Part shown: positions 1-64,000 of the stretch, piece after piece
Layout: each line of letters begins with the position of its first letter
How positions within the stretch are numbered: position 1 is the stretch's first letter
Assembly (NCBI RefSeq): GCF_023734095.1
Contig: NZ_AP024620.1
Coordinates: 2,476,501 to 2,540,500, forward strand
Source: Moorella sp. Hama-1
GTDB lineage: Bacteria > Bacillota > DSM-521 > Neomoorellales > Neomoorellaceae
Reading direction: 5' to 3'
Length of the DNA stretch: 64,000 nt
Notes under the pieces: generated by a model
What the model was told of the DNA's origin: nothing
Databases searched by the model: none
What the model saw: the letters and a program-made list of their open reading frames with translations, nothing else
Program-made: the position numbers and the translations under genes

Positions 1-11
1 TAACAGCTGCG

Positions 12-252
12 GGGCTGGCTGGTACAGGTCTCCATGCTCCGTGGTTCTCGGCGAGCAAACTTGGCGCTCAGCCTTCCTCGGCGGCGGGGGTGGCATGACT
101 TTATCTCTTTGATAACCGCAGCGGGGAGCGGAACTCTTCGTTCCTCAACTTACGTTACGATCCCCATCCCGTTCACCGCCGCCTCGCTTCGGCTTCGCTG
201 AGTTTGCTGTGCGCCTCGAACCAAGTCGCCTTCCGCCTGTACCAGCCAGCCC
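12..252 (+). repeat. Structured intergenic repeat, copy 1
   Basis: Both ends carry the same 17-bp sequence in inverted order (12-28 and 236-252, GGGCTGGCTGGTACAGG and its exact complement). Inside, a second inner helix pairs GGTTC..GGCG..CAAAC near 52 with GTTTG..CGCC..GAACC near 212-222, and a small hairpin GGAAC/GTTCC sits near 129-145. The same sequence recurs at 14696, 35297 and 41441. Copy 1 lies just 3' of the minus-strand xdhD gene. No convincing open frame runs through the copies. It could be a small non-autonomous mobile element or a structured RNA; the sequence alone does not decide. Confidence 0.85.
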
Positions 253-292
253 TTGCCTCAACCTACATTTTCATTGTTCGCTGGCGGGGGCG

Positions 293-316
293 TCAGCCCT
301 CATGAGGGGCTCCTTG
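293..316 (-). repeat. Short flanking repeat (AGCCCCTCATG type)
   Basis: A short palindrome-like sequence, on the minus strand GGAGCCCCTCATGAGGGCT, sits 40 bp outside repeat copy 1. Near-identical sequences flank copy 3 at 35233-35253 and 35588-35608. In copies 1 and 3 the sequence between this motif and the main repeat is also similar, so the element may really extend to here in these copies. Confidence 0.6.
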
Positions 317-336
317 GAAATAGAAATTAGGGGTCC

Positions 337-3294
337 CTAAACCTGCTTCCCTAAGGCGGTCAGGATCTTCTCCGGCGTTACCGGCAGGTCGTTAAACTCC
401 AGTCCCAGGGCGTCAGCCACGGCGTTGACCACCGCCGGCGCCACGGCCACTGTAGCTGCCTCGCCGATACTCTTGGCGCCGAAGGGGCCGTGTTCCTCAC
501 CCTTTTCCACCAGGATGACATCTATATGCGGCATATCGGCGGCCTTGAAGAGGTGGTATTTTTTTAGGGAGGGGTTCAGGACCCGGCCTGTAGCGGGATC
601 AATCTGGAGTTCCTCGCTCAGGCCGTAGCCCAGGCCCATCTGGATGCCGCCTTCAATCTGGCCTGCGACCTGAAGGGGGTTGATGGCCCGGCCGACGTCG
701 TGGGCGGCGACAAAATTCAGCACCCGGACGGCTCCTGTCTCAGTATCGACTTCCACCTCGGCAAAGTCGGCAGCGTAGGAACCAGGGCCAAAGACAGAGT
801 GATAGCTTTCGTAGGCCTTAATCTCCCGCTGGTCTGGACCCTGCTGGGCGGCAATGACGATTTCACCCAGGCTCACCCGCTTGACCGGGTTTTTCCGGAC
901 ATAGACGTAGCCCCCCCCCAGTTCCAGCTCCCCGGCCGGTTCCGCCAGCAGGCGAGCTGCTTCCTCCAAGAGTTGCTCCCGGACCTTCTCGGCGGCCTTT
1001 TTGGCGGCGTTGCCGCCCACCCAGGTCACCCGGCTGGCGTAGGTGCCGACGTCCCAGGAAGTCAGCTCGGTGTCGGCCTCCACGACTTCAACCTGATCGA
1101 GTTCCAGGCCCAGGACTTCAGCTGCAATCAGGCTTAAGGCGGTGCTGCTGCCCTGGCCAAGATCCTGGTTCCCGGTGAAGAGGGTGCAACTGCCGTCTTC
1201 ATTCATCTTCAGGGCGACGGTCGTTAGATCCACATGGACGCCGAAAACGCCGGTACCGTGATTGCCGGAGGCGACGCCGATACCGCGGCGGTAGCGCCCG
1301 GTATCCTTCGGCCTGCGCCTTTTCTCTTCCCAGCCGAAACGCGCCGCCCCTTCTTCCAGGCAGTCCAGGGGCCGGCAGTTGCCCAGGGTCTTGTTAAAGC
1401 GGGGATTGATATCGCCAGGCCGGACCAGGTTCTGGCGGCGGAAATCCACCGGGTCGCGCCCCAGGGCCCGGGCAATATGATCCAGGTGCATCTCCCTGGC
1501 GGCCATGAGTTGGGGCGAGCCGTAGCCGCGCATAGCCCCGCCGATGGGGTTGTTGGTATATACCGGCAAAGCGGTAATTCGCAGGTTCGGGATCCGGTAA
1601 AGCTTGAAGGCCTTATCGTTCATGGCTGAAGTCACGTTGAGGGCGCTGGTGGCGTAGGCCCCCTTGTCCATGACGGCCTTGATCTCCTGGGCTACTATGG
1701 TGCCGTCCCTTTTCAGGCCGGTCTTGAGGTAGAAGACGGCGGCGTAACGGGTGCGGGTGGAGACCATGACCTCCCGGCGGGTGAGCTCCAGGCGCACCGG
1801 CCGGCCGGTCTTCAGGGCCAGGAGGGCGGCTACCGGTTCCAGGACGGCCTCCAGCTTGCCGCCAAAAGCACCGCCAACCGGCGGTTTGATAACCCGGACT
1901 TTATTTAAAGGTAACCCCAGGACCTCGGCCAGGATGAGGCGGGTGGCGAAGATATTCTGGTTGGCCGACCAGACCGTCAGCTTACCGTTACTGTATTCGG
2001 CCAAGCAGGCGTGGAGTTCGATGGCTGCGTGGGTGACCCGGGGCGTGGTAATCCGGTCGGTAAAGACCAGGTCGGCCGTGGCCATAGCTCCTGCCACATC
2101 CCCGGCTTCCGCCTTGACGGTAGCCGCCAGGTTGCCGCCGGGATGAATCTCCGGGGCCCCGGGTTTTAAGGCCTCTTCGGGATCAAAGACAGCCGGCAGT
2201 TCCTCATACTCGACCTTGATGAGCTTCAGGGCCCGGGCGGCCGTTTCCTCATCGTCAGCAGCTACGGCCGCCACCCGGTCGCCGATAAAACGGACCTTTT
2301 CATCAAAGATATACTCGTTGCGGGGTATATTATGGCCGGAATAGCGCAAGGCGCTGTTGTAAGCCACCCGGGGCGAATTTAGGTAGGTGGCCACCGCCCG
2401 CACCCCCGGCAGGGCCTCGGCGGCGCTGGTATCGATACTTTTAATCCGGGCATGGGGCACCGGGCTGAAGAGGATCTTGCCGTGGAGCATGTGGGGTAGC
2501 TCCATATCGCCGACATAAGTCAGACGACCGGTGGCCTTAGCGGCGGCGTCCTTGAGGGGTGTCGGTTTGCCCACCTGCCGCAGGCCGGCTCCACCATCAG
2601 GCAGCCCGGATGGTCCCGCCTGTTGCTGGTCGCCAGGGGCGCTGCCGGTCGGCCATTCTTCCAGCCCGCCAGGGCCGGTCGGTTGCCCCCCCGCCAGGGT
2701 ACCTTCAGGCCCGGGCTGCCAATTCAACGGTTTCAGGCCAGCCCAGGCCTCAACCTGGCCGGACTGCTGCCCAACCACCGATATATCCCGGTCCCTTTCC
2801 CCAGGTAATAACGGCGATAGCGGGTTCTCGCCCCTTAACCGGGCGGCGGCCAGCTGGATGGCCGCGACGATCTTCACGTAGCCGGTGCAGCGGCAAAGGT
2901 TATTATCCAGGGAGGCCCGAATTTCCGCCTCAGTAGGATCGGGGTTGCGGTCCAGCAGGGCTTTGGCTGTGATGATCATCCCCGGGGTGCAGAAGCCGCA
3001 CTGGATGGCGCCGGCCTCAACAAAAGCCTGCTGGATAGGGTGGAGTTCCCCGCCCTGGCTGAGGCCTTCGATAGTGGTAATCTTCTTACCTACAGCGTTA
3101 CGGGCCAGGACCGTGCAGGAGTTGACGGCCGCACCGTCAAGGAGCACCTTGCAGGCGCCGCAGTCGCCGGTGGCGCAGCCGCATTTGGTCCCCTTCAACT
3201 TTAAAACGTCCCGGATAACCCGGAGTAAAGTCCAGTTGGGTTCAACGTCAACCTTATAGCTGGTGCCGTTAACTTCCAGGGTAATTTCAAGCAC
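337..3294 (-). CDS. xdhD: Fused molybdenum hydroxylase (XdhD-type xanthine dehydrogenase)
   Basis: A 985-residue fusion of a [2Fe-2S] subunit and a molybdopterin subunit of the xanthine dehydrogenase family, as in E. coli XdhD. Cluster ligands of the plant-type ferredoxin fold are C40, C45, C48 and C60; those of the second domain are C99, C102, C134 and C136 (QCGFCTPGM, LCRCTGY). The Mo-binding part begins near residue 247 and carries GGAFGGK, RGYGSPQ and the C-terminal GAKSIGEAA loop with the catalytic Glu. Between the two is an unusual, roughly 90-residue Gly/Pro/Gln-rich linker. No FAD subunit lies beside it, so electrons must go to another partner. GTG start with GGAGG just upstream. Likely hydroxylates a purine or other N-heterocycle; exact substrate unknown. 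It stands alone, 38 kb from the other purine genes. Confidence 0.85.
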   Translation of the reverse strand: MLEITLEVNGTSYKVDVEPNWTLLRVIRDVLKLKGTKCGCATGDCGACKVLLDGAAVNSCTVLARNAVGKKITTIEGLSQGGELHPIQQAFVEAGAIQCGFCTPGMIITAKALLDRNPDPTEAEIRASLDNNLCRCTGYVKIVAAIQLAAARLRGENPLSPLLPGERDRDISVVGQQSGQVEAWAGLKPLNWQPGPEGTLAGGQPTGPGGLEEWPTGSAPGDQQQAGPSGLPDGGAGLRQVGKPTPLKDAAAKATGRLTYVGDMELPHMLHGKILFSPVPHARIKSIDTSAAEALPGVRAVATYLNSPRVAYNSALRYSGHNIPRNEYIFDEKVRFIGDRVAAVAADDEETAARALKLIKVEYEELPAVFDPEEALKPGAPEIHPGGNLAATVKAEAGDVAGAMATADLVFTDRITTPRVTHAAIELHACLAEYSNGKLTVWSANQNIFATRLILAEVLGLPLNKVRVIKPPVGGAFGGKLEAVLEPVAALLALKTGRPVRLELTRREVMVSTRTRYAAVFYLKTGLKRDGTIVAQEIKAVMDKGAYATSALNVTSAMNDKAFKLYRIPNLRITALPVYTNNPIGGAMRGYGSPQLMAAREMHLDHIARALGRDPVDFRRQNLVRPGDINPRFNKTLGNCRPLDCLEEGAARFGWEEKRRRPKDTGRYRRGIGVASGNHGTGVFGVHVDLTTVALKMNEDGSCTLFTGNQDLGQGSSTALSLIAAEVLGLELDQVEVVEADTELTSWDVGTYASRVTWVGGNAAKKAAEKVREQLLEEAARLLAEPAGELELGGGYVYVRKNPVKRVSLGEIVIAAQQGPDQREIKAYESYHSVFGPGSYAADFAEVEVDTETGAVRVLNFVAAHDVGRAINPLQVAGQIEGGIQMGLGYGLSEELQIDPATGRVLNPSLKKYHLFKAADMPHIDVILVEKGEEHGPFGAKSIGEAATVAVAPAVVNAVADALGLEFNDLPVTPEKILTALGKQV

Positions 3295-3338
3295 TCTTCC
3301 ACCTCCGGAAGAAATCTTTATTAATATATCGGCCGTTC

Positions 3339-3357
3339 AATTAAATGACATTTAATT
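3339..3357. promoter_or_regulatory. 19-bp palindrome upstream of xdhD
   Basis: AATTAAATG and CATTTAATT flank a single central base, giving a perfect 9-bp-arm palindrome 45-63 bases before the GTG start of xdhD. Position and symmetry suit an operator for a dimeric regulator of xdhD. No second copy was noticed in the window. Confidence 0.5.
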
Positions 3358-3402
3358 TTCTTATTCGCTAAAAAGGGCTAAAATCCTGCCATTAAAATTA
3401 AA

Positions 3403-3423
3403 GGGCAGGAAATATTCCTGCCC
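3403..3423 (-). terminator. Terminator-like hairpin upstream of xdhD
   Basis: GGGCAGGAA/TTCCTGCCC, a perfect 9-bp stem with a 3-base loop. On the minus strand it is followed directly by a T-rich run, so it may stop transcripts entering xdhD from upstream. The plus strand also has a T-run, seven bases further on. Confidence 0.5.
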
Positions 3424-3564
3424 GCTGCGATTTTTCTTTATAGCCCTTCGTGAAAATCGGCCATTTCATTGATGGTGTTGAACCCATTCAGCGTCGGCGC
3501 CCTCCGGGACATTCTCGACAAAGGCCGTTTCTACATACGGCTCCCAACATAAATTTTACCGCCG

Positions 3565-3603
3565 CAAAGGAGCCACCCACACTATCGGTGGATGGCTCCT
3601 TTG
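3565..3603. repeat. Long hairpin in a gene-free stretch
   Basis: Arms of 16 bases (3565-3580 and 3588-3603) pair with one mismatch around a 7-base loop. The gap 3424-3790 shows no supported gene; this hairpin and the weak T-tracts are all that stands out there. It could be a remnant of a mobile element end. Confidence 0.45.
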
Positions 3604-3792
3604 CCCGGTTAGCTTCATTGTTCGACGCCCATACTACCAGTAAGGAAGCCAGGATGATACCCAAAACGCAGCAATACTGCGAATAGCAGTTCCGAGTTCT
3701 GGGCTCAACGCAAAGTGCATGAGTCAGGCAAGCATGTTGTTAATTAATCCGTTTGGTGGTAAAATGTACTAAAAGGGGGGGAGGAGAAAGGG

Positions 3793-4221
3793 GTGGCTAG
3801 CGTGCCGGAAAAAATAATTCAACAGGAAATAGAAAAAGGGGAAAAGGAAGTCGCCGCTGGGGAAGATAAAGTAGTTGACTTCGGGTCATACTTACTCTTA
3901 GAGAAAATAAGCGACTTACAAAGCAACCTGCAAAAGCAGGTAACGGAAGTCAAAGAAAGCCTGCGCCAGGAAATGAAGCAAGAAATCGGCGGCCTCCGTC
4001 AGGAAATGAAGCAAGAAATCGGTGGTCTGCACCAGGAAATCGGTAGCCTCCGCCAGGAAATGAAGCAAGAAATTGGTAGCCTGCGCCAGGAAATGAAAGA
4101 AGAAATCAGGCACCTGGATGGAAAATTAAATAACACTATCCTGGCGGCGATAGGCGTGTTTTTCGCGGTGCTGCTTGGTTCAGCCAGTATAGTTTGGACA
4201 ATATACCATGCAATTCACTGA
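3793..4221 (+). CDS. Hendecad coiled-coil protein with C-terminal membrane anchor
   Basis: A 142-residue protein I do not recognise by family. It starts at GTG behind a GGGGGGAGGAG ribosome site. Residues about 40-115 are a long charged helix built from 11-residue units of the type LRQEMKQEIGG, repeated in the order 11-11-7-11-11, followed by one hydrophobic segment (about residues 118-138, AAIGVFFAVLLG...). The period of 11 indicates a right-handed or near-straight coiled coil. The unit is also repeated at DNA level, so copy number may vary between strains. A terminator follows at once. It looks like a membrane-tethered rod facing the cytoplasm or cell surface; function unknown. Similar small proteins (DUF1640-like) exist, but I cannot assign it. 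Confidence 0.7.
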   Translation: MASVPEKIIQQEIEKGEKEVAAGEDKVVDFGSYLLLEKISDLQSNLQKQVTEVKESLRQEMKQEIGGLRQEMKQEIGGLHQEIGSLRQEMKQEIGSLRQEMKEEIRHLDGKLNNTILAAIGVFFAVLLGSASIVWTIYHAIH

Positions 4222-4257
4222 AGGCCCGTCCCCGAAAATAGGACGAGCCTTTCTTTT
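4222..4257 (+). terminator. Intrinsic terminator of the coiled-coil gene
   Basis: AGGCCCGTCC pairs with GGACGAGCCT (one mismatch) around a 9-base loop and is followed by TTCTTTT. It begins right at the stop codon of the preceding gene. The next 148 bases, up to the convergent M20 gene, show nothing further. Confidence 0.75.
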
Positions 4258-4405
4258 AGGGGAAGCGTTTTGCAAGACGCCCATGCCGCTCGCGCGGTAC
4301 TAGCAGAAGGATGAAATGGTAAAGCGTTTTATTTTCAAGGTAGAAAAAGTGAAGTAATGAGGCGTATTTATAACCGCATCTGGAGCTGGATGTTGTAGAA
4401 GGTTT

Positions 4406-5590
4406 CTACCGCAGGGTCTCCACCGCCAGGGACGCCAGCAGGGCGGCGCCTATAGGCAGGCAGTCTTCGTTGATGTTAAACTGCGGGTGGTGCCACGGGT
4501 GGGGTTCAGCGCCAGGGATAGCCGCTCCCAGGTTAAAGTAGACCGCGGGGATTTTTTCGGCATAACGGGCGAAGTCTTCGGCTCCCAGGGAAGGGGTAGC
4601 CAGCTCCAGGACCTTATCCGGCCCCAGGACTGCCCCGGCCACCCGGCGAAAGAGGTCAGTGAGTCCCTCATCGTTAATTAGGGGCGGGTAACCCCGCAGG
4701 TAGTCCATGTCAATCGCCGTCCCGCTGGCAGCCGCCACCCCGGCCAGGACCTGGCGCATACTGTCCTCCATCTGCTTGCGGATAACATTATTCAGGGCGC
4801 GCGTGGTCCCGGTCATGGTCACCTGGCCGGCGACGATGTTTTCCTTTTCCCCACCGTGGATGGTGCCTACTGTAAGGACGGCCGGCTGCACCGGGTCCAG
4901 GCGCCGGGCGACAATAGTTTGTAAAGCCAGGACGGCCTGGGCCGCGGCGACGATGGCATCCGCCCCCAGGTGGGGTGAGGCGCCGTGGCTGGTACGACCC
5001 TTGATCTTGATTGTAAAATTGTCGGCCGAAGCCATGATGGCCCCGCTGCGGACACCTACCGTACCCACCGGCAGGTAAGCGGTGACGTGGAGGCCGAAGG
5101 CGGCCTTGACCGGGGGATCGTCCAGGACGCCGGCCTCCAGCATCAGGCGGGCGCCGCCGGGGGGCATTTCCTCGCCGGGCTGAAAGATAAAGACCACCGG
5201 TCCCGGGAGTTCCTGGCGCCGTTCGGCCAGCAGGGCCGCCGCCCCCAGGACTAAGGCCATATGGGCGTCGTGGCCGCAACCGTGCATCCGGCCCGGATAA
5301 CGGGAGGCGAACTCCTCGCCGGTATCTTCTTGGAGGGGCAGGGCGTCCATATCGGCCCGCAGGGCGACGCCGGGGCCGTCCCCCGTCCCGGCCAGAACCC
5401 CCACCACCCCTGTGCCGCCGATGCCGCTCCTAACCTGCAGCCCCAGCTCACGTAACACCCCGGCCACCAGGGCGGCTGTTTCCCTTTCCGCGAAGCTCAG
5501 TTCCGGGCACTGATGCAGACGCCGCCGCCAGGCCACAAGCTGTGGTTTGAGGACCTCTGCGGCGGCGCGCAAATCGCCGGCGCTTACCAT
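4406..5590 (-). CDS. M20 family amidohydrolase (HipO/IAA-amino-acid hydrolase type)
   Basis: A 394-residue cytoplasmic metallo-hydrolase of peptidase family M20D, which removes acyl groups from N-acyl amino acids or similar amides. Metal-binding signatures are visible: MHGCGHDAHM with the family Cys/His pair (near residue 103), FQPGEE, FGLHV and GAEDFARYAEKIP near the C-terminus; the dimerisation-domain TSHGASPH motif is present. Length is normal for the family. AGGAGGTGG precedes the ATG. It stands alone between a convergent gene and a decayed region. E. coli YgeY of the purine cluster is also M20, but this sequence is HipO-like, so a link to purine breakdown is not claimed. Confidence 0.85.
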   Translation of the reverse strand: MVSAGDLRAAAEVLKPQLVAWRRRLHQCPELSFAERETAALVAGVLRELGLQVRSGIGGTGVVGVLAGTGDGPGVALRADMDALPLQEDTGEEFASRYPGRMHGCGHDAHMALVLGAAALLAERRQELPGPVVFIFQPGEEMPPGGARLMLEAGVLDDPPVKAAFGLHVTAYLPVGTVGVRSGAIMASADNFTIKIKGRTSHGASPHLGADAIVAAAQAVLALQTIVARRLDPVQPAVLTVGTIHGGEKENIVAGQVTMTGTTRALNNVIRKQMEDSMRQVLAGVAAASGTAIDMDYLRGYPPLINDEGLTDLFRRVAGAVLGPDKVLELATPSLGAEDFARYAEKIPAVYFNLGAAIPGAEPHPWHHPQFNINEDCLPIGAALLASLAVETLR

Positions 5591-5835
5591 TGGGTAACCA
5601 CCTCCGGCTATTATTCAAACTCAAATCCTGACTAAAAAGGACAGGCTTTCCATTGAGAAGGAACTGGCCGGCCATACCGCCTTTAACCCAGTTTGGCCGG
5701 GCCATTGCCGACCTGGGTATTAATCTATCAGCCCCTGGTGCCCATGGAAGACGCCCGGCTGGAGCCGCTACCGACCTGGAAACGCCGGACCTACCACCTG
5801 GCGACGTATAGCAGGCCAGAAACCTGGCCCGAACG

Positions 5836-5967
5836 TTGAAGCAAAGCAGGGAATACCGGCGCACCTATCGTTACCGGGTCCGGAGCAAGCATACTTTTGC
5901 GGAAGCTAAAGAAAATAGTGTTCATCGACCGAGTGCGGTAAATAGGCTAGAAAAGTTTTTCCGTTGA
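5836..5967 (+). pseudogene. Possible transposase C-terminal remnant
   Basis: Of the 640-base gap between the M20 gene and the flavoenzyme, only this 43-codon stretch looks coding. It contains YRYRVRSKHTFAEAKEN, which resembles the Arg-rich xxFAEAKE segment near the C-terminus of DDE transposases of the IS1182/IS5 type. The sequence ends at a stop soon after and has no start region. Assignment is weak; the rest of the gap (5591-5835, 5968-6190) holds nothing I can support. Confidence 0.3.
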
Positions 5968-6191
5968 ACTAGCGCCCACTGGTTATCGCTCCTATACCTG
6001 GGACAAGTGGTCTTACCTTTCTATAAATTGTACTATAGCTCGGGGGAGCAGTAAATATCCAGTTGCAATCCTATGCTTGTGGAACTTTGCGCCGGCAACG
6101 TCACCTGCCCACCGGATTTCTTTCTTCTAGCCTGAGCCCCCAAACCCCCGACTTTTATCGCTTTAGTTCTCCCAGGGATCTGGTACACAAT

Positions 6192-6217
6192 AAAATACCC
6201 GGGATTATATCCCGGGT
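6192..6217 (-). terminator. Intrinsic terminator of the methyltransferase cluster
   Basis: ACCCGGGAT/ATCCCGGGT, a perfect 9-bp stem with a 3-base loop, followed on the minus strand by ATTTTATT. It lies 15 bases after the stop codon of the flavoenzyme gene. Confidence 0.8.
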
Positions 6218-6231
6218 TAGCAGGTATAATT

Positions 6232-7704
6232 TTACAATTCATGCCCAACACGCATGGCTTCAAAGACGGCCTGGGTTATTCTACGTGGACTGACGGCATC
6301 GCCGATTACATAATAATCGATACCGGAACCTTCCATTGCCTGAGCCAACGTGTCTTCAGGCCTGGATCCGATGGCCAGGACCACGCTATCAATATCGGCC
6401 AGGTCTTCTTCCCGGTCATTATAGGTAAAGGTGATGGTCCTACCTTCAATGGCTTTAAGTTTTGCCCCGGTAATTATTTTAACCTGCTGTTTCAGTCGCT
6501 CCATCAGCATGGTACCTAGCAGGGGTCCGATGTCACCCGCCACCTGCGGTAGCATTTCGATAATGGTCACTTCATGTCCCTTTTCGGCCAGGTATTCGGC
6601 CGTCTCGCAGCCCACCAGCCCGCCACCAATCACTGCCACCTTTTTACCTACCTGGACCTTCCCCCTTAAAACATCCCACGAAAGCACGACATTATCTGCC
6701 TCTACCTCCGGCACGTTCAGGGTAGCCGGGCGGGCGCCGGTAGCTATTACCACTACATCGGGTTTTTCCTGGCGGACGGCCTCCGGGGTAGCTTCCTTGT
6801 TAAGCTGGACTTTTACTTGGAGTTTGGCCAGTTGCCCCATCAAATAATCCCTGAAGGTGGCAATCTCGTCCTTCTGAGGCGGGGTAAAGGCGAGGATGAG
6901 TTGGCCGCCCAGTTCGCCGGACTTTTCCCAGAGGGTAACCTGGTGACCGCGGAGGGCTGCTACCCGGGCTACTTCCATCCCGGCCGGCCCCCCGCCGACA
7001 ACCAGGACCTTACGCGGCCGTGATGCCCGGCCCAGGGTAAATTCATGCTCATAACCCGCCCGGGCGTTAACTGTACAGCCAATGGCATGGTCCCGGAACA
7101 GTTCGTCGATGCAGGCCTGGCAACAGGCGATACAATGGCGGATTTCATCCAACCTGCCTTCTATTACCTTCTTAGGCATTTCCGGATCAGTGAGCAGCCC
7201 CCGGCCAAAAGAGATTAAATCCGCTTTACCTGCCTTCAGGATATCTTCCGCAACTTCCGGATCGTTAATGCGCCCAACGGCTATCACCGGAATCTTAACA
7301 ACCGACTTAATACCCTGGGCCAGGTCTACCAGGCAACCCCGGGGGAGATACATGGGCTGGATCACCCACGGCGCTGACGCATAAACACCAGCTGAGACGT
7401 GGAGGGCGTTAATTCCCTCTTGTTCAAGCCTCTGGGCCACAACCTTAGTTTCATCGAGGGTAAGCCCTCCCGGGACCTTTTCATCTGCACTCATCCGGTA
7501 GATTATGGGGAATTCCGGCCCAACGGCCTGTCGCACTGCCCGCACAACTTCCAGGGGGAAGCGCATCCGGTTTTCCAGCGAGCCGCCATATTCATCTGCC
7601 CGTTTATTGGAAAATGGAGAAAGGAATTCATCCAGGAGGTAACCATGGGCGCCGTGGATTTCTATGGCATCAAAGCCGGCCGTTTTGGCCCGCCGGGCAG
7701 GTAC
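6232..7704 (-). pseudogene. 2,4-dienoyl-CoA reductase-type flavoenzyme, 5' truncated
   Basis: The reading frame encodes the C-terminal two thirds of an old-yellow-enzyme/FAD-NAD(P)H fusion: end of the TIM barrel (EIHGAHGYLLDEFLSP, then RINDP and SFGRGLL), the [4Fe-4S] Cys segment (CIACCQACID..GCTVNA), the FAD Rossmann motif VVGGGPAGMEVAR and the NAD(P)H motif VIGGGLVGCETAEY. The family's first 150 or so residues are absent. Upstream the frame is closed by TGA at 7705-7707, inside the DUF1638-type gene that runs in another frame, which indicates a deletion joining two genes. The first in-frame ATG, at 7566, is deep inside the barrel, so the product is unlikely to be active. Confidence 0.75.
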
Positions 7705-8195
7705 TCACCCAAAGGGTAGGCGCTGGTACCGATCAGCATAAGGCGCCGGTAATGGCCCATGATGCTCTTCATGACGCGGCGGGCCCTTTCCTCGCCGTAG
7801 CGCTCGACGCAACGCTCGTATTCCCTCACAATATTGTTTTCGTAAACCATCCAGCCCCGGGTAAGGAAATACGTGCCTACCTTGCGTGTTAACAGCACCC
7901 GTCGCGCCACCGAACCCAAAAGCAAAGAGATACAGTCGTCCACCCGGGGGACGATGAGCCTCGCGTTAGGAGAAGCAAGACCCAAGAGGGAATTGCCGCA
8001 GGATCCGAAAGCCAGGATGATGTTTTCAACATTGGCGATCCGGCCAACCTGCTCTTGGAGCTTCTTTTTAAGCATTTCCGGATAGTTATGGAGGCCAGAC
8101 TCAATCCAGATGACCGGATATTTGATTCCCGTCTCGGCCAGGACCTTGTTGACCTCATCGCTTATGGTCTGACATGCCACGATTACGGCGCTCAT
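7662..8195 (-). CDS. DUF1638-type protein, C-terminus replaced at a deletion junction
   Basis: 177 residues with the opening of DUF1638 family proteins: a hydrophobic strand plus AVIVACQTI, then LAFGSCGNSLLGL and PRVDDCISLLLG. Such proteins usually exceed 200 residues and are commonly found beside corrinoid methyltransferase genes; their role is not established. Here the last 10 or so residues (GGPKRPALMP) are read out of frame from the flavoenzyme sequence that follows, so the true C-terminus is lost. It lies 41 bases after the methyl-THF methyltransferase gene, in the same direction, and is probably cotranscribed. Possibly non-functional. Confidence 0.65.
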   Translation of the reverse strand: MSAVIVACQTISDEVNKVLAETGIKYPVIWIESGLHNYPEMLKKKLQEQVGRIANVENIILAFGSCGNSLLGLASPNARLIVPRVDDCISLLLGSVARRVLLTRKVGTYFLTRGWMVYENNIVREYERCVERYGEERARRVMKSIMGHYRRLMLIGTSAYPLGEYLPGGPKRPALMP

Positions 8196-8236
8196 TCATT
8201 ATCAGCCTCGCTTCGAACATCATGATCCACCAACTA

Positions 8237-9037
8237 TCATACCCTGGCTTTTCGGCTACGGCAATACTGGAGGTACCTGCGGCAATACGGATCCTCGCCC
8301 AACAGGAGTTCCGTCGCCTGAATAGTTACCATGAGCTCATCATCCAGAGGATCGACTATCGCAGCGTCCATACCGGCTTCCCGCGCGAGAACTAGGAAGG
8401 TACGGTTGAGGGTACGGCGCAGGGGTAGGCCAAATGACACGTTGCTTAATCCCGAAATCACGTGTACTTCCGGGAAGCGCCCCTTGATCTCTCGTACGGC
8501 CTCGACAAACATCTTGCCGGATGTGCTGGCGGTTGCCAGGGTAGTTACCAGAGGATCGACGTAGATATACTCTTCCCGGAGCCCGTACTTGCCCGCCTCT
8601 TCTATGAGGCGTGAGGCAATGTCCACCCTTGTTTCAACGTCCTTGGGGATGCCCCTTTCGTCGATGGTTAGCGATACCACCCCAAACCTGTACTCAGCCG
8701 CCAGGGGAAAAACTTTGCCTGGCTTGCCGGGCTCGGCGGTCACCGAGTTCAGAAGGCCACCCGGTCGCCTGACCTGAGGCAGAACCGCGGCCAGAGTCTC
8801 GGGCCGGGGACTGTCCAGGCACAAAGGCGTGTCTACCACCTCCTGGACTACCTCTACCAGCCACTTCAGGTCTTCTTCCTCTCGCCCGGGAGCAGTACCC
8901 GCGTTCACATCCAGGTAATCCGCCCCAGCCTCGGCCTGACGTCTGGCCAATTCAGCAATGAAAGCGGCATCCCGCTCAAGAATAGCGGCCTGCACGGCCT
9001 TAAGGGTGCCATTTATTTTTTCCCCTACGATGATCAC
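8237..9037 (-). CDS. Methyltetrahydrofolate:corrinoid methyltransferase (MtvA/AcsE type)
   Basis: 266 residues forming a dihydropteroate-synthase-like TIM barrel. It moves a methyl group between the corrinoid protein encoded upstream and tetrahydrofolate, the link to the Wood-Ljungdahl pathway. Family signatures seen: GEKINGT at the N-terminus, DYLDVNAG (about residue 40), the SLTIDERG strand, and the pterin-binding SNVSFGLP..RTLNRTFL block (about residue 196). Length matches AcsE/MtvA. GTG start behind a purine-rich GGGAGAGGGG. It belongs with the corrinoid protein and CobW-like GTPase genes on the same strand, the second methyltransferase of a demethylation system. Confidence 0.88.
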   Translation of the reverse strand: MIIVGEKINGTLKAVQAAILERDAAFIAELARRQAEAGADYLDVNAGTAPGREEEDLKWLVEVVQEVVDTPLCLDSPRPETLAAVLPQVRRPGGLLNSVTAEPGKPGKVFPLAAEYRFGVVSLTIDERGIPKDVETRVDIASRLIEEAGKYGLREEYIYVDPLVTTLATASTSGKMFVEAVREIKGRFPEVHVISGLSNVSFGLPLRRTLNRTFLVLAREAGMDAAIVDPLDDELMVTIQATELLLGEDPYCRRYLQYCRSRKARV

Positions 9038-9140
9038 TTTGTCCCCTCTCCCTCGACTTAAAGTTATCCAAGCGCCTCAAATATCGCCGACCCCGGCTGG
9101 CCGCTCCGGTAGCCCGCTCTCGCGGGACCCGACATATTTA

Positions 9141-9512
9141 TTACCCCTGCAACCGCCTATCGCGTAAGAGCAACTCCAGGTTCTCGTCCACCACACACGC
9201 CACCCGTTCCTCCGGAATGAGGGTGAGCACTGCCGCCAAAAGGAGGTTAGGAGCGCGCAGGTTCGACCGTGCAAAACCCTCGGAGGTCTGAACATCTACC
9301 TGCCCGGGCCGCGTGCAACTTAAGGCCGCGTATGCGTCCCCCTCGGTGACCAGAGCCTTAATATGGCCGGGAACCACTCCCCGAAGGTTTACACCCTCAG
9401 CAATCCGGCGGATCAAATCTGTGAGCAGGGAGCTCAGATCCTCGCCGCGTAACGGGGTCTTGGGACAAAGCTGTACTTCGCGGGCCACGGCATGGGATGC
9501 AGTTTCAGACAT
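9141..9512 (-). CDS. Hypothetical protein of the methyltransferase cluster
   Basis: A 123-residue soluble protein I do not recognise. It starts at an ATG overlapping the CobW-like gene's stop codon (ATGTCTGA) with GAGGAG upstream, so translation is coupled. The sequence has no signal peptide, membrane segment or clustered Cys; a central block GHIKALVTEGDAYAALSCT and the conserved-looking EGFARSNLRAP suggest a compact alpha/beta fold. Its location between the GTPase and the methyltransferase implies a part in activation or assembly of the corrinoid system. A frame reaching further upstream exists, but the coupled ATG has the better ribosome site. Confidence 0.7.
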   Translation of the reverse strand: MSETASHAVAREVQLCPKTPLRGEDLSSLLTDLIRRIAEGVNLRGVVPGHIKALVTEGDAYAALSCTRPGQVDVQTSEGFARSNLRAPNLLLAAVLTLIPEERVACVVDENLELLLRDRRLQG

Positions 9513-10107
9513 AACTGCCCAACTCCTCAAAAAGGACGTGGTCCAGCCCGGTGCGGGCGCAGCCGGTGACGATCCTGGCCCGGCCGTTCAACCTCCTGAG
9601 CCGCGCAACCATGCCCTCCGGGCTTCCCTCCAGTTCGTCAACCTTATTGACCATCAACAGGTCGGCGGCCGCGATCTGAGCGAATAACAGGTCGGGGATC
9701 AGCTCCACGAGTTCCTGCCACCGGCCGGCATCCACCAAGACGACTGTCGAGACAGGCGCCACAGCCGGCCGGCCCCTGGCATAGGTCCTGAGGGTGTTTA
9801 ACACTGCGTCCGGCCTGGCCAGGCCCGTGGTCTCGATGATGAGACAGTCCGGCGCCATCTCTTCGGCGATCTGGTTCACTGCGATGACGAGATCCCCCGT
9901 CAGCTGGCAGCAGATGCAGCCGCCGAATATACCTTTAACCTTGAAACCCTGCCGGGCCAGAAACTGGTCATCAATGCTGACCTCGCCCACCTCGTTTTCT
10001 AACACTACTACCCTTTGTCGCTTAGCAAGCACCAGGAAGGCTGCCAGGTGCCTGATAAAGGTGGTCTTACCGGAGCCCAGGAAACCGCCTACCAGAATTA
10101 TCTTCAT
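9505..10107 (-). CDS. CobW/HypB-like G3E GTPase
   Basis: A 200-residue P-loop GTPase of the G3E family, whose members insert metals or cofactors into enzymes. Seen: Walker A GGFLGSGKT (residues 7-15), the metal-binding GGCICC motif (C64, C66, C67) typical of CobW/COG0523 proteins, ETTGLARP switch region and the guanine-specifying NKVD. The usual C-terminal CobW domain (100 or more residues) is missing, so this is a minimal GTPase. I chose the second ATG because GGAGG lies ten bases before it; the ATG nine bases earlier is almost on top of that site. It sits between corrinoid protein and methyltransferase genes, suggesting metal or corrinoid loading, or reductive reactivation, of this system. 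Confidence 0.85.
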   Translation of the reverse strand: MKIILVGGFLGSGKTTFIRHLAAFLVLAKRQRVVVLENEVGEVSIDDQFLARQGFKVKGIFGGCICCQLTGDLVIAVNQIAEEMAPDCLIIETTGLARPDAVLNTLRTYARGRPAVAPVSTVVLVDAGRWQELVELIPDLLFAQIAAADLLMVNKVDELEGSPEGMVARLRRLNGRARIVTGCARTGLDHVLFEELGSYV

Positions 10108-10184
10108 CCGCCTCATTCCTCCGCACTTGCTTGGAGCCGGCCCGCTTCAGGAAGCCGAGCCGCGCCGGGGACCGGGCTCGGAAT

Positions 10185-10835
10185 TTAGGTGCCGATAACC
10201 GCCGACTCACGATTGCCCTCCACTAAAAGCGTACGGCACAGGCGGGCACCCTCAATGCAGGTCTTCACCCAGTAGTCCGCGCCGGTATAGGCGCACACCT
10301 CTTCGTTCACCAGGCCGCCGATGACCACGGCCGGCCGCCGCGAAGGGAACCGCTTTTTCACCAGTTCGGCTGTGCTCTTCATGGAGTCATCGGAAATCAG
10401 GCCCGACATACACAAAATGGGAGCCCCGGTTTCACTCAGGACATCGGCGAAAACCTGAGGTGGAACATCGACCCCCAGATCTAAAACCTTGAACCCGAAC
10501 TGCCGCATGGTTACGATAGCAAGGTTCTTGCCGATGTCATGGATATCCCTCTTCACCGTACCGAAAACGATCTGGGGGAAACTGCCGCAATCCTCTTCGT
10601 GAAGAGGCCCCAGGATTCTCTGCTGGGCTTCCTTGTAGATCTCAGCTGCCATGACCAAATCGGCAAGGAAGTACTTGCCGGCATTGTATAACTCTACTAC
10701 TATTTCCAGGCCACTTCTGACGTCTTCCAGGACTACATAGGGGTCAAGCCCCTTCTCCAGGGCGTGGCTCACCAGCGCGAGCACCTTATCCTCGTTTATA
10801 CTGACCACCGCGGAAACCAGGAGCTTGCGCACCAT
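10185..10835 (-). CDS. Corrinoid protein of a methyltransferase system (MtvC/MtaC type)
   Basis: 216 residues: an N-terminal helical cap domain (about 1-85) and a B12-binding Rossmann domain. The cobalt-ligating motif RDIHDIGKN gives His99 as lower ligand; downstream SGLISDDSM and VVIGGLVNEE match the conserved SxL and GG loops. It carries the methyl group on its corrinoid between the substrate-specific methyltransferase and the methyl-THF enzyme. AGAGAGGTG precedes ATG. It lies 23 bases after the GntR regulator gene and 77 before the GTPase gene, all on one strand. Confidence 0.92.
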   Translation of the reverse strand: MVRKLLVSAVVSINEDKVLALVSHALEKGLDPYVVLEDVRSGLEIVVELYNAGKYFLADLVMAAEIYKEAQQRILGPLHEEDCGSFPQIVFGTVKRDIHDIGKNLAIVTMRQFGFKVLDLGVDVPPQVFADVLSETGAPILCMSGLISDDSMKSTAELVKKRFPSRRPAVVIGGLVNEEVCAYTGADYWVKTCIEGARLCRTLLVEGNRESAVIGT

Positions 10836-10858
10836 TTATCACCTCTCTTTATAACCGC

Positions 10859-11581
10859 CTATAGGTCATGGGAAGCCGCCTTCAGAGTCAGGCGATCTCC
10901 CCTGCAGACCATCCTGGACCAACCGACCGGCCGACCATCAAGCAGGTATATCACCTGCTCCAAGCATAACCCGGGGAACCCCGGCGATACTTCCAGGACT
11001 TCTGCTTCTTCGGCTGTCAGAGCGCAAGCAGAAATTTCCAGGATACTCTTCACCAGAAAAACCTCGCTATGACGGGCCACCAGGTCCGGGAAAGCCGCGT
11101 ACGCTATCTCTTTTTCCAGCAAGGGCATGCCTTTAATATAAATTAAGAAGCGATAATCGAGGGCCACCGGCTCCTCCCCATCAGAAAGAAGGCGCTTGAT
11201 CTTTATAACCTTGGCACCCTCCTTGACCCCGAGCCGTTCTGCCACTGCCGGGTCGGCAGGGAATATCTGGAAGCCAAGGAGTCTGACCTTAACGTTCCTG
11301 CCCTCGCCAAGCAAGTGACTGTCCGAAAAGCGCAGCACCAAGGTATCAGTGGGCGGAGCAGCTACAAAGCTCCCCTTCCCCTGGACGGTCTTAATATAAC
11401 CTCGCTGGGCCAGGAGCGCCAGACCCTGGCGGACGGTCATGATGCTGACGCCGTACTGCTCGGCGAGCTGGGTTGCTGGCGGAATCATGTCTCCCGGTTT
11501 TAGTTCGCCGTTCTCAATCTTGGACCTCAGGTCTTCGGCCAACCGGTAATAGGCCGGCAGTAACGGATAGCGCTGCTGCAA
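10859..11581 (-). CDS. GntR/HutC-family regulator with UTRA domain
   Basis: About 240 residues: an N-terminal winged helix (PGDMIPPATQLAEQYGVSIMTVRQGLALL) and a C-terminal UTRA ligand-binding domain ending in RLTLKAASHDL. I place the start at TTG 11581, ten bases after GAGAGGTG; the frame remains open further upstream but that part reads into low-quality sequence with no ribosome site. It sits inside the methyltransferase cluster between the UroD-type gene and the corrinoid gene, so it most likely senses the methylated substrate and controls the operon. No clear operator palindrome was found in the 85-base gap. Confidence 0.82.
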   Translation of the reverse strand: MQQRYPLLPAYYRLAEDLRSKIENGELKPGDMIPPATQLAEQYGVSIMTVRQGLALLAQRGYIKTVQGKGSFVAAPPTDTLVLRFSDSHLLGEGRNVKVRLLGFQIFPADPAVAERLGVKEGAKVIKIKRLLSDGEEPVALDYRFLIYIKGMPLLEKEIAYAAFPDLVARHSEVFLVKSILEISACALTAEEAEVLEVSPGFPGLCLEQVIYLLDGRPVGWSRMVCRGDRLTLKAASHDL

Positions 11582-11666
11582 TGAAATATTGCACCTCTCT
11601 TCTGCCCGTACGTTACGACCGGCCGGGGGCCACCCCGCGCGGACAGCCCCCGGCCATATACTTGGC

Positions 11667-12410
11667 TCACTTGACCGACTCAATCATCGCCTTTACGTTC
11701 TCAGGTTTGGCGTTGGCTGGAATGTCACAGCCCTGGGCCAGGATGAAGCCAGAGGGGCCGATGTTCTCGATGAGCTTGCGGCAGTAGGCATGCACCTGGT
11801 CCGGCGTGCCCAGGGACAGGAGCGCCGCGGGTACGTCTCCCATGATACACATATGTTCGCCCAAGATTTCTTTGGCCTTGAAAATATCGGTGGTGCCGTC
11901 GGGCGAGAAAACGCACTTACCTTTGGGCAGTTCGCGGAGATAGGCGAGGTCCCGCGTCCAGTTCGAGTCAAAATGCAGCACCGCAATAACCCCTTCTTCC
12001 ACCACTGCATCGACGAGCTGCTTAAAGTACGGGAATACAAACCGTTGCCACAGCCTCGGGGATAAGAACTCGCTGGCCGAGCGCCAGCCTCCCACCCATA
12101 CAGCAATGGGCTTGAGGTTGCGGCAGAACTGCCTCGCGCTTTCGATGATGTCGGGCATGGCCGCATCCATGGCCGCCTGGACCTTGTCCGGGATGCGGAA
12201 AAGATCCTTGAGGAAGGCGCTAAGCGAACGACCACCGCAGAACATCTCATATGGGATAGTAAATATCACCGAGGAAAAAGGTACGATCCCTAGCTCCTCA
12301 GCGGCCCTCACCGCCCGGGGCCAGTACTGCAGATACGGTTGAAGCTTGGATGGCAAATCATCAAGCCTGTCCTTATAGTAGTCGTTGCGGTGCCCCGTGC
12401 CCCTTGAACA
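11667..12410 (-). pseudogene. UroD-family methyltransferase (MtvB/MtaA superfamily), 5' truncated
   Basis: The frame gives the C-terminal two thirds of a uroporphyrinogen-decarboxylase-fold methyltransferase, the substrate-specific enzyme that loads methyl groups on corrinoid proteins. Visible: VLHFDSN with a candidate zinc His, the VFSPDGTTDIFKAKEIL strand, MGDVPA and the C-terminal AQGCDIPANAKPENV with the candidate zinc Cys. HFDSN rather than HxC points to the O-demethylase (MtvB-like) branch rather than MtaA. Related proteins have 340-400 residues; here a TAA at 12411-12413 closes the frame, and the only start (TTG, 12356) leaves 229. Residues upstream of that TTG still look coding, which argues for loss of the real 5' end. 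Confidence 0.7.
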
Positions 12411-12417
12411 TTAAGAG

Positions 12418-12438
12418 AGCCCCCGGATCACGGGGGCT
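12418..12438. terminator. Hairpin before the truncated methyltransferase gene
   Basis: AGCCCCC/GGGGGCT with a 7-base loop, right at the broken 5' end of the methyltransferase frame. No T-run on either strand. It may mark the recombination point. The rest of 12439-12616 contains no gene I can support. Confidence 0.45.
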
Positions 12439-12616
12439 GTGTGTTCACTTCCCACATAATTTTTTCATCACTCATCGCCCAGGCTCGAACGGCGCCTATT
12501 CGTCCCGGGACGTTGCTTCTATATACTAAATGTATCTACCCGGATATGGCTAAGACCGACGCCTTGGAGGCTTGGGTTATCGCTCCAACACCCCTTCCTG
12601 AGGGGTTACCGGTCAA

Positions 12617-12644
12617 GTAAAAAACCCGGGTTGGTTAACCCGGG
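12617..12644 (-). terminator. Intrinsic terminator of cstA
   Basis: CCCGGGTT/AACCCGGG, an 8-bp stem with a GGTT loop, followed on the minus strand by TTTTTTACTT. It lies 25 bases after the cstA stop codon. Confidence 0.85.
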
Positions 12645-12669
12645 CTGGCGTAATGGCGCGCTTTAACTT

Positions 12670-14490
12670 TTAGTAAGTGTGGGCCGAACCGGTTTCGTTT
12701 AGAGGCGCGGCCTGGCTAGTTACCCCTTCCCGCTTTTTACCGAAGAGGAGCTGGATCCAGACCCTTACCGAGTCGGCAATGATAGCAATGACCATCAGCA
12801 ACATCACGATGGAGATCACTGCCAGCAGGTAGTTATGGGTCGGGAGATAGTTGATAAAGATGTTTTCATAACCGGCGGCTATGGTAGTCACCGTTAAAAA
12901 GACCATGGGAATAAAGGTGGTCCAGGCATAACGGGCTTTGCCCATCCGGATGAGCATGGTGGTGCCGATAGCCAAGGCCATACTCCCCAGCAGCTGGTTA
13001 TTGACCCCGAAGAGGGGCCAGATGGTGGAGATGGAGCCGCCGTAGAGGAGATAACCCCAGGCCAGGGTGAAGATACCGCTAGTGATGATGATACCCGGCC
13101 ACCAGTTGTGATCCTTCAAGGGCTTGTAAACTACGCCGCCGATCTCCTGGAGCAGGTAACGGCCGACCCTGGTACCGGCGTCAATCAATGTCAGGATGAA
13201 CAGGGCTTCAAACATAATGGCGAAGTGGTACCAGTAGCCCATCAGGTGCTTTAAGCCGCCGATGCTGGAGAAGATGTGAGCCATGCCTGCCGCCAGGGAA
13301 ACGGCCCCGCCCGGCCTGCCGGCCAGGTCCTCACCCACCAGGGCGGAAAGCACAGGGAGGTCCTGGAGGTGCATACCCAGTTTGGCAAATACTTCAGGAG
13401 CGCTGTTAATGGCGAAGTAATCGGCCGGGGCCAGGACGGTAGCGGCAATCAGAGCCATGAGGGCTACAAACCCCTCCACCAGCATGGCCCCGTAACCGAT
13501 GGGCAGGATATCGGCCTCACTGGTAACCATCTTGGGTGTGGTACCGCTGGAGACCATGGCGTGGAAACCGGAGAGGGCGCCACAGGCAATGGTGATAAAC
13601 ATAAAGGGCCAGACCTTGCCGGGGATTACCGGGCCGCCGCCGGCGGCAAACCTGGTCACCGACGGCATCTGCAGGACGGGGTTGACGATAATCACCCCGG
13701 CGGCCAGCAAGAGAATGGTCCCGATCTTCATATAAGTGCTCAGGTAGTCCCGGGGTACCAGCAGGAGCCAGACCGGCAACACCGCCGCCAGGAAACCATA
13801 GGCGGCAATCATCAGGGAAAGCTGCTGCTTATTAAAGGTCAGGAGCGATGCCAGGGCCGAATGCTGGATCACCGGTCCCAGGACTACGCCGGCAACAATT
13901 AGCGCCACGCCGATAACGGTAGCCTCACCGATACGGCCGGGACGGAGCCATTTGAGGTAAGCACCGATAAAAATGGCGATGGGAATGGTCACGCCCACGG
14001 TAAAGGTGCCCCAGGGGCTCTGGAACAGGGCGTTAACTACCGAGACACTGGCACCGGCCAGGACGACGATTAAGAGAAAAAGGAGGGCTATCGAGGCCAT
14101 CCAGTAGGAAAAGGTACCCACTTCCCGATGGGCGATCTCCGCCAGGGATTGGCCGTCGTTCCTGACGGAAGCGAAAAGAATGACCATATCATGGACGGCG
14201 CCGGCGACGACGGCACCAATCAGGATCCACAGGAAGCCAGGCAGGTAACCGAACTGGGCCGCCAGTACCGGGCCGATTAAAGGGCCAGCGCCGGCGATAG
14301 CCGCAAAGTGGTGGCCGAAGACCAGCCAGCGGTTAGTCGGCACATAGTCCCGGCCGTCGTTATGGGCCAGGGCCGGGGTCCGGCGTCCCGGGTCCAGGGC
14401 CAGTACTTTCGCGGCCATGAAGGCGCCGTAGTAGCGGTAAGCCAGGACAAACACCAGGGCAGTTACAATCACCAGGGGTAATGCTTTCAT
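12670..14490 (-). CDS. cstA: CstA-family transporter (carbon starvation protein)
   Basis: A 606-residue polytopic membrane protein with the CstA family's hallmarks: an N-terminal helix, the NDGRDYVPTNRWLVFGHHFAAI segment (split here: NDGRDYVPTN, VFGHHFAAIAG), GPLIGPVLAAQFGYLPG, and CGALSGFHAMVSSGTTPKM in the central part. About 16 hydrophobic helices can be counted. Members import peptides or pyruvate with protons. The gene is followed on the other side by a LytS/LytTR pair on the same strand, the same partnership as in E. coli BtsS/BtsR with BtsT, which supports pyruvate or a related carboxylate as substrate and inducer. Length is a little short of the E. coli proteins but normal for Firmicutes. 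Confidence 0.9.
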   Translation of the reverse strand: MKALPLVIVTALVFVLAYRYYGAFMAAKVLALDPGRRTPALAHNDGRDYVPTNRWLVFGHHFAAIAGAGPLIGPVLAAQFGYLPGFLWILIGAVVAGAVHDMVILFASVRNDGQSLAEIAHREVGTFSYWMASIALLFLLIVVLAGASVSVVNALFQSPWGTFTVGVTIPIAIFIGAYLKWLRPGRIGEATVIGVALIVAGVVLGPVIQHSALASLLTFNKQQLSLMIAAYGFLAAVLPVWLLLVPRDYLSTYMKIGTILLLAAGVIIVNPVLQMPSVTRFAAGGGPVIPGKVWPFMFITIACGALSGFHAMVSSGTTPKMVTSEADILPIGYGAMLVEGFVALMALIAATVLAPADYFAINSAPEVFAKLGMHLQDLPVLSALVGEDLAGRPGGAVSLAAGMAHIFSSIGGLKHLMGYWYHFAIMFEALFILTLIDAGTRVGRYLLQEIGGVVYKPLKDHNWWPGIIITSGIFTLAWGYLLYGGSISTIWPLFGVNNQLLGSMALAIGTTMLIRMGKARYAWTTFIPMVFLTVTTIAAGYENIFINYLPTHNYLLAVISIVMLLMVIAIIADSVRVWIQLLFGKKREGVTSQAAPLNETGSAHTY

Positions 14491-14515
14491 AGCGCCCGTC
14501 TCTCCTTTACAATTT

Positions 14516-14543
14516 AAAACCGGCCGGTTTTGCTTTTATTATA
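14516..14543 (-). promoter_or_regulatory. cstA promoter region with palindromic operator
   Basis: A -10 box TATAAT (minus strand, 14543-14538) is followed by the perfect 16-bp palindrome AAAACCGGCCGGTTTT (14516-14531), between the -10 and the ribosome site of cstA. LytTR regulators usually bind direct repeats, so a different repressor may use this site. No clear -35 is visible. Confidence 0.5.
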
Positions 14544-14620
14544 AAACTGCCTTATAAAACAAGTAACAATAATTGCATGAACAGAATAAAATGGCGGATG
14601 AACGGAAATAGAGGCCATCA

Positions 14621-14646
14621 AAAATACCCCCTCTGATAGGGGGTAT
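14621..14646 (-). terminator. Intrinsic terminator downstream of the lytTR gene
   Basis: ATACCCCCT/AGGGGGTAT, a 9-bp stem with a 5-base loop and TTTT after it on the minus strand. It lies beyond repeat copy 2, so that repeat is probably transcribed as the 3' end of the two-component operon. Confidence 0.8.
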
Positions 14647-14695
14647 CCGTGGGGGCTAACTCTCCCGCTACGATGCCTGAAAGTGTAGGCTGGCT

Positions 14696-14918
14696 GGGGG
14701 GCTGGAGGTACAACTCCGGGCTCCGGTGGTTCTCGGCTAGCAAACTTGGCGCTCAGCCTGACTTTGTCTCTTTGAATAATCGCAACGGGGAGCGGAACTC
14801 TTAGTTCCTCAACTTACGCTACGATCCCCATCCCGTTCACCGCCGCTTCGCCGCGGCTTCGCGCAAGTATCTGACACCTCGAACCAAGTCGCCCTCCGCC
14901 TGTACCCGCCAGCCCCCC
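14696..14918 (+). repeat. Structured intergenic repeat, copy 2
   Basis: Same orientation as copy 1. The core is nearly identical over GGTTCTCGG..AGCAAACTTGGCGCTCAGCC and over AACTTACG.TACGATCCCCATCCCGTTCACCGCC (interrupted here). It is shorter by about 18 bases after the left inner helix, and its left terminal repeat is degenerate, while the right end (CCTGTACCCGCCAGCC) is intact. The inner helix partner is damaged. It occupies the gap between the lytTR gene and its terminator. Confidence 0.8.
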
Positions 14919-14954
14919 AGGTAACCAATATTCGGAGAAGCTGCACCAGGCAGG

Positions 14955-15725
14955 TTAGCCTAGCCCCAAAAGTCTTTTCAACTCCTTCACCTGGCCTTTG
15001 CCGACGGGGATTTGGGTTTGCCGGCGGTCGCCCATGACCAACCAGTAGGTCCCCTTAAACCAGGGCAACACTCCTGCCACGCGCTTCAGGTTGACCAGGT
15101 AGCTCTTGTGGACCCGGAAAAAGCCCTCCCGGTTTAAACGTTCCTCCAGTTCGGCCATGGTGCCGCCAAAGGTGTAATAATCGCCGGCCGTAAAGACCTC
15201 CACCGCGCCGTGCCTGGCCCGGCCGTAAATAATCTCGCCGTAGTCCAGGAGTTTGATTTCCCCGTTTTTCTCCACCGGCAGTTTTTTAACCTCCTGCCGG
15301 TGGTTACCTTCCAGTAACCGCGCCACCCGGGCCACGGCCTCCTGCCAGTCTTCTTCCCTCTCTTTGAGGTTTTTAATACGGGCGATGGTCCTTGCCAGGC
15401 GCTCCGCCTCAAAGGGTTTCAACAGGTAATCTACAGCCCCCAGTTCAAAGGCGTCAACGGCGTATTCGTTGTAGGCGGTGGCGAAGACAACCAGAGGCGG
15501 CCGGGGGGAGGCGAGCATCCGCCGGGCGGCATCGTAACCGGACATACCCCGCATCTCGATATCCAGAAAGACTACGTCCGGGTGCAACCGCTCCACCAGT
15601 AGCAGGGCTCCCTCAGCGTCCTCGGCTTCGCCGACGACCCGGCACTCCCCGCGGGCGGAGAGGAGGTATTTCAACTCATCCCGAGCCAGGGGTTCGTCGT
15701 CAACCACAACAGCGGTAAAGCTCAT
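14955..15725 (-). CDS. LytTR-family response regulator
   Basis: 256 residues: receiver domain (acidic pair VVDDEP, phospho-acceptor in DVVFLDIEM, Lys in LLKPF) and a C-terminal LytTR DNA-binding domain (HKSYLVNLKRV, QIPVGKGQVKELK). The start is the ATG with GGAGAAAG upstream, nine codons inside the longest frame. It overlaps the end of the kinase gene by 26 bases, so the two are translationally coupled. Expected to activate cstA next to it, by analogy with BtsR/YehT systems. Confidence 0.88.
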   Translation of the reverse strand: MSFTAVVVDDEPLARDELKYLLSARGECRVVGEAEDAEGALLLVERLHPDVVFLDIEMRGMSGYDAARRMLASPRPPLVVFATAYNEYAVDAFELGAVDYLLKPFEAERLARTIARIKNLKEREEDWQEAVARVARLLEGNHRQEVKKLPVEKNGEIKLLDYGEIIYGRARHGAVEVFTAGDYYTFGGTMAELEERLNREGFFRVHKSYLVNLKRVAGVLPWFKGTYWLVMGDRRQTQIPVGKGQVKELKRLLGLG

Positions 15726-17439
15726 CTTTCTCCTGCACCCCCCGGTGTCCAACTGCCTTTACCTCTTTGGGAAAACGCAGGATCACCTCAGTGCCCCGGT
15801 CAGGCGCGCTATTGACCTGCACCGCATATTCCGGTCCGTAGAGGGCCTTCAGGCGTTCGTTGACAATGGCCAGACCCAGGCCATGCCCGTGACCGTAACC
15901 GGGGAGGAGAATTTTCTGGATTTCTGCCGGGGCGATGCCCACGCCGTCATCCGCCACCGTGACTACGACTTCCCTTCCCCGGTCGCAGGCGGTCAAGATT
16001 AACCTGCCCCCACGGGGCCGGGGCTGCAGCCCGTGTTTAATGGCGTTTTCTACTACCGGCTGCAGGGTGAAGGCCGGCACCGAGCAACCCAGGGTGGCGG
16101 GCTCCACCCGGCGGATAACCTCCAGCTTGTTACCGAAACGCGTTTCCTCTATGGCTAGATAGGCATCAACATGGGCCAGCTCTTCCTCCAGGGGGATGGG
16201 GTTATCGTCCCTCTTTAAACTATAGCGGAAGAAGCTGGCCAGCTTGATCAGGAGTTCCCGGGCCTTTTCCGGCCGGGTACGAATTAGGGAAGTAATGGTA
16301 TTCAGGGCGTTAAAAAGAAAATGGGGATGCACCTGGGCCTGGAGGGCCTTGAGTTCCGCCTGGGAGCGCAACCGGGCCTGGTACTCCACCTCGGCCAGCT
16401 CCAGTTGAGTGGAAAAAAGGTGGGCCAGACCCCGGGCCAGTTCCAGGTCCACCGGCGTAATACTATTCTCCCGGTCGCGGTAGAGTTTCAGGGCACCGAC
16501 GGTCGCCTCCCGCCGTCGCAGCGGTACCACCACCGCCGAGGCCAGGCGGCAATTCCGGTCCCGGCAGCCGATCTCCCCCCTAGTTTGGGCCAACTGCAAC
16601 TCCCCCCTGGCAATGGCCTGCAGGGTGGCGCTGGTCAAAATGGGGTTGCCCGGGTGATGGTGGTCGCTGCCCATGCCTACATGGGCCAGGATTTCCTGCC
16701 TGTCGGTAAAGGATACGGCTGCCACTTTAATGGAATTAAAGATAATCCCGGCCGCTGCTTCCGCCGATTCCCGGTTCAAGCCGTGGCGCAAAAAGGGCAG
16801 GGTCTGGTTGGCAATATCCAGGGCCCGCTGGGCCTGGCAGGCGGCGATATGATCCTGCTGCTCGGCGGCGGTTTTGACAATCAGCATGAAGATGGCCACG
16901 CCAAGGGAGTTGACGATAATCATGGGCGGGCCGATAATCGTCACCAGGGCCAGGGCCTCGCTGAAGGGCCGGGCCGTCAGGAGGATGATGGCCATCTGCA
17001 GCGTTTCCCCCGCCAGACCGGCGGCCAGGGCCACTGACCAGGGCACCGGGGAGCGGCGGTAGAACCGCTGGATCAGGCCGCCCAGGCTGCCCTCGGCCAC
17101 CGCCGCCAGGCCACAGGAGAAGGCCGTAAAACCGCCGATAAAATAGCGGTGGACGCCGGCAATAAGGCCGGCCCCAGCCCCCACCAGGGGGCCGCCCAGT
17201 AAACCGGCCACCATAACACCCACCACCCGGGAGTTGGCCAGGGCACCGTTGATAGGGATACCGGCGTAGGTGCCCACGATACCCATGCCCCCCAGGACCA
17301 GGATCAACAGCACCCTGTCCGTGGTCGTCAGCTGGCGGGACAAAATACGACCCAGGGCCGGGGTCCGGGACAGGATAAAAGCCGCGGTGGCTACCATGCT
17401 CAATCTTTCGGCCAGATTCAGGGCCATGGACCAGGTCAT
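15700..17439 (-). CDS. LytS/BtsS-type sensor histidine kinase
   Basis: 579 residues. Five or six hydrophobic helices at the N-terminus form a 5TMR-LYT sensor (GGPLVGAGAGLIAGVHRYFIGGFTA is typical; only in part quoted: AGLIAGVHRYFIGG). A GAF domain follows (about 220-340), then the His_kinase domain with HPHFLFNALNTI and an HATPase domain with NAIKHG, DDGVG and GHGLGLA. All kinase boxes are present. It probably senses extracellular pyruvate or another nutrient and works with the LytTR regulator on the CstA transporter. Confidence 0.88.
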   Translation of the reverse strand: MTWSMALNLAERLSMVATAAFILSRTPALGRILSRQLTTTDRVLLILVLGGMGIVGTYAGIPINGALANSRVVGVMVAGLLGGPLVGAGAGLIAGVHRYFIGGFTAFSCGLAAVAEGSLGGLIQRFYRRSPVPWSVALAAGLAGETLQMAIILLTARPFSEALALVTIIGPPMIIVNSLGVAIFMLIVKTAAEQQDHIAACQAQRALDIANQTLPFLRHGLNRESAEAAAGIIFNSIKVAAVSFTDRQEILAHVGMGSDHHHPGNPILTSATLQAIARGELQLAQTRGEIGCRDRNCRLASAVVVPLRRREATVGALKLYRDRENSITPVDLELARGLAHLFSTQLELAEVEYQARLRSQAELKALQAQVHPHFLFNALNTITSLIRTRPEKARELLIKLASFFRYSLKRDDNPIPLEEELAHVDAYLAIEETRFGNKLEVIRRVEPATLGCSVPAFTLQPVVENAIKHGLQPRPRGGRLILTACDRGREVVVTVADDGVGIAPAEIQKILLPGYGHGHGLGLAIVNERLKALYGPEYAVQVNSAPDRGTEVILRFPKEVKAVGHRGVQEKDELYRCCG

Positions 17440-17644
17440 GACCGCGAACCCCCTTTCTTACTCTATTAAAAGTATAGCATACCGGCGGCGATTAATCATT
17501 AACCGCAACCTGGCACGGGCCGGTGCAAGCAGGCATTGTTTCACCAGGCTTTATACCCGCTGATCTATGCCCCCTCAGGGGAAAAAAGGGCCGATGTATA
17601 CACACTCTGTCTGCCAGTTGCCGGTAGTGAAGGCAATTATTTAC

Positions 17645-17673
17645 TTAACAAGCCGAAATATTAGGAGTATAAT
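17645..17673 (+). promoter_or_regulatory. Sigma-A promoter of the COG3580/activase operon
   Basis: TTAACA, 17-base spacer, TATAAT, 25 bases before the TTG start at 17699. The ribosome site GAGGAG lies between. Confidence 0.65.
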
Positions 17674-17698
17674 TGGGGCTAACGAGGAGTGACGACTT

Positions 17699-19879
17699 TT
17701 GTCGTACCGGGTTGGTATTCCGCGCGGGCTCGCTTATTATTATCTTTTTCCCTTCATGCAGGCTTTCCTGCAGGCCCTGGGGGCCGAGGTCGTCGTATCG
17801 CCGCCGACGGATGCCCTGACCCTGGCAGCTATGAGCTCCTGCCCCACCGACGAGCCCTGCGTCTCCGTCAAGCTCTTCTATGCCCATGCGAAAAGGCTGC
17901 TGAATAGCGGGGTCGATTACCTCTTCGTCCCGGCCCTGTCCAGCGTTGAAAGGGACAACTATTGTTGTCCGAAGCTCATCGGTGCCGCGGCCATGCTCCG
18001 GAACGGCCTGGGCCTGGCGGCCGAACAGGTGCTGGCCCCGGAGTGGAACGAGCGGGAGAAACCGGGCCTCTGGCAGGACAACCTCCGGGAGGTGGCCGCC
18101 CGCCTGGGGGTTGGAGCGGCAGGCGCCGACCAGGCCATCCAGGCCGGATTTGCGGCCCAGGCTGCTGCCGAAGAATTAGCCCACCAGGGGTTCACCATCC
18201 CGGAGGTCTACCACCGCCTTTGCGGCCGGGAGAAGCCGCGCCGGCAACGCTTCGACCCGGCGGCCGAGTATGATGGCCGGGAGGTTATCGCCGTCCTGGG
18301 CCATCCCTACCTTCTTTACGACCAGGTCGGCCACCGGGTCGTCGAGCGCCTGGCCGAATATGCCCGGGTAATCACGCCGGAGATGGTCCCGGCCGCAGAC
18401 TACCGGCCGGAAGTGGCCGCCATCTATGAAGGAAACAGGCTCTGGGCCTATGAAGCCCGCATCCTGGGAGCGGGTCTCAACCTGTTGCACCGGGGTGCGA
18501 TCACCAAAATGGTGCTGGTAGAGGCCTTTGAATGTGGCCCGGCGTCGGTAATTGAAACCTTCCTGGCAACAGAGGCCGAGGGTTATGATATCCCTTTCCT
18601 TTTATTGACGGTGGACGAGCATACCGGTGAGGCCGGCCTGGTGACCCGCTTGGAAGCCTTCGTCGATACCAGCGGCGGCCGCCGGGGCGGCCGGCCCCGG
18701 GAAAAGAGTATCGCCGCGCCACCGCCGCGCCGCCAGGAGCTGCGGGTCGGCGCCCCGGGCATGGGGCTCCTGGACGTAGCCCTGGCGACGGTGTTGCAGG
18801 AGTGCGGGGTGGAGATGGTCCCGACGCCGCCGGTAACCAAACACACGGTGGAACTGGGCAAGGAAGTGGCCCCGGAGTTTATCTGTTACCCCCTGGTTAC
18901 CACCCTGGGCCAGATCCGGGAGGTCCTGGAGCGGGGGGCCAACACCATCGTCATGGTGGGTGGCAAGGGTCGTTGCCGCCTGGGCTGGTACGCCCAGGTC
19001 CAGGAGCTTTTATTAAAACGCCTGGGCCTCGATTTCCGCCTGGTGATTATCGACTCGCCCCTGCCCTTGCGGGAGCGCTGGCCCGCCTTCCGGCGGGCCC
19101 TGGCGGAAATCACCGGCAATGCCCCTCTGTGGCGGATCATGCGGGGGATCTACCGGGGCTACCAGAAAATGATGGCCCTGGACCGGGCCGAAGCCCTGGT
19201 CAGGCGCAAGCGCGCCTACGAAAGCCGGCGCGGCGCCGCGGATAGGCTCTGGCAAGATTTCGTCGTCCAGATTAAAAGGGCTGCCGGGGCCGGACAGGTA
19301 AAGGGTCTATATCAGGGTTTCACCGCGGCCCTCCGGGCTATCCCCGAGGAGGAGAGCCAGCCCCTGCGGGTGAAAATCGTGGGGGAGATCTATACCCTCC
19401 TGGAGGAATTCGTCAACCAAGAGATCGAGCGCTTCCTGGCCTCCCGCCCGGAACCCCGGGTGGAGGTGGTGCGGGAGACCTCGGCCAGCCAGTGGTTTAA
19501 CCTCAATGTCCTCCACCGGCGCCGGGAAGTAGACCGCTACCGGGCGGTATTGGCGGCGGCGGCCCCCTACCTCAACGTCTGCGTGGGGGGGCACGGCCAG
19601 GAGAGTGTCGGCGAGACGGTCCTGGCCGCCCGGGAGGGGTATGACGGGGTCATCCAGCTGTTACCCTTCACCTGTATGCCGGAGATCGTAGCCCAGAATA
19701 TCCTGGTACCCTTGAGTGAAAAGCTGGATATCCCCTTCCTATCCCTGATTGTCAATGAGCAGAGCGGCACCGCCGGCTGGGAAACGCGCCTGGAGGCCTT
19801 CCTGGAAGTGCTGGCGGAACGGCGGGAAAAAACAGCCATTTCTGGGGGTGAAGGTTATGGACTGCTTCCTGGGTATTGA
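17699..19879 (+). CDS. COG3580/COG3581-type protein (DUF2229), activase partner
   Basis: 726 residues in two related halves (about 1-330 and 355-725) of the family found with 2-hydroxyacyl-CoA dehydratase activases. Conserved Cys are in SSCPTDEPC, RDNYCCPKL, FICYPLV, GKGRCRLGW, VCVGGHGQES and LLPFTCMPEI; they probably bind Fe-S clusters. The halves are usually separate proteins or a larger fusion also containing the activase; here the activase is the next gene, overlapping by 23 bases. TTG start with GAGGAGT upstream. The reaction is not known for this family; ATP-driven low-potential electron transfer is expected from its partner. Confidence 0.8.
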   Translation: MSYRVGIPRGLAYYYLFPFMQAFLQALGAEVVVSPPTDALTLAAMSSCPTDEPCVSVKLFYAHAKRLLNSGVDYLFVPALSSVERDNYCCPKLIGAAAMLRNGLGLAAEQVLAPEWNEREKPGLWQDNLREVAARLGVGAAGADQAIQAGFAAQAAAEELAHQGFTIPEVYHRLCGREKPRRQRFDPAAEYDGREVIAVLGHPYLLYDQVGHRVVERLAEYARVITPEMVPAADYRPEVAAIYEGNRLWAYEARILGAGLNLLHRGAITKMVLVEAFECGPASVIETFLATEAEGYDIPFLLLTVDEHTGEAGLVTRLEAFVDTSGGRRGGRPREKSIAAPPPRRQELRVGAPGMGLLDVALATVLQECGVEMVPTPPVTKHTVELGKEVAPEFICYPLVTTLGQIREVLERGANTIVMVGGKGRCRLGWYAQVQELLLKRLGLDFRLVIIDSPLPLRERWPAFRRALAEITGNAPLWRIMRGIYRGYQKMMALDRAEALVRRKRAYESRRGAADRLWQDFVVQIKRAAGAGQVKGLYQGFTAALRAIPEEESQPLRVKIVGEIYTLLEEFVNQEIERFLASRPEPRVEVVRETSASQWFNLNVLHRRREVDRYRAVLAAAAPYLNVCVGGHGQESVGETVLAAREGYDGVIQLLPFTCMPEIVAQNILVPLSEKLDIPFLSLIVNEQSGTAGWETRLEAFLEVLAERREKTAISGGEGYGLLPGY

Positions 19880-20876
19880 TGTCGGCAGTGTCAGCGCCAA
19901 GATTGTCGCCCTGGATCCGGAGAAAAAGATGCTCTTTGAAACCTACCTGCGCACCCACGGCAACCCCATCGAGGCCCTGCAGGAGGGCTTTCAGCAACTG
20001 GAGAAAGATTTGCCGGATTTACGGGTCCTGGCCGTTGGTACTACCGGTTCGGGCCGCCACCTGGCGGCCGCCATGGTGGGGGCCGACACAGTCAAAAACG
20101 AGATTACCGCCCACGCCGTGGCCGCCCGGGAGATTCACACCGATGTGCGAACGGTCATCGACATCGGCGGGCAGGACTCGAAGATTATCTTCCTGAAGAA
20201 CGGCGTCTCCAACGGCTTTAATATGAACAGTGTCTGCGCCGCCGGTACCGGCTCTTTTCTGGACCACCAGGCCAGCCGCCTCAATGTGCCCATTGAACAA
20301 TTCGGCGAGCTGGCCCTGCGCTCGCAGAGCCCGGTGCGCATTGCCGGCCGCTGCGGCGTCTTTGCCGAATCCGATCTGATCAGCAAACAACAGATGGGTT
20401 ACAGCAAAGAAGATTTAATTGCCGGCCTCTGCCTGGCCCTGGCCCGCAACTACCTGACCAACGTCGCTCGGGGGAAGGAAATCCGGCCGGTAGTCCTCTT
20501 CCAGGGCGGCGTGGCGGCCAACGTGGGCCTGCGGGCCGCCTTCGAGACCCTGCTGCATCTCCCCATCATCGTGCCCCCTTACTATCGCGTTATGGGAGCC
20601 ATGGGTGCGGCCCTCCTGGCCCGGGAGCGGTGGCACAAAACAAAGAAACCCAGCGCCTTCCGGGGGATCAAGGCCATCGCCTCTTTCCAGTGCGCGCCCC
20701 GGAGCTTCATTTGCAACGACTGCACCAACAGCTGCGAGATCAGTGAGCTCTACATCTGCGGCGAGATCGTCGGTCGCTGGGGTAGCCGCTGCGGCAAGTG
20801 GGCCAACCTGCGCCTTTCCTCGGCCGGCCGTGAGGATCAGCGGGAAAAATTAAGCCTGATCCGCCTGGGGGCCTAG
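19857..20876 (+). CDS. CoA-dehydratase-type activase (HgdC/BcrAD family ATPase)
   Basis: 339 residues of the ASKHA ATPase fold that injects single low-potential electrons into partner enzymes at the cost of ATP. Seen: phosphate-1 loop GIDVGSVSAK (residues 5-14), VIDIGGQDSK, adenosine-binding GGVAANVGLR, and the two Cys that share a [4Fe-4S] cluster across the dimer, in NSVCAAGTGSFLD and GRCGVFAESD. The C-terminal 70 residues add five more Cys (CNDCTNSCE.. and SRCGKW), not found in HgdC. I start at ATG 19857, where GGGGGTG gives a good ribosome site, rather than at earlier in-frame codons inside the preceding gene. Confidence 0.88.
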   Translation: MDCFLGIDVGSVSAKIVALDPEKKMLFETYLRTHGNPIEALQEGFQQLEKDLPDLRVLAVGTTGSGRHLAAAMVGADTVKNEITAHAVAAREIHTDVRTVIDIGGQDSKIIFLKNGVSNGFNMNSVCAAGTGSFLDHQASRLNVPIEQFGELALRSQSPVRIAGRCGVFAESDLISKQQMGYSKEDLIAGLCLALARNYLTNVARGKEIRPVVLFQGGVAANVGLRAAFETLLHLPIIVPPYYRVMGAMGAALLARERWHKTKKPSAFRGIKAIASFQCAPRSFICNDCTNSCEISELYICGEIVGRWGSRCGKWANLRLSSAGREDQREKLSLIRLGA

Positions 20877-20888
20877 GGACGGACCCCC

Positions 20889-21227
20889 TTAGATCGCCGC
20901 CGTACCCCGTTCCCCTGTACGAATCCTGACGGCGTCTTCCAACCGGTAAATAAAAATCTTACCGTCGCCGATATTGCCGGTACGGGCCTGGCTGGTAATG
21001 ATCGCCACGACATCGTCGATATACCGGTCTTCCAGGACGATTTCCACCTTGACCTTGGGCAGCAGGTCAATGTTATAGGTGGCGCCCCGGTAAACCTCGG
21101 TTTTACCCTTTTGCTGGCCGCAACCGACGACGTGGGTGACGGTCAGACCGTGAATGCCGAAGCGACCCAGGGCCTCCTTGACGCTTTCAAACTTTTCTGG
21201 CCGGATGACGGCTTCAATTTTATACAT
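20889..21227 (-). CDS. glnK: PII nitrogen-regulatory protein (GlnK/GlnB)
   Basis: 112 residues, the normal PII length. T-loop with Tyr51 (EVYRGATYN) at the classic uridylylation position, B-loop TGNIGDGKIFI, and the C-loop residues. It senses ATP/ADP and 2-oxoglutarate and blocks ammonium channels of the AmtB family, which is encoded divergently next door, the usual pairing. ATG 21227 is preceded by GGAGGGTG at good distance; a GTG three codons earlier lies within that site. Convergent to the activase gene with a 12-base gap. Confidence 0.92.
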   Translation of the reverse strand: MYKIEAVIRPEKFESVKEALGRFGIHGLTVTHVVGCGQQKGKTEVYRGATYNIDLLPKVKVEIVLEDRYIDDVVAIITSQARTGNIGDGKIFIYRLEDAVRIRTGERGTAAI

Positions 21228-21323
21228 AATTCCCACCCTCCATCATTGCAGGTAAGTTATATGCCTATTTTACTTTGTGTGGCCGGGACCGTCAAAGATA
21301 ACATGCTATCATTCTAAAAATCC

Positions 21324-21352
21324 TTGACGATGCACGGATCCTGGGATAGAAT
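21324..21352 (+). promoter_or_regulatory. Sigma-A promoter of the ammonium channel gene
   Basis: TTGACG, 17-base spacer, TAGAAT. Transcription would start near 21359, leaving a leader of about 118 bases before the amtB start codon. Confidence 0.75.
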
Positions 21353-21377
21353 AGTAATAACAATAAACCTGATCCGT

Positions 21378-21448
21378 GGTTGCGAGGATGTAACCTTTGG
21401 GTCGCCAAAGAAGGCACTGGAGATACGTATCTCCAGGTGTCTTCTTTT
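21378..21448 (+). promoter_or_regulatory. Attenuator-like leader of amtB: two hairpins and a terminator
   Basis: Three helices follow the promoter: GGTTGC/GTAACC with a six-base loop GAGGAT (21378-21395), TTTGG/CCAAA around GTCG (21396-21409), and CACTGGAGATAC/GTATCTCCAG.GTG flanked by GAAG/CTTC and followed by TTTT (21410-21448). The last is a strong intrinsic terminator placed before the ribosome site (GGAGG at 21461). This is the layout of a termination-controlled leader. ANTAR-type antitermination uses two small hairpins with A at loop position 1 and G at 4; the first loop here does not fit that rule. No known riboswitch consensus is recognised. Confidence 0.65.
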
Positions 21449-21476
21449 ATTTCGACCAAAGGAGGTATGCAAGGTA

Positions 21477-22979
21477 ATGAAGCGTAAACGGTTGGACCTT
21501 CATGTCGCCAGGGTGGCACCGGAGGAGAAGAAAAGGGGTGTTAAACAGGCTGTGCCTTTTTCCCGCTGCCAACCCCTTACCTTGCCCGGCTATACCCGGG
21601 TTGGTTTACTACTGGTATTATTTTTACTGCTGGGAGCCGTCCTGGCGCGGCCGGCGGCAGCGGCCACCCCGGCTACGGTGGATGCCGGCGACACGGCCTT
21701 CATCCTGGTGGCCAGCGCCCTGGTGATGCTCATGACCCCCGGCCTGGCCCTCTTTTATGGCGGTATGGTCCGCCAGAAGAATGTCCTGAGTATAATCGTG
21801 CAATGCCTGGTCATCGTAGCCCTGATTTCCGTCCAGTGGGTCCTGTGGGGTTACTCCCTGGCCTTTGGCCCCGATCACGGCCACCTGATCGGCGATTTAA
21901 GCTGGCTGGGTTTCCGGGGTGTGGGTCTGGAACCCAACGCCGCTTATGCCGCCACCATCCCCCACCAGGTCTTTGCCATGTTCCAGCTCATGTTTGCCAT
22001 TATTACCCCGGCCCTGATTACCGGCTCCTTTGCCGAGCGGATGCGTTTTCCGGCCTTTTTGCTTTTCACCGTCGCCTGGGCGACCCTGGTCTATGACCCC
22101 CTGGCCCACTGGGTCTGGGGCACGGGTGGCTGGTTGCGGGAGCTGGGCGCCCTGGACTTTGCCGGTGGCACGGTGGTGCATATCAGCGCCGGGGTGGCCG
22201 GGCTGGTTAGCGCCCTGGTCCTGGGACGCCGGCGGGATTACAGGCGCCGGCCCCTGCCGCCCCATAACCTCCCCATGACCGTCCTGGGAGCGGCCCTGTT
22301 ATGGTTCGGCTGGTTTGGTTTTAATGCCGGTAGCGCCCTGGGGGCCAACGGCCTGGCCGGCAACGCCTTCGTCACCACCAATACGGCCGCCGGGGCCGCC
22401 ACCCTGGGATGGTTGGCGGTAGAATGGCTCCTTCATGGCAAGCCCACGGCCCTGGGGGCGGCCAGCGGTGCCGTGGCCGGCCTGGTGGCCATTACCCCGG
22501 CGGCGGGTTTTGTCACCCCCCTGGCGGCCCTGGTCATTGGCGGTATCGGCGGTGCCCTTTGCTGCCTGTCGGTCTCTGTGGCCAAGGCCAAACTGGGTTA
22601 CGATGATTCCCTGGACGCCTTTGGCTGCCATGGTGTCGGCGGCACCTGGGGGGCCATCGCCACCGGTATTTTTGCTACCACGGCCGTTAACCCTGCCGGC
22701 GCCAGCGGCCTGCTTTACGGTAATCCCCGCCTGCTGGCGATCCAGGTCCTGGGTGTCGCAGCGGCCTGGGCCTTTACCGCCGTTGTAACTTATGGCATTC
22801 TCAAGGCCATTAGCCTGCTGACACCTTTACGGGTAACAGCCGCCGAGGAAGAAGCCGGCCTGGATCTCACCCAGCACGGTGAGAGCGCCTACCCTGATAC
22901 CAGCCTGGCGGCCCTGGATATTGAACCGGCCCCGGCCGGCCAGGGTATGGCAACCCGCAGGGAACTGGCAGTCAACTAA
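21477..22979 (+). CDS. amtB: Ammonium channel AmtB
   Basis: 500 residues with a hydrophilic N-terminal extension, a signal-like helix (about 40-60), then eleven membrane helices of the Amt family. Family motifs seen: FYGGMVRQKNVLS, GSFAERMRFPAFLLF, DFAGGTVVHISAGVAGL, WFGWFGFNAGSAL and the second pore His in DAFGCHGVGGTWG. The channel passes ammonium into the cell and is gated by the PII protein encoded divergently. ATG chosen at 21477 (AAAGGAGG upstream); the open frame reaches further up into the leader but without a ribosome site. Expression is probably controlled by the attenuator before it. Confidence 0.92.
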   Translation: MKRKRLDLHVARVAPEEKKRGVKQAVPFSRCQPLTLPGYTRVGLLLVLFLLLGAVLARPAAAATPATVDAGDTAFILVASALVMLMTPGLALFYGGMVRQKNVLSIIVQCLVIVALISVQWVLWGYSLAFGPDHGHLIGDLSWLGFRGVGLEPNAAYAATIPHQVFAMFQLMFAIITPALITGSFAERMRFPAFLLFTVAWATLVYDPLAHWVWGTGGWLRELGALDFAGGTVVHISAGVAGLVSALVLGRRRDYRRRPLPPHNLPMTVLGAALLWFGWFGFNAGSALGANGLAGNAFVTTNTAAGAATLGWLAVEWLLHGKPTALGAASGAVAGLVAITPAAGFVTPLAALVIGGIGGALCCLSVSVAKAKLGYDDSLDAFGCHGVGGTWGAIATGIFATTAVNPAGASGLLYGNPRLLAIQVLGVAAAWAFTAVVTYGILKAISLLTPLRVTAAEEEAGLDLTQHGESAYPDTSLAALDIEPAPAGQGMATRRELAVN

Positions 22980-23104
22980 ATTTAAAGCGGCCGGCCGCTA
23001 ACTGCCCTTAAGCTGCGGCCGGCCGAACTTATAAAGTCTGCGCTCATCCAGTGAGAACCCGCCGCCCCTCCTCCACCCCGTATGCAGGTTTGGGCTAAAA
23101 GCCA

Positions 23105-23338
23105 AGGTGGAAGACGGCGGCCTTCTTATTTTGCAGCAGCTCGGAGAATTTCAACCAGCTTTACAGTTTTAAAGGGTTACGCCAGTTCCAAGAAAAGTAT
23201 ACTCCCCGCTGGGAACCCCGTTACCTCGTCTACCCCAATTCCCTGGTATTGCCCAAAATTACCCTGGCTATTGTCACCGCCGATGCTGGTGGCAGCCTGT
23301 GGAGCTACGTGCAGGCCTGGCGGAAGAAACCAACTTAG
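23105..23338 (+). pseudogene. C-terminal remnant of an MprF/DUF2156-type protein
   Basis: In one frame the sequence reads [17 protein letters not shown] followed by [17 protein letters not shown] and ends WRKKPT-stop. This matches the conserved C-terminal [26 protein letters not shown] region of phosphatidylglycerol lysyltransferase-like proteins. There is no start and nothing upstream that could encode the other several hundred residues, since amtB ends only 125 bases away. A GC-rich inverted repeat (GCGGCCGGCCG twice, 22988-23026) follows amtB and may be its terminator. It is a relic. Confidence 0.6.
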
Positions 23339-23484
23339 TTTAAGGTTTGGTAGATAAACCGGAATACTTCCTGCCCAGGCTTTTGCTACATGCTGTTCGT
23401 TATATTTCTTAAGGAGACGATGCAGTCAATTTTTCAAGCTGGGTAAGGGGCTCGGGTCCCCTGTGCGGCAGCCTATCCGTTTAT

Positions 23485-23943
23485 TTATGCCCGGCTAACT
23501 ATTTTCACCATCAGGGCCAGCAGGCCCGAGGTAATCAGAGGGCCTACCGGCACACCCCCCAGAAAAGCGGCGCCGATAACAGCCCCCAGGATTAAGGCCG
23601 GCATCACATCGCCATGCCCCTGCACCGTTAAATACTGCAGCCCCAGACCACTTAAATAGGTGGTAAGGAGGGAAAGAAACAGGGCGGCAATGCCCAGCCA
23701 TGAGGTAAAAATGCGTCCCAGGTCATGGTGGGTTATATCTCCCCTGGCCAGGGGAATCAGGATGGCTGCAATCAACAAGACCAAACCCCAGAAGACGCCC
23801 CCTTCTTCAAGCACAGGGAAGAGATAATTATCTACCCGCAGGAGTTTTAAGATCAACAACAAGCCTGTAGCGATAGCCACCGAATTGGCCCGGCCCAGGA
23901 TAGCCACCGCCAGTATAGCCAGCAAAATCCAGATAGGTTCCAT
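23485..23943 (-). CDS. UPF0756/DUF441 membrane protein
   Basis: 152 residues, the usual length of this family, with four or five hydrophobic helices and the conserved opening PIWILLAILAVAILGRANSV (quoted to 20). Also present are the family's GLVLLIAAILIPLA and GVPVGPLITSGLLA blocks. Start at the ATG with AAAGGAGGG upstream; the frame continues far upstream, but there it overlaps a decayed gene on the other strand. Function unknown; the protein is integral to the membrane and widespread in Firmicutes. No cotranscribed neighbour. Confidence 0.82.
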   Translation of the reverse strand: MEPIWILLAILAVAILGRANSVAIATGLLLILKLLRVDNYLFPVLEEGGVFWGLVLLIAAILIPLARGDITHHDLGRIFTSWLGIAALFLSLLTTYLSGLGLQYLTVQGHGDVMPALILGAVIGAAFLGGVPVGPLITSGLLALMVKIVSRA

Positions 23944-24074
23944 TCTCCCTTCCCTCCTTTCAGGCTGTTCCGGCAACTGGTCCTCCAAAGCCCTTTCATT
24001 TTGTAGTACCTGCCCGTCATCATCGGTTGCCATCGACTCACCTCCCCCTACGGTATATTCCATTTGCTTGCGCC

Positions 24075-24247
24075 TGGTGCGGGTGTTCCATTTACCGGAC
24101 CGGTACCCGTTGTTACTTCCAGTTCTGGCTACTATTATCCCCACAACCTTATGGGCATTTTTCAGCCATCCCTTCACACACTTCGAGATTGGGTGGGCAC
24201 CAGGGCGCTGGCTGCCACCAGGGGGGCTTTTTGCGCCCTGGCCCTGA
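24075..24247 (+). pseudogene. Decayed TauE/SafE fragment
   Basis: One frame reads LATIIPTTLWAFFSHPFTHFE, the same block as LATIIPTTLTAFSSHYRQGN in the intact TauE/SafE gene at 24763, and the preceding VFHLP matches its MFHQPVP with a frameshift between. The DNA itself is recognisably similar (CTACTATTATCCCCACAACC versus CCACTATTATCCCCACGACT). This is what remains of a tandem or older copy of the exporter. Confidence 0.6.
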
Positions 24248-24384
24248 CGGCTATTCCTTTTACCGGTTGCCACACCTCTCCGAGTTTTTTGGCCACCAAA
24301 TAATAATTGTTATGATTCGTTTTCCGGAGGCAAACTCCTGCCGGCAGATACCTTGAAATAAAAATAAATAGGTCATAAAATATA

Positions 24385-24412
24385 TTGACAACAAAGATGA
24401 AGCGATTAAAAT
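24385..24412 (+). promoter_or_regulatory. Sigma-A promoter of the tautomerase gene
   Basis: TTGACA, 16-base spacer, TAAAAT, followed 73 bases later by the 4-OT start codon with its AAAGGGGGG ribosome site. Confidence 0.6.
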
Positions 24413-24484
24413 ATAAGGTAACGGAAGTCTTTCCCTAGACTACTGCTATCCGGGCATATTGGAGCCGGAAAGGGGGGAAAAGGG

Positions 24485-24673
24485 ATGCCAGTAATCCAAA
24501 TTGACGCCGGAACGATGAGCCGGGAGAAAAAGGCGGAGCTCATCAAAAACCTCACCGATGCCGCCAGTTCGACGCTCAACATACCCGTTCAAGCTTTTAC
24601 GGTCCTTATACGGGAAAACTCTATGGACAACATAGGTAGTGGCGGCAAACCCCTATCTGAATTACACAAGTAA
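24485..24673 (+). CDS. 4-oxalocrotonate tautomerase-family protein
   Basis: 62 residues, the normal size of 4-OT subunits. After removal of Met the chain begins with the catalytic Pro1 (PVIQIDAG), and the helix REKKAELIKNLTDA and strand FTVLIRENSMDNIGSGG fit the family. Such enzymes form hexamers and move double bonds in 2-hydroxymuconate-like acids, but many members have unknown substrates. It has its own promoter and a short GC hairpin (GCCCTGCT/AGCAGGGC, 24693-24712) after it; the TauE/SafE gene follows 89 bases on. Confidence 0.88.
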   Translation: MPVIQIDAGTMSREKKAELIKNLTDAASSTLNIPVQAFTVLIRENSMDNIGSGGKPLSELHK

Positions 24674-24762
24674 AGTCAAACCCCAAGGAGGCCCTGCTGC
24701 AGAGCAGGGCTGTTCCTTGGTAAAATAACAAGCATGGGTTTGGAAGGGAAGAGAAAGGCTGC

Positions 24763-25590
24763 ATGTTATATCTCTTGCCCGTTGCCGGGATGGTCATCGG
24801 CATCCTGATCTCCCTTATGGGTGGTGGCGGCGGCATCTTTTATATTATCATCCTAACCGGGATGTTTCACCAGCCGGTACCGATAGCCGCTTCAACTTCT
24901 CTGGCCACTATTATCCCCACGACTCTGACGGCTTTTTCCAGCCACTATCGCCAAGGAAATATCCGGCTGGAAGTGGCCTGGTGGCTCATCCTGGGAGCCG
25001 TAGTGGGGACCCTGACCGGGTCATATGTTACTGCCTGGATACCAGTGGCCTACCAGAAAAAGGTTTTAGGACTGATCATGCTGGGGATGCTCATCCCGAT
25101 GGCCAGGCGCCAGCGGCAACCGCGGCCAGTCGTGGCTTCACAGCCTGCCGGTGAAGGTCCCGGAGCAAGGGAAAAATCCTTAATTGCCGCTGACGCCATA
25201 AATGACCCTCCCACCAAAGGGAAGTTCTTCCGCCATACCCTGGCGATTTTATACGGTCTTTGCGGCGGCCTCTTGTCCGGCATGGTTGGTATTAGCGGTA
25301 CGCCACCAATCCTGGCCGGTCTCTATGCCCTGGGATTAAAGGCTAAGGAGGTAGTGGGCACCTCTTTAATGGTCTTGCTGGCCATCAGCACCACCGGAAT
25401 CCTCGCCCACTCGGTCCTGGGAGCGGTGAATTGGCAAATAGTCCTTTCGCTGGGTATAGGTACGATTACCGGCGCCTTTCTGGGGCCGTTATTGCTTAAC
25501 CATGTCAATACCGCAGTTCTGGACAGGATTTATGGCCCTTTCTTTTTTATCCTAGTAGGGCTCTTCGGGGTATATATGCTCGTGGCTTAA
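24763..25590 (+). CDS. TauE/SafE-family sulfite/sulfoacid exporter-like permease
   Basis: 275 residues with about eight hydrophobic helices, family DUF81. The two-fold pseudo-repeat typical of the family is seen as GGGGGIFYIIIL...STSLATIIPTTLTA in the first half and GGLLSGMVGISGTPPILAGLYALG...GTSLMVLLAISTTG in the second (only in part quoted). A hydrophilic loop with many charges lies at about 110-150. These proteins are thought to export small sulfur-containing anions or carboxylates. The ribosome site is weak. A decayed relative lies 600 bases upstream. Confidence 0.8.
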   Translation: MLYLLPVAGMVIGILISLMGGGGGIFYIIILTGMFHQPVPIAASTSLATIIPTTLTAFSSHYRQGNIRLEVAWWLILGAVVGTLTGSYVTAWIPVAYQKKVLGLIMLGMLIPMARRQRQPRPVVASQPAGEGPGAREKSLIAADAINDPPTKGKFFRHTLAILYGLCGGLLSGMVGISGTPPILAGLYALGLKAKEVVGTSLMVLLAISTTGILAHSVLGAVNWQIVLSLGIGTITGAFLGPLLLNHVNTAVLDRIYGPFFFILVGLFGVYMLVA

Positions 25591-25665
25591 CGTTATTGGC
25601 CCGGCGACGGGTAAACAGCGCTTCGCTCTTCGGGGTGTATAACCCGGGGTAAAGTTTCTCATCTA

Positions 25666-25698
25666 ATATATTGACAATCAATATATATGAGTTAAAAT
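25666..25698 (+). promoter_or_regulatory. MarR promoter with overlapping palindromic operator
   Basis: ATATATTGA and TCAATATAT flank three bases, a perfect 21-bp palindrome (25666-25686). It covers the -35 TTGACA (25671-25676); the -10 TAAAAT is at 25693-25698 after 16 bases. A bound repressor would block the promoter, so autoregulation by the MarR protein encoded next is likely. Confidence 0.7.
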
Positions 25699-25731
25699 GA
25701 GGGTAACGCTTTTTTCTGGAGGTAATGGAAT

Positions 25732-26166
25732 TTGCCATCAGACCATGGACCTGATAATATCACCGGCCCCCTCATTGACGCCTGCTGGCAGTTCTGGCGG
25801 CAGTGGCGCCAGGCCTCTCACCCGGTGCGCAAGGGGGAAATCACCCCGGAACAATACTGGCTGTTAAAGCGGCTGCTGCGGGGCGGGCCCATGAATATCA
25901 GTGAACTCGCCGGGGGCCTGGGCATTACTAATAGTTCGGCTACTACGGCTACCAAGCGTTTGGAAAAAATGGGCCTGGTGGCCCGGCAGCGGCAAAAGGA
26001 TGATGAGCGGGTCGTGTTAGTCACCCTGACGGATGCCGGCCGGCAGGTCCTGGAGGGATGGGCCGGGGAACAGCGTCGGGCCCTGGCTGACCTTTTAACC
26101 CCCCTGAACCGGGAGGAACGCGTCGCCCTGCTACACCTGTTTCAGAAAATAATCCAGGCTGGTTAG
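25732..26166 (+). CDS. MarR-family transcriptional regulator
   Basis: 144 residues with the MarR winged helix (LRGGPMNISELAGGL, then SSATTATKRLEKMGLVARQ and the wing DERVVLVTLTDAG). TTG start eight bases after GGAGGT. It heads an operon with an ABC ATPase (15-base gap) and permease, and a strong palindrome overlaps its promoter. Most likely a repressor that is released by a drug or toxic compound exported by the ABC pair. Confidence 0.88.
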   Translation: MPSDHGPDNITGPLIDACWQFWRQWRQASHPVRKGEITPEQYWLLKRLLRGGPMNISELAGGLGITNSSATTATKRLEKMGLVARQRQKDDERVVLVTLTDAGRQVLEGWAGEQRRALADLLTPLNREERVALLHLFQKIIQAG

Positions 26167-26181
26167 GAAGAAGGCCGCTTC

Positions 26182-26982
26182 ATGGAAATGGCTATAGAAG
26201 TCCAGGATTTGGTGAAATGTTTTGGTAATCACGAGGCGGTGGCCGGTGTCACATTTAATGTAGCCGCAGGGGAGGTATTCGGCCTTCTGGGGCCTAATGG
26301 CGCCGGCAAAACGACGACCATTCGCATGTTAACCACCCTTCTGCCCCCTACCGCCGGTCAGATAAAGATTGCCGGCCTTGAGGCCACCCGCCAGGGGGCT
26401 CTAGTTCGCCAACTTATCGGCTATGTACCCCAGGCCCTATCCGCCGACGGCACCCTCACTGGTTACGAGAACCTGCTGTTTTTTACCAAACTATTGCGTC
26501 TCCCCACCCGGGAACGGAAAAAACGGATTGAGGAAACCCTGGCCTTACTCCACCTGGAAGAGGCCGCGGGGCGGCTGGTGCGGGAATACTCCGGTGGCAT
26601 GGTGCGGCGGCTGGAAATCGGCCAGGCCATCCTCCACCGGCCCCAGGTACTCATTTTAGACGAACCCACAGTAGGGCTGGACCCGGTAGCCCGGCACACC
26701 GTCTGGCAAGTATTGGAGATGCTCCGGGAAGAAACCGGCCTGACGATTCTGCTTACCACCCATTATATGGAGGAGGCCGAAGCCGCCTGCCAGAGGGTGG
26801 CCATTATGAACCAGGGCCGGATTGTGGCCCTGGGAACACCGGCTGACCTGAAAAACCGGACCGGCAATCCCCAGGCCTCCCTGGAGGATGTCTTCACCCA
26901 CTTGACCGGCAGCCAGTTAGAATCAGGGGGGAGTTTTCATGAAATGCGCCAGATGCGCCGCCGTGTCCAACGCTTCCATTAA
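26182..26982 (+). CDS. DrrA-type ABC transporter ATPase
   Basis: 266 residues with Walker A GPNGAGKTT, Q-loop YVPQ, signature YSGGMVRRLEIGQA, Walker B VLILDEPTVGLDP and H-loop TTHYMEEAE. The order and the LEDVFTHLTG tail match ATPases of the daunorubicin/multidrug ABC-2 exporters. Its last 44 bases overlap the permease gene. Acts in the cytoplasm as the motor of an efflux pump, probably under the MarR protein encoded before it. Confidence 0.9.
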   Translation: MEMAIEVQDLVKCFGNHEAVAGVTFNVAAGEVFGLLGPNGAGKTTTIRMLTTLLPPTAGQIKIAGLEATRQGALVRQLIGYVPQALSADGTLTGYENLLFFTKLLRLPTRERKKRIEETLALLHLEEAAGRLVREYSGGMVRRLEIGQAILHRPQVLILDEPTVGLDPVARHTVWQVLEMLREETGLTILLTTHYMEEAEAACQRVAIMNQGRIVALGTPADLKNRTGNPQASLEDVFTHLTGSQLESGGSFHEMRQMRRRVQRFH

Positions 26983-27796
26983 AAATGTCGCTACTCTGGC
27001 CGGGCCGGAACCCTCGGTCCCGAGAGGGAAGATCAGCGCTTACCTGGCGGCCTCCCTGGTGGTGGCAGAAATGGAGATCCGCAAGCTGCGCCATGATCCC
27101 ACCGAACTTTTTACCCGGGCGGTACAGCCGGCCCTGTGGCTGCTGGTGTTCGGGCAGGCCTTTTCCCGGATCCGGGCCATACCCACCGGCGGGGTCAGCT
27201 ACCAGACCTTTATGACGCCGGGGATCCTGGCCCAGTCGATGATGTTCATCGCCATCTTTTATGGGCTGAGTATTATCTGGGACCGCGACCAGGGCATCCT
27301 GCAAAAGCTCCTGGCCATGCCGGTACCCCGGACGGCTTTTGTCACCGGCAAGGCTCTGGGAGCCGGGATCCGCGCCCTGGCCCAGGTGGCCATTATCCTC
27401 TTCCTGGCCCTGGTGTTGCGGCTGGAGATTCGCTGGAGTGTTAAAGCGGTGGCCTTTAGCATACTCACAGTTATGGTGGGAGCTATGTTCTTTGCTACCC
27501 TCTCTATGGTGTTGGCCGCCCTGGTAAAAACCCGGGAGCGTTTTATGGGTATCGGCCAGGTAATAACCATGCCCCTCTTCTTCGCCAGCAACGCCCTCTA
27601 TCCCATTGCCATTATGCCGGCCTGGCTCCAGGTACTGGCGACTATCAACCCTTTAAGTTATATAGTCGAACTCCTGCGTGGTTACCTGCTGGGAGGGGCC
27701 ATGCCCCGGGCGGGCCACGACTGGTTGGTCCTCCTGGGGGTTACAGTGATAATTCAGGTTATCGCCGCCAGGCTGTACCCGCGGATTGTAACTTAA
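26939..27796 (+). CDS. ABC-2 type exporter permease (DrrB-type)
   Basis: 285 residues: a cytoplasmic N-terminal tail of about 50 residues, then six membrane helices and the ABC-2 signature near the end (LSYIVELLRGYLLGG). FYGLSIIWDRDQGILQKLLAMPVPR is the typical coupling loop (seen at about 100-125). ATG preceded by GGGGGGAG inside the ATPase gene, so translation is coupled. Pairs with the ATPase to form a multidrug or lipid-precursor exporter. Confidence 0.88.
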   Translation: MKCARCAAVSNASIKNVATLAGPEPSVPRGKISAYLAASLVVAEMEIRKLRHDPTELFTRAVQPALWLLVFGQAFSRIRAIPTGGVSYQTFMTPGILAQSMMFIAIFYGLSIIWDRDQGILQKLLAMPVPRTAFVTGKALGAGIRALAQVAIILFLALVLRLEIRWSVKAVAFSILTVMVGAMFFATLSMVLAALVKTRERFMGIGQVITMPLFFASNALYPIAIMPAWLQVLATINPLSYIVELLRGYLLGGAMPRAGHDWLVLLGVTVIIQVIAARLYPRIVT

Positions 27797-27882
27797 CAAA
27801 AGAGGGGCTTAAATCTTAAGTTATTTTCAGGTTTTCCCGCCAGCCAATCGCTATAATAATTAGCGGAAGGAGTTGAAGGCTG

Positions 27883-29091
27883 ATGGGGAAACCCCATATC
27901 GGCGAGGTTGATTACCTGCGGGTTTTGGGCCTAATAACTATTGTTTTGATCCACGCCTGGGGATTCTACCTGCTGATGCCGGTGGCCAGCCCTTATAGCC
28001 GGATCGTCCAGGAGCTGGGCATTAACTTGATGCGCTTCGGCCGCCAGGTCTTCATGTTTATCACCGGCCTGGTCCTCTTTTATAACTACAGCGGCCGCCA
28101 GGTAAATATCAAGCGCTTTTTCACCCGCCGCCTGCAAAACCTGGTCATACCCTATGCTATCTGGACGGCCGTCTACCTGCTGATTAAACGCTCGTCCCAG
28201 ATGGTCACCTGGTCCGGTTTGGGCGGCTTTATCGCTTTATGGTGGCAAAACGTCCTCAACGGCAACGGCTACAGCCATCTGTATTATATTTTGGTAGCCA
28301 TCCAGTTCTACCTGTTTTTCCCCTGGCTGGTCGCCCTCTTTCGACCCCGGCGGCCGGCCACAACGGCAGAAATCATTATCGGGCTGGGCCTGGTCCTCTA
28401 TGCTCTCTATTACTACCTGTTCGAAGTCCAGCAGGACCTGGTTATGGCCGCCGTGACCGGTACGCCCCTGGCCGGTATTACCGGTTGGTTCTTGCTTTAT
28501 AAAGACCGCCTGCTCTTTTCTTATTTTCCCTACTACCTCCTGGGAGCCCTGGCCGGCCTGCACCTGGAAACCTGGCGGCAATGGCTGCAAAGCCACTGGG
28601 AAGCCGTCCTTGTCCTCTTGGTTTTGGCCACCAGCCTGGTAACCGGTCAGTATTTCTATCACTATCGTTACCAGGGCCAGGCCTGGGCCCTGACCATCAG
28701 CGTGTTTAAGCCCAGCATCTACCTGTACAGCCTGGCCATCATCGCCGCCGGGTTTCAATTGGCCTTTTACCTGGAACGCCATGGTTACTTGCGCTGGCTG
28801 GTTGCACCCCTGGCGGCCAATTCCCTGGGGATCTACCTCCTCCATCCGGCGGTACTCTTTATCTTCAACAGCTATTTCTGGCAGTACCTGCGCCTGTTCG
28901 GTTTCCTGCTGGTCATCCTGGAACCGGCAGCCGCCATTGTTATCTCGGGGGCCATCAGTGCCCTGTTGGGGAGTAACCGCTACACCCGCTTTATCATCGG
29001 CGAAGCCGGTAACCTGAGGTACAATTTTCCCTGGCCTAAGCTGCGGGCGCACAAGGCCGCTCTCTCCGATTATGGCCAGAAAATGTTATAA
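27883..29091 (+). CDS. Membrane acyltransferase, family 3 (OafA-like)
   Basis: 402 residues with about ten membrane helices and the Acyl_transf_3 opening: VDYLRVLGLITIVLIHAW with the conserved His, then RQVFMFITGLVLFY and the RRLQNLVIPYAIW segment. These enzymes acetylate sugars of cell-surface polymers or antibiotics. It has its own GGAGG and follows the ABC permease by 86 bases, so may be part of that transcript. Target unknown. Confidence 0.85.
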   Translation: MGKPHIGEVDYLRVLGLITIVLIHAWGFYLLMPVASPYSRIVQELGINLMRFGRQVFMFITGLVLFYNYSGRQVNIKRFFTRRLQNLVIPYAIWTAVYLLIKRSSQMVTWSGLGGFIALWWQNVLNGNGYSHLYYILVAIQFYLFFPWLVALFRPRRPATTAEIIIGLGLVLYALYYYLFEVQQDLVMAAVTGTPLAGITGWFLLYKDRLLFSYFPYYLLGALAGLHLETWRQWLQSHWEAVLVLLVLATSLVTGQYFYHYRYQGQAWALTISVFKPSIYLYSLAIIAAGFQLAFYLERHGYLRWLVAPLAANSLGIYLLHPAVLFIFNSYFWQYLRLFGFLLVILEPAAAIVISGAISALLGSNRYTRFIIGEAGNLRYNFPWPKLRAHKAALSDYGQKML

Positions 29092-29122
29092 TAGTTTCAA
29101 CACCGGTAAATTCCCCGGGCGT

Positions 29123-29146
29123 GACAGGTTATTTCGGTGACCTGTC
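29123..29146 (+). terminator. Hairpin after the acyltransferase gene
   Basis: GACAGGT/ACCTGTC with a 10-base loop, about 30 bases after the stop codon. There is no T-run. The remaining 29147-29430 contains no gene I can support on either strand. Confidence 0.35.
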
Positions 29147-29431
29147 CACCGCGCCAAAACCCGCTGGCATGGGGTAAAAAAATTGTGGGCCTCTTCCCCC
29201 CGGAGGCAGGCCGGGCGCTGCTGGCGCAGCAGTTGATGGCCGGCAGGCGTTCCCGGCCCGCGTGGGAGTTAACTATGGCCTCCTGGAAACGGTCGCCGTC
29301 CCACGCCCGGCCCAGTGCTTCTACCAGGGAAAAGGCGGCTGTAGTCTTAAAATCTCGCACGGGCCCAGGAGAGCAGTTATGGCATTTCTGGTTGATTCTT
29401 AGTAAATTTTAAGGTTTTCTATCCCCGCAGA

Positions 29432-29440
29432 TGCTATAAT
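29432..29440 (+). promoter_or_regulatory. Extended -10 promoter of the MacAB-like operon
   Basis: TGCTATAAT matches an extended -10 element (TGnTATAAT); a good -35 is not seen, as is common for this promoter class. It lies 76 bases before the start of the membrane fusion protein gene. Confidence 0.5.
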
Positions 29441-29515
29441 AATCGTGGCTGTGCTTAAATATATATTATCTTACTAACCGGCCGGCGATCAGTACGTATA
29501 GAAAGAGGGGCTATT

Positions 29516-31045
29516 ATGGCGACAGCGACGGTAGTGGCTGAAAGAGGTTTTCTCAGCAAAAAGAAAATAATATGGTTGACGGTGGCTCTTCTAATTTTAG
29601 TTATCGCCGCCGGGTGGTACTGGTGGGGCCACAAGCATCAGAAGGGCCCTAATTACCTGACAGTAGCCGCCGGTAAAGGGAGCATTTTGGAGACTGTAAG
29701 CGCCTCCGGGAAGATTGAAGCATTACATAGCATCGGCCTCAGTTTTAAGAATCCGGGAACGATCAAGGCGATATACGTCAAGGAAGGCCAGAGCGTCAAA
29801 GCCGGCCAGCTCCTGGCCCTCCAGGACCCAACTGATCTGGAGCTCCAGGCCAAGCAGGCCCAGGCGAACCTGGACAGTGCCCTGGCCAAGCTCAAGAGCC
29901 TGCAGGCCGGGCCCCTGGCTACCGACGTGGCCCAGGCCGAGGCGGGCGTACAGCAGGCCCAGGTGGAATATGACAATGCCCAGGATACTTTAAAACGCAA
30001 CCAGGCCCTTTATGACGCCGGCGCCCTGGCGGAAGTCGACCTGAACAATGCCCGCAAGGCGGAGGCGACGGCAGCGGCCAACCTGAAAAAAGCCCAGGCA
30101 GCCCTGGAGGCCTTGAAAAACGGCAGCCGGCCGGAGGATATAGCTGCCGCCCAGGCCCAGGTAGAAGCGGCCCGGGCCCAACTGCAACTGGCCCAGAATA
30201 ACCTGGCGGCCACGGAGATCCGGGCGCCGTGGGACGGTATTGTCACCAACGTCAACGGGCAGGTGGGCCAGCGCGTAGGCAGCAATACCAGCGCCACCGA
30301 CGCTTCAAATAGTTTTATCTTCCTGGTCTCCCCCGAACTCCAACTGCGGGTGCAAGTCAATGAAGCCGACATCAACAAAGTCAAGGTAGGGCAGGAGGCG
30401 GACTTTACGGTCAACGCCATGCCTGACCGTACCTTAAAAGGCACAGTGACGGCCGTTGCGCCTCAAGCCCAAACCGTATCCAATATCCAGCTCTATGACG
30501 TCCTGGTAAACGTGGGCGACGCGGGAGCGTCCTTAAAGGCCGGCGAGTCGGCCAGCGTAACCATAATTATCAGCCGCAAAGATAACGTCATAACCATCCC
30601 GCGGGCGGCCATCGCCTATGCCGAAGGCTACCTCTCCCAGGCCGCCCAGACCGCCGGCAGCCAGGCAACTTCGTCGTCGGGGACCTCCGGCGGGGGCAAC
30701 CGGGTTGGGGGTACCCAGGGAACGGGAAGTCCGACAGGCAGTTCGGTGACAGGTGCTTCTACCGCCGGAACTCCCAGCGCCGGGGAAAACCGGGCCGTAA
30801 TCCTGGTGCTGGCAGGTGGACGGCCGGTGCAGCGCCGGGTGGTAACCGGCGCCAGCGACGAGCGCAATATCGAAGTAGTCAGCGGCTTAACGGCAGGGGA
30901 ACAGGTGGTGGTCGGCACAAGGAGCGCCGGGAGTACGAGCAGCACCGGCAATACGGGGAGCCCAGGCGGCTCAGGCCGGTCGAACAGCAGCAACAACCGC
31001 ACCGGCGGACCCCAGCAGCCAGTCATGATGTTCAGGGGGAGATAA
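29516..31045 (+). CDS. Membrane fusion protein, MacA/HlyD type
   Basis: 509 residues: one membrane anchor (about 20-40), split lipoyl domain (LSFKNPGTIKAIYVKEGQSVKAGQLLA), a long alpha-hairpin (about 115-230) rich in Ala/Gln/Lys heptads, and a beta-barrel. The C-terminal part contains two low-complexity Gly/Ser/Thr tracts (about 375-420 and 465-500), which are unusual and probably flexible. In this presumably single-membrane cell it would reach into the cell wall rather than to an outer-membrane channel. It is followed at 2 bases by the ATPase and at 3 more by the permease genes: a complete MacAB-like exporter for peptides, lipids or antibiotics. Confidence 0.88.
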   Translation: MATATVVAERGFLSKKKIIWLTVALLILVIAAGWYWWGHKHQKGPNYLTVAAGKGSILETVSASGKIEALHSIGLSFKNPGTIKAIYVKEGQSVKAGQLLALQDPTDLELQAKQAQANLDSALAKLKSLQAGPLATDVAQAEAGVQQAQVEYDNAQDTLKRNQALYDAGALAEVDLNNARKAEATAAANLKKAQAALEALKNGSRPEDIAAAQAQVEAARAQLQLAQNNLAATEIRAPWDGIVTNVNGQVGQRVGSNTSATDASNSFIFLVSPELQLRVQVNEADINKVKVGQEADFTVNAMPDRTLKGTVTAVAPQAQTVSNIQLYDVLVNVGDAGASLKAGESASVTIIISRKDNVITIPRAAIAYAEGYLSQAAQTAGSQATSSSGTSGGGNRVGGTQGTGSPTGSSVTGASTAGTPSAGENRAVILVLAGGRPVQRRVVTGASDERNIEVVSGLTAGEQVVVGTRSAGSTSSTGNTGSPGGSGRSNSSNNRTGGPQQPVMMFRGR

Positions 31046-31047
31046 AG

Positions 31048-31791
31048 ATGGACTTCCCCGTTATCCAGCTCAAAGGAGTCACGCGGGTTTACTCCCCGGG
31101 GTCAAACCAGGTATGGGCGCTACGGGGTATCAATCTGGAAATAAACCGGGGAGAAATGCTGGCCATCATGGGAGCCTCCGGTTCAGGCAAATCGACCTTG
31201 ATGCACATCCTCGGCTGCCTGGACCGTCCCAGCAGCGGCCAGTACCTCTTCGCCAACCAGGACGTCACCAGGATGGCGCCGGATCAGCTCGCCCGGGTGC
31301 GCAACCGGGAGATCGGTTTCATCTTCCAGAGCTTTAATCTCTTAAGCCATACACCGGCGTGGGAAAATGTATGTCTACCCATGGTTTACGCCGGGACCCC
31401 GCGACCGGTGATGATCCAGAAGGCCCTGGCCATGCTGGCCAGGGTCGGCCTCCAGGGGCGGGAGGAACACCTGCCCAACCAGCTATCCGGCGGCCAGCAA
31501 CAGCGGGTGGCCATTGCCCGGGCCCTGGTAAACGAGCCCTCCATCATCCTGGCCGATGAGCCGACGGGGGCCCTGGACACCCGCACCAGTATCGAGATCA
31601 TGGCCCTGCTCCAGCAGCTCCACCAGGAGAAAGGCCTGACCATCATCATCGTTACCCACGAGCCCGACATTGCCGCTTACTGCCAGCGGCTGGTTCGGAT
31701 CCGGGACGGCCAGATTATCGAAGACCGGCCCGTGCCGGAGCCGCGCCTGGCCGCCCGGGAACTAGCAGCTCTACCAGTTGAGGAGGATTAG
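31048..31791 (+). CDS. MacB/LolD-type ABC ATPase
   Basis: 247 residues with Walker A GASGSGKST, Q-loop FIFQSFNLL, signature LSGGQQQRVAIARAL, Walker B IILADEPTGALD and H-loop VTHEPD, matching the ATPase of FtsX-type mechanotransmission transporters. Encoded between the fusion protein and the permease, almost without gaps. ATP binding opens and closes the partner permease rather than moving substrate through the membrane, as known for MacB. Confidence 0.92.
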   Translation: MDFPVIQLKGVTRVYSPGSNQVWALRGINLEINRGEMLAIMGASGSGKSTLMHILGCLDRPSSGQYLFANQDVTRMAPDQLARVRNREIGFIFQSFNLLSHTPAWENVCLPMVYAGTPRPVMIQKALAMLARVGLQGREEHLPNQLSGGQQQRVAIARALVNEPSIILADEPTGALDTRTSIEIMALLQQLHQEKGLTIIIVTHEPDIAAYCQRLVRIRDGQIIEDRPVPEPRLAARELAALPVEED

Positions 31792-31794
31792 AAA

Positions 31795-33021
31795 TTGAAC
31801 CTGTATGCCGCTCTGACAGTTGCCTGGCGGGGCTTGCTGGCCAACAAGATGCGCTCAATATTAACCATGCTGGGGATTATCATCGGCGTGGCCGCCGTGA
31901 TCATCATGATCAGCATCGGCCAGGGGGCCTCGGCCCAGGTAACAAGCAGGATAGCCAGTATGGGCTCCAACCTGCTCATGGTGATGCCGGCGGCTTCTTT
32001 CGGGGCTGTCCGGGGTGCCGGCGGTCAGGTCAATTCACTGACTCTGGATGACGCTAAAGCTATCGGGGACCTCCCTCTGGTACAGAACGTGGCCCCCGAG
32101 GCTAGTCGCCAGGTTACCGCTTCATTCGGCAACATGACCTGGACCACCACTGTTAACGGCACCACGGCAGGGATGCAGGCTATCAAAGGCTGGCAGATGA
32201 CTGCCGGCGCTTTCTTTGCCAATGACGAGGTCGACCGCGCCGCCCTGGTGGCCGTGCTGGGACCGACGGTGGTGGCCAATCTTTTCCCCTCCGGTTTTAA
32301 TCCCATAGGCGCTTCCATTACTTTAAACAACTTGCAGTTCACGGTCATTGGCGTCCTGCCGTCCCAGGGAGGCGGCTTCGGCGGTGCGGACCAGGACGAT
32401 ATCATCTATATCCCGATCACGACAGCCCAGCGGCGCTTTTTAGGCCAGGGGGTAGTACCCAACAGCGTGCGGATGATTAATGTCCAGGCCCAGGACACCA
32501 CCAGCTTGGCCGCGGTCCAGGAGGAGATTGCCGCCCTCCTGCGGCGGCGCCACCACCTGGGGGCCAACCAGGACGACGACTTTCGCATCCAGAATATGAC
32601 CGCTGTCCTGGACACCGTAGAAGCGGCTACCGGCAGCCTGACCCTGTTGCTGGCCGGCATTGCCGCCGTTTCCCTCCTGGTCGGCGGCATCGGCATCATG
32701 AATATCATGCTGGTGTCAGTTACCGAGCGCACCAGGGAGATCGGCATTCGCATGGCCGTGGGGGCCACCCGGGGTGCCATTCTCACCCAGTTCCTGGTGG
32801 AGGCTATAATCTTGAGCCTGGTGGGCGGCTTGATTGGTGTCGGCGGAGGTATTATAGGAAGCAGGGTCGTTGCCATGCTGGCCAAGTGGCCAACGATCCT
32901 CAACCCCATGGCGATCCTGCTGGCGATGGGCTTTGCCGCCCTGGTGGGGATCTTTTTCGGCTATTACCCGGCCCGGAAAGCCGCCAACGCCGACCCTATT
33001 GAAGCCCTGCGTTTCGAATAA
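31795..33021 (+). CDS. MacB-type FtsX permease
   Basis: 408 residues: first helix SILTMLGIIIGVAAVIIMIS (about 22-45), a large external MacB_PCD domain (about 50-275), then three helices with the FtsX core (GGIGIMNIMLVSVTERTREI in part, GIRMAVGA) and the ending RKAANADPIEALRFE that docks to the ATPase. All four membrane segments of the family are present. Third gene of the MacAB-like operon. The following 33022-33162 holds no gene. Confidence 0.92.
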   Translation: MNLYAALTVAWRGLLANKMRSILTMLGIIIGVAAVIIMISIGQGASAQVTSRIASMGSNLLMVMPAASFGAVRGAGGQVNSLTLDDAKAIGDLPLVQNVAPEASRQVTASFGNMTWTTTVNGTTAGMQAIKGWQMTAGAFFANDEVDRAALVAVLGPTVVANLFPSGFNPIGASITLNNLQFTVIGVLPSQGGGFGGADQDDIIYIPITTAQRRFLGQGVVPNSVRMINVQAQDTTSLAAVQEEIAALLRRRHHLGANQDDDFRIQNMTAVLDTVEAATGSLTLLLAGIAAVSLLVGGIGIMNIMLVSVTERTREIGIRMAVGATRGAILTQFLVEAIILSLVGGLIGVGGGIIGSRVVAMLAKWPTILNPMAILLAMGFAALVGIFFGYYPARKAANADPIEALRFE

Positions 33022-33162
33022 CCGTTAACTGGTCCGGGCCCAGTTTGCTTTTGCAGGCGCAGGCTCCCTGGTTCTTGACACCCAGGTACGTGTTTCATCC
33101 TGGCCCCTTTGGGGAGCAGCCCTCTGCTTCAACTTCTTTCTCCCGGCGGTTGTAAACAATCT

Positions 33163-33411
33163 TCATTCTAGCTTACCCCTTTCCACGATTAATAAATAGG
33201 TATCGGGACGTACCTTCTTCACCTGGAGGACGCGGTGCCCCTCGGACTTCAGGCTGCGGGGCACATTGACCAGGGGGTCCCCCTCTTTGAGGAGAACCTC
33301 CAGGATCTCCCCGGGCTGCATCTCTTCCAGGGCGAGTTTGGTTTTCACAAAAGTAATAGGGCAGCAGTCACCCGTAATATCCAGGCGTTTCGTGGCTCTA
33401 ATCTCGCCCAC
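33163..33411 (-). CDS. TusA-like sulfur carrier protein
   Basis: 82 residues of the SirA/TusA fold: a two-layer alpha/beta protein with the active Cys in LDITGDCCPITFVKTKLALEEM (shown here only as GDCCPITFVK). The second proline of the classic CPxP motif is replaced by Thr, and a second Cys precedes it. Such proteins hold persulfide sulfur and pass it to tRNA, molybdenum cofactor or sulfite-reducing systems. Its gene overlaps the end of the sulfite reductase gene by 14 bases, so the two are coupled; sulfur handled here probably comes from or goes to that enzyme. Confidence 0.85.
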   Translation of the reverse strand: MGEIRATKRLDITGDCCPITFVKTKLALEEMQPGEILEVLLKEGDPLVNVPRSLKSEGHRVLQVKKVRPDTYLLIVERGKLE

Positions 33412-34297
33412 CCGCGGCCACCTCCCGCCGGGACGTATAGGAGATTAATTTCCGGAAGATGCCGGTTCCCAGGCGGGCCATGGTGTCCGCCAGGCGCTCG
33501 TTGCCCTGCCGCCTGGTGATAAAGCCCTGCAGCACGGAATTAATAACCGGTATTACCTCCTCCCCCGGGACAAAATCGAGCAGCCTGTCCCCCAGCCGGG
33601 GCTGGCGGCCCATCTTACCCCCGGCATAAAGGACGAAGCCCCGCCTTTCAGCCACCCAGGCGTTAGTTGGGCAGGAGGCTATGCAGGCCCCATCGCCACA
33701 GCATCGCTGCCGGTCAATGGTAACCCTGTCGGCGACAATCTTGATGGCGCCCCCCGGGCAGAGGGACTGGCAGAGGCCGCACAGGCTGCAGCGGTCGGCC
33801 ACCAGTTGCGGGTAAACGACCCCCTGCAGGCCGACATCGTTTTCCCGCGGTTTGGTGCAGGCGTTGGGGCAACCGGCGATGGCGATTTTGAACTTCGCCG
33901 GTACGTCGCGGCCAAAAAAGGCCTGATCCACCTGCCGGGCCATCTCCTGGGTATTGACTACACCATTGGGACAGACGTCCTGGCCCGGGCAGCTGACAAT
34001 ACACCTGATCCGCGGGCCGCAGGCACCGGGCAACAGCTGCAACCTTTTTATTGCAGCGATCAATTCCTGGTAATCAGCCAGCCTGACGCCGGGTATTTCT
34101 ACCCCCTGGCGGGTGGTCAGGTGCACCTCACCCCGGCCGTATTTTTTGGCCAGCAGGGCGATATTTTCTAGATCCTTGCTCGTCAAGTGGCCGCCGATAC
34201 TGCGTAGCCGCATAATAAAGAGGTCAGGACCCTGTTGCCGGATAAAACCGCCCTTCTTCAGTTCGCTAAAATTGACATTCTTATAACCGAGACTCAT
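33398..34297 (-). CDS. Siroheme sulfite/nitrite reductase-type protein with ferredoxin domain
   Basis: 299 residues. A short siroheme-reductase module (GEVHLTTRQGVEIPGV; CGPRIRCIVSCPGQDVC and GCPNACTKP providing the C-x5-C..C-x3-C set for the siroheme-coupled [4Fe-4S] cluster) followed by two ferredoxin-type clusters (CSLCGLCQSLCP and CCGDGACIASCP). This resembles the small anaerobic reductases of the AsrC/dissimilatory-like group. It would reduce sulfite to sulfide in the cytoplasm using ferredoxin. Encoded between MoeB-like and TusA-like genes with 4- and 14-base overlaps, which makes a sulfur-assimilation or sulfur-relay role likely. Confidence 0.85.
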   Translation of the reverse strand: MSLGYKNVNFSELKKGGFIRQQGPDLFIMRLRSIGGHLTSKDLENIALLAKKYGRGEVHLTTRQGVEIPGVRLADYQELIAAIKRLQLLPGACGPRIRCIVSCPGQDVCPNGVVNTQEMARQVDQAFFGRDVPAKFKIAIAGCPNACTKPRENDVGLQGVVYPQLVADRCSLCGLCQSLCPGGAIKIVADRVTIDRQRCCGDGACIASCPTNAWVAERRGFVLYAGGKMGRQPRLGDRLLDFVPGEEVIPVINSVLQGFITRRQGNERLADTMARLGTGIFRKLISYTSRREVAAGGRD

Positions 34298-35115
34298 ACT
34301 TCATCTTCACCTGCCGCCTTTGTTTGGCAGACAAGGGTATACTCCTCCAGCTCGCGGATGCGGGGGTTATCGCCGCAGACGGGGCACTTACTGTTACGCT
34401 CGGCCTTAATCTCCCGGAAACGCATCTCCAGGGCATTATAAATCAGCAGCCGGCCGGTCAGGGTTTCCCCTGTCTCCAGCAAAATCTTCAGGACCTCGGC
34501 GGCCTGGATGCAGCCGATGATGCCGGGTACCGGGCCGACTACCCCGGCCTCCTGGCAACTCGGCACGGACCCCGGCGGTGGCGGGTCGGGAAAGATACAA
34601 CGGTAGCAGGGTCCCTGGCCGGGTTTGATGGTCATGACCAGCCCGTCCCACTGTAAAACCCCGCCTTCCACCAGGGTTTTGCCCGTCATGACACAGGCGT
34701 CATTGAGCAGGTAACGGGTGGGAAAGTTATCGACGCCGTCAACGATCACGTCATAGTCCCGGATTATGTCGAGGATATTATCTTTACCCAACCGCAGCTC
34801 ATAGGTATTGATGGATAGCGCTGGATTTAAGGCCAGGAGGGTTTCCCGGGCGGATGCCGCCTTGGGTTGTCCTACTCGAGCGGTACTGTGGAGAATCTGG
34901 CGCTGCAGGTTGGACAGGTCGACGCGATCGCTATCGATAATCCCCAGGGTGCCGACGCCGGCGGCGGCCAGGTAGTAGGCTACCGGCGAACCCAGCCCAC
35001 CGGCGCCGACGATCAGGACTTTGCCTTTTTTCAGCCTTTCCTGACCGCGACCGCCGATATTCTTCAGGATAAGCTGCCGGCTATAGCGCTCTATCTCTTC
35101 ATTCGATAGGGCCAT
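34294..35115 (-). CDS. MoeB/ThiF/HesA-family E1-like adenylyltransferase
   Basis: 273 residues: nucleotide-binding GAGGLGSPVAYYLAAAGVG and DSDRVDLSNLQRQ (about residues 36-75), zinc-binding CYRC (about 170) and CPVC (about 255). It adenylates the C-terminal Gly-Gly of a ThiS/MoaD-type carrier so it can accept sulfur. No such carrier is encoded in this operon; a MoaD-type protein is encoded at 54138-54446. First gene of the MoeB-reductase-TusA operon, downstream of a clear promoter module. Confidence 0.88.
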   Translation of the reverse strand: MALSNEEIERYSRQLILKNIGGRGQERLKKGKVLIVGAGGLGSPVAYYLAAAGVGTLGIIDSDRVDLSNLQRQILHSTARVGQPKAASARETLLALNPALSINTYELRLGKDNILDIIRDYDVIVDGVDNFPTRYLLNDACVMTGKTLVEGGVLQWDGLVMTIKPGQGPCYRCIFPDPPPPGSVPSCQEAGVVGPVPGIIGCIQAAEVLKILLETGETLTGRLLIYNALEMRFREIKAERNSKCPVCGDNPRIRELEEYTLVCQTKAAGEDEV

Positions 35116-35134
35116 CCTTCAACCTCCAATCTTG

Positions 35135-35186
35135 ACTAAGTTTATCGGTTTACATAAATTATAACGGGAACTGGCATTCAGGTCAA
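35135..35186 (-). promoter_or_regulatory. Promoter-operator module of the sulfite reductase operon
   Basis: On the minus strand: -35 TTGACC (35186-35181), 17-base spacer, -10 TATAAT (35163-35158), two bases, then ATGTAAACCGATAAACTTAGT (21 bases at 35155-35135, key parts AAACCGATAAAC). The same arrangement with the same spacings occurs at 37993-38044. The shared block covers the expected start of transcription, the place for a repressor. Confidence 0.75.
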
Positions 35187-35232
35187 GAATAAGTCTTCTT
35201 ATGAAGTTGGTATTAATCCTGCAGGCCGACTT

Positions 35233-35253
35233 GGAGGAGCCCCTCATGGGGGC
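35233..35253. repeat. 21-bp direct repeat, left of copy 3
   Basis: Identical over 21 bases (GGAGGAGCCCCTCATGG...) to 35588-35608. The two flank repeat copy 3 in direct order, 355 bp apart. Confidence 0.75.
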
Positions 35254-35296
35254 TGACGCTCCCACCACGAAGATATGAAAATACTGGTTGAGTAGA

Positions 35297-35536
35297 GGGC
35301 TGGCGGGTACAGGCGGAGGGCGACTTGGTTTGAGGCGCTAGCAAACTCAGCGAAGCCGAAGCGAGGCGGCGGTGAACGGGATGGGGATCGGAACGTAAAT
35401 TGAGGAACGAAGAGTTCCGCTCCCCGCTGCGCTTATTCAAAGGGATAAAGTGGAGCCACCCCCGCCGCCGAGGAAGGCTGAGCGCATAGTTTGCTCGCCG
35501 AGAACCACGGAGCCTGGAGACCTGTACCGCCAGCCC
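35297..35536 (-). repeat. Structured intergenic repeat, copy 3
   Basis: Reverse orientation relative to copies 1 and 2. Ends GGGCTGGCGGGTACAGG and CCTGTACCGCCAGCCC pair; the inner helix GGTTT..GGCG..GCAAAC with GTTTGC..CGCC..GAACC is intact. It resembles copy 1 most closely, including about 60 bases of flank on its left. It lies 3' of the truncated sensor kinase gene. Confidence 0.85.
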
Positions 35537-35587
35537 CCGAGCCAAATACTTACCACAAGAATCCATTTTTGCCAGAACCTTATTTTC

Positions 35588-35608
35588 GGAGGAGCCCCTC
35601 ATGGGGGC
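35588..35608. repeat. 21-bp direct repeat, right of copy 3
   Basis: Second copy of the direct repeat described at 35233-35253. It ends about 40 bp from the point where the kinase gene loses homology to its family. Confidence 0.75.
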
Positions 35609-35647
35609 AAACTCCACCAGCGAACGGGAGAAATGAGAGGTAAGGCT

Positions 35648-37225
35648 TTAATCTGAAACTGGCGCAGCCAGTTTCGACAAGCCTCCCACCCCGGTCCGGT
35701 TAGCGGCAATGATGATTTTACCCCCCGCCGGTGTATGATGGCGGGCGTTGTCCAGGAGGTTGATCATTATTTGTTCCAGGCGGCCGGCGTCCCCTTTTAT
35801 TAACGGTAAAGAAGGGGCTATCTCCGTTGCTAAGCTTAAATTTTGTTCTGCCAGCAAAGGTTGGTATTTCCGGGCCACTCCGGTCAATAGTTCACCCATA
35901 TCAATAGTAGCCAGATCCAGGGTCAGATGCCCCGCAGCCATTTTATTCAGGTCAAAGAGATCCTCGATCAGCCGCCGCAAACGCCTGGCCTCGGCCAGGA
36001 TAATCCCCGTATATTCCTGGCGTTCTTTTTCGCCAGCGGCCATACCATCAGTCAGGGCTTCCGCATACCCCTGGATAAAGCTTAGCGGTGTCCGCAGTTC
36101 ATGGGAGACGCTGGCTAAAAATTCCCGTCGTAGCTGATCCAGTTGTTTCTGCCGGGTTACATCCTGGAGGATAGCCACGGCGGCCTGGCTCCTGGTTTCT
36201 TCACCCGGTAAAGGAGCAGCCCTGACGGCAATGACCTGTTGCCCCCACTTGATTTCCCCCGTTGTCCCTTCACCCGCTACGGCAGCCTGCAAGGGCGCCA
36301 TTAAGGCGGCCGGTAGCGACGTTCCCGGTACCAGCTCTAGGTCGAAGAGCTTTTCCGCCTGCGGGTTGGAAAAAAAGACCCGCACGTTAAGTTCAAAGGC
36401 CAGGACGCCATCAGTTATACCCCTGACCACCCGGTTGAGTTTCTCTTTCTCCCGTGAGAGGGCAGTTATACTATGCGCTAGTTCGGCGGACAAGTGGTTA
36501 AAACTCCTGGCCAGCCGGCCAATCTCATCTTCTGACGTTACGGGGACACGGCCACTGAAGTCGCCCCGGGCCATTTTGAGGGCGATCAAGTGCATCTGTT
36601 TCAAGGGCCGGGTTACCCGGCGGGCGGCAAAAAGGGCCAGGATGGTGGCCAGCAGCACGGCCCCCAGGCCGGCATACAGGATCAGGCGGTCAACGGCCGC
36701 CATGGCGGCACTGAGGGAAGCCTGGGGAGCAAAAAGAATCACTGCTCCGGTAACGGCCGTATCGACCCTGACCGGTACGGCCACCGTCAGCATATCAGCC
36801 TTGAAAGTTTCCTGGTAGCCGCGCTTTATCACATTGGTACCCTGGAGGACCTGCTCAATATCAGCATCATTTAAGTGCATACCGGTTGTCGGCATGTGCA
36901 TACTGCTATGGCCCCCCATATGCTCCATACCCATACCGGCACCGTTGCTGCTGCAGGAAATAACTTCTCCCCTGCGATCAATAAACATGACCCCGGTATC
37001 AGCCAGTTTACCCAGGATTTCAGCTTGCGCGGCCAGGTTGCCATTATCATTATTCGCCAGACTATGGGCCAGCATCTCGCCCCTGGCCAGCATCGTTTCC
37101 ACCTGTTGCCGGTAGTAATAACTTTCTAACAAATGGTGCAGGGAAAAGCCTACCGTCAAGAGACTTATAACGACCAGGGATACCAGGAGCAGCCATAACC
37201 GGGCCGTGATGCTTTGCCGTATCAT
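35648..37225 (-). CDS. Sensor histidine kinase with Met/His-rich sensor loop, C-terminally truncated
   Basis: 525 residues: membrane helices at about 9-30 and 178-200 enclosing an extracellular sensor domain, HAMP, PAS (about 275-370), HisKA with SVSHELRTPL, and the start of the HATPase domain with N-box INLLDNARHH. The domain stops there: DxGxG, F-box and GxGLGL are missing, and the last residues (GLSKLAAPVSD) come from a hairpin GAAACTGGC/GCCAGTTTC (35654-35674). The sensor loop at residues 97-117 is rich in Met and His (GMGMEHMGGHSSMHM), which suggests copper or silver binding. Without the G-boxes it can hardly bind ATP, so it may be inactive or act only as a phosphatase. Overlaps the regulator gene by 4 bases. 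Confidence 0.85.
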   Translation of the reverse strand: MIRQSITARLWLLLVSLVVISLLTVGFSLHHLLESYYYRQQVETMLARGEMLAHSLANNDNGNLAAQAEILGKLADTGVMFIDRRGEVISCSSNGAGMGMEHMGGHSSMHMPTTGMHLNDADIEQVLQGTNVIKRGYQETFKADMLTVAVPVRVDTAVTGAVILFAPQASLSAAMAAVDRLILYAGLGAVLLATILALFAARRVTRPLKQMHLIALKMARGDFSGRVPVTSEDEIGRLARSFNHLSAELAHSITALSREKEKLNRVVRGITDGVLAFELNVRVFFSNPQAEKLFDLELVPGTSLPAALMAPLQAAVAGEGTTGEIKWGQQVIAVRAAPLPGEETRSQAAVAILQDVTRQKQLDQLRREFLASVSHELRTPLSFIQGYAEALTDGMAAGEKERQEYTGIILAEARRLRRLIEDLFDLNKMAAGHLTLDLATIDMGELLTGVARKYQPLLAEQNLSLATEIAPSLPLIKGDAGRLEQIMINLLDNARHHTPAGGKIIIAANRTGVGGLSKLAAPVSD

Positions 37226-37905
37226 TCCCTCACCTCAAACTTATAACCCACACCCCAGACTGTTGTTATAAAGTCATGCTCCCGGCCCAGCTTTTCCCGC
37301 AGGTTTTTAATATGGGTATCCACTGTGCGCAGGTCGCCGTAAAAATCATAACCCCATACCTTTTCCAGTATCTTTTCCCGTCCCATGACCTGCCCCGGGT
37401 GACGGGCCAGGAAAAGAAGCAGGTCAAACTCCTTGGGGGTCAGGTTTTCTACTGGTTGGCTCTGTACTTTTACCTCCCGGGCGGCGATATCGATGGTCAG
37501 TCCCGGAAAATGCAGTTGCTCTCCCCGCTTACCATCACCACCGGCCCGGCGCAGCAGGGCTTTAACCCGGGCCACCAGCTCCCGGGGGCTGAAGGGCTTG
37601 ACTACGTAATCGTCCGCCCCCAGTTCAAAACCCGCCAAACGATCCATTTCGTCACCCCGGGCTGTCAGCATGATGATGGGTAAATCCATTTTAGAGCGCA
37701 CAACTCGGGCCACACTCCAGCCGTCGCTATCGGGCATCATGAGATCCAGGATCATGAGATCAAAGTTATTTTGCTCGATCTTTTCCAGGGCCGCCCGGCC
37801 GCTGGCCGCCTCGGTTACAGCCATACCTTCTTTTTCCAGATACAGGCGCACCAGCTGGCGCAGCCCGGCTTCATCATCGACTACCAGAACGTGGGTCCTG
37901 GTCAA
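37222..37905 (-). CDS. OmpR-family response regulator
   Basis: 227 residues: receiver domain with DDEAG, phospho-acceptor Asp in LMILDLMMPDSDG, Thr in MLTARG and Lys in VVKPFSPREL, then a winged-helix DNA-binding domain (TPKEFDLLLFLARHPGQVM, GYDFYGDLRTVDTHIKNLREKLG in part). Normal length and no missing residues. First gene of the two-component operon, about 90 bases after a promoter module shared with the sulfite reductase operon, so both may answer to the same signal. Confidence 0.92.
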   Translation of the reverse strand: MTRTHVLVVDDEAGLRQLVRLYLEKEGMAVTEAASGRAALEKIEQNNFDLMILDLMMPDSDGWSVARVVRSKMDLPIIMLTARGDEMDRLAGFELGADDYVVKPFSPRELVARVKALLRRAGGDGKRGEQLHFPGLTIDIAAREVKVQSQPVENLTPKEFDLLLFLARHPGQVMGREKILEKVWGYDFYGDLRTVDTHIKNLREKLGREHDFITTVWGVGYKFEVRE

Positions 37906-37992
37906 TCTCTATACCCTCCCTGTGGATATCTAAACAAGCGTCATGGTTTCAGCTTCTTGATTGGCAAGGCCGGAGCTATGCCAAAATTTTAT

Positions 37993-38044
37993 ACTAAGTT
38001 TATCGGTTTGCATTGATTATATCAACAGCTGATCTGGAGGTCAA
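37993..38044 (-). promoter_or_regulatory. Promoter-operator module of the two-component operon
   Basis: Minus strand: -35 TTGACC (38044-38039), 17-base spacer, -10 TATAAT (38021-38016), two bases, then ATGCAAACCGATAAACTTAGT (38013-37993, described by its parts ATGCAAACC and GATAAACTTAGT). Twenty of the 21 bases equal the module at 35135. The -35 also contains the stop codon of the remnant gene upstream. Confidence 0.75.
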
Positions 38045-38229
38045 GATAAGACAAGGGCCCGGACCACCAGGTCGGTCAGCCCCTGCACCTTGACGTCAAT
38101 CCCGTAGTGCTTCATTACTACCGGCAGTTGCGCCTTACAGATGGCGCAGGGGGCGCAGAGAATGGCCTGATCTGGGCCTTCCTTTATAATCCCCAAGGTG
38201 AATAATAAATTGATGGCGTGAATACCGCC
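38041..38229 (-). pseudogene. C-terminal fragment of a CCG-domain (HdrB-like) iron-sulfur protein
   Basis: About 60 codons in frame reading IHAINLLFTLGIIKEGPDQA, then ILCAPCAICKAQLPVVMKHYG and a stop. CxPCAxCK is typical of the CCG domain in HdrB/GlpC/DsrK-type proteins, which carry special [4Fe-4S] clusters. The remaining, larger N-terminal part is absent; the region 38230-38400 shows no continuation. Its end overlaps the promoter of the two-component operon. The family assignment is moderate. Confidence 0.5.
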
Positions 38230-38407
38230 AGTGTGACCGGGGCTTCCCGGCCATTTTTTTGTTTTACTGGTATTGTTATCCCCCGGACAAATAGGCTAAA
38301 ATAGGTAGAGATCGGAAAAGCACCTGTCCCAAGTAGTTTAGTTACGCCCGGCTGCCATGTCGGGCGGGGACTGAAATAACAAAAAATAAACTAGGGGGCC
38401 ATACCTG

Positions 38408-39313
38408 ATGAGCTTGCTCGAATCCTCTGGACGGGCCGGGGCGCTGACGTCCCGTTTCTTCTGGCGTTACCTTTTCTTGAGCCTGCGGCCGAAGCAGTGG
38501 ACGAAGAATGCCTTTGTCTTTGCCGCCATCCTCTTTTCCCGCCACCTGCTGGACCCCCCCCTGCTAGTGCGAACCATCCAGGTGTTCATTATCTTCTGCC
38601 TCCTGTCCGGCAGCACCTACCTGGTGAACGACCTGGTGGACCGGGAAAGGGATCGCCTCCATCCCCGTAAGAAACACCGGCCGATTGCGGCCGGCCTGCT
38701 GGCCCCCCTGCCGGCCACCGTGGCCGCCGTGATCGCCCTGGCCGGTAGCCTTTCCTGGGCCTTCACCCTGAGCTGGCAGATCGGCCTGATCAGCCTGGTC
38801 TACGCCATCCAAACCCTGGCTTACTCTTTTTATCTTAAAGATATGGTGATTATTGACGTCTTTGTGGTGGCCCTGGGCTTCGTTTTACGGGTAGCGGTCG
38901 GGGCGGCGGCCATTATGGTGCCGGTTTCAGCCTGGCTCTTCATCGCTGTAATCCTCCTGGCCCTTTTCCTGGCCCTGTGCAAACGCCGTAACGAACTCAT
39001 TTCCCTGGACAACGCCGCTGCCTGCCGCGGCATTCTGGCCGAGTATTCGGTAGGCCTCCTGGACCAGATGATTGCCACCGTTACCTCGGCCACCGTCGTC
39101 GTCTATGCCATCTACACCTTCATTGGTGCCCAGAGTACTTACCTGATGTACACCGTCCCCCTGGTCCTCTTCGGCATCTACCGCTACCTCTACCTGACTT
39201 ATCGCTGTCAAGGAGGTGGGGAGCCGGAAAGCCTGGTCCTGAGGGACAAACCCCTGGCGGCAACCATCCTGCTCTGGGCCGCCAGCTGTTTTGTTATCTT
39301 GTACTGGCTTTAA
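38408..39313 (+). CDS. UbiA-family prenyltransferase, DPPR-synthase-like
   Basis: 301 residues with about eight membrane helices. LRPKQWTKNAFVFA at the N-terminus, the Asp-rich NDLVDRERDRLHPRKKHRPIA block (about 77-97, shown in part: NDLVDRERDRLHP) and DVFVVALGFVLR are typical of decaprenyl-phosphate phosphoribosyltransferases. Those enzymes join phosphoribose to a polyprenyl phosphate, giving a lipid-linked sugar donor. The next gene, 2 bases on, encodes a GT-C glycosyltransferase that could use such a donor. ATG preceded by AGGGGG. Confidence 0.85.
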   Translation: MSLLESSGRAGALTSRFFWRYLFLSLRPKQWTKNAFVFAAILFSRHLLDPPLLVRTIQVFIIFCLLSGSTYLVNDLVDRERDRLHPRKKHRPIAAGLLAPLPATVAAVIALAGSLSWAFTLSWQIGLISLVYAIQTLAYSFYLKDMVIIDVFVVALGFVLRVAVGAAAIMVPVSAWLFIAVILLALFLALCKRRNELISLDNAAACRGILAEYSVGLLDQMIATVTSATVVVYAIYTFIGAQSTYLMYTVPLVLFGIYRYLYLTYRCQGGGEPESLVLRDKPLAATILLWAASCFVILYWL

Positions 39314-39315
39314 TC

Positions 39316-41427
39316 GTGGGGTTGTTTAACCTGGCCTGGTTAACCTTTCTGAGCGGCAATTTAATCGTTATCTTGACGGCTTTTCTCCTGACCCGCAGGC
39401 GGGGACTGGCACCGGCCGAGGGCCTGCTGGCTATGTTCGTCATGGCTGTGGCGCAAATTACCGGTACCATGCTCCTGGCCGGTACCATCCTGCGCCTGAC
39501 AATCGGTTGGTTACTAGGCCTGAATGTGGTCCTGTTGGCAGCTGCCTACATCCGGAACAGCTTACTCACGACCCCGGGACGGGAGTCCCGGGGTCGTGAG
39601 TCCCGGCCGCGGCTGGACGCCGGCTGGGCCAGCAACTTTCGGGCCAAACTCCTCCTCTTCCTGGCCGTCCTGGAAACGGCCTGGCTTATCTTTTTAGGCT
39701 ACCTTCTGCCACCCTATGCCTGGGACAGCCTCTATTATCACCTCACGGCGGCAGCCACCTGGCTCCAGGCGGGCCGGATCGTCCTCAGCCCCTACACCCT
39801 CTGGGCCAACGTCTACCCCATGAACACGGAGCTCCTCTTTGCCTGGAACCTGCTCCTGGCCGGTAGCGACCTGCTGGTTGACCTGACCCAGCTGCCCTTT
39901 GCTTTGGCCGGGGGTCTGGCCGTCTACGCCCTGGGCCGGCAGGCAGGCTTAAAACAGGCCGGCAGCGCCGTGGCCGGGGCCCTCTTTTTCCTGACCCCCA
40001 TCGTCCTGATCCAGAGCAAGACCTGCTACGTAGATGTGGCCTTCGCCGCCATGTTCCTGGTGGGTTATTACTTTGCCTGGCGCTACTACCATTCCCCGCG
40101 CCGGGGCTATTTGCTCCAAACCGCCCTGGCTGCCGGCCTGGCTACAGGTATGAAGGCCTCGGCCGCGCCCTATGTGGCTGTTATCTTCGCTATAGTCATC
40201 GCCGGCGAATGGCGGGCCGGCCAGGAAGATGGCCGTTCCGCATGGCGCCGGATGTTGATCAGCGCGGCTATCTTTGCCGGGGCTATCCTCCTGTGGGGCG
40301 GCTTCTGGTACCTGCGCAACTGGCTGGCCTATGGTAATCCGCTTTATCCCTTCACCATGAAAGTCCTGGGCCATACCCTCTGGCCGGGGGAGGGCAGCGT
40401 CGCCGGTCTGGTGATGGTTAACAATACGCCTCGGGAGCTGGTGGGCTTACCCGCCTGGCAGCAGCTGTGGCGTTCCTGGGCCGAGACCGTCGCTCCTTAT
40501 ACCTTTGACCAGCGCCTGGGAGGCTTCGGACCCCAGTGGCTCTACCTGGAACTGCCGGCCCTGGCCCTGGTCCTGCTTCTATCCATGGTCCATGGCGGCC
40601 AGAAACTGCTGCTATTTTTCCATGGCAGGGGATATTTAGCGCCCTTATACCGGGGTGTCAAGGAACCACCAGCCGTGGGTCAGGGCGCCTGGGAGCTGCC
40701 ATCCTTACCGGGAAATGCCCGGGGGCTCCAGCCCGTGTCCCGGGGCCCCGGGCGCGGGCTGTTCCAGGATAGACACCCCTGCCGCCAGGCGGCGCCAGCA
40801 AAGGATGCCAATGGTAAAGGGCGTTATCTTCAAGACAGCTGCCACCTCGTGCCCCTCCTCCTGCCCCTTATCCTCCTCTTCTGGCTGCAGCCTGCCAACT
40901 GGTGGACCAGGTATACTATCTTCATCGTCGCTGCCGGGGCCTTAAGCCTGGCTTACCTGGAGGAACGCCTGCCCCGTTTCTGGGCCCGACCCCTGCGGGT
41001 CGCCACCCTGTCCCTGGTCCTCATTTCCCTAGCCGGCAGTCTGACCCACGGTTACTTTACCCCCGGGGTGATAGCTCGCTTTCTGGCCCTGCCCCCGGAA
41101 AAGCGCACCTTCTTCCAGTTGACCCCCTGGGGCGATGAACTGGCCTGGGTCGACCTGGTCCCGCCAGGTTCGCGGATTGCTTACACGGAAACGGGCTTCC
41201 CCTACCTCCTCTTCGGCCCGCGCCTGGAAAACCGGGTCTACCTGCTCCGCGCCCCTTCAGAAGAGGAGATGCTGCGCCAGCTCCGGGAGAATGGCAGCCA
41301 GTACTTCCTGACCCGTACTACTTCATCTTACTATCGTTGGGCGCAAAATAACCCGCAACTATTAGAACCCTTCTTTAGATTCGGTGATTATGTAACCTAC
41401 AAGGTGAAAACTGCTTTGCAAATGTAG
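39316..41427 (+). CDS. GT-C membrane glycosyltransferase (PMT/ArnT-like)
   Basis: 703 residues with about eleven hydrophobic helices and a soluble C-terminal part. The first external loop holds the expected acidic motif (PPYAWDSLYYHLTAA, about 134-148) of polyprenyl-phosphate-sugar-dependent GT-C enzymes. Two oddities: residues about 83-95 are encoded by a perfect 17-bp-arm hairpin, and residues about 440-515 form a hydrophilic Gly/Pro/Arg-rich stretch between two helices that looks like an in-frame insertion. GTG start directly after the UbiA-type gene. Probably decorates a cell-surface polymer or protein with the sugar made available by its neighbour. Confidence 0.8.
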   Translation: MGLFNLAWLTFLSGNLIVILTAFLLTRRRGLAPAEGLLAMFVMAVAQITGTMLLAGTILRLTIGWLLGLNVVLLAAAYIRNSLLTTPGRESRGRESRPRLDAGWASNFRAKLLLFLAVLETAWLIFLGYLLPPYAWDSLYYHLTAAATWLQAGRIVLSPYTLWANVYPMNTELLFAWNLLLAGSDLLVDLTQLPFALAGGLAVYALGRQAGLKQAGSAVAGALFFLTPIVLIQSKTCYVDVAFAAMFLVGYYFAWRYYHSPRRGYLLQTALAAGLATGMKASAAPYVAVIFAIVIAGEWRAGQEDGRSAWRRMLISAAIFAGAILLWGGFWYLRNWLAYGNPLYPFTMKVLGHTLWPGEGSVAGLVMVNNTPRELVGLPAWQQLWRSWAETVAPYTFDQRLGGFGPQWLYLELPALALVLLLSMVHGGQKLLLFFHGRGYLAPLYRGVKEPPAVGQGAWELPSLPGNARGLQPVSRGPGRGLFQDRHPCRQAAPAKDANGKGRYLQDSCHLVPLLLPLILLFWLQPANWWTRYTIFIVAAGALSLAYLEERLPRFWARPLRVATLSLVLISLAGSLTHGYFTPGVIARFLALPPEKRTFFQLTPWGDELAWVDLVPPGSRIAYTETGFPYLLFGPRLENRVYLLRAPSEEEMLRQLRENGSQYFLTRTTSSYYRWAQNNPQLLEPFFRFGDYVTYKVKTALQM
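39564..39601. repeat. Perfect 17-bp inverted repeat inside a coding sequence
   Basis: ACTCACGACCCCGGGAC (39564-39580), loop GGGA, and its exact complement (39585-39601). It adds Arg/Ser/Gly-rich residues to a loop of the glycosyltransferase without breaking the frame. Such hairpins in genes are typical of small palindromic insertion elements. Confidence 0.85.
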
Positions 41428-41440
41428 GCTGAGGGAAGGA

Positions 41441-41680
41441 GCTGGCGGGTACAGGCGAAGGGCGGCTTGGCTCGAGGCGCTAGATACTTGCGCGAAGCCA
41501 ATAGTCTCGGCGGCGGTGAACGGGATAGGGATCGTAACACAAGTTGAGGTACGAAGAGTTCCGCTCCCCGCTGAGATTATACAAAGAGATAAAGTCAAGC
41601 CACCTCCGCCGCTTAAGCAACTGAGCGCCAAGCTTGCTCGCCAAGAGCCGCCGGAGTCCCGGAGCCTGTACCCGCCAACC
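41441..41680 (-). repeat. Structured intergenic repeat, copy 4
   Basis: Begins 14 bases after the glycosyltransferase stop codon. Ends GCTGGCGGGTACAGG and CCTGTACCCGCCAACC pair. Its inner helix is GGCTC/GAGCC where copy 1 has GGTTC/GAACC, a compensatory change. It shares with copy 3 a further right flank (AGAACCcTAcTTTtGGAGGA) ending near 41729. Confidence 0.85.
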
Positions 41681-41740
41681 CCGCAGCGGTTACTGTAAAT
41701 CGCTTTGGTAGAACCCTACTTTTGGAGGAAAGTAAGGAAT

Positions 41741-41774
41741 AAAAATAAGGGGCTGGCTCAGAATCCAACCCCTT
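41741..41774 (-). terminator. Intrinsic terminator of the BMP-lipoprotein operon
   Basis: AAGGGG.TGG/CCA.CCCCTT with T-rich sequence (ATTTTTATT) after it on the minus strand, 33 bases after the second lipoprotein gene. The plus strand also has a weak T-run, so it may serve both directions. Confidence 0.75.
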
Positions 41775-41807
41775 CGTATTTATTCTTCAACCGGTTTGCC
41801 GACCTGC

Positions 41808-42872
41808 CTATTTCTCAGCGGCGGCCAGCTTCTCAACGTCGATCTTGCCCGATTTAACATCATTGATCAGCTGGGTCATCTTATCCTTTACGCCGGCAGG
41901 TAGTTTGCTCTCCCACTTGGGGTTCCAAACAATTCCCGTGGCATCTTCCTTGGCCCCAATGGGGTAATATTTGGCTTCAAACTTCCCATTCATAATCTCT
42001 TTAATGATATAGTCGATGGCAATGGGGTAGCTCTGGGGAGTAGTCGCCACCACCGTATCCGGGGCGACGTTGCTCATATCGTGGTCATAACCGATATCCA
42101 TGACGCCCTTTTCCTGGGCCGCCTGGACGACCCCGAGGCCGGCCTGGTCAGCATTACCTAAAACAACATCAACACCCTGGTCAATAAAGGCCCGGGCCGT
42201 CTCCTTGGCCTTGGCGACGTCATCAAAACTGCCGGTCATGGCTGTCTTCACTTCAACCTTGGGGTTGACCAGTTTGGCTCCAGCTTTGAAACCCAGCATA
42301 GCGTTCGTAATGGGCGGGATGTCCATGCCGCCGACATAGCCGATTTTACCGGTTTTGGTTACCATCGCCGCCAGGGCGCCGCCGAAGAAGCCGGCCTGGA
42401 CGTTCAAAACCTGGAGGGAAGCGACGTTGGGGGCCTGGCTGATGTCCGAGCTGGTAACAATAAATTTAACATTGGGGAAGTCCTTGGCGATCTTTTTAAT
42501 AGAATCGCCGAACTCAAAGCCGTGGCCGATGATCACGTCAAAACCCTGGGTTGCATAGGCCCGCAGGGCGTCGGCCTGATCCGACTGGCTGACGCTCTCG
42601 CGGTAAGCCGTTTTCACGCCCAGCTCTTTTTCCGCTTTCTTTAAGCCCTCATAGGCTGTAGCGTTCCAGCCGTTATCATTTACCGGGCCGGGGAGGAGGA
42701 GGGCGACTTTCAGCTGTTTCTTACCCGTATCCTTATTCTGGTCTGTCTGGCCGCTCTGGGCTGTCTGGCCCTGGCTGCCACTCTCCTTCTTACCACCGCA
42801 GCCGGCTACCAGGAGGGTCGTGAGCAGCAGAATTACTGCCAGCCCCAGGGCTAAAATCCGAAAACGCTTCAT
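41808..42872 (-). CDS. BMP-family substrate-binding lipoprotein 2
   Basis: 354 residues: lipoprotein signal peptide (hydrophobic core 8-22, lipobox VAGC, Cys25), a Gln/Gly/Ser linker and a Med/BmpA-type binding domain. Family signatures: LLPGPVNDNGWNATAYEGL, GHGFEFGDSIKKIA and GGMDIPPITNAMLGFKAGA. BMP proteins bind nucleosides or purine-like compounds and feed ABC importers of the NupPQ/YufPQ type, whose permeases are encoded at 60781-62821. It is about 50% similar to the next gene upstream, the product of a tandem duplication. Confidence 0.9.
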   Translation of the reverse strand: MKRFRILALGLAVILLLTTLLVAGCGGKKESGSQGQTAQSGQTDQNKDTGKKQLKVALLLPGPVNDNGWNATAYEGLKKAEKELGVKTAYRESVSQSDQADALRAYATQGFDVIIGHGFEFGDSIKKIAKDFPNVKFIVTSSDISQAPNVASLQVLNVQAGFFGGALAAMVTKTGKIGYVGGMDIPPITNAMLGFKAGAKLVNPKVEVKTAMTGSFDDVAKAKETARAFIDQGVDVVLGNADQAGLGVVQAAQEKGVMDIGYDHDMSNVAPDTVVATTPQSYPIAIDYIIKEIMNGKFEAKYYPIGAKEDATGIVWNPKWESKLPAGVKDKMTQLINDVKSGKIDVEKLAAAEK

Positions 42873-42947
42873 TTTCTTACCCCCATGAAGTTTATTCCGG
42901 CAAATCCGGTTCCCGGGTCAGTTCGCTGACCCGTATTTAGTACTCAC

Positions 42948-43994
42948 CTATTTGGAAGTCACTTTGCGCTCGATTTTGATCTTGCCTGCCTTCAGGTCCT
43001 CAACAATCTGGTTGATCTTGTTCTTCGTTTCCGCGGGAATCTTGCTGTCAAAGCCATGGTAGGGAGCCAGGGAGACGGCTCCTTCTTTAACACCCATATA
43101 GTAGACCTTGGGTTCGTACTTGCCTTCCTGGACTATCTTGCCCAGGGAGACCATGGCCTTGGCCCAGCTCTGGATGGCGCTGGTGACCACCGTGTCCGGG
43201 GCGACATTATTCAGGTCGGAACCATAACCGATGGCCAGGACTTTTTTCTCCTGGGCGGCCTGGATGGCCCCCAGGCTGGCCTGGTTGGCATCCCCCATGA
43301 CTACGTCCACGCCCTGGTTGATGAGGCTGGTGGTCATTTCCTTCATCTTGGCTACATCGGAGAAGCTACCCGTCATGGCCGTTTTGACGTCAATTTGGGG
43401 ATTGACGTATTTGGCGCCTTCGACAAAGCCCTCGATTGTTTGCCGGATAGGGGGCATCTCCTCACCACCAATGGCGGCCACCTTATTGCTTTTGGTCAGG
43501 AGGGCGGCCACCGCTCCCTGGAGGAAGCCCATCTGGTAGTTGTCGACCACCAGGGAACAGAGGTTGTTGTCGGCTACATCAGCGTTATTGATGACGAACT
43601 TGGTCTTGGGGAACTGGGCCGCCACCTTTTTGGCGGCGTCGGCAAACTGGAAACCGTGGGCGATTACGATGTCAAAACCGGCGGAGCCGTAGTTGCGGAA
43701 GATCTCCTCCTGGTCAGACTGGCTGACGTTCTCGGTATACTTGGTCTCGGCGCCCAGCTCCTTTTCCATGGCTTTAAGGCCTTCGTAAGCGGTCGCGTTC
43801 CAGCCGTTGTCGTTAATGGGCCCCGGCAGGATTAAACCCACCTTTAGTTTCCCCCCGGCCTGATTGCCGGTGGTTGTCGTACCCTGGTTGCCCTGTGGCG
43901 CTGCATTCTGCTTTTTCTGGCCGCACCCGGCCAGCACCAGGGCGGCGACCAGGACTAACGCCAGGCCCAGAGCTACGGTTCTAAATCTCTTCAT
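42948..43994 (-). CDS. BMP-family substrate-binding lipoprotein 1
   Basis: 348 residues: signal peptide with lipobox LAGC (Cys24), short Gln/Asn/Gly linker, and the BmpA fold with LILPGPINDNGWNATAYEGL, AHGFQFADAAKKVA and GGEEMPPIRQTIEGF. The residues lining the purine pocket differ in places from those of its tandem paralogue, so the two may bind different ligands. First gene after a 400-base leader with an internal terminator. GGGGGAG precedes its ATG. Confidence 0.9.
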   Translation of the reverse strand: MKRFRTVALGLALVLVAALVLAGCGQKKQNAAPQGNQGTTTTGNQAGGKLKVGLILPGPINDNGWNATAYEGLKAMEKELGAETKYTENVSQSDQEEIFRNYGSAGFDIVIAHGFQFADAAKKVAAQFPKTKFVINNADVADNNLCSLVVDNYQMGFLQGAVAALLTKSNKVAAIGGEEMPPIRQTIEGFVEGAKYVNPQIDVKTAMTGSFSDVAKMKEMTTSLINQGVDVVMGDANQASLGAIQAAQEKKVLAIGYGSDLNNVAPDTVVTSAIQSWAKAMVSLGKIVQEGKYEPKVYYMGVKEGAVSLAPYHGFDSKIPAETKNKINQIVEDLKAGKIKIERKVTSK

Positions 43995-44226
43995 CGATAC
44001 TCCCCCTGCTCATTTCCCCTTATGGGGATCTACATTTATAGCTTCCATTTTAATAATAGTTTAATACTGGCAAGCCTCACTCCTTTCATTAGTATTTTAA
44101 GTTTTTGGGCTACCTTAATCTGAATTTAATATTCGACAGATCCTCCTGAATTCCTGCCGTTACTGCGTAACCCATCTTTCTTTTTCTAAAATAATTTTGT
44201 TACCCCAGCAGGGTCAAAAGCGTAAC

Positions 44227-44258
44227 GATTAACCCTGACGACCCTTCCCGGGTTAATC
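44227..44258. repeat. 9-bp inverted repeat in the BMP leader
   Basis: GATTAACCC (44227-44235) and GGGTTAATC (44250-44258), perfect arms with a 14-base centre that itself is GC-rich. It lies in the transcribed leader downstream of the terminator, and may be a second folding element or an operator. Confidence 0.5.
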
Positions 44259-44295
44259 AACGGGCCAGCTATCTATTCCCGCTTTCGCAAATGGA

Positions 44296-44436
44296 CAAAA
44301 AGCCGCCACCCTTTTATTGAGTGACGGCATCGTCGCCTGGTAAACGCCCTTACTTACCGCAATATAGGAATATGGTTGTCAGGTCTTACAGTTTCACGTT
44401 GAGGCAATTATAAGCCTCTAGTTCCCATAATGTCAA
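44296..44436 (-). promoter_or_regulatory. Promoter and terminator-containing leader of the BMP operon (riboswitch candidate)
   Basis: Minus strand: -35 TTGACA (44436-44431), 18-base spacer, -10 TATAAT (44412-44407). About 70 bases after the expected start comes GCCGTCAC/GTGGCGGC (one G-T pair) followed by TTTTT (44328-44296), an intrinsic terminator some 300 bases before the first gene. Between promoter and terminator GGTAAG/TTTACC can pair. The layout fits a ligand- or protein-controlled terminator. It does not match the purine, SAM, THF or molybdenum-cofactor consensus as I know them. Confidence 0.6.
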
Positions 44437-44439
44437 GAC

Positions 44440-45420
44440 CTACTTGAGGGTAGCCGCCAGGATAGCTTTGATGGTGTGCAGGCGGTTCTCAGCCTCGTCA
44501 TAGATAACCGACTGGGGCCCGTCCATGACCTCTTCGGTCACTTCAATGCCGCGGTCGGCCGGCATGCAGTGCATATAAATGGCGTCTTTGTGGCCTAGGG
44601 CCATCCGCCGGCTGTCCATGACCCAGTTGGGGTACTTGTCGATCAACTCGACGCCTTCCGTTTCGCTGCCAGTATAGGCGATGGGGCCCCAGCTCTTGGC
44701 GTAGATGACATCGGCGTCCTTGCAGGCCTCGTCCATATCGTCGACAATATTGAATTTGACGCCGTTGTCGGCCGCATTCTTCTTCGCTTGCTCCACGAAC
44801 TCAGGTAGTACATGGAACTCGGGTGGATGGGCCAGGGTGACGTTCATGCCGAAACGGCTCATGAGAAGGATGAGGGATTGGGGCATGGAAAGGGGCCGTA
44901 CGTATTTAGGCGCATAGGTCCAGGAGATGGTGAAGTTCAGGCCGCGGGTATTCTTGCCGAACTTCTCCTGGATAGTCATAATGTCGGCCAGGGCCTGGGT
45001 GGGGTGATAGAGGTCGCACTGCATGTTGATGACAGGAATCTTGGCGTACTTGGCCAGTTCCCGCATGTAGGCATTACCTACCTTGTAGGTGCAGTTGCGG
45101 ATGCCGATACCGTTGCCGAAACGGCCCAGGACCTCTACCGTATCCTTGGGGGTCTCACCGTGGCCGATCTGGGTGGCCTTGGGAGTCAGATAGATGGCAT
45201 GTCCACCCAGCTGGGTCATGCCGGTCTCAAAGGCGTTGCGGGTCCTGGTGGATTCCTCAAAAAAGAGCATGTAAAAGGTTTTGTCCTCCAGGATGTGGTG
45301 CTTTTCGCCCAGAGCTTTGCGCCTCTTCAGGTCAAAGGCGATGTCGAGGAGCGTGTCGATTTCTTCCCTGGTCCATTCCTGCAGGGTAATAAAGTGTTTA
45401 CCGCGCAGATCCGTCTGCAT
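44440..45420 (-). CDS. Knotted carbamoyltransferase, YgeW-like
   Basis: 326 residues of the ornithine/aspartate carbamoyltransferase fold. Carbamoyl-phosphate site: ESTRTRNAFETGM (about 53-65) and CDLYHPTQALAD; GNAYMRELA, ISWTYAPKYVRPLSMPQS and LAHPPEFHVLP match the knotted YgeW subgroup and not classic ArgF. The C-terminal YMHCMPADRG carries the catalytic Cys. E. coli YgeW is about 70 residues longer; the internal part before YMHC is shorter here. In purine-fermenting bacteria such enzymes are thought to release carbamoyl phosphate from a ureido intermediate, which yields ATP. Located 210 bases after the xdhABC-type genes on the same strand. Confidence 0.8.
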   Translation of the reverse strand: MQTDLRGKHFITLQEWTREEIDTLLDIAFDLKRRKALGEKHHILEDKTFYMLFFEESTRTRNAFETGMTQLGGHAIYLTPKATQIGHGETPKDTVEVLGRFGNGIGIRNCTYKVGNAYMRELAKYAKIPVINMQCDLYHPTQALADIMTIQEKFGKNTRGLNFTISWTYAPKYVRPLSMPQSLILLMSRFGMNVTLAHPPEFHVLPEFVEQAKKNAADNGVKFNIVDDMDEACKDADVIYAKSWGPIAYTGSETEGVELIDKYPNWVMDSRRMALGHKDAIYMHCMPADRGIEVTEEVMDGPQSVIYDEAENRLHTIKAILAATLK

Positions 45421-45629
45421 TCTTGTCCCTCCATGTAAATTAATTATTTATTGCCAGCGGGAACCCGTCAGGGCCCCGCCGGTTGCCTAAAATATTATTA
45501 AAAGAGTAAGGCGAGAATTTGTTGTCGCGCCTATTCTTGCCGCCTGGCGGCATCTACACCACCAAAGAGGTCGGCCGCCATTCATACCAGTTAGCACTAC
45601 CTACCCGCGCCACAGGCAGCCTTCCAACT

Positions 45630-46115
45630 TTATATCTTCTTTGGACCAACCTTTTCAGCCGCCTCTTCGATGGCGTCGACAATCTGCTCATAACCGGTGC
45701 AGCGGCAGAGGTTCCCGGCAATGGCCGTCTTAATCTCCGCCCGGGTGGGATGGGGGTTCTGATCCAGCAGGGCCTTGGCGCTCATAATCATGCCCGGAGT
45801 ACAAAAACCGCACTGCAGGGCATTATGCTGCATAAAGGCCTCCTGCAGGGGGTGCAGGCGCCCCCCCTGTTCCAACCCTTCGATAGTAGTTATCTCTTTA
45901 CCGGCGGCAGAAGCCGCCAGGACCAAACAGGAGTTTACCGCTTTACCATCCATAATGACGGTGCAGGCGCCACATTCGCCGATATCGCATCCTTCTTTAG
46001 TACCGGTGAGCAATAGCTCGTCCCGCAGGACGTCCAACAGCCGGGCGTTGGGCGCCACCGTGACGGTGTAGTCCCGCCCGTTCACCCGCAGGGAAACGCT
46101 TATCTTTTCACTCAT
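45630..46115 (-). CDS. Xanthine dehydrogenase-type [2Fe-2S] subunit (set 1)
   Basis: 161 residues with both clusters of the family: GCDIGECGACTV..NSC for the plant-type cluster and QCGFCTPGM..NLCRCTGYEQI for the second. It passes electrons from molybdenum to the FAD subunit. Normal length. Overlaps the FAD-subunit gene by 8 bases at its start and is the last gene of the A-B-C order. The small gap after it leads to the YgeW-like gene. Confidence 0.92.
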   Translation of the reverse strand: MSEKISVSLRVNGRDYTVTVAPNARLLDVLRDELLLTGTKEGCDIGECGACTVIMDGKAVNSCLVLAASAAGKEITTIEGLEQGGRLHPLQEAFMQHNALQCGFCTPGMIMSAKALLDQNPHPTRAEIKTAIAGNLCRCTGYEQIVDAIEEAAEKVGPKKI

Positions 46116-46986
46116 CTGTTTTCACCCCCGCGGCTTGGAGGATGGCCCGCCTGGTGAGGGCGGCAATAACCGGCAGTTTATACTCAGTTGACCAGCGCCG
46201 GCCACTCAAGCGCAGCATCTCTTCACCGACTATCTCCCCTGCTCGCCGGGCCAGTTCTTCGCTGATGACCGACCCTACCAGCAAGTTCTCGGCTGCCGGC
46301 ACCCGGGCCGCCACCGGCAGGGTCGCCCCTGGTACGATGCGGGCCGCAGTTACCCTGCCGTTTTCATCCCAGTAAAGGATGACGGCAATATTCAAACGGG
46401 CAATGCTCAGGGCCTGCCGGCGGCCTAACTTCAGAAAGGCACTGCCTGCTTGGGGTGGCAGTTTGCTAAACCTTAGGGCGGTGATAATCTCGCCGGCGGC
46501 TAGGGCTGTGCGGTTAGGCCCGGCCAGCAAATCTCCTGCCGCAACCCGGCGCTCCCCCTGGCTGCTAATCAAAACAGCTACAGCCTCTAAGGCGATAAGG
46601 GCCGGGACAGTGTCGGCCGCCGGGGAGGCGTTGGCGAGATTGCCGCCAATGGTGGCCCGGTTACGTATTTGCAGCGAGCCGACCTGCCCCGCCGCTTCTG
46701 CCAGCAGGGGAGCATAGGCCCTTACCAGCGGCGAGGCGGCGACTTCGCCGTGGGTGGTCAGGGCGCCGATGGTCAGCTCGTCGCCGTCCTCCCGGATATA
46801 GCTCAGATTATCTAAATCAGCCAGGTCGATAATTTGATTTACCCCGGCTAAACGGCGGTTTTCTTCCCGCAAAGCAACCAGGAGGTCGGTGCCGCCGGCC
46901 AGCACCCTGGCCGCCGGGCCGTAAACGGCCAGCAGTCGACAGGCCTCCCCTAGATCCCGGGGTCGATGATAAGTGAAGTCCAGCAT
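46108..46986 (-). CDS. Xanthine dehydrogenase-type FAD subunit (set 1)
   Basis: 292 residues of the CO-dehydrogenase medium-chain/FAD-binding fold. FAD-pyrophosphate motifs are present: VLAGGTDLLVALR (about 34-46) and RNRATIGGNLANASPAAD (about 107-124). It takes electrons from the Fe-S subunit and reduces NAD+ or ferredoxin. Its start overlaps the last base of the Mo-subunit stop region, so the three genes are translated together. Confidence 0.92.
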   Translation of the reverse strand: MLDFTYHRPRDLGEACRLLAVYGPAARVLAGGTDLLVALREENRRLAGVNQIIDLADLDNLSYIREDGDELTIGALTTHGEVAASPLVRAYAPLLAEAAGQVGSLQIRNRATIGGNLANASPAADTVPALIALEAVAVLISSQGERRVAAGDLLAGPNRTALAAGEIITALRFSKLPPQAGSAFLKLGRRQALSIARLNIAVILYWDENGRVTAARIVPGATLPVAARVPAAENLLVGSVISEELARRAGEIVGEEMLRLSGRRWSTEYKLPVIAALTRRAILQAAGVKTDE

Positions 46987-49286
46987 CAGGCGCCACCTCC
47001 CCGTTTTAAAGCCTTGCCCAGGAGGACCCGTTCCAGATTAGCCGGCAGCTCCCGCACTGTTTTGCCGGTGGCGTCGGACAGGGCGCTGGCAATGGCGGCG
47101 GCAACGCATTCCGTCGCCGCTTCGCCCATGCTCTTAGCCCGGAAGGGACCGTTAAAGTCATCGCTCTCGTAAAGGATAGCCTGCATGGCTGGCATATCCA
47201 GGGCCGTAGGAATAATATACTCGTCAAAATTGGGGTTCAGAATACGGCCCCGGTCAAACTCCACCTCTTCTGTGAGGGCCATGCCCAGGCCCATGGCCAC
47301 GCCGCCGTAAATCTGGCCTTTAAGCAAGGCCGGGTTGATAGCTTGGCCCACGTCATGGCCGGCGGTCACCCTCAGGACCTTTACCTGGCCTGTCTCCATA
47401 TCGGCTTCTACTTCGGCCACCACGCAGGCGTAGGTGTAGGAGGGAAAGGCCTTGCCCTGGCCCCTGGGCCGGTCCCACACCGGCGGTTCCGGCTGATACC
47501 ATTTAAAACTGGTCAGGGTCCTCCCCTGGCGCAGAGCTTCGCGGACGGCGTCTTCAAAGGATATATCTTTGGCCGGATCCTGTCGGCAGTAGATCCGCCC
47601 GGCCCGGCCTTCCAGATCCTCCGGACGGCAACCGAGCATTGCAGCGGCCACCTCGTAGAGGATTTCCTTAATCTCCCGGGCCGCCTCCAGCATGGGTTTG
47701 CCCCCGGTGAAAGTCCCCCGGGAGGCGACCGTCATGCCGCCGTCGGGTAAAGTGGTGGTATCAACCCTGGTGTAGATAATCTTATCCATACCAATACCCA
47801 GTTCTTCAGCAACGATCTGGGCGTGGGCCGTGGAAAGGCCCTGGCCGTTATCCGTCAGGCCGGACCGGATAGTAACGCTCCCGTCGGCTGCTACCGTCAC
47901 CAGGCCGCCGGTGGCGTCGTACGTCTCGGCCCCCAGGCCGCAGCCCCGGAAGCTTACCACCAGGCCGATGCCCCGGCGCTTGCTGCCGCCCTGTTTCCTT
48001 TCCCGAGCATATTGTTCCCGCCGGGCATAGTATTCACTCTTTTGGACGACGGTATCTATAACCTCCACCAAGGGCACCGTCTGATCGACCAGTTTTTGGC
48101 CGGTGGCGGTGACGGAACCGGGCCGCAGGGCGTTCTTCCGCCGCAGTTCTACCGGGTCCATGCCCAGTTCCGCCGCCAGTTCGTCCATGAGCTGTTCCTG
48201 GGCGTAGATTATCTGGGGGGAACTGTAGCCCCGCATGGCGCCCCCATAGACTTTATTGGTATGGACGGCGTAGACATCCACCTTTACGTTAGGTATCTCG
48301 TAACAGCCGGCGGCATGGACGCAGGCGCGCCAGTTCATATACTGGGCCTGGGAATTGTAGGCGCCGCCTTCGTCGACGAGTTCCCCCTGGAGGGCCAGGA
48401 TTTTACCCTCACGGGTCGCCCCGATTTTGTAACGAAAACGGAAGGGGTGGCGCTTGGCGCTTTCATTAAAGGATTCTTCCCTGGTATTAACGATTTTCAC
48501 CGGGCGGCCGGTCTTGACGGCCATTATGGCCGCCCGGCCGCACATCATCCCCATCTGTTCTTCTTTGCCCCCGAAGGAGCCCCCCAAAGTCTGCTGGATG
48601 ATGTGTACCTGACCCTGCTTGTACCCCAGCGCCGTAGCTACAGCCCAACGGGTCATATAGGGGTTCTGCAGGGAACCGTAGACCGTCACTCCGTTGTTGG
48701 TAGGGTCCGGTACCACCACGCAGGCCTCCGGCTCGATATAGGCGTGCTCGATATACTGGGTGCGGTACTCCCGCTCCAGGACCACGTCGCAGGCGGCAAA
48801 GCCGGCCTCGACATCCCCTTTGCGCACCGGCCAGTGGCTATTCTGGACGATATTGCCCGGGGCGTAATCCTGGATCTGGGGCGCCCCCGGTTCCAGGGCC
48901 TCTTCAATGGAAAAGACGCCAGGCAGGGGTTCATACTCCACCCTGATCGCCTTCAGGGCCGCCTCGGCCTGCTCCCTGGTCTCGGCAGCCACCATGGCCA
49001 CGGCATCGCCGGTGTAGCGGACGCGATCCTGGGCCAGGAAGAGGTAGGTGCACCAGGAGGGCTCAGCAGGCAGGTCGGCTGCCGTCAAGACGCAGTGGAC
49101 GCCGGGCAGGGTCCGGGCCGCGCTGACATCGATACTTTTAATGAGGGCGTGGGCTTCCGGGCTCCGCAGTACCTTGCCGTACAGCAGGCCGGGAAAATAG
49201 AGATCGGCTGCGTATTTGGCCCGGCCGGTTACCTTTTCATAGGCGTCCACCCGCGGCACTGGCTGGTTGACAACATTATGGACCAA
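46986..49286 (-). CDS. Xanthine dehydrogenase-type molybdenum subunit (set 1)
   Basis: 766 residues with the aldehyde oxidase/xanthine dehydrogenase a/b-hammerhead and Mo-binding domains. Seen: VTGRAKYAADLYFPGLLYGK, GGSFGGKEEQ (about 236), GGAMRGYSSPQ, VASRGTFTGG and the C-terminal FRAKSMGEAATE with the catalytic Glu. The GGSFGGKE glutamate that contacts purines in xanthine dehydrogenases is present, which supports an N-heterocycle substrate. First gene of the A-B-C set; a remnant of an amidohydrolase lies 8 bases upstream. Confidence 0.92.
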   Translation of the reverse strand: MVHNVVNQPVPRVDAYEKVTGRAKYAADLYFPGLLYGKVLRSPEAHALIKSIDVSAARTLPGVHCVLTAADLPAEPSWCTYLFLAQDRVRYTGDAVAMVAAETREQAEAALKAIRVEYEPLPGVFSIEEALEPGAPQIQDYAPGNIVQNSHWPVRKGDVEAGFAACDVVLEREYRTQYIEHAYIEPEACVVVPDPTNNGVTVYGSLQNPYMTRWAVATALGYKQGQVHIIQQTLGGSFGGKEEQMGMMCGRAAIMAVKTGRPVKIVNTREESFNESAKRHPFRFRYKIGATREGKILALQGELVDEGGAYNSQAQYMNWRACVHAAGCYEIPNVKVDVYAVHTNKVYGGAMRGYSSPQIIYAQEQLMDELAAELGMDPVELRRKNALRPGSVTATGQKLVDQTVPLVEVIDTVVQKSEYYARREQYARERKQGGSKRRGIGLVVSFRGCGLGAETYDATGGLVTVAADGSVTIRSGLTDNGQGLSTAHAQIVAEELGIGMDKIIYTRVDTTTLPDGGMTVASRGTFTGGKPMLEAAREIKEILYEVAAAMLGCRPEDLEGRAGRIYCRQDPAKDISFEDAVREALRQGRTLTSFKWYQPEPPVWDRPRGQGKAFPSYTYACVVAEVEADMETGQVKVLRVTAGHDVGQAINPALLKGQIYGGVAMGLGMALTEEVEFDRGRILNPNFDEYIIPTALDMPAMQAILYESDDFNGPFRAKSMGEAATECVAAAIASALSDATGKTVRELPANLERVLLGKALKRGGGA

Positions 49287-49293
49287 AACAACC

Positions 49294-49584
49294 TCACCTC
49301 CAGAACTCCAGGGCGGCGACCCGGGTTGCTTCTTTTATTTCATCCGCCTCCAGGGTCAGCAGGCGGGTCTCGCGCCGCAGAAACCTACCTGCCACCATCA
49401 CATCGACCACATCACCGGGGTTACGGAAAAGGATGACCTGGTCGAAGACGTTCTCTGGATTGACGGGAGTTGGTGTATCCGCTTTAATCGTCAACAGAAG
49501 GTAGCAGCCCTCCGAGAATGGGACCGGCCCTGATGCCGGCAAGGTTGCCACCTCCGAAGTTAAGTCACGTTTAATCTTATTCAA
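49294..49584 (-). pseudogene. C-terminal remnant of an SsnA-type amidohydrolase
   Basis: About 65 codons encode LTIKADTPTPVNPENVFDQV, then ILFRNPGDVVDVMVAGRFL, which matches the last part of the intact amidohydrolase at 52352 (LITIKTDTPTPINEHNVYDQ, LVLFRNPSDVVDVMVNGRFL) residue by residue. The 30 codons before it are unrelated, and the catalytic barrel is gone. The gene upstream of xdhA was therefore once a paralogue of ssnA, lost by deletion. A start codon exists, so a 96-residue product is possible but cannot be catalytic. Confidence 0.8.
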
Positions 49585-49677
49585 CTTTTTTTAGTAAAAT
49601 CCTGCTGGGGAAAGCGGTAGCGGTAAAAATATTTCTTCACTAAGAGCATTGCCTAACCGACCCCAGCTTTCTCGGCT

Positions 49678-49723
49678 AAAAAGCTGCCGGGGGAAGCTTG
49701 ACCTACCCCACCCGGCAGCTTTT
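49678..49723. terminator. Bidirectional terminator after the YgfK-like gene
   Basis: AAAAAGCTGCCGGG pairs with CCCGGCAGCTTTT around a 19-base loop, with A/T runs on both sides. It is 10 bases after the YgfK-like stop codon and separates it from the next minus-strand operon. Confidence 0.85.
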
Positions 49724-49732
49724 ACAGTATTT

Positions 49733-52249
49733 TTAGTGTCCGTCGCCCTGAGAGCCTGCTTGGGGGTTAACCACAACAGCAGTTAAAGCACCCGTCGGGC
49801 AAACGGAAACACAGGCACCGCAGTGGCGGCAGAGCTCTTTGTCTACAGTCATGATTGGGAATTCCAGCTTGCGGGCTTTATAGGCGCAAGCGGCTACGCA
49901 GCGCTGGCAGTTGGTGCAACCGCAGTGTAGGCAACGGTTCGCTTCTTCCCTGGCACTTTTTTCCGTTAATCCTAGCTCGACTTCTGCAAAGCCAGGGATC
50001 CTTCTTTCTACAGTCAATAATTCCGCTTCCGCCTTCCTGGTACCATCCTCGGCAATCACCACATCTACCGCCCGGGTACGTTTCACCCCATAGGCGTCCA
50101 TCACCAGGCCAGTCCCTCCCAGGTATTTGTCTATTGTGGCGGCAGCCTCGCGCCCGGCGGCAATTGCTTTGATTACCGAAGCAGGGCCGGTGACGCAATC
50201 GCCGGCGACAAAAACCCCGGTAATGGAGGTTAAGCCGCTTTTCGCATCATACGTAGCCGGCAGGAAAGGAGCGTCTACGACCTGACCAGTGGCAACAATT
50301 ATAATGTCCGCCTCAATAGCAACCGCCGGCTCACCTGTTTTCACCGGTTTTCTCCTGCCAGTGTTGTCTTTTTCACCAAGCTTCATGGGGTCGTAGTAAA
50401 ACTTCTCCGCTTTGCCAGTGCCTTCAATCCTGGCCGGACCAGCCAGGAAAACGAAGCTGACTCCCTCCTCCCTAGCATGAGCTACTTCTTCGGCATAGGC
50501 CGGCATTTCCTCTTCCGTTCGACGGTAGGCCACGGTTACCCGGCCCGCGCCAAGCCTTAGGGCTGAACGGGCTGCATCGATGGCCACGTTGCCGCCTCCA
50601 ATTACAACCACTTTTTTGCCGTGGAGACCGCCGGCTCTACCCAGGTTCACATCTTGGAGGAAACTTACCCCGGAAAGTACTCCGGAAAGATCCTCGCCGG
50701 GGATGCCCAGGGGCTTGTTGCCGTGGGCCCCGACGGCAAACAAAACGCTGTCGTATTCCTGCCGCAGCTTTTCCAGGCTAACATCGGAACCTACCTTAAC
50801 CCCGGTTCTAATTTCCACGCCCATTTTCTCCAGGCGGGCTATTTCTTTCCGTACTGGCTCCTTGGGTAAACGGTAGTCGGGGATTCCCACGGCCAGCATC
50901 CCTCCGGCCACGGGCAAGGCTTCATATACTTTGACCCGGTAGCCTTTTTTCGCCAGGTAATAAGCGGCGCTTAGACCGGCGGGACCTGCCCCCACGATAG
51001 CGACTTTTTTGCCGTTTGCCGGTTCCATGGCCGGGAGGGGCAAACTGTCGCCGCAGCTGGCAAAGGTCTGGTCTGCGGCGGTGCGCTTCAGGAGGCGGAT
51101 CTGGATGGCGTCATCTATCGTGGCCCGGCGGCATTTGCTTTCGCACGGGTGGTCGCAAACACGACCGCAAATAGCCGGAAACGGATTAGCTACGCTTATT
51201 GTCTTATAGGCTTCCGTGTACTGTCCTTTCCTGATCTGATCGATATACAAGGGTACATCGACGCCGGCTGGACAGGCTTCCTGGCAAGGAGCATAGTAAG
51301 GTTCGTAATGAAATTCCAGTTGGGCGACTATTTCTTCTTTGGGGAAATTGGGCAGAGCCACCCCCCTGACGCTGGGAATATCCTTGTAGCCTAGCTGGGC
51401 TAGGAGCCTGGCCAGATCATGGTTTAATTTGGCAAAATACTCGACGCCCTTAAGGACAGCGATAGAATGAACGCCAACGGCATTACAGCCTACCATCAAA
51501 TATTCCACCGCGTCTTCAGCGCAGGTGACGCCGCCGGTGCCGACAAGGTTGGTACATCCGTTTCTGGCTATCTCGGAATTGATCCGCAATGCGATCGGCC
51601 TGATGGCTCCCCCTGACAGCCAGCCGTAGCCGTTTTTACTCATCATTTCCGGTCTGGCGTTTTTAATATCAATTTTTAGGGTGGGGCCAATGGAATCAAT
51701 AGCAGTAATACCGGAGGCACCCATTTCCAGGGCTTTTTTCGCGGTGCCAACCGGGTCAGGCCAGTTTCCGCTGAGCTTGCAAAGCACAGGGATCTTCACC
51801 CTTTTCAGGGCCGCGTCTAGCATGGGCAACAAGGTATCTTCGGTGTAGGATACTAATTCGATAAAATCAGCCCCGGCATCTTCGCAGGGCTTGACGAGGT
51901 CTTCCGCCTCCGGTAAGGTATGGCCAACGCTGGCAATAACCACTACACCAGCCTTTTTGGCCATGGGTATTTCCCGCTCAAACCATACTTCGGGGGCGGA
52001 ATCAGCCCATTTTTCACAGTTAATCAACGAATCCTTGTTGATTTTGCCGATATGGTGAACTGGGTTGATAGCGGCCTGGTGCCTAATTGTCTTGGTGACA
52101 ACGGCCCCGCAGCCATACTCGTAGGCCCTGATTATTCCTTCGGCGGCGTAGGTCAGGGGGCCCGAAGAAAGGATAAACGGACTCTTCAGTTTGATGCCGC
52201 AAAGTTCAGTTGTCAGATCAGCGCCTTGAAGATTTTTAAGATCAATCAT
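49733..52249 (-). CDS. YgfK/PreAT-like flavo-iron-sulfur oxidoreductase
   Basis: 838 residues in three parts. 1-310: a dihydroorotate-dehydrogenase-like TIM barrel (GTGGVTCAEDAVEYLMVGC near the end). 320-750: a GltD-type module with its N-terminal Fe-S Cys (CQEACPAGVD, CGRVCDHPCESKC), FAD motif VAIVGAGPAGLSAAYYL, NADPH motif VVVIGGGNVAIDAARSA and VFVAGDC. 770-838: two ferredoxin-type clusters (CLHCGCTNCQRC and CRHCGACVSVCP). The order is the reverse of eukaryotic dihydropyrimidine dehydrogenase. The barrel lacks the NxSCP catalytic loop of that enzyme (ELVSYTEDTL stands there). By position next to ssnA and by make-up it fits YgfK, the reductase needed for anaerobic purine breakdown in E. coli relatives. 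Confidence 0.85.
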   Translation of the reverse strand: MIDLKNLQGADLTTELCGIKLKSPFILSSGPLTYAAEGIIRAYEYGCGAVVTKTIRHQAAINPVHHIGKINKDSLINCEKWADSAPEVWFEREIPMAKKAGVVVIASVGHTLPEAEDLVKPCEDAGADFIELVSYTEDTLLPMLDAALKRVKIPVLCKLSGNWPDPVGTAKKALEMGASGITAIDSIGPTLKIDIKNARPEMMSKNGYGWLSGGAIRPIALRINSEIARNGCTNLVGTGGVTCAEDAVEYLMVGCNAVGVHSIAVLKGVEYFAKLNHDLARLLAQLGYKDIPSVRGVALPNFPKEEIVAQLEFHYEPYYAPCQEACPAGVDVPLYIDQIRKGQYTEAYKTISVANPFPAICGRVCDHPCESKCRRATIDDAIQIRLLKRTAADQTFASCGDSLPLPAMEPANGKKVAIVGAGPAGLSAAYYLAKKGYRVKVYEALPVAGGMLAVGIPDYRLPKEPVRKEIARLEKMGVEIRTGVKVGSDVSLEKLRQEYDSVLFAVGAHGNKPLGIPGEDLSGVLSGVSFLQDVNLGRAGGLHGKKVVVIGGGNVAIDAARSALRLGAGRVTVAYRRTEEEMPAYAEEVAHAREEGVSFVFLAGPARIEGTGKAEKFYYDPMKLGEKDNTGRRKPVKTGEPAVAIEADIIIVATGQVVDAPFLPATYDAKSGLTSITGVFVAGDCVTGPASVIKAIAAGREAAATIDKYLGGTGLVMDAYGVKRTRAVDVVIAEDGTRKAEAELLTVERRIPGFAEVELGLTEKSAREEANRCLHCGCTNCQRCVAACAYKARKLEFPIMTVDKELCRHCGACVSVCPTGALTAVVVNPQAGSQGDGH

Positions 52250-52351
52250 AGTTTAGCCCCTCCATAAATCCTTATTTTTATCGTTTATTGTCACTGCTGT
52301 TTTCCTATGGCCTTTAAGATGCCATGATCCAGCTAACTTATCCGCCGGGAC

Positions 52352-53668
52352 TTATTTGTTTCCCCGCCAGAATTTTTCCGCCATCTCCCGCGTTTCCGCT
52401 TTAGCTTTTTCTTCATCAAGGGTCAAAAGCTTGCCGTCTGCCATTAAAAACCTACCGTTGACCATCACATCCACCACGTCGGAAGGGTTGCGGAAAAGCA
52501 CCAGCTGGTCATAAACATTATGCTCGTTGATCGGCGTGGGAGTATCCGTTTTGATGGTGATTAAATCTGCCAAACAGCCTTTTTCCAGCCTGCCCAGATC
52601 TGGACGGCCCAGGGCCTCGGCTCCCAGGCTGGTGGCCATTTTGTAGACATCCTTGGCCGGCATAACCTGGGGATCTTGGCGGTAAGCCTTATGAATTAGA
52701 AACGCCCCACGCATGACCTCAAAGAAATTGTTCACATATCCATCGGTGCCCAGCCCGACCTTGATTCCCCTGACCAGCATGTCGGGGACGGGAGCCACGC
52801 CTCCGCCAACCTCACAGTTAGAAAGAGGCATGTGCACCAGCCTGGCCCCGCTGCGAGCGATTAAATCCAGTTCGTGGGGCAGAAGCTGCACCCCCTGGGA
52901 AGCCATAACATCGGGCCCCAAGTATCCCCATTCCTGGTAAATCTCTACGGGTCTTTTGCCGTATTTCTCTATTGTCCAGTTTGGTTCATAGACACTTTCC
53001 GAAAGGTGCATATGGATGTCGCAGCCCAACTCCCGAGCCATTTTCTTGGCTTGAACCACGTATTCCCGGTCGGCGGTAAACAAGGTGTGGATGCTCATCA
53101 TCCCCTGCACCAGGCTGCCTGGTTTGTTGTGTTTCCTGACAAAATCAGCGTTTTCTTTCAGCCCGAGCTGGCCGTTTTCTGGGTTTTTCCGCTGGCAGGC
53201 CTCAAAACTGAGGATGCTCCTCAACCCTGCTTCCTCTGCTACCCGCGCTTCTTCTTCCAGGGCGCCGGGAATAGAGTTGGGGCCTTCCAGGACATCCATA
53301 AAAGTAGTAATACCGCTTTTAATCATTTCCACGCAGGCCCACCGCGTAGTTTTGGCCACCAATTCGTGATTGAGACGGTCTTCTACGTAGGGCCACCAGA
53401 AGTCCTCAAGAAAGCTAGAAAATTCGGTGACGAGCGCCTCCACGGTTATCCCATGGGAGAGGACCCCATACATATGCATGTGCCCATTGATGAAACCCGG
53501 GGCTACTATCCGGTCGCTGGCATCCAGCACCTGGTCGCCTTCTTCCACCAGGAGCCGATCATTGGAGCCGACTTCCGCAATTCTTTCGCCCTCCACCCTG
53601 ACCCCCCAGTCTTTTTTGAGACCATCCTCCGCCATCAGAAGGCCTCCTTTTATTACAGTTGCCGCCAT
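52352..53668 (-). CDS. ssnA: SsnA-like amidohydrolase
   Basis: 438 residues of the metal-dependent amidohydrolase superfamily, cytosine/guanine deaminase branch. Metal ligands: GHMHMYG (about 61-67), HMHLSES and GTDGYVNN; the FWWP, LSFEAC and FFEVMRGAFLIHK segments are close to E. coli SsnA. It would remove an amino or ring amide group from a purine-derived compound. The YgfK-like gene follows 102 bases on, the same neighbours as in E. coli. The 470 bases before it hold only a small iron-sulfur frame and weak remnants. Confidence 0.82.
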   Translation of the reverse strand: MAATVIKGGLLMAEDGLKKDWGVRVEGERIAEVGSNDRLLVEEGDQVLDASDRIVAPGFINGHMHMYGVLSHGITVEALVTEFSSFLEDFWWPYVEDRLNHELVAKTTRWACVEMIKSGITTFMDVLEGPNSIPGALEEEARVAEEAGLRSILSFEACQRKNPENGQLGLKENADFVRKHNKPGSLVQGMMSIHTLFTADREYVVQAKKMARELGCDIHMHLSESVYEPNWTIEKYGKRPVEIYQEWGYLGPDVMASQGVQLLPHELDLIARSGARLVHMPLSNCEVGGGVAPVPDMLVRGIKVGLGTDGYVNNFFEVMRGAFLIHKAYRQDPQVMPAKDVYKMATSLGAEALGRPDLGRLEKGCLADLITIKTDTPTPINEHNVYDQLVLFRNPSDVVDVMVNGRFLMADGKLLTLDEEKAKAETREMAEKFWRGNK

Positions 53669-53904
53669 TTTTTCATCCCCTCTCCAATATCGATGATTGA
53701 TTTATGCAAAACCACTTTAGCAACCGGTAATGCCCTTTCGGTCACCCGGTCTGGCTGACCGAAACCTTTATTGTCCATACGCGCTTTAGCGGTGCCTGCT
53801 GCCAGGAGGTAGGCTTTTTGCCCTAGGTCAAACCTGTTGCTTCGGGCGTAATGCCGGTCGCTACCATGCCCCCGGATATACGAGGGCCATCTTTGGTGCG
53901 CCTG

Positions 53905-54054
53905 CTACGTCGAAATGTAGCCAGGTGGCCACACCTTTCCCCAGCGCCCTAAGCACTCTTCCACCCCCGTAATGGCTTTGTCCCTCCGGTAAGAACAAAA
54001 AGCCTCACAAAGACGGCAACCGGTGCAAACTTCCGGGTCAATATCCAGGTACAA
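53905..54054 (-). CDS. Small [4Fe-4S] ferredoxin-like frame, possibly a remnant
   Basis: 49 codons starting at TTG with AAGGGGG before it: LYLDIDPEVCTGCRLCEAFC, then SYRRDKAIT. The four Cys follow C-x2-C-x2-C-x3-C, the binding pattern of one [4Fe-4S] cluster, and the wording is like the small Fe-S proteins encoded next to tungsten aldehyde oxidoreductases, which also often have a MoaD-type gene beside them. The C-terminal half does not look like a ferredoxin, so this may be a 5' remnant of a longer gene. Another short stretch in the next frame (about 53880-53960) reads like a piece of an unrelated enzyme. Confidence 0.45.
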   Translation of the reverse strand: MYLDIDPEVCTGCRLCEAFCSYRRDKAITGVEECLGRWGKVWPPGYIST

Positions 54055-54137
54055 TGACTTGTCCCCCTTTCCATTGTAAAGCCTGACGCGGGCAAAAATC
54101 CGGCTCCAACTCCAAATTATATTAAGCCCCTGCCGGC

Positions 54138-54446
54138 TTAACCCCCTGCTACGGCAAAAAGCAAAACCAATTCCGAACCAGCAGGGACAACCTTGTTGAG
54201 GACCTCCCCTCCTTCCCCGGTTATTAGTTGCCCATCAACTAATATCAACAGCCCGGGATTAAGCTCATCCCGGCTGCGAAAAACAAGCTCCGCCAGCGCC
54301 GCACCATATTCCCTCGTGAGAAAAACCAGTATTTCCTTTAAAGTTACCCCTTCGCCTTGCCGTCCCGCCTCCGGCACAGCGATCTTCTCGGACATTTTTC
54401 CCGTAGCGGCGGCAATTAAATTGTAATATTTGACTGTAATTTCCAT
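54138..54446 (-). CDS. MoaD/ThiS-family sulfur carrier protein
   Basis: 102 residues of the ubiquitin-like fold ending in the required Gly-Gly (LLFAVAGG). The C-terminus is adenylated by a MoeB-type enzyme and then carries sulfur as thiocarboxylate, for building molybdopterin. Slightly longer than E. coli MoaD (81). Placed among genes for molybdenum hydroxylases, directly (14 bases) after the GntR regulator, so cofactor supply would be switched on with its client enzymes. Confidence 0.85.
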   Translation of the reverse strand: MEITVKYYNLIAAATGKMSEKIAVPEAGRQGEGVTLKEILVFLTREYGAALAELVFRSRDELNPGLLILVDGQLITGEGGEVLNKVVPAGSELVLLFAVAGG

Positions 54447-54460
54447 CCCTGACTCGCCCT

Positions 54461-55198
54461 CTAAACCAGATTCACCACCATGGTTATGGAGGTTGCCCCC
54501 GGATTAAAGTAAATACCGGCGTAACAGGCGGGCTCATCCTCTAAAGTCAGCCACTTCTCTTCCCACCACAAAAGCGGCGTTGCCATATCGACATTAAACA
54601 ATTCAGCCCCCCGGTGGTATATCCGCGATTTAATGTTAATGACCATTTTTACCAGTTCCCCGGTACAGTAGGTCTCGTAAAAATCCTTAAAAGTAAGATT
54701 GCCAACTTCTCCTTCAGGTAACTGCTGCAGGCGCTGGACGGGTATCTCAATTTCCGCTAAAATTGCCGGCATGTCGTCGAGATAATATATCCTGTCGAGT
54801 TTAACTACCTCATCCCCGGCCGCCAGTCCCAAGGCCGCTCCGGCTTCAGGAGAAAAATTCCTGGTACGCCTTAAATCCCGGTGGACCACCCGCGGCGACC
54901 GGCCCTGGCTCTTTAATAAATCTAAAAAATCTGTCGTCATATCCAGACGTGCCGGGAGATTGGCAATAGTTGGATGGCCGTAATTCCCCTTGCCATGCTT
55001 TTTGGTTATATAGCCAAGGCGCACTAATGAGGACAAGGCCTCCCGCACCGTCGCCCTGCTTACCCCCATCAGCCGCGCCAATTCTTCTTCCCCGGGCAGT
55101 TTGTTGTCTGGAAAATGTTTTTCTTTAATCATCGCCAGGAGCAAATCTGTCGCCTGACCGCGCAGGGTATTGCGCTCGAGTTTTAAATTAAGGGCCAT
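54461..55198 (-). CDS. GntR/HutC-family regulator of the purine island
   Basis: 245 residues: winged helix (LPGEEELARLMGVSRATVREAL, 41-62, in part) and UTRA ligand domain with the conserved VVKLDRIYYLDDMPAILAE strand pair. UTRA domains bind small molecules such as urocanate or sugars; a purine intermediate is plausible here. First gene of a set followed by moaD, a small Fe-S frame, ssnA and ygfK. A palindromic operator lies directly before it, so it regulates itself and probably that set. Confidence 0.88.
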   Translation of the reverse strand: MALNLKLERNTLRGQATDLLLAMIKEKHFPDNKLPGEEELARLMGVSRATVREALSSLVRLGYITKKHGKGNYGHPTIANLPARLDMTTDFLDLLKSQGRSPRVVHRDLRRTRNFSPEAGAALGLAAGDEVVKLDRIYYLDDMPAILAEIEIPVQRLQQLPEGEVGNLTFKDFYETYCTGELVKMVINIKSRIYHRGAELFNVDMATPLLWWEEKWLTLEDEPACYAGIYFNPGATSITMVVNLV

Positions 55199-55222
55199 CA
55201 GTTGCTAAATCCCCTTTTTACT

Positions 55223-55245
55223 TGTACTTACGTCTACCAAGTACA
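55223..55245. promoter_or_regulatory. GntR operator
   Basis: TGTACTT and AAGTACA flank 9 bases, perfect 7-bp arms, 25-47 bases before the regulator's start. A TATATT/TATTAT box lies right upstream on the minus strand, so a bound dimer would cover the transcription start. An AAGTACTT core also occurs before the second xdhA-type gene (60506-60514). Confidence 0.7.
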
Positions 55246-55337
55246 TATAATATAATTCGCCCCTACCTTTAGTTTTCCTGCCAATCATAAAAAAATTTTT
55301 AGCTCCTCGCTACATCCGCAATGAGATATGTGAAGTG

Positions 55338-55365
55338 GTTGCGGCTTGCAGCAGCCGCTTTAAAA
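55338..55365 (+). terminator. Hairpin in the gap before the GntR gene
   Basis: GCGGCT/AGCCGC with a 6-base loop and TTTAAAATTTT after it on the plus strand. There is no plus-strand gene that needs it. The rest of 55246-55519 shows nothing supported. Confidence 0.35.
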
Positions 55366-55519
55366 TTTTAAATCCGGAAACAAATCCCCCTGCTAAAACG
55401 ATGCTTATTGCTTATTTTTTGTAAATTAGCCGGTCTTTACACCTCCCATTGAATTAGTACCATTCACCTGTGGTATAAGGCTACATGCAATCCCCTTTAT
55501 TTGAGCCGCAATCACCCCC

Positions 55520-56866
55520 TCACTTGCCCAATTCCCGCCGCAAGGCCTCAACGCGGGCCTGGGCGCGCGTCATAATCTCGTCTTCATCCACCAGGGTGGA
55601 GCGGTGGTCCCGGACCACCAGGCGGCCGTCCACCAGGACGTTAACGACGTCATTGCCGTTGGCGTTGTAGACCAGGGCCGAGTCGGCCCGGTGGACCGGC
55701 CCGATATGGGGAGCCCGCAGGTTAACGGTGATGATATCCGCCTTCATCCCCGGCGCCAGGACGCCCAGGTCGTCCCGGCCCATAGCCCGGGCGCCGCCCC
55801 TGGTAGCCATGGTCAGGACGTCCCGGGGGTAGAGAACCATAGCCTCCAGGGTCGTCACCTTTTGCAGGCAGGCGGTAAACTTGAGGACCTCCAGCATATC
55901 CTGGCTGTTATTGCTCCCCGGCCCGTCGGTGGCCAGGGCGACATTTAAACCCCGGTCCAGCCAGCGGCGCACCGGCGCCGCCCCCGAAGCCAGGTACATA
56001 TTGGCCACCGGGCAATGGACCAGGGAGGCGCCGGCAGCCGCCGCCAGGTTAATTTCGTTTTCGTCCAGCCAGACACAGTGGACCAGCTGGTTATCGGCGC
56101 CCAGGAAGCCCAGGTCGGCCAGCCACTCGACGTTACGCCGGCCGTAGGTATCAATGGTGGTCTGGGCTACGGCCCGGGTCTCGGCGACATGCATCTGGAG
56201 CTTCAGGCCCAGCTCCCGCCCCTGGGCCGCCGCGGCCTGCATGAGCTCCGGCGAGCACCCCCAGGGGTTCAAAGCGCCGAAGGAGAGACCCAGGCGGCCG
56301 CCGGCGGCGCCGTGCCACTGCCGCGCCAGGCGTTCTATCTCCGCCAGGATGGTGGGCCGGTCTTCCATGAGCTCCGGCTGGTAGTTCTGGTCGGCCGCGG
56401 CGCGGCAGAGGGTGCCCCGAATACCGCTGGCCTGCATGGCCTCGAAGACCAGGTCGTCGTTGGCCTTGCTGGTGTGGATATAATGCATGTCAATGACGCT
56501 GGTAGCGCCGTTTTTCAGGTTTTCCAGGCAGCCCACCAGGGCGGCCAGATAAAAGTCCTCTTCCGTCATGGCCAGGGAAAAAGGCCAGATCTCTTCCTTC
56601 AGCCAGTTCCACAGGGGTTTATCATCGGCCAGGCCGCGCATATAGGTCTGGAAGAGATGGGTATGGGCATTGACCAGGCCCGGCAGGACTGCCTGGCCCC
56701 GGGCGTCCAGGATCAAATCGGTCCCTTCGACAAGCTCCGGCGGGCAGTCTGCCAGGGGACCAACGGCCGTAATCCGGTCGTCCTTAATAGCCACATAACC
56801 TGCCGTCCATTCCTGGTTGGTATCGTCCAGGGTCAGGACCCAGCCGCCTTTAATCAGGATTTGCAT
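55520..56866 (-). CDS. SsnA/TrzA-type amidohydrolase
   Basis: 448 residues of the ATZ/TRZ-guanine deaminase branch. Metal ligands: NAHTHLFQTYMRGL (about 63-76), QMHVAETRA, and ATDGPGSNN; LVNAHTH and the SNNSQDMLEVLKFTA block are typical for hydrolases of amino-substituted heterocycles. Likely deaminates guanine, 8-oxoguanine or a related compound before or after hydroxylation by the molybdenum enzyme whose three genes come before it (its start overlaps the [2Fe-2S] gene by 13 bases). Complete and of normal length. Confidence 0.88.
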   Translation of the reverse strand: MQILIKGGWVLTLDDTNQEWTAGYVAIKDDRITAVGPLADCPPELVEGTDLILDARGQAVLPGLVNAHTHLFQTYMRGLADDKPLWNWLKEEIWPFSLAMTEEDFYLAALVGCLENLKNGATSVIDMHYIHTSKANDDLVFEAMQASGIRGTLCRAAADQNYQPELMEDRPTILAEIERLARQWHGAAGGRLGLSFGALNPWGCSPELMQAAAAQGRELGLKLQMHVAETRAVAQTTIDTYGRRNVEWLADLGFLGADNQLVHCVWLDENEINLAAAAGASLVHCPVANMYLASGAAPVRRWLDRGLNVALATDGPGSNNSQDMLEVLKFTACLQKVTTLEAMVLYPRDVLTMATRGGARAMGRDDLGVLAPGMKADIITVNLRAPHIGPVHRADSALVYNANGNDVVNVLVDGRLVVRDHRSTLVDEDEIMTRAQARVEALRRELGK

Positions 56867-57348
56867 AGGTTTTCCTCCCCTTCCATCCGCCGGGCCGCCA
56901 GTTCAATGGCGTCGATTATGGCCTCATAGCCGGTGCAGCGGCAGAGGTTGCCCGAGATGGCCCGGCGGATGTCGTCCCGGGTGGGGTGGGGGTTTTCCAT
57001 GAGCAGGGCTTTGGCGCTCATGAGCATCCCCGGGGTACAGTAACCGCACTGGACGGCGTGGGCGTCGATAAAGGCCTGCTGCAGGATATCCAGCTGTCCG
57101 TTCCGGCTCAAGCCCTCCACCGTCAGGATTTCCGCCCCATCGGCCTGGGGGGCCAGGACCAGGCAGGAGTTGACCGCTTTACCGTTAAGCAGGACTGTAC
57201 ACGCTCCGCACTCGCCGATACCGCAGCCGTGTTTGGTGCCCATAAGGCCCAGCTGGTCCCGCAGGACCTCCAGCAGGGTGGCCCCGGCCGGCACTTCCCC
57301 GGCCCAGGGCTGCCCGTTAAGGATCATTTTAATGGCTACCTGGTACAC
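56854..57348 (-). CDS. Xanthine dehydrogenase-type [2Fe-2S] subunit (set 2)
   Basis: 164 residues with GCGIGECGACTVLL..NSC and QCGYCTPGM..NLCRCTGYEAI cluster motifs. I place the start at GTG 57348, eight bases after GGAGGTGAG; the longer frame upstream would add residues without homology and overlaps the FAD-subunit gene more deeply. Overlaps that gene by 20 bases and the amidohydrolase gene by 13, so all are cotranslated. Confidence 0.9.
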   Translation of the reverse strand: MYQVAIKMILNGQPWAGEVPAGATLLEVLRDQLGLMGTKHGCGIGECGACTVLLNGKAVNSCLVLAPQADGAEILTVEGLSRNGQLDILQQAFIDAHAVQCGYCTPGMLMSAKALLMENPHPTRDDIRRAISGNLCRCTGYEAIIDAIELAARRMEGEENLCKS

Positions 57349-58216
57349 CAGCCTCACCTCCCTCAACAGCCTGGGCTGCCTCCGCCAGGGCCCGGCGGAC
57401 CAGGGCCTGGACGGCCGGTATTTTATAGGCAAAGGAGGGCCGCTGGCCGGCTTCCCGGACCATCCCAGCGGCTACTTCCCTGGCGGCTGCTTTATAGACC
57501 CCTTCCCCGGGGCTGGCCCCGGCCAGGACTGCCTCGGCCTCCGGGAAACGCCGGGGTACAGGGGTCACCGCCCCTACTGCCAGGCGGGCGGACTTAATCT
57601 TTCCCGCCTCCACCTGGAGTACAGCAGCCACGTTGATGCGGGCTATAGCCAGGGCGTTGCGGCGCCCCAGCTTCAAAAAGCTGCTGCCGCAACCGGCCGG
57701 CAGCCGGGGGAACCGGATCTCCGTCAGGATCTCACCCGGTAGGGCCCGGGTATGGTAAGGTCCGGCTAGTAGTTCCGCCAGGGGTAAGCAGCGTTCCCCT
57801 TCCGGGCCAGCCAGGTTAACCCTGGCCTCCAGGGCCAGGAGGACCGGCAGGCTGTCCCCGGCCGGGGAGGCGTTCATGATATTGCCACCGAGGGTGCCCC
57901 GGTTGCGAATCTGGGGTGAGCCTACGGCTGCCGCCGCCCGGGCCAGGAGGGGAGCCTCATGGCGGATGAGGGCCGAAGTCATCATCTGGCTGAAGGTTAC
58001 CAGGGGTCCCAGGAAGATCTCCTCCCCCTGGACGCCAATCTGCCCCAGGCCCGGGATGGCGTTTAAATCCACGACCTGGGCCACCCCTTCGCGGCCCTCC
58101 CGCAGGCGGACCACCAGGTCGGTGCCGCCAGCCAGGGCCCTGGCTCCCGGGGTTTGCAGGGCCGTCACGGCCGCCGCCACTGTAGCCGGGCGGCAGTAGG
58201 CCAGATCCTTAAACAT
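57329..58216 (-). CDS. Xanthine dehydrogenase-type FAD subunit (set 2)
   Basis: 295 residues; FAD motifs ALAGGTDLVVRLREG (about 33-47) and RNRGTLGGNIMNASPAGD (about 104-121). C-terminal CO_deh_flav_C domain complete. Its start overlaps the Mo-subunit gene by 8 bases. About 40% similar to the set-1 subunit, so the two sets are old paralogues and not a recent copy. Confidence 0.92.
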   Translation of the reverse strand: MFKDLAYCRPATVAAAVTALQTPGARALAGGTDLVVRLREGREGVAQVVDLNAIPGLGQIGVQGEEIFLGPLVTFSQMMTSALIRHEAPLLARAAAAVGSPQIRNRGTLGGNIMNASPAGDSLPVLLALEARVNLAGPEGERCLPLAELLAGPYHTRALPGEILTEIRFPRLPAGCGSSFLKLGRRNALAIARINVAAVLQVEAGKIKSARLAVGAVTPVPRRFPEAEAVLAGASPGEGVYKAAAREVAAGMVREAGQRPSFAYKIPAVQALVRRALAEAAQAVEGGEAGVPGSH

Positions 58217-60482
58217 CCTCCCGCCCTCCTTCCTGCTTTCTAACAGCCGCTAAAACCTGTTCCAGGCCGGCCGGCAAGTCATACAGGCGCCGGCCAATGG
58301 CCTGGCAGATAGCGTTGATGATAGCCGGCGCTACAATCTGGGTCGCCGGTTCGCCCAGACCCCTGGCTCCCAGGGGGCCCAGGGGGTCCCGGTGCTCGAT
58401 AATCAGGGGAGTAATGGTTCCTGTATCCAGGGCCGTAGGCAGCAGGTAGTTGTCAAAGTTAAGGTTGCTGAGTTCTCCCTGGTGGGGTTCAGCCGACTCC
58501 AGCAGGGCGTAGCCAATCCCCATGGCGCCGCCGCCGGCAATCTGCCCGGCTACAGCCGCCGGGTTCAGGGCGTTGCCCACGTCGTGGGCGGCCGTATAGT
58601 TCAAGACCTCGACCTTTCCTGTCTCCAGGTCGACCTCCACCTCGGCTACGCTAGCGGCGTAGACATAGCTGAAGTAGGCCTCCCCCTGACCCTGTTCCCG
58701 GTCCCAGGGGAGGTCCGGGATTTTGTACCAGCCGTAGCCATAAAGGGTCAGGCCCCGGGAGAGGCAGGTGTTGGCCAGTTCCGGGAAGGCTATCCGCCGC
58801 TCCGGCTGCCGGCGGCTGGAAACAAAGCCCCCGGCAAACTCGACCTCCCTTTCCGGCACAGAAAGAAGTTCGGCCGCCACCCCGGCCATTACCCGCCGTA
58901 CCTGCTCCGCCGCCAGGCGCACGGCGTGACCGCCGACAACGGTACCCCGGGAAGCGACGGTAGGACCACTGTCTACAACCCGCGCGCTGTCCACCGGACT
59001 GAAGTGGATCCGGGCCGGGTCAACCCCCAGAATCTCCCCGATAATCCGGGCGAAGGCCGTCCGGGAGCCCTGGCCGACCTCGCAGATGCCGCTGGCGACG
59101 TTGATACTGCCGTCACGCTCCACATTGATCATGGCCCCAGCGGCATCCAACCCCTCGCCACCGGCGCCGAAGCAGGAACCCCGGAAGCTGCAGGCCAGGC
59201 CAATACCCCGGCGCCGCGTGCCTTCCTGGTGGGCGTAGGCCGCCCGCTTCTGCTGCCAGCCGGTAGCCGCTGTCACCCTGTTCAGGCACTCCTCCAGGCT
59301 GACGTCCCGCAGTACCTGACCGGTGACTGCCTCCGAGCCCTCCCGGTAGCCGTTCTTCAGCCGCAGCTCCAGGGGATCCAGGCCCAGTTCTCCGGCCAGT
59401 TCGTCCATGAGAAGTTCCACCGCCAGGTTCACCTGGGGCGAGCCGAAGCCCCGCAGGGCGTCGGAGGGCATGTTGTTGGTGAAGGCAGCTACGATATCGG
59501 TATGCACATGGGGGATGACATAGGGGCCTGCCGCCTCTACCGTGGAACGCCAGGCTACCAGGGGGGTCTTGGAGGCATAGGCTCCGGCATCGGTAATCCC
59601 CCTGACGGTCATAGCCACCAGAGTGCCATCCTTTTTTGCCCCAACTTTATAATGGAGGACATAGGGATGCCGCTTGGTGGATTCCTTCAAGGATTCCTCC
59701 CGGGTAACCACCAGCCGGGCCGGTCGCCCGGTAGCCAGGGCCGCCAGGGCAACCCGTCCGGCGACAACGGCCATGTCATAATCCTTACCGCCAAAGGAGC
59801 CGCCAATGGTCGCCTCCACTACCCGTACCTGGTTTAAGGGCCGGGCCAGGGCTTCGGCCACGATGCGGCGCAGGTTAAAGGGGCTCTTGGTGGGGCAATA
59901 GATGGTCACACTGCCATCGGCTTCGGGTACGGCTACGGCGGCCTCCGGCTCCAGGGCGGCATGGTACACCCGGTGGGTGTGGTAGGTCCGCTCCAGGATA
60001 ACGTCGGCGGCGGCAAAACCGGTTTCCGGATCACCGTGGCGGACTTTAAAGTGGCACACCTGGTTGCCACCCGGGTGCAGTTCGGGGGCTCCCGGCTGCA
60101 GGGCCTCTTCGGGGTCAAAAACCGCCGGCAGGACGTCGTACTCGACGATAATGCGCTCCAGGGCCTCCCGGGCAGTCATCTCATCCTCGGCCACAGTAAT
60201 GGCCACCCCATCCCCCAGATAGCGCACCCGGTCCTGGGCCAGGATAGGCCGCTCCTTCTCCCGGCTGGGAATACCCGGCAGGTCCCGGTCGGCGAGGACG
60301 GCCAGGACGCCGGGAATCTCCCGGGCCTGGCTGGCATCAATGCGGCGAATCCGGGCGTGGGGGTGAGGGCTATAAAGCACTTTAACGTGCACCATATTGG
60401 GGAATTGGAGATCGGCGGCGTAACGGGCCCGGCCGGTTACCTTGGCCAGGGCGTCCAGCCGCCGGGTGGATTCAGCTACCAT
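58209..60482 (-). CDS. Xanthine dehydrogenase-type molybdenum subunit (set 2)
   Basis: 757 residues with VTGRARYAADLQFPN, GGSFGGKDYDM (about 230), DALRGFGSPQ, VASRGTVVGG and GARGLGEPATQ with the catalytic Glu. The residue after GGSFGGK is Asp where set 1 has Glu, and the RGFGSPQ loop has Phe rather than Tyr, small changes in the pocket that suggest another substrate. First gene of an A-B-C-amidohydrolase operon. An AAGTACTT core lies about 25 bases before the start. Confidence 0.92.
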   Translation of the reverse strand: MVAESTRRLDALAKVTGRARYAADLQFPNMVHVKVLYSPHPHARIRRIDASQAREIPGVLAVLADRDLPGIPSREKERPILAQDRVRYLGDGVAITVAEDEMTAREALERIIVEYDVLPAVFDPEEALQPGAPELHPGGNQVCHFKVRHGDPETGFAAADVILERTYHTHRVYHAALEPEAAVAVPEADGSVTIYCPTKSPFNLRRIVAEALARPLNQVRVVEATIGGSFGGKDYDMAVVAGRVALAALATGRPARLVVTREESLKESTKRHPYVLHYKVGAKKDGTLVAMTVRGITDAGAYASKTPLVAWRSTVEAAGPYVIPHVHTDIVAAFTNNMPSDALRGFGSPQVNLAVELLMDELAGELGLDPLELRLKNGYREGSEAVTGQVLRDVSLEECLNRVTAATGWQQKRAAYAHQEGTRRRGIGLACSFRGSCFGAGGEGLDAAGAMINVERDGSINVASGICEVGQGSRTAFARIIGEILGVDPARIHFSPVDSARVVDSGPTVASRGTVVGGHAVRLAAEQVRRVMAGVAAELLSVPEREVEFAGGFVSSRRQPERRIAFPELANTCLSRGLTLYGYGWYKIPDLPWDREQGQGEAYFSYVYAASVAEVEVDLETGKVEVLNYTAAHDVGNALNPAAVAGQIAGGGAMGIGYALLESAEPHQGELSNLNFDNYLLPTALDTGTITPLIIEHRDPLGPLGARGLGEPATQIVAPAIINAICQAIGRRLYDLPAGLEQVLAAVRKQEGGREDV

Positions 60483-60573
60483 TTACTCCTCTCCCTTCCC
60501 GACAAAAGTACTTGCTAAGAGAGATCGTGGCATTACATTTATCAATTGGTCCGGGTTACCTACCAGCGGCCTT

Positions 60574-60605
60574 TAAAACAACAAAGCGGGGGAAGCCCCG
60601 CTTTG
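60574..60605 (-). terminator. Intrinsic terminator of the permease operon
   Basis: CAAAGCGGGG/CCCCGCTTTG, perfect 10-bp stem with a GAAG-type loop, followed on the minus strand by TTGTTTT. It lies about 175 bases after the permease stop codon. The stretch 60606-60780 contains GC-rich inverted segments (GGCTCCGGAGCC, 60668-60679) but no gene. Confidence 0.8.
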
Positions 60606-60780
60606 CTTTCTTGTGGGTACCGCCGGGGCACAGCCGGCAGCCATAGCTGCCTAAATGTCCCTATACGGCTCCGGAGCCGCAGCCGGATTCCTGCTGCCCC
60701 TGCCCCCTTTGTTTACTTGCAATACCCGCGCCTGCTATTCACCACTCAGCCGGGGGCTGGTGGGCGCAGGGAGATGATGA

Positions 60781-61716
60781 TTATTCCTTCTCGTAGGGCT
60801 GGCCGCTGGCTGCCGGGGCTACCGCCCGGCCGACAAAACCCGCCAGGGCGGCGATGGTCAGGATATATGGGATCATCAGGAGCAGCTGGTAGGGGATCCC
60901 CGAATTGGCGGCCTGGAGGCGGTACTGGAGGGCATCGCCGGCGCCGAAGAGCATAGCGGCTCCCAGGACCCCTGCCGGCGTCCATTTGCCGAAGATGACC
61001 GCCGCCAGGGCGATAAAACCGCGGCCGGCAGTCATATTCTCCGTAAAGAAGTTCAGCAGGCTCAGGGAAAGGTAGGAACCAGCCATCCCGGCCAGAGCGC
61101 CGCCGACGATGCAGGCGCCGTAGCGGATCTTAAAGACATTGATCCCTACCGTATCCGCGGCCCGGGGATTTTCGCCCACGGCCCGGATTTTCAGGCCGGT
61201 AGTGGTCCGGAAAAGGAAAAAGTGCACCAGCGGCATCAGGATCAGGCTCAAATAAACCAGCTCCGAGTGATTAAAGAGGACCGGTCCCAGGATGGGGATC
61301 TTGGCCAGCACCGGGATAGCCACCGGCTTGAAGGAGTCGATTTGCGGCGGTGCCGTATTGACCCCGAAGATTACCCGGGCAAAGGAAGTCGTCAGGCCCA
61401 GCCCCAAGATGTTAAAGGCTGTACCGATGACCACCTGGTCGGCCCGGGCCGTGACTACCAGGTAGGCGAAGAAGAGGCCCAGCAGGCCCCCGGCCACCAC
61501 AGCCACCAGCACCCCCAGCCAGGCATTACCCAGGAAAAAGGACCCGGCTACCCCGGCCAGGGAACCCACCAGCATCATGCCTTCCACGCCGATGTTGACG
61601 ATGCCGGCGCGCTCGGTAAAGATCAGACCTGTGGCCGCCAGCAATAAGGGCATGGCTGTTCGTAGATCCGCCGAAAGGAAATTGACAACTTCATTAACCC
61701 AGTGGATATCAGCCAT
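60781..61716 (-). CDS. BMP/nucleoside-type ABC permease (YufQ/NupQ-like)
   Basis: 311 residues with about nine membrane helices of the branched-chain/ribose permease fold. GIVNIGVEGMMLVGSLAGV and the cytoplasmic GENPRAADTVGINV loop (the coupling EAA-like region) are conserved. Start at ATG 61716, with GGAGGTGGG before it and overlapping the stop of the partner permease (ATGGCTGA). It makes the channel with that partner; the ATPase gene is not in the window, and the binding proteins are encoded 17 kb away. Confidence 0.9.
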   Translation of the reverse strand: MADIHWVNEVVNFLSADLRTAMPLLLAATGLIFTERAGIVNIGVEGMMLVGSLAGVAGSFFLGNAWLGVLVAVVAGGLLGLFFAYLVVTARADQVVIGTAFNILGLGLTTSFARVIFGVNTAPPQIDSFKPVAIPVLAKIPILGPVLFNHSELVYLSLILMPLVHFFLFRTTTGLKIRAVGENPRAADTVGINVFKIRYGACIVGGALAGMAGSYLSLSLLNFFTENMTAGRGFIALAAVIFGKWTPAGVLGAAMLFGAGDALQYRLQAANSGIPYQLLLMIPYILTIAALAGFVGRAVAPAASGQPYEKE

Positions 61717-62821
61717 TTTTGCCCACCTCCGCCACAGCCGGGGTTGCTTGGACCCGGGCTGCCTTCCTCTTGCTTCGCCGGCGCCGCAACAGGGCCTCGG
61801 CGGCGACAAAGATAATCACAAAGGCCTGGATAATATAAACCACCGCAATGGGCACGTTGGCAATCATCTGCATCATGTTGCCCCCGGCCCGCAAGATGCC
61901 AAAAAGGATGGCCGCCAGGAAAATCCCGATGGGCGAGTTATAACCCAGCAGGGAGACGGCGATGCCGTCGAAACCATAACCGGGGGAGAAGTTCTGGAAG
62001 AGGCGGTGCTGGATGCCCAGGATCTCCCCTACCCCGGCCAGACCGCCCATACCCCCGGCAAGGAACATGGACAATAAAGTAGTCCGGGCAGCGTTCATAC
62101 CGGCGTAGGCCGCAGCCTGGGGGTTCTGACCCACCACCCGCAACTCATAACCGGTATTGGTCCGCCACATGAAGATATAGTAGGCCAGGATGGCCAGGAT
62201 GGCTATAATGAAGCCCAGGTGCAACCGGGTGCCGGCCAGGATGATAGGTAACTGGGCCGAGGCCGCCACCGGCGGGCTCTGGGGGAAGTTCCCCGGGGGT
62301 TCAATAAGGGGCCCGTTGACCATATAGCTGACAAAATACTGGGCGACATAGTTCAGCATTACCGTGGTGATAATCTCGCTGGCGCCAAAACGCACCTTGA
62401 GCCAGCCGGAAAGGAGCCCTAAAAGGCCACCGCCGATAAAACCGGCCAGGATGGCCAGGGGCAGATGGATAAAAATGGGTAGCCCCTTTAAAGAAATACC
62501 AACTATCACACTTAAGAGGCCGCCCATATAGAGCTGCCCTTCCGCACCGATATTAGTGAGCCCGGCCTTTTTCGCCAGGCCGAAGCTCAAGCCGGTAAAG
62601 ATCAAGGGTGTGGCTTTAACCATGGTCTCGCCGATGCCATTGGTCGAGCCCAGGGCCCCCTGCAACATGCTCTGATAGGCAACTAAGGGGTCTAGGCCCA
62701 TGAGGGCAATGGCGGCAGCCCCCAGGATCAGGGCCAGAACTATAGCCACAACAGGTGTAATTAAACTCTTTAAACCGCCGACTATTACCTGGCCGGCGTT
62801 ACTGCCTGCCCTGGTTGTCAT
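61709..62821 (-). CDS. BMP/nucleoside-type ABC permease (YufP/NupP-like)
   Basis: 370 residues, about ten membrane helices. KKAGLTNIGAEGQLYMGGLL and GQNPQAAAYAGMNAART are the family's conserved segments; the last is the loop that docks to the ATPase. A basic C-terminal tail (LLRRRRSKRKAARV) follows. First of the permease pair, 17 bases after the amidohydrolase gene. Imports nucleosides, purines or related compounds for the enzymes of the island. Confidence 0.9.
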   Translation of the reverse strand: MTTRAGSNAGQVIVGGLKSLITPVVAIVLALILGAAAIALMGLDPLVAYQSMLQGALGSTNGIGETMVKATPLIFTGLSFGLAKKAGLTNIGAEGQLYMGGLLSVIVGISLKGLPIFIHLPLAILAGFIGGGLLGLLSGWLKVRFGASEIITTVMLNYVAQYFVSYMVNGPLIEPPGNFPQSPPVAASAQLPIILAGTRLHLGFIIAILAILAYYIFMWRTNTGYELRVVGQNPQAAAYAGMNAARTTLLSMFLAGGMGGLAGVGEILGIQHRLFQNFSPGYGFDGIAVSLLGYNSPIGIFLAAILFGILRAGGNMMQMIANVPIAVVYIIQAFVIIFVAAEALLRRRRSKRKAARVQATPAVAEVGKNG

Positions 62822-62838
62822 ATTTTCCCTCCTACCTG

Positions 62839-64000
62839 TTAATAAGCTACCGACCGCCAGGGGCGGGTGCTGGCCAGGCGGATGGTGCCGGCCCGTTCAG
62901 CCAATCTTTGGGCCGCTGTAGCGGCAGCGGCCAGTTGTTCCCTTTCATTAACGGTTGTTACCCGCCCGTCCTCCATGACCACCCGGCCGTCAACCATGAC
63001 CATCTCCACACAGCGACTGTCGGCCGAATAGACCAGGGTGGAGACGGGGTGATGCATAGGTGTCGCCGTAGCGCTCCGCTGCGGGTCGAAGACAAAGAGG
63101 TCCGCTTTCTTACCTGCCTCCAAGGAGCCGATCTCCTGTTCCAGGCCAAGGGCCCGCGCCCCGTCAATGGTGGCCATCTCCAGGACCTTTTCCGCTGTGA
63201 TGACCGTAGGATCCAGGTCGTGGACCTTGTGCAGCAGGGCGGCAAACTTCAGGGTCTCCAGCATATTGTTGGAATTGTTGCTGGCGGCCCCGTCGGTGGC
63301 CAGCCCTACCTTCATACCGCTGGCCAGCATCAGGGGCACCGGAGCCACCCCGGAGGAGAGGTACATATTGCTCACCGGGTTATGGGAAACCCGGGCGTCA
63401 TAATCCCGGGCCATACGAATTTCCCGTGGGGTAAGATAGACGCAATGGACCATTAAAGTACGCGGCCCCAGGAGGCCCAGGTTGCGCAGGGTTTCAATGT
63501 CGTTGGCCCCGTGTTCGGTAACGGTCGCCTCCCGGTCGAAGGGCGTCTCCGAAACATGGATCATCAGGCCGGTATCATACTCCTGTAGCAGGTCTTTAAT
63601 GGCCAGGAACATCTCCCGGTTGTTGGACCAGACGGCAGCCGGGGCCAGCCAGACCCGCAGCCGGCCGTTGTCCGCCCCGTGGTAGGCGGCGATCAGGCGC
63701 CGGAAGTCGGCCACAAAGGTAGCTACATCCTGCTGGATGCCTGCCGGCACGCCGTACCGGGCGGCGGTGTTCATGGTGCCCCGGCCCAGGATGGCCCGGA
63801 TACCCAGTTCCCGGAAGGCGGCGATAATCCCGTCACTTAAATCCGGGCCATTATGGGCGTACATATAGTCCACCATGGTCGTAGTGCCGCTGTGCAACCC
63901 GTCCAGGCAGCCCAGCATGGCCGCGTGGTAAGTGTCGTCCGGTTTTAAATAAACGGCGCTGGGAAAGGTCATGGCGGCCAGCCAGTCGCTCAAGACCCGG
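62839..64000 (-). CDS. SsnA/TrzA-type amidohydrolase, N-terminus beyond the window
   Basis: The frame remains open to the window edge; comparison with the paralogue at 55520 shows that 80-90 N-terminal residues with the first HxH metal motif lie outside. Visible: GTTTMVDYMYAHNG, MIHVSETPFDREA (metal His), HCVYLTPREI, SHNPVSNMYLSSG and LATDGAASNNSNNMLETL. The SNNSNN/SHNPVSN motifs place it with the ATZ/TRZ deaminases. It precedes the permease pair in the same operon, so uptake and the first deamination would be co-expressed. Confidence 0.85.
   Translation of the reverse strand, partial: RVLSDWLAAMTFPSAVYLKPDDTYHAAMLGCLDGLHSGTTTMVDYMYAHNGPDLSDGIIAAFRELGIRAILGRGTMNTAARYGVPAGIQQDVATFVADFRRLIAAYHGADNGRLRVWLAPAAVWSNNREMFLAIKDLLQEYDTGLMIHVSETPFDREATVTEHGANDIETLRNLGLLGPRTLMVHCVYLTPREIRMARDYDARVSHNPVSNMYLSSGVAPVPLMLASGMKVGLATDGAASNNSNNMLETLKFAALLHKVHDLDPTVITAEKVLEMATIDGARALGLEQEIGSLEAGKKADLFVFDPQRSATATPMHHPVSTLVYSADSRCVEMVMVDGRVVMEDGRVTTVNEREQLAAAATAAQRLAERAGTIRLASTRPWRSVAY

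Follow-up and report, generated by a model that had tools for sequence, protein, structure and literature searches.

A short COG0523/G3E GTPase and a small partner protein, likely a detached CobW C-terminal domain, are encoded side by side in the window (the whole 64,000-nucleotide stretch of Moorella DNA analysed here) and recur as an adjacent pair in relatives, mostly close to genes for corrinoid-dependent methyl transfer. This recurrence suggests that the pair is a dedicated helper that loads a metal, probably zinc, or a cofactor into B12-dependent methyl-transfer enzymes. COG0523 GTPases are widespread and, to our knowledge, few have a known client. If the suggestion is true, one branch of a large GTPase family with mostly unknown targets would gain a defined client. 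A split clade tied to one enzyme type would offer a compact system, amenable to purification and with a clear candidate client, in which the metalation target of a COG0523 protein could be tested directly. It would also give access to the poorly understood CobW C-terminal domain: if this can work as a protein of its own, one could measure in isolation which partner it chooses and how it binds metal.

The window cluster is transcribed from the reverse strand (positions 6232-12386) in the order URO-D-type methyltransferase fragment, GntR/UTRA regulator, corrinoid protein, GTPase, partner, methyl-THF:corrinoid methyltransferase (MT II) and DUF1638 fragment (table 1), with a 5'-truncated NADH:flavin oxidoreductase gene after them. 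The original prediction had listed a corrinoid protein, a G3E GTPase with CxCC, a 123-residue protein and a methyl-THF methyltransferase at 8237-10835; open reading frames and family matches show all four to be real, while the regulator and the two fragments had been missed. The cluster had also been described as tightly packed and partly overlapping. This holds for the GTPase and its partner, whose genes overlap by 8 nt at the ATG start of the partner, but not for the gaps of 77 nt between corrinoid protein and GTPase and of about 100 nt between partner and MT II. The corrinoid protein is 64% identical to COR2 of locus L021 and its motif reads DIHDIG; the regulator is 61% identical to that of the same locus.

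Table 1. Features of the corrinoid methyltransferase cluster in the window.
Feature	Position	Strand	Family match or remark
Short COG0523/G3E GTPase, 200 aa, CxCC	9505..10107	-	PF02492 141 bits against a cut-off of 20.7
Partner protein, 123 aa, GHIK at residues 49-52	9141..9512	-	family alignments A3/A5
Corrinoid protein, B12-binding cap and B12-binding domains, DxHxxG	10185..10835	-	PF02607, PF02310
Methyl-THF:corrinoid methyltransferase (MT II), PRK07535-type, GTG start	8237..9037	-	NF005719 334 bits, cut-off 259
GntR/UTRA regulator	10859..11683	-	PF00392, PF07702; relatives align from ~11581
URO-D-type methyltransferase fragment	11667..12386	-	relative in L021
DUF1638 fragment	7662..8195	-	PF07796 128.6 bits; match ends at 7704

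The window GTPase carries the motifs GGFLGSGKTT (Walker A), GGCICC and NKVD, and Walker A, GCxCC, E-N-E and KxD are invariant in an alignment of 11 GTPase relatives (A4). Its best NCBIfam relatives are CobW-like proteins (93.6 bits) and YjiA (90.8 bits), with HypB at 27.8 bits, and its GTPase domain is 35-37% identical to ZigA and others. As originally predicted, the chain lacks a C-terminal domain: it stops after the GTPase domain, at 200 aa, without the same-chain CobW_C that is usual, though not universal, in COG0523. YjiA, CobW and ZigA differ in having this domain in the same chain, and they are generally not tied to methyltransferases.

We surveyed about 398 genomes of one phylum with profiles that were enlarged stepwise. 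Queried with the single window partner sequence, the search returned only weak matches inside long unrelated genes (L007-L009); successive profile searches found the partner in 11, then 21, then 24 genomes. All searches together gave 32 loci with an adjacent GTPase-partner pair, a recurrence that places the adjacency far beyond chance, and none of them showed GTPase and partner joined as a single chain. A corrinoid-protein gene lies within 8 kb of the pair in 26 of the 32 loci, the remaining six being L010, L104, L105, L108, L111 and L115. The predicted dedication of the pair to corrinoid methyl transfer thus stands for most loci, and a check for pairs lying mostly far from corrinoid genes did not overturn it.

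The first pair found in a relative, at MAG locus L010 (69% identity for the GTPase, 55% for the partner), is surrounded by insertion sequences and restriction genes. Eight relatives (L021-L028) have in common the gene order MT II, corrinoid 1, URO-D, GntR, corrinoid 2, DUF1638, GTPase and partner, some of them without certain parts or cut by contig ends. More distant relatives show other arrangements, with MtmB homologues (L093, L109) or RACo (L101, L102, L106, L107). The two MtmB homologues (L093 4764-6167 and L109 777-2171) are open over their full length without an in-frame amber codon, and adjoin the GTPase-partner pair and MtaA/CmuA-like genes. At L106 (7441-8577) the partner carries DUF2284 as a C-terminal fusion, which annotation describes as predicted to bind metal. 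At L101 (4813-5511) and L102 (3390-4079) a further gene adjoins the corrinoid protein, and the L101 copy weakly matches PF02965, the B12 activation domain of methionine synthase (E 0.0065). The pair at L104 (G130:C1:1753001-1769000) has no corrinoid genes around it and lies within 8 kb of CobT (PF02277) and apparent FolE, FolP and FolB genes. GTP cyclohydrolase I is a zinc enzyme.

The partner accompanies only one kind of COG0523 protein. More than 150 COG0523 proteins were matched by the GTPase profile, and all 31 complete short GTPases have the partner directly downstream (29 found by profile A5, and L115 and L116 by local inspection). It also follows a short GTPase truncated at a contig start (G136); another two short matches, which run into contig ends, were left out of the count. 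Among full-length COG0523 proteins (about 290-413 aa) of the same 398 genomes, none is followed by the partner. When 31 short GTPase domains were placed in one tree with 31 from full-length proteins, the latter a sample of nearest matches and references, the short GTPases formed a single clade with 100/100 support. CobW_C (PF07683) was present in seven of eight full-length proteins tested, most of which came from the vicinity of corrinoid, URO-D or RACo genes, and full-length COG0523 genes stand beside RACo at L118, L123, L124, L127 and L130-L132. Since complete short GTPases always come with the partner and full-length proteins in equivalent clusters mostly carry CobW_C, one genomic niche is held in two forms, by a one-piece COG0523 protein or by a short GTPase and its partner.

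The partner has no match in Pfam or NCBIfam and is therefore unannotated in the genomes that carry it; the Pfam CobW_C profile (PF07683) matched none of 11 family members, nor the L115 and L116 proteins. When the partner family was compared with a combined CobW_C alignment by hhalign, it scored 23.5 (P 7.8e-4, probability only 25%), with partner 13-116 collinear with CobW_C 13-103. None of 200 column-shuffled profiles reached this score (mean 9.7, sd 1.8, maximum 14.9), and segments of other cluster families had scored at most 15.6 against CobW_C in an earlier comparison. The family motif GH(I/L/V)K is invariant, and its Lys (in GHIK) lies close to that of the CobW_C RxKG motif. His-rich tails are frequent among partner proteins. 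A His-rich stretch precedes the domain in split partners (L115, L111, L108, L096) and also in one-piece COG0523 proteins (L133, L134, L123). The full-length protein at L133 (7096-8277) has a repeat-like His/Asp/Glu/Cys linker of about 100 residues (HHHHDHDEHCDCGHE) before its C-terminal domain.

Structure prediction points in the same direction. The model of the L010 partner homologue, built from two sequences (pLDDT 86), has the same fold and element order as the YjiA C-terminal domain, and a Foldseek search of 350,542 PDB chains gave YjiA as the sole match with E <0.001 (8.6e-4, probability 1.00). By VIA-align, model residues 1-117 fall on YjiA 218-318 with Z 6.9 and an rmsd of 4.7, a Z below 8 that is not proof of kinship. 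The small archaeal protein 3ueb fits the model better (VIA Z 9.6), so the modelled fold, a common alpha/beta arrangement, is not unique. Hsp90 rows from Foldseek, and START-domain and 3ueb rows from VIA, were read as common-fold matches. The model of the window partner itself, for which YjiA came top by Foldseek and not by VIA, was set aside as too poor (pLDDT 59). Searching PDB sequences with the profile of the partner family produced chance matches only.

Alternatively, the partner could be a metal-binding adaptor that has no relation to the CobW C-terminal domain and merely accompanies the short GTPase, much as HypA partners HypB. The HypA/HypB and UreE/UreG nickel chaperones likewise combine a short G3E GTPase with a small separate protein, some partner members start with MHE or MHQ as HypA does, and both the missing Pfam match and the common fold would fit. 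We nevertheless consider such an adaptor quite unlikely. A profile comparison with three HypA/HybF sequences gave no match (P 0.55, against 7.8e-4 for CobW_C), on which a HypA-like partner was rejected. The single significant Foldseek match falls within the C-terminal domain of YjiA, and the partner is strictly exclusive with one-piece COG0523 proteins. The GTPase differs too, with HypB reaching only the 27.8 bits given above, and the hydrogenase and urease genes of the nickel systems are absent from the window cluster. Because the partner is exclusive to short GTPases, carries GHxK and His-rich tails and matches YjiA, we favour a detached CobW C-terminal domain, a likely assignment that stands outside Pfam's own CobW_C membership and draws on profile comparison, predicted structure and His-rich layout together. 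The original proposal that the partner replaces the missing domain is thus very probably correct, given the exclusive distribution, the fold match to YjiA 218-318 and the remote profile similarity to CobW_C.

Which protein the pair might serve is indicated by its neighbours. Among the matches listed, corrinoid clusters with the pair contained a URO-D gene in 9/9 cases, compared with 19/40 without the pair (Fisher one-sided p 0.0034); the count comes from seven related single-contig genomes of one phylum and includes one G197 corrinoid position added from local annotation (L097). URO-D proteins of the clusters keep His-x-Asp or His-x-Cys, and in most close relatives GCxxP, at what are presumably the places of the MtaA/MtbA zinc ligands, but several have Asp where MtaA-type proteins have Cys, which counts against a zinc reading. 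A nitrile hydratase or other known metal client was not seen in window positions 4000-16000 or in the relatives' neighbourhoods, where many neighbours were read by eye. Haas et al. (2009, PMC2770081) treat MtaA as a zinc enzyme, point out the zinc dependence of mtaA/mtaB and regard COG0523 proteins as metallochaperones for zinc or cobalt among others; CobW is linked with cobalt in the accessible part of another paper (PMC10206600).

GTP-gated zinc delivery is the likeliest function because COG0523 proteins are regarded as metallochaperones, URO-D genes co-occur with the pair in 9/9 clusters and the URO-D motifs are kept. On this view, a COG0523 (CobW/YjiA-type) metallochaperone would be divided between GTPase and partner. 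Its short GTPase half would bind GTP and, at the CxCC site, a metal; the partner would provide the C-terminal half with GH(I/L/V)K and a His-rich stretch where one-piece COG0523 proteins have a His-rich linker. In a GTP-gated step, the pair would most likely pass a metal, probably Zn2+, on to the cluster's own URO-D-type methyltransferase (MtaA/CmuA-like), and this enzyme would then move methyl groups to the corrinoid protein. We infer complex formation, the metal and the client protein from the computed pairing, exclusivity, clade, fold match and context. A split COG0523 metallochaperone that probably delivers Zn2+ to the URO-D-type methyltransferase is our best explanation, and we give it about an even chance of being right; that such a two-piece protein serves specifically to metalate corrinoid methyltransferases of the URO-D type falls slightly short of even.

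The main rival is a corrinoid chaperone resembling MeaB, the methylmalonyl-CoA mutase chaperone, in which the pair gates the loading, release or protection of corrinoid on the corrinoid protein and delivers no metal. MeaB is likewise a G3E GTPase (Haas et al. 2009, PMC2770081) and serves a B12 enzyme, and such a role would suit the corrinoid-protein genes near 26/32 pairs. It would also suit DUF1638, which shares the pair's cluster in many relatives and which Phaeobacter requires, along with a RamA-like protein, to make methionine by the B12-dependent route (PMC5764234). The GTPase, however, is a COG0523 protein with CxCC from a different G3E branch, and the MeaB profile PF03308 has no significant match to it (E 0.18, 11.2 bits, under the cut-off of 23.1). 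Within 8 kb of its pair, L111 has a URO-D gene and lacks any for a corrinoid protein; the pair is missing from many corrinoid clusters of the same genomes, and the His-rich tails suggest metal. Overall, we regard a corrinoid chaperone as unlikely, though it deserves consideration beside metal delivery.

In a further rival reading the pair would take the place of RACo/RamA in restoring Co(I); the original prediction had set the G3E GTPase against the RACo/RamA-type reactivators of known systems. Consistent with replacement, RACo was seen neither in the window cluster nor beside the pair in L021-L028, and the single-contig genome G089 has only one RACo gene, some 310 kb from its cluster. The RACo/RamA reductive activases are also accessory factors of corrinoid methyltransferase clusters, but they are ATP-dependent iron-sulfur proteins, and a redox cofactor site is evident in neither the GTPase nor the partner. 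The GTPase does not replace RACo, because RACo-type genes lie inside several of the pair's own clusters (L101, L102, L106, L107). They also occur beside the full-length COG0523 proteins listed above, and RACo is encoded somewhere in 10/11 pair genomes. Replacement was rejected on the shared clusters, and a reductive role for the pair is very improbable.

A G3E GTPase beside corrinoid methyltransferases had been taken for an unknown arrangement, which the literature contradicts. COG0523 subfamily 13 co-locates with the corrinoid methyltransferase genes mtaA, mtaB, mtaC and ramM in methanogens, with similar clustering in Clostridium botulinum and Desulfitobacterium hafniense, where a MeTr homologue stands beside a COG0523 gene (Haas et al. 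2009, PMC2770081). The co-location at 26/32 pair loci is alike; the difference is that the available text of that paper mentions neither splitting of the GTPase nor a C-terminal domain on its own nor the partner protein. The dichloromethane mec cassette was discarded as a precedent, its gene list holding no GTPase (PMC9768040), and open-access full texts yielded no account of COG0523 proteins split in this way within corrinoid clusters. The link between COG0523 and corrinoid enzymes has thus been known since 2009; what appears to be new is the division into two proteins, together with the unannotated family of the partner.

In the window itself the cluster is rearranged and partly decayed, as is evident from its truncated URO-D and DUF1638 genes. 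The URO-D fragment is 82% identical to residues 129-367 of its 368-aa relative in L021 and retains HFD and GCDIP, but it starts at residue 129 and misses the N-terminal 128 residues. The DUF1638 fragment aligns to residues 6-169 of 241, its C-terminal third being absent, and corrinoid 1, the first of the two corrinoid genes in the relatives' order, is absent altogether. With these two genes truncated and one corrinoid gene missing, the pair system of the window genome may therefore no longer function as in relatives. Whatever the family does elsewhere, the window cluster could even be a decaying remnant without present function. The losses just described and the absence of the partner from the other genomes of the genus (0/10) point that way; on the other side, the five central genes, for GTPase, partner, corrinoid protein, MT II and regulator, show no such damage and keep the conserved motifs. 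We consider a remnant a serious possibility, if somewhat less than probable.

Next to the truncated DUF1638 gene, and abutting it as at a recombination or deletion junction, lies the 5'-truncated NADH:flavin oxidoreductase/FAD gene (6232-7700, reverse strand), whose FMN domain has lost roughly its first 200 residues. Elsewhere in the window genome, one RACo-type gene (G000:C1:1178910-1179470 and 1181350-1181544) is split at model position 197-198 by a stretch of about 1.9 kb, and another (2772119-2772877) contains an in-frame TGA.
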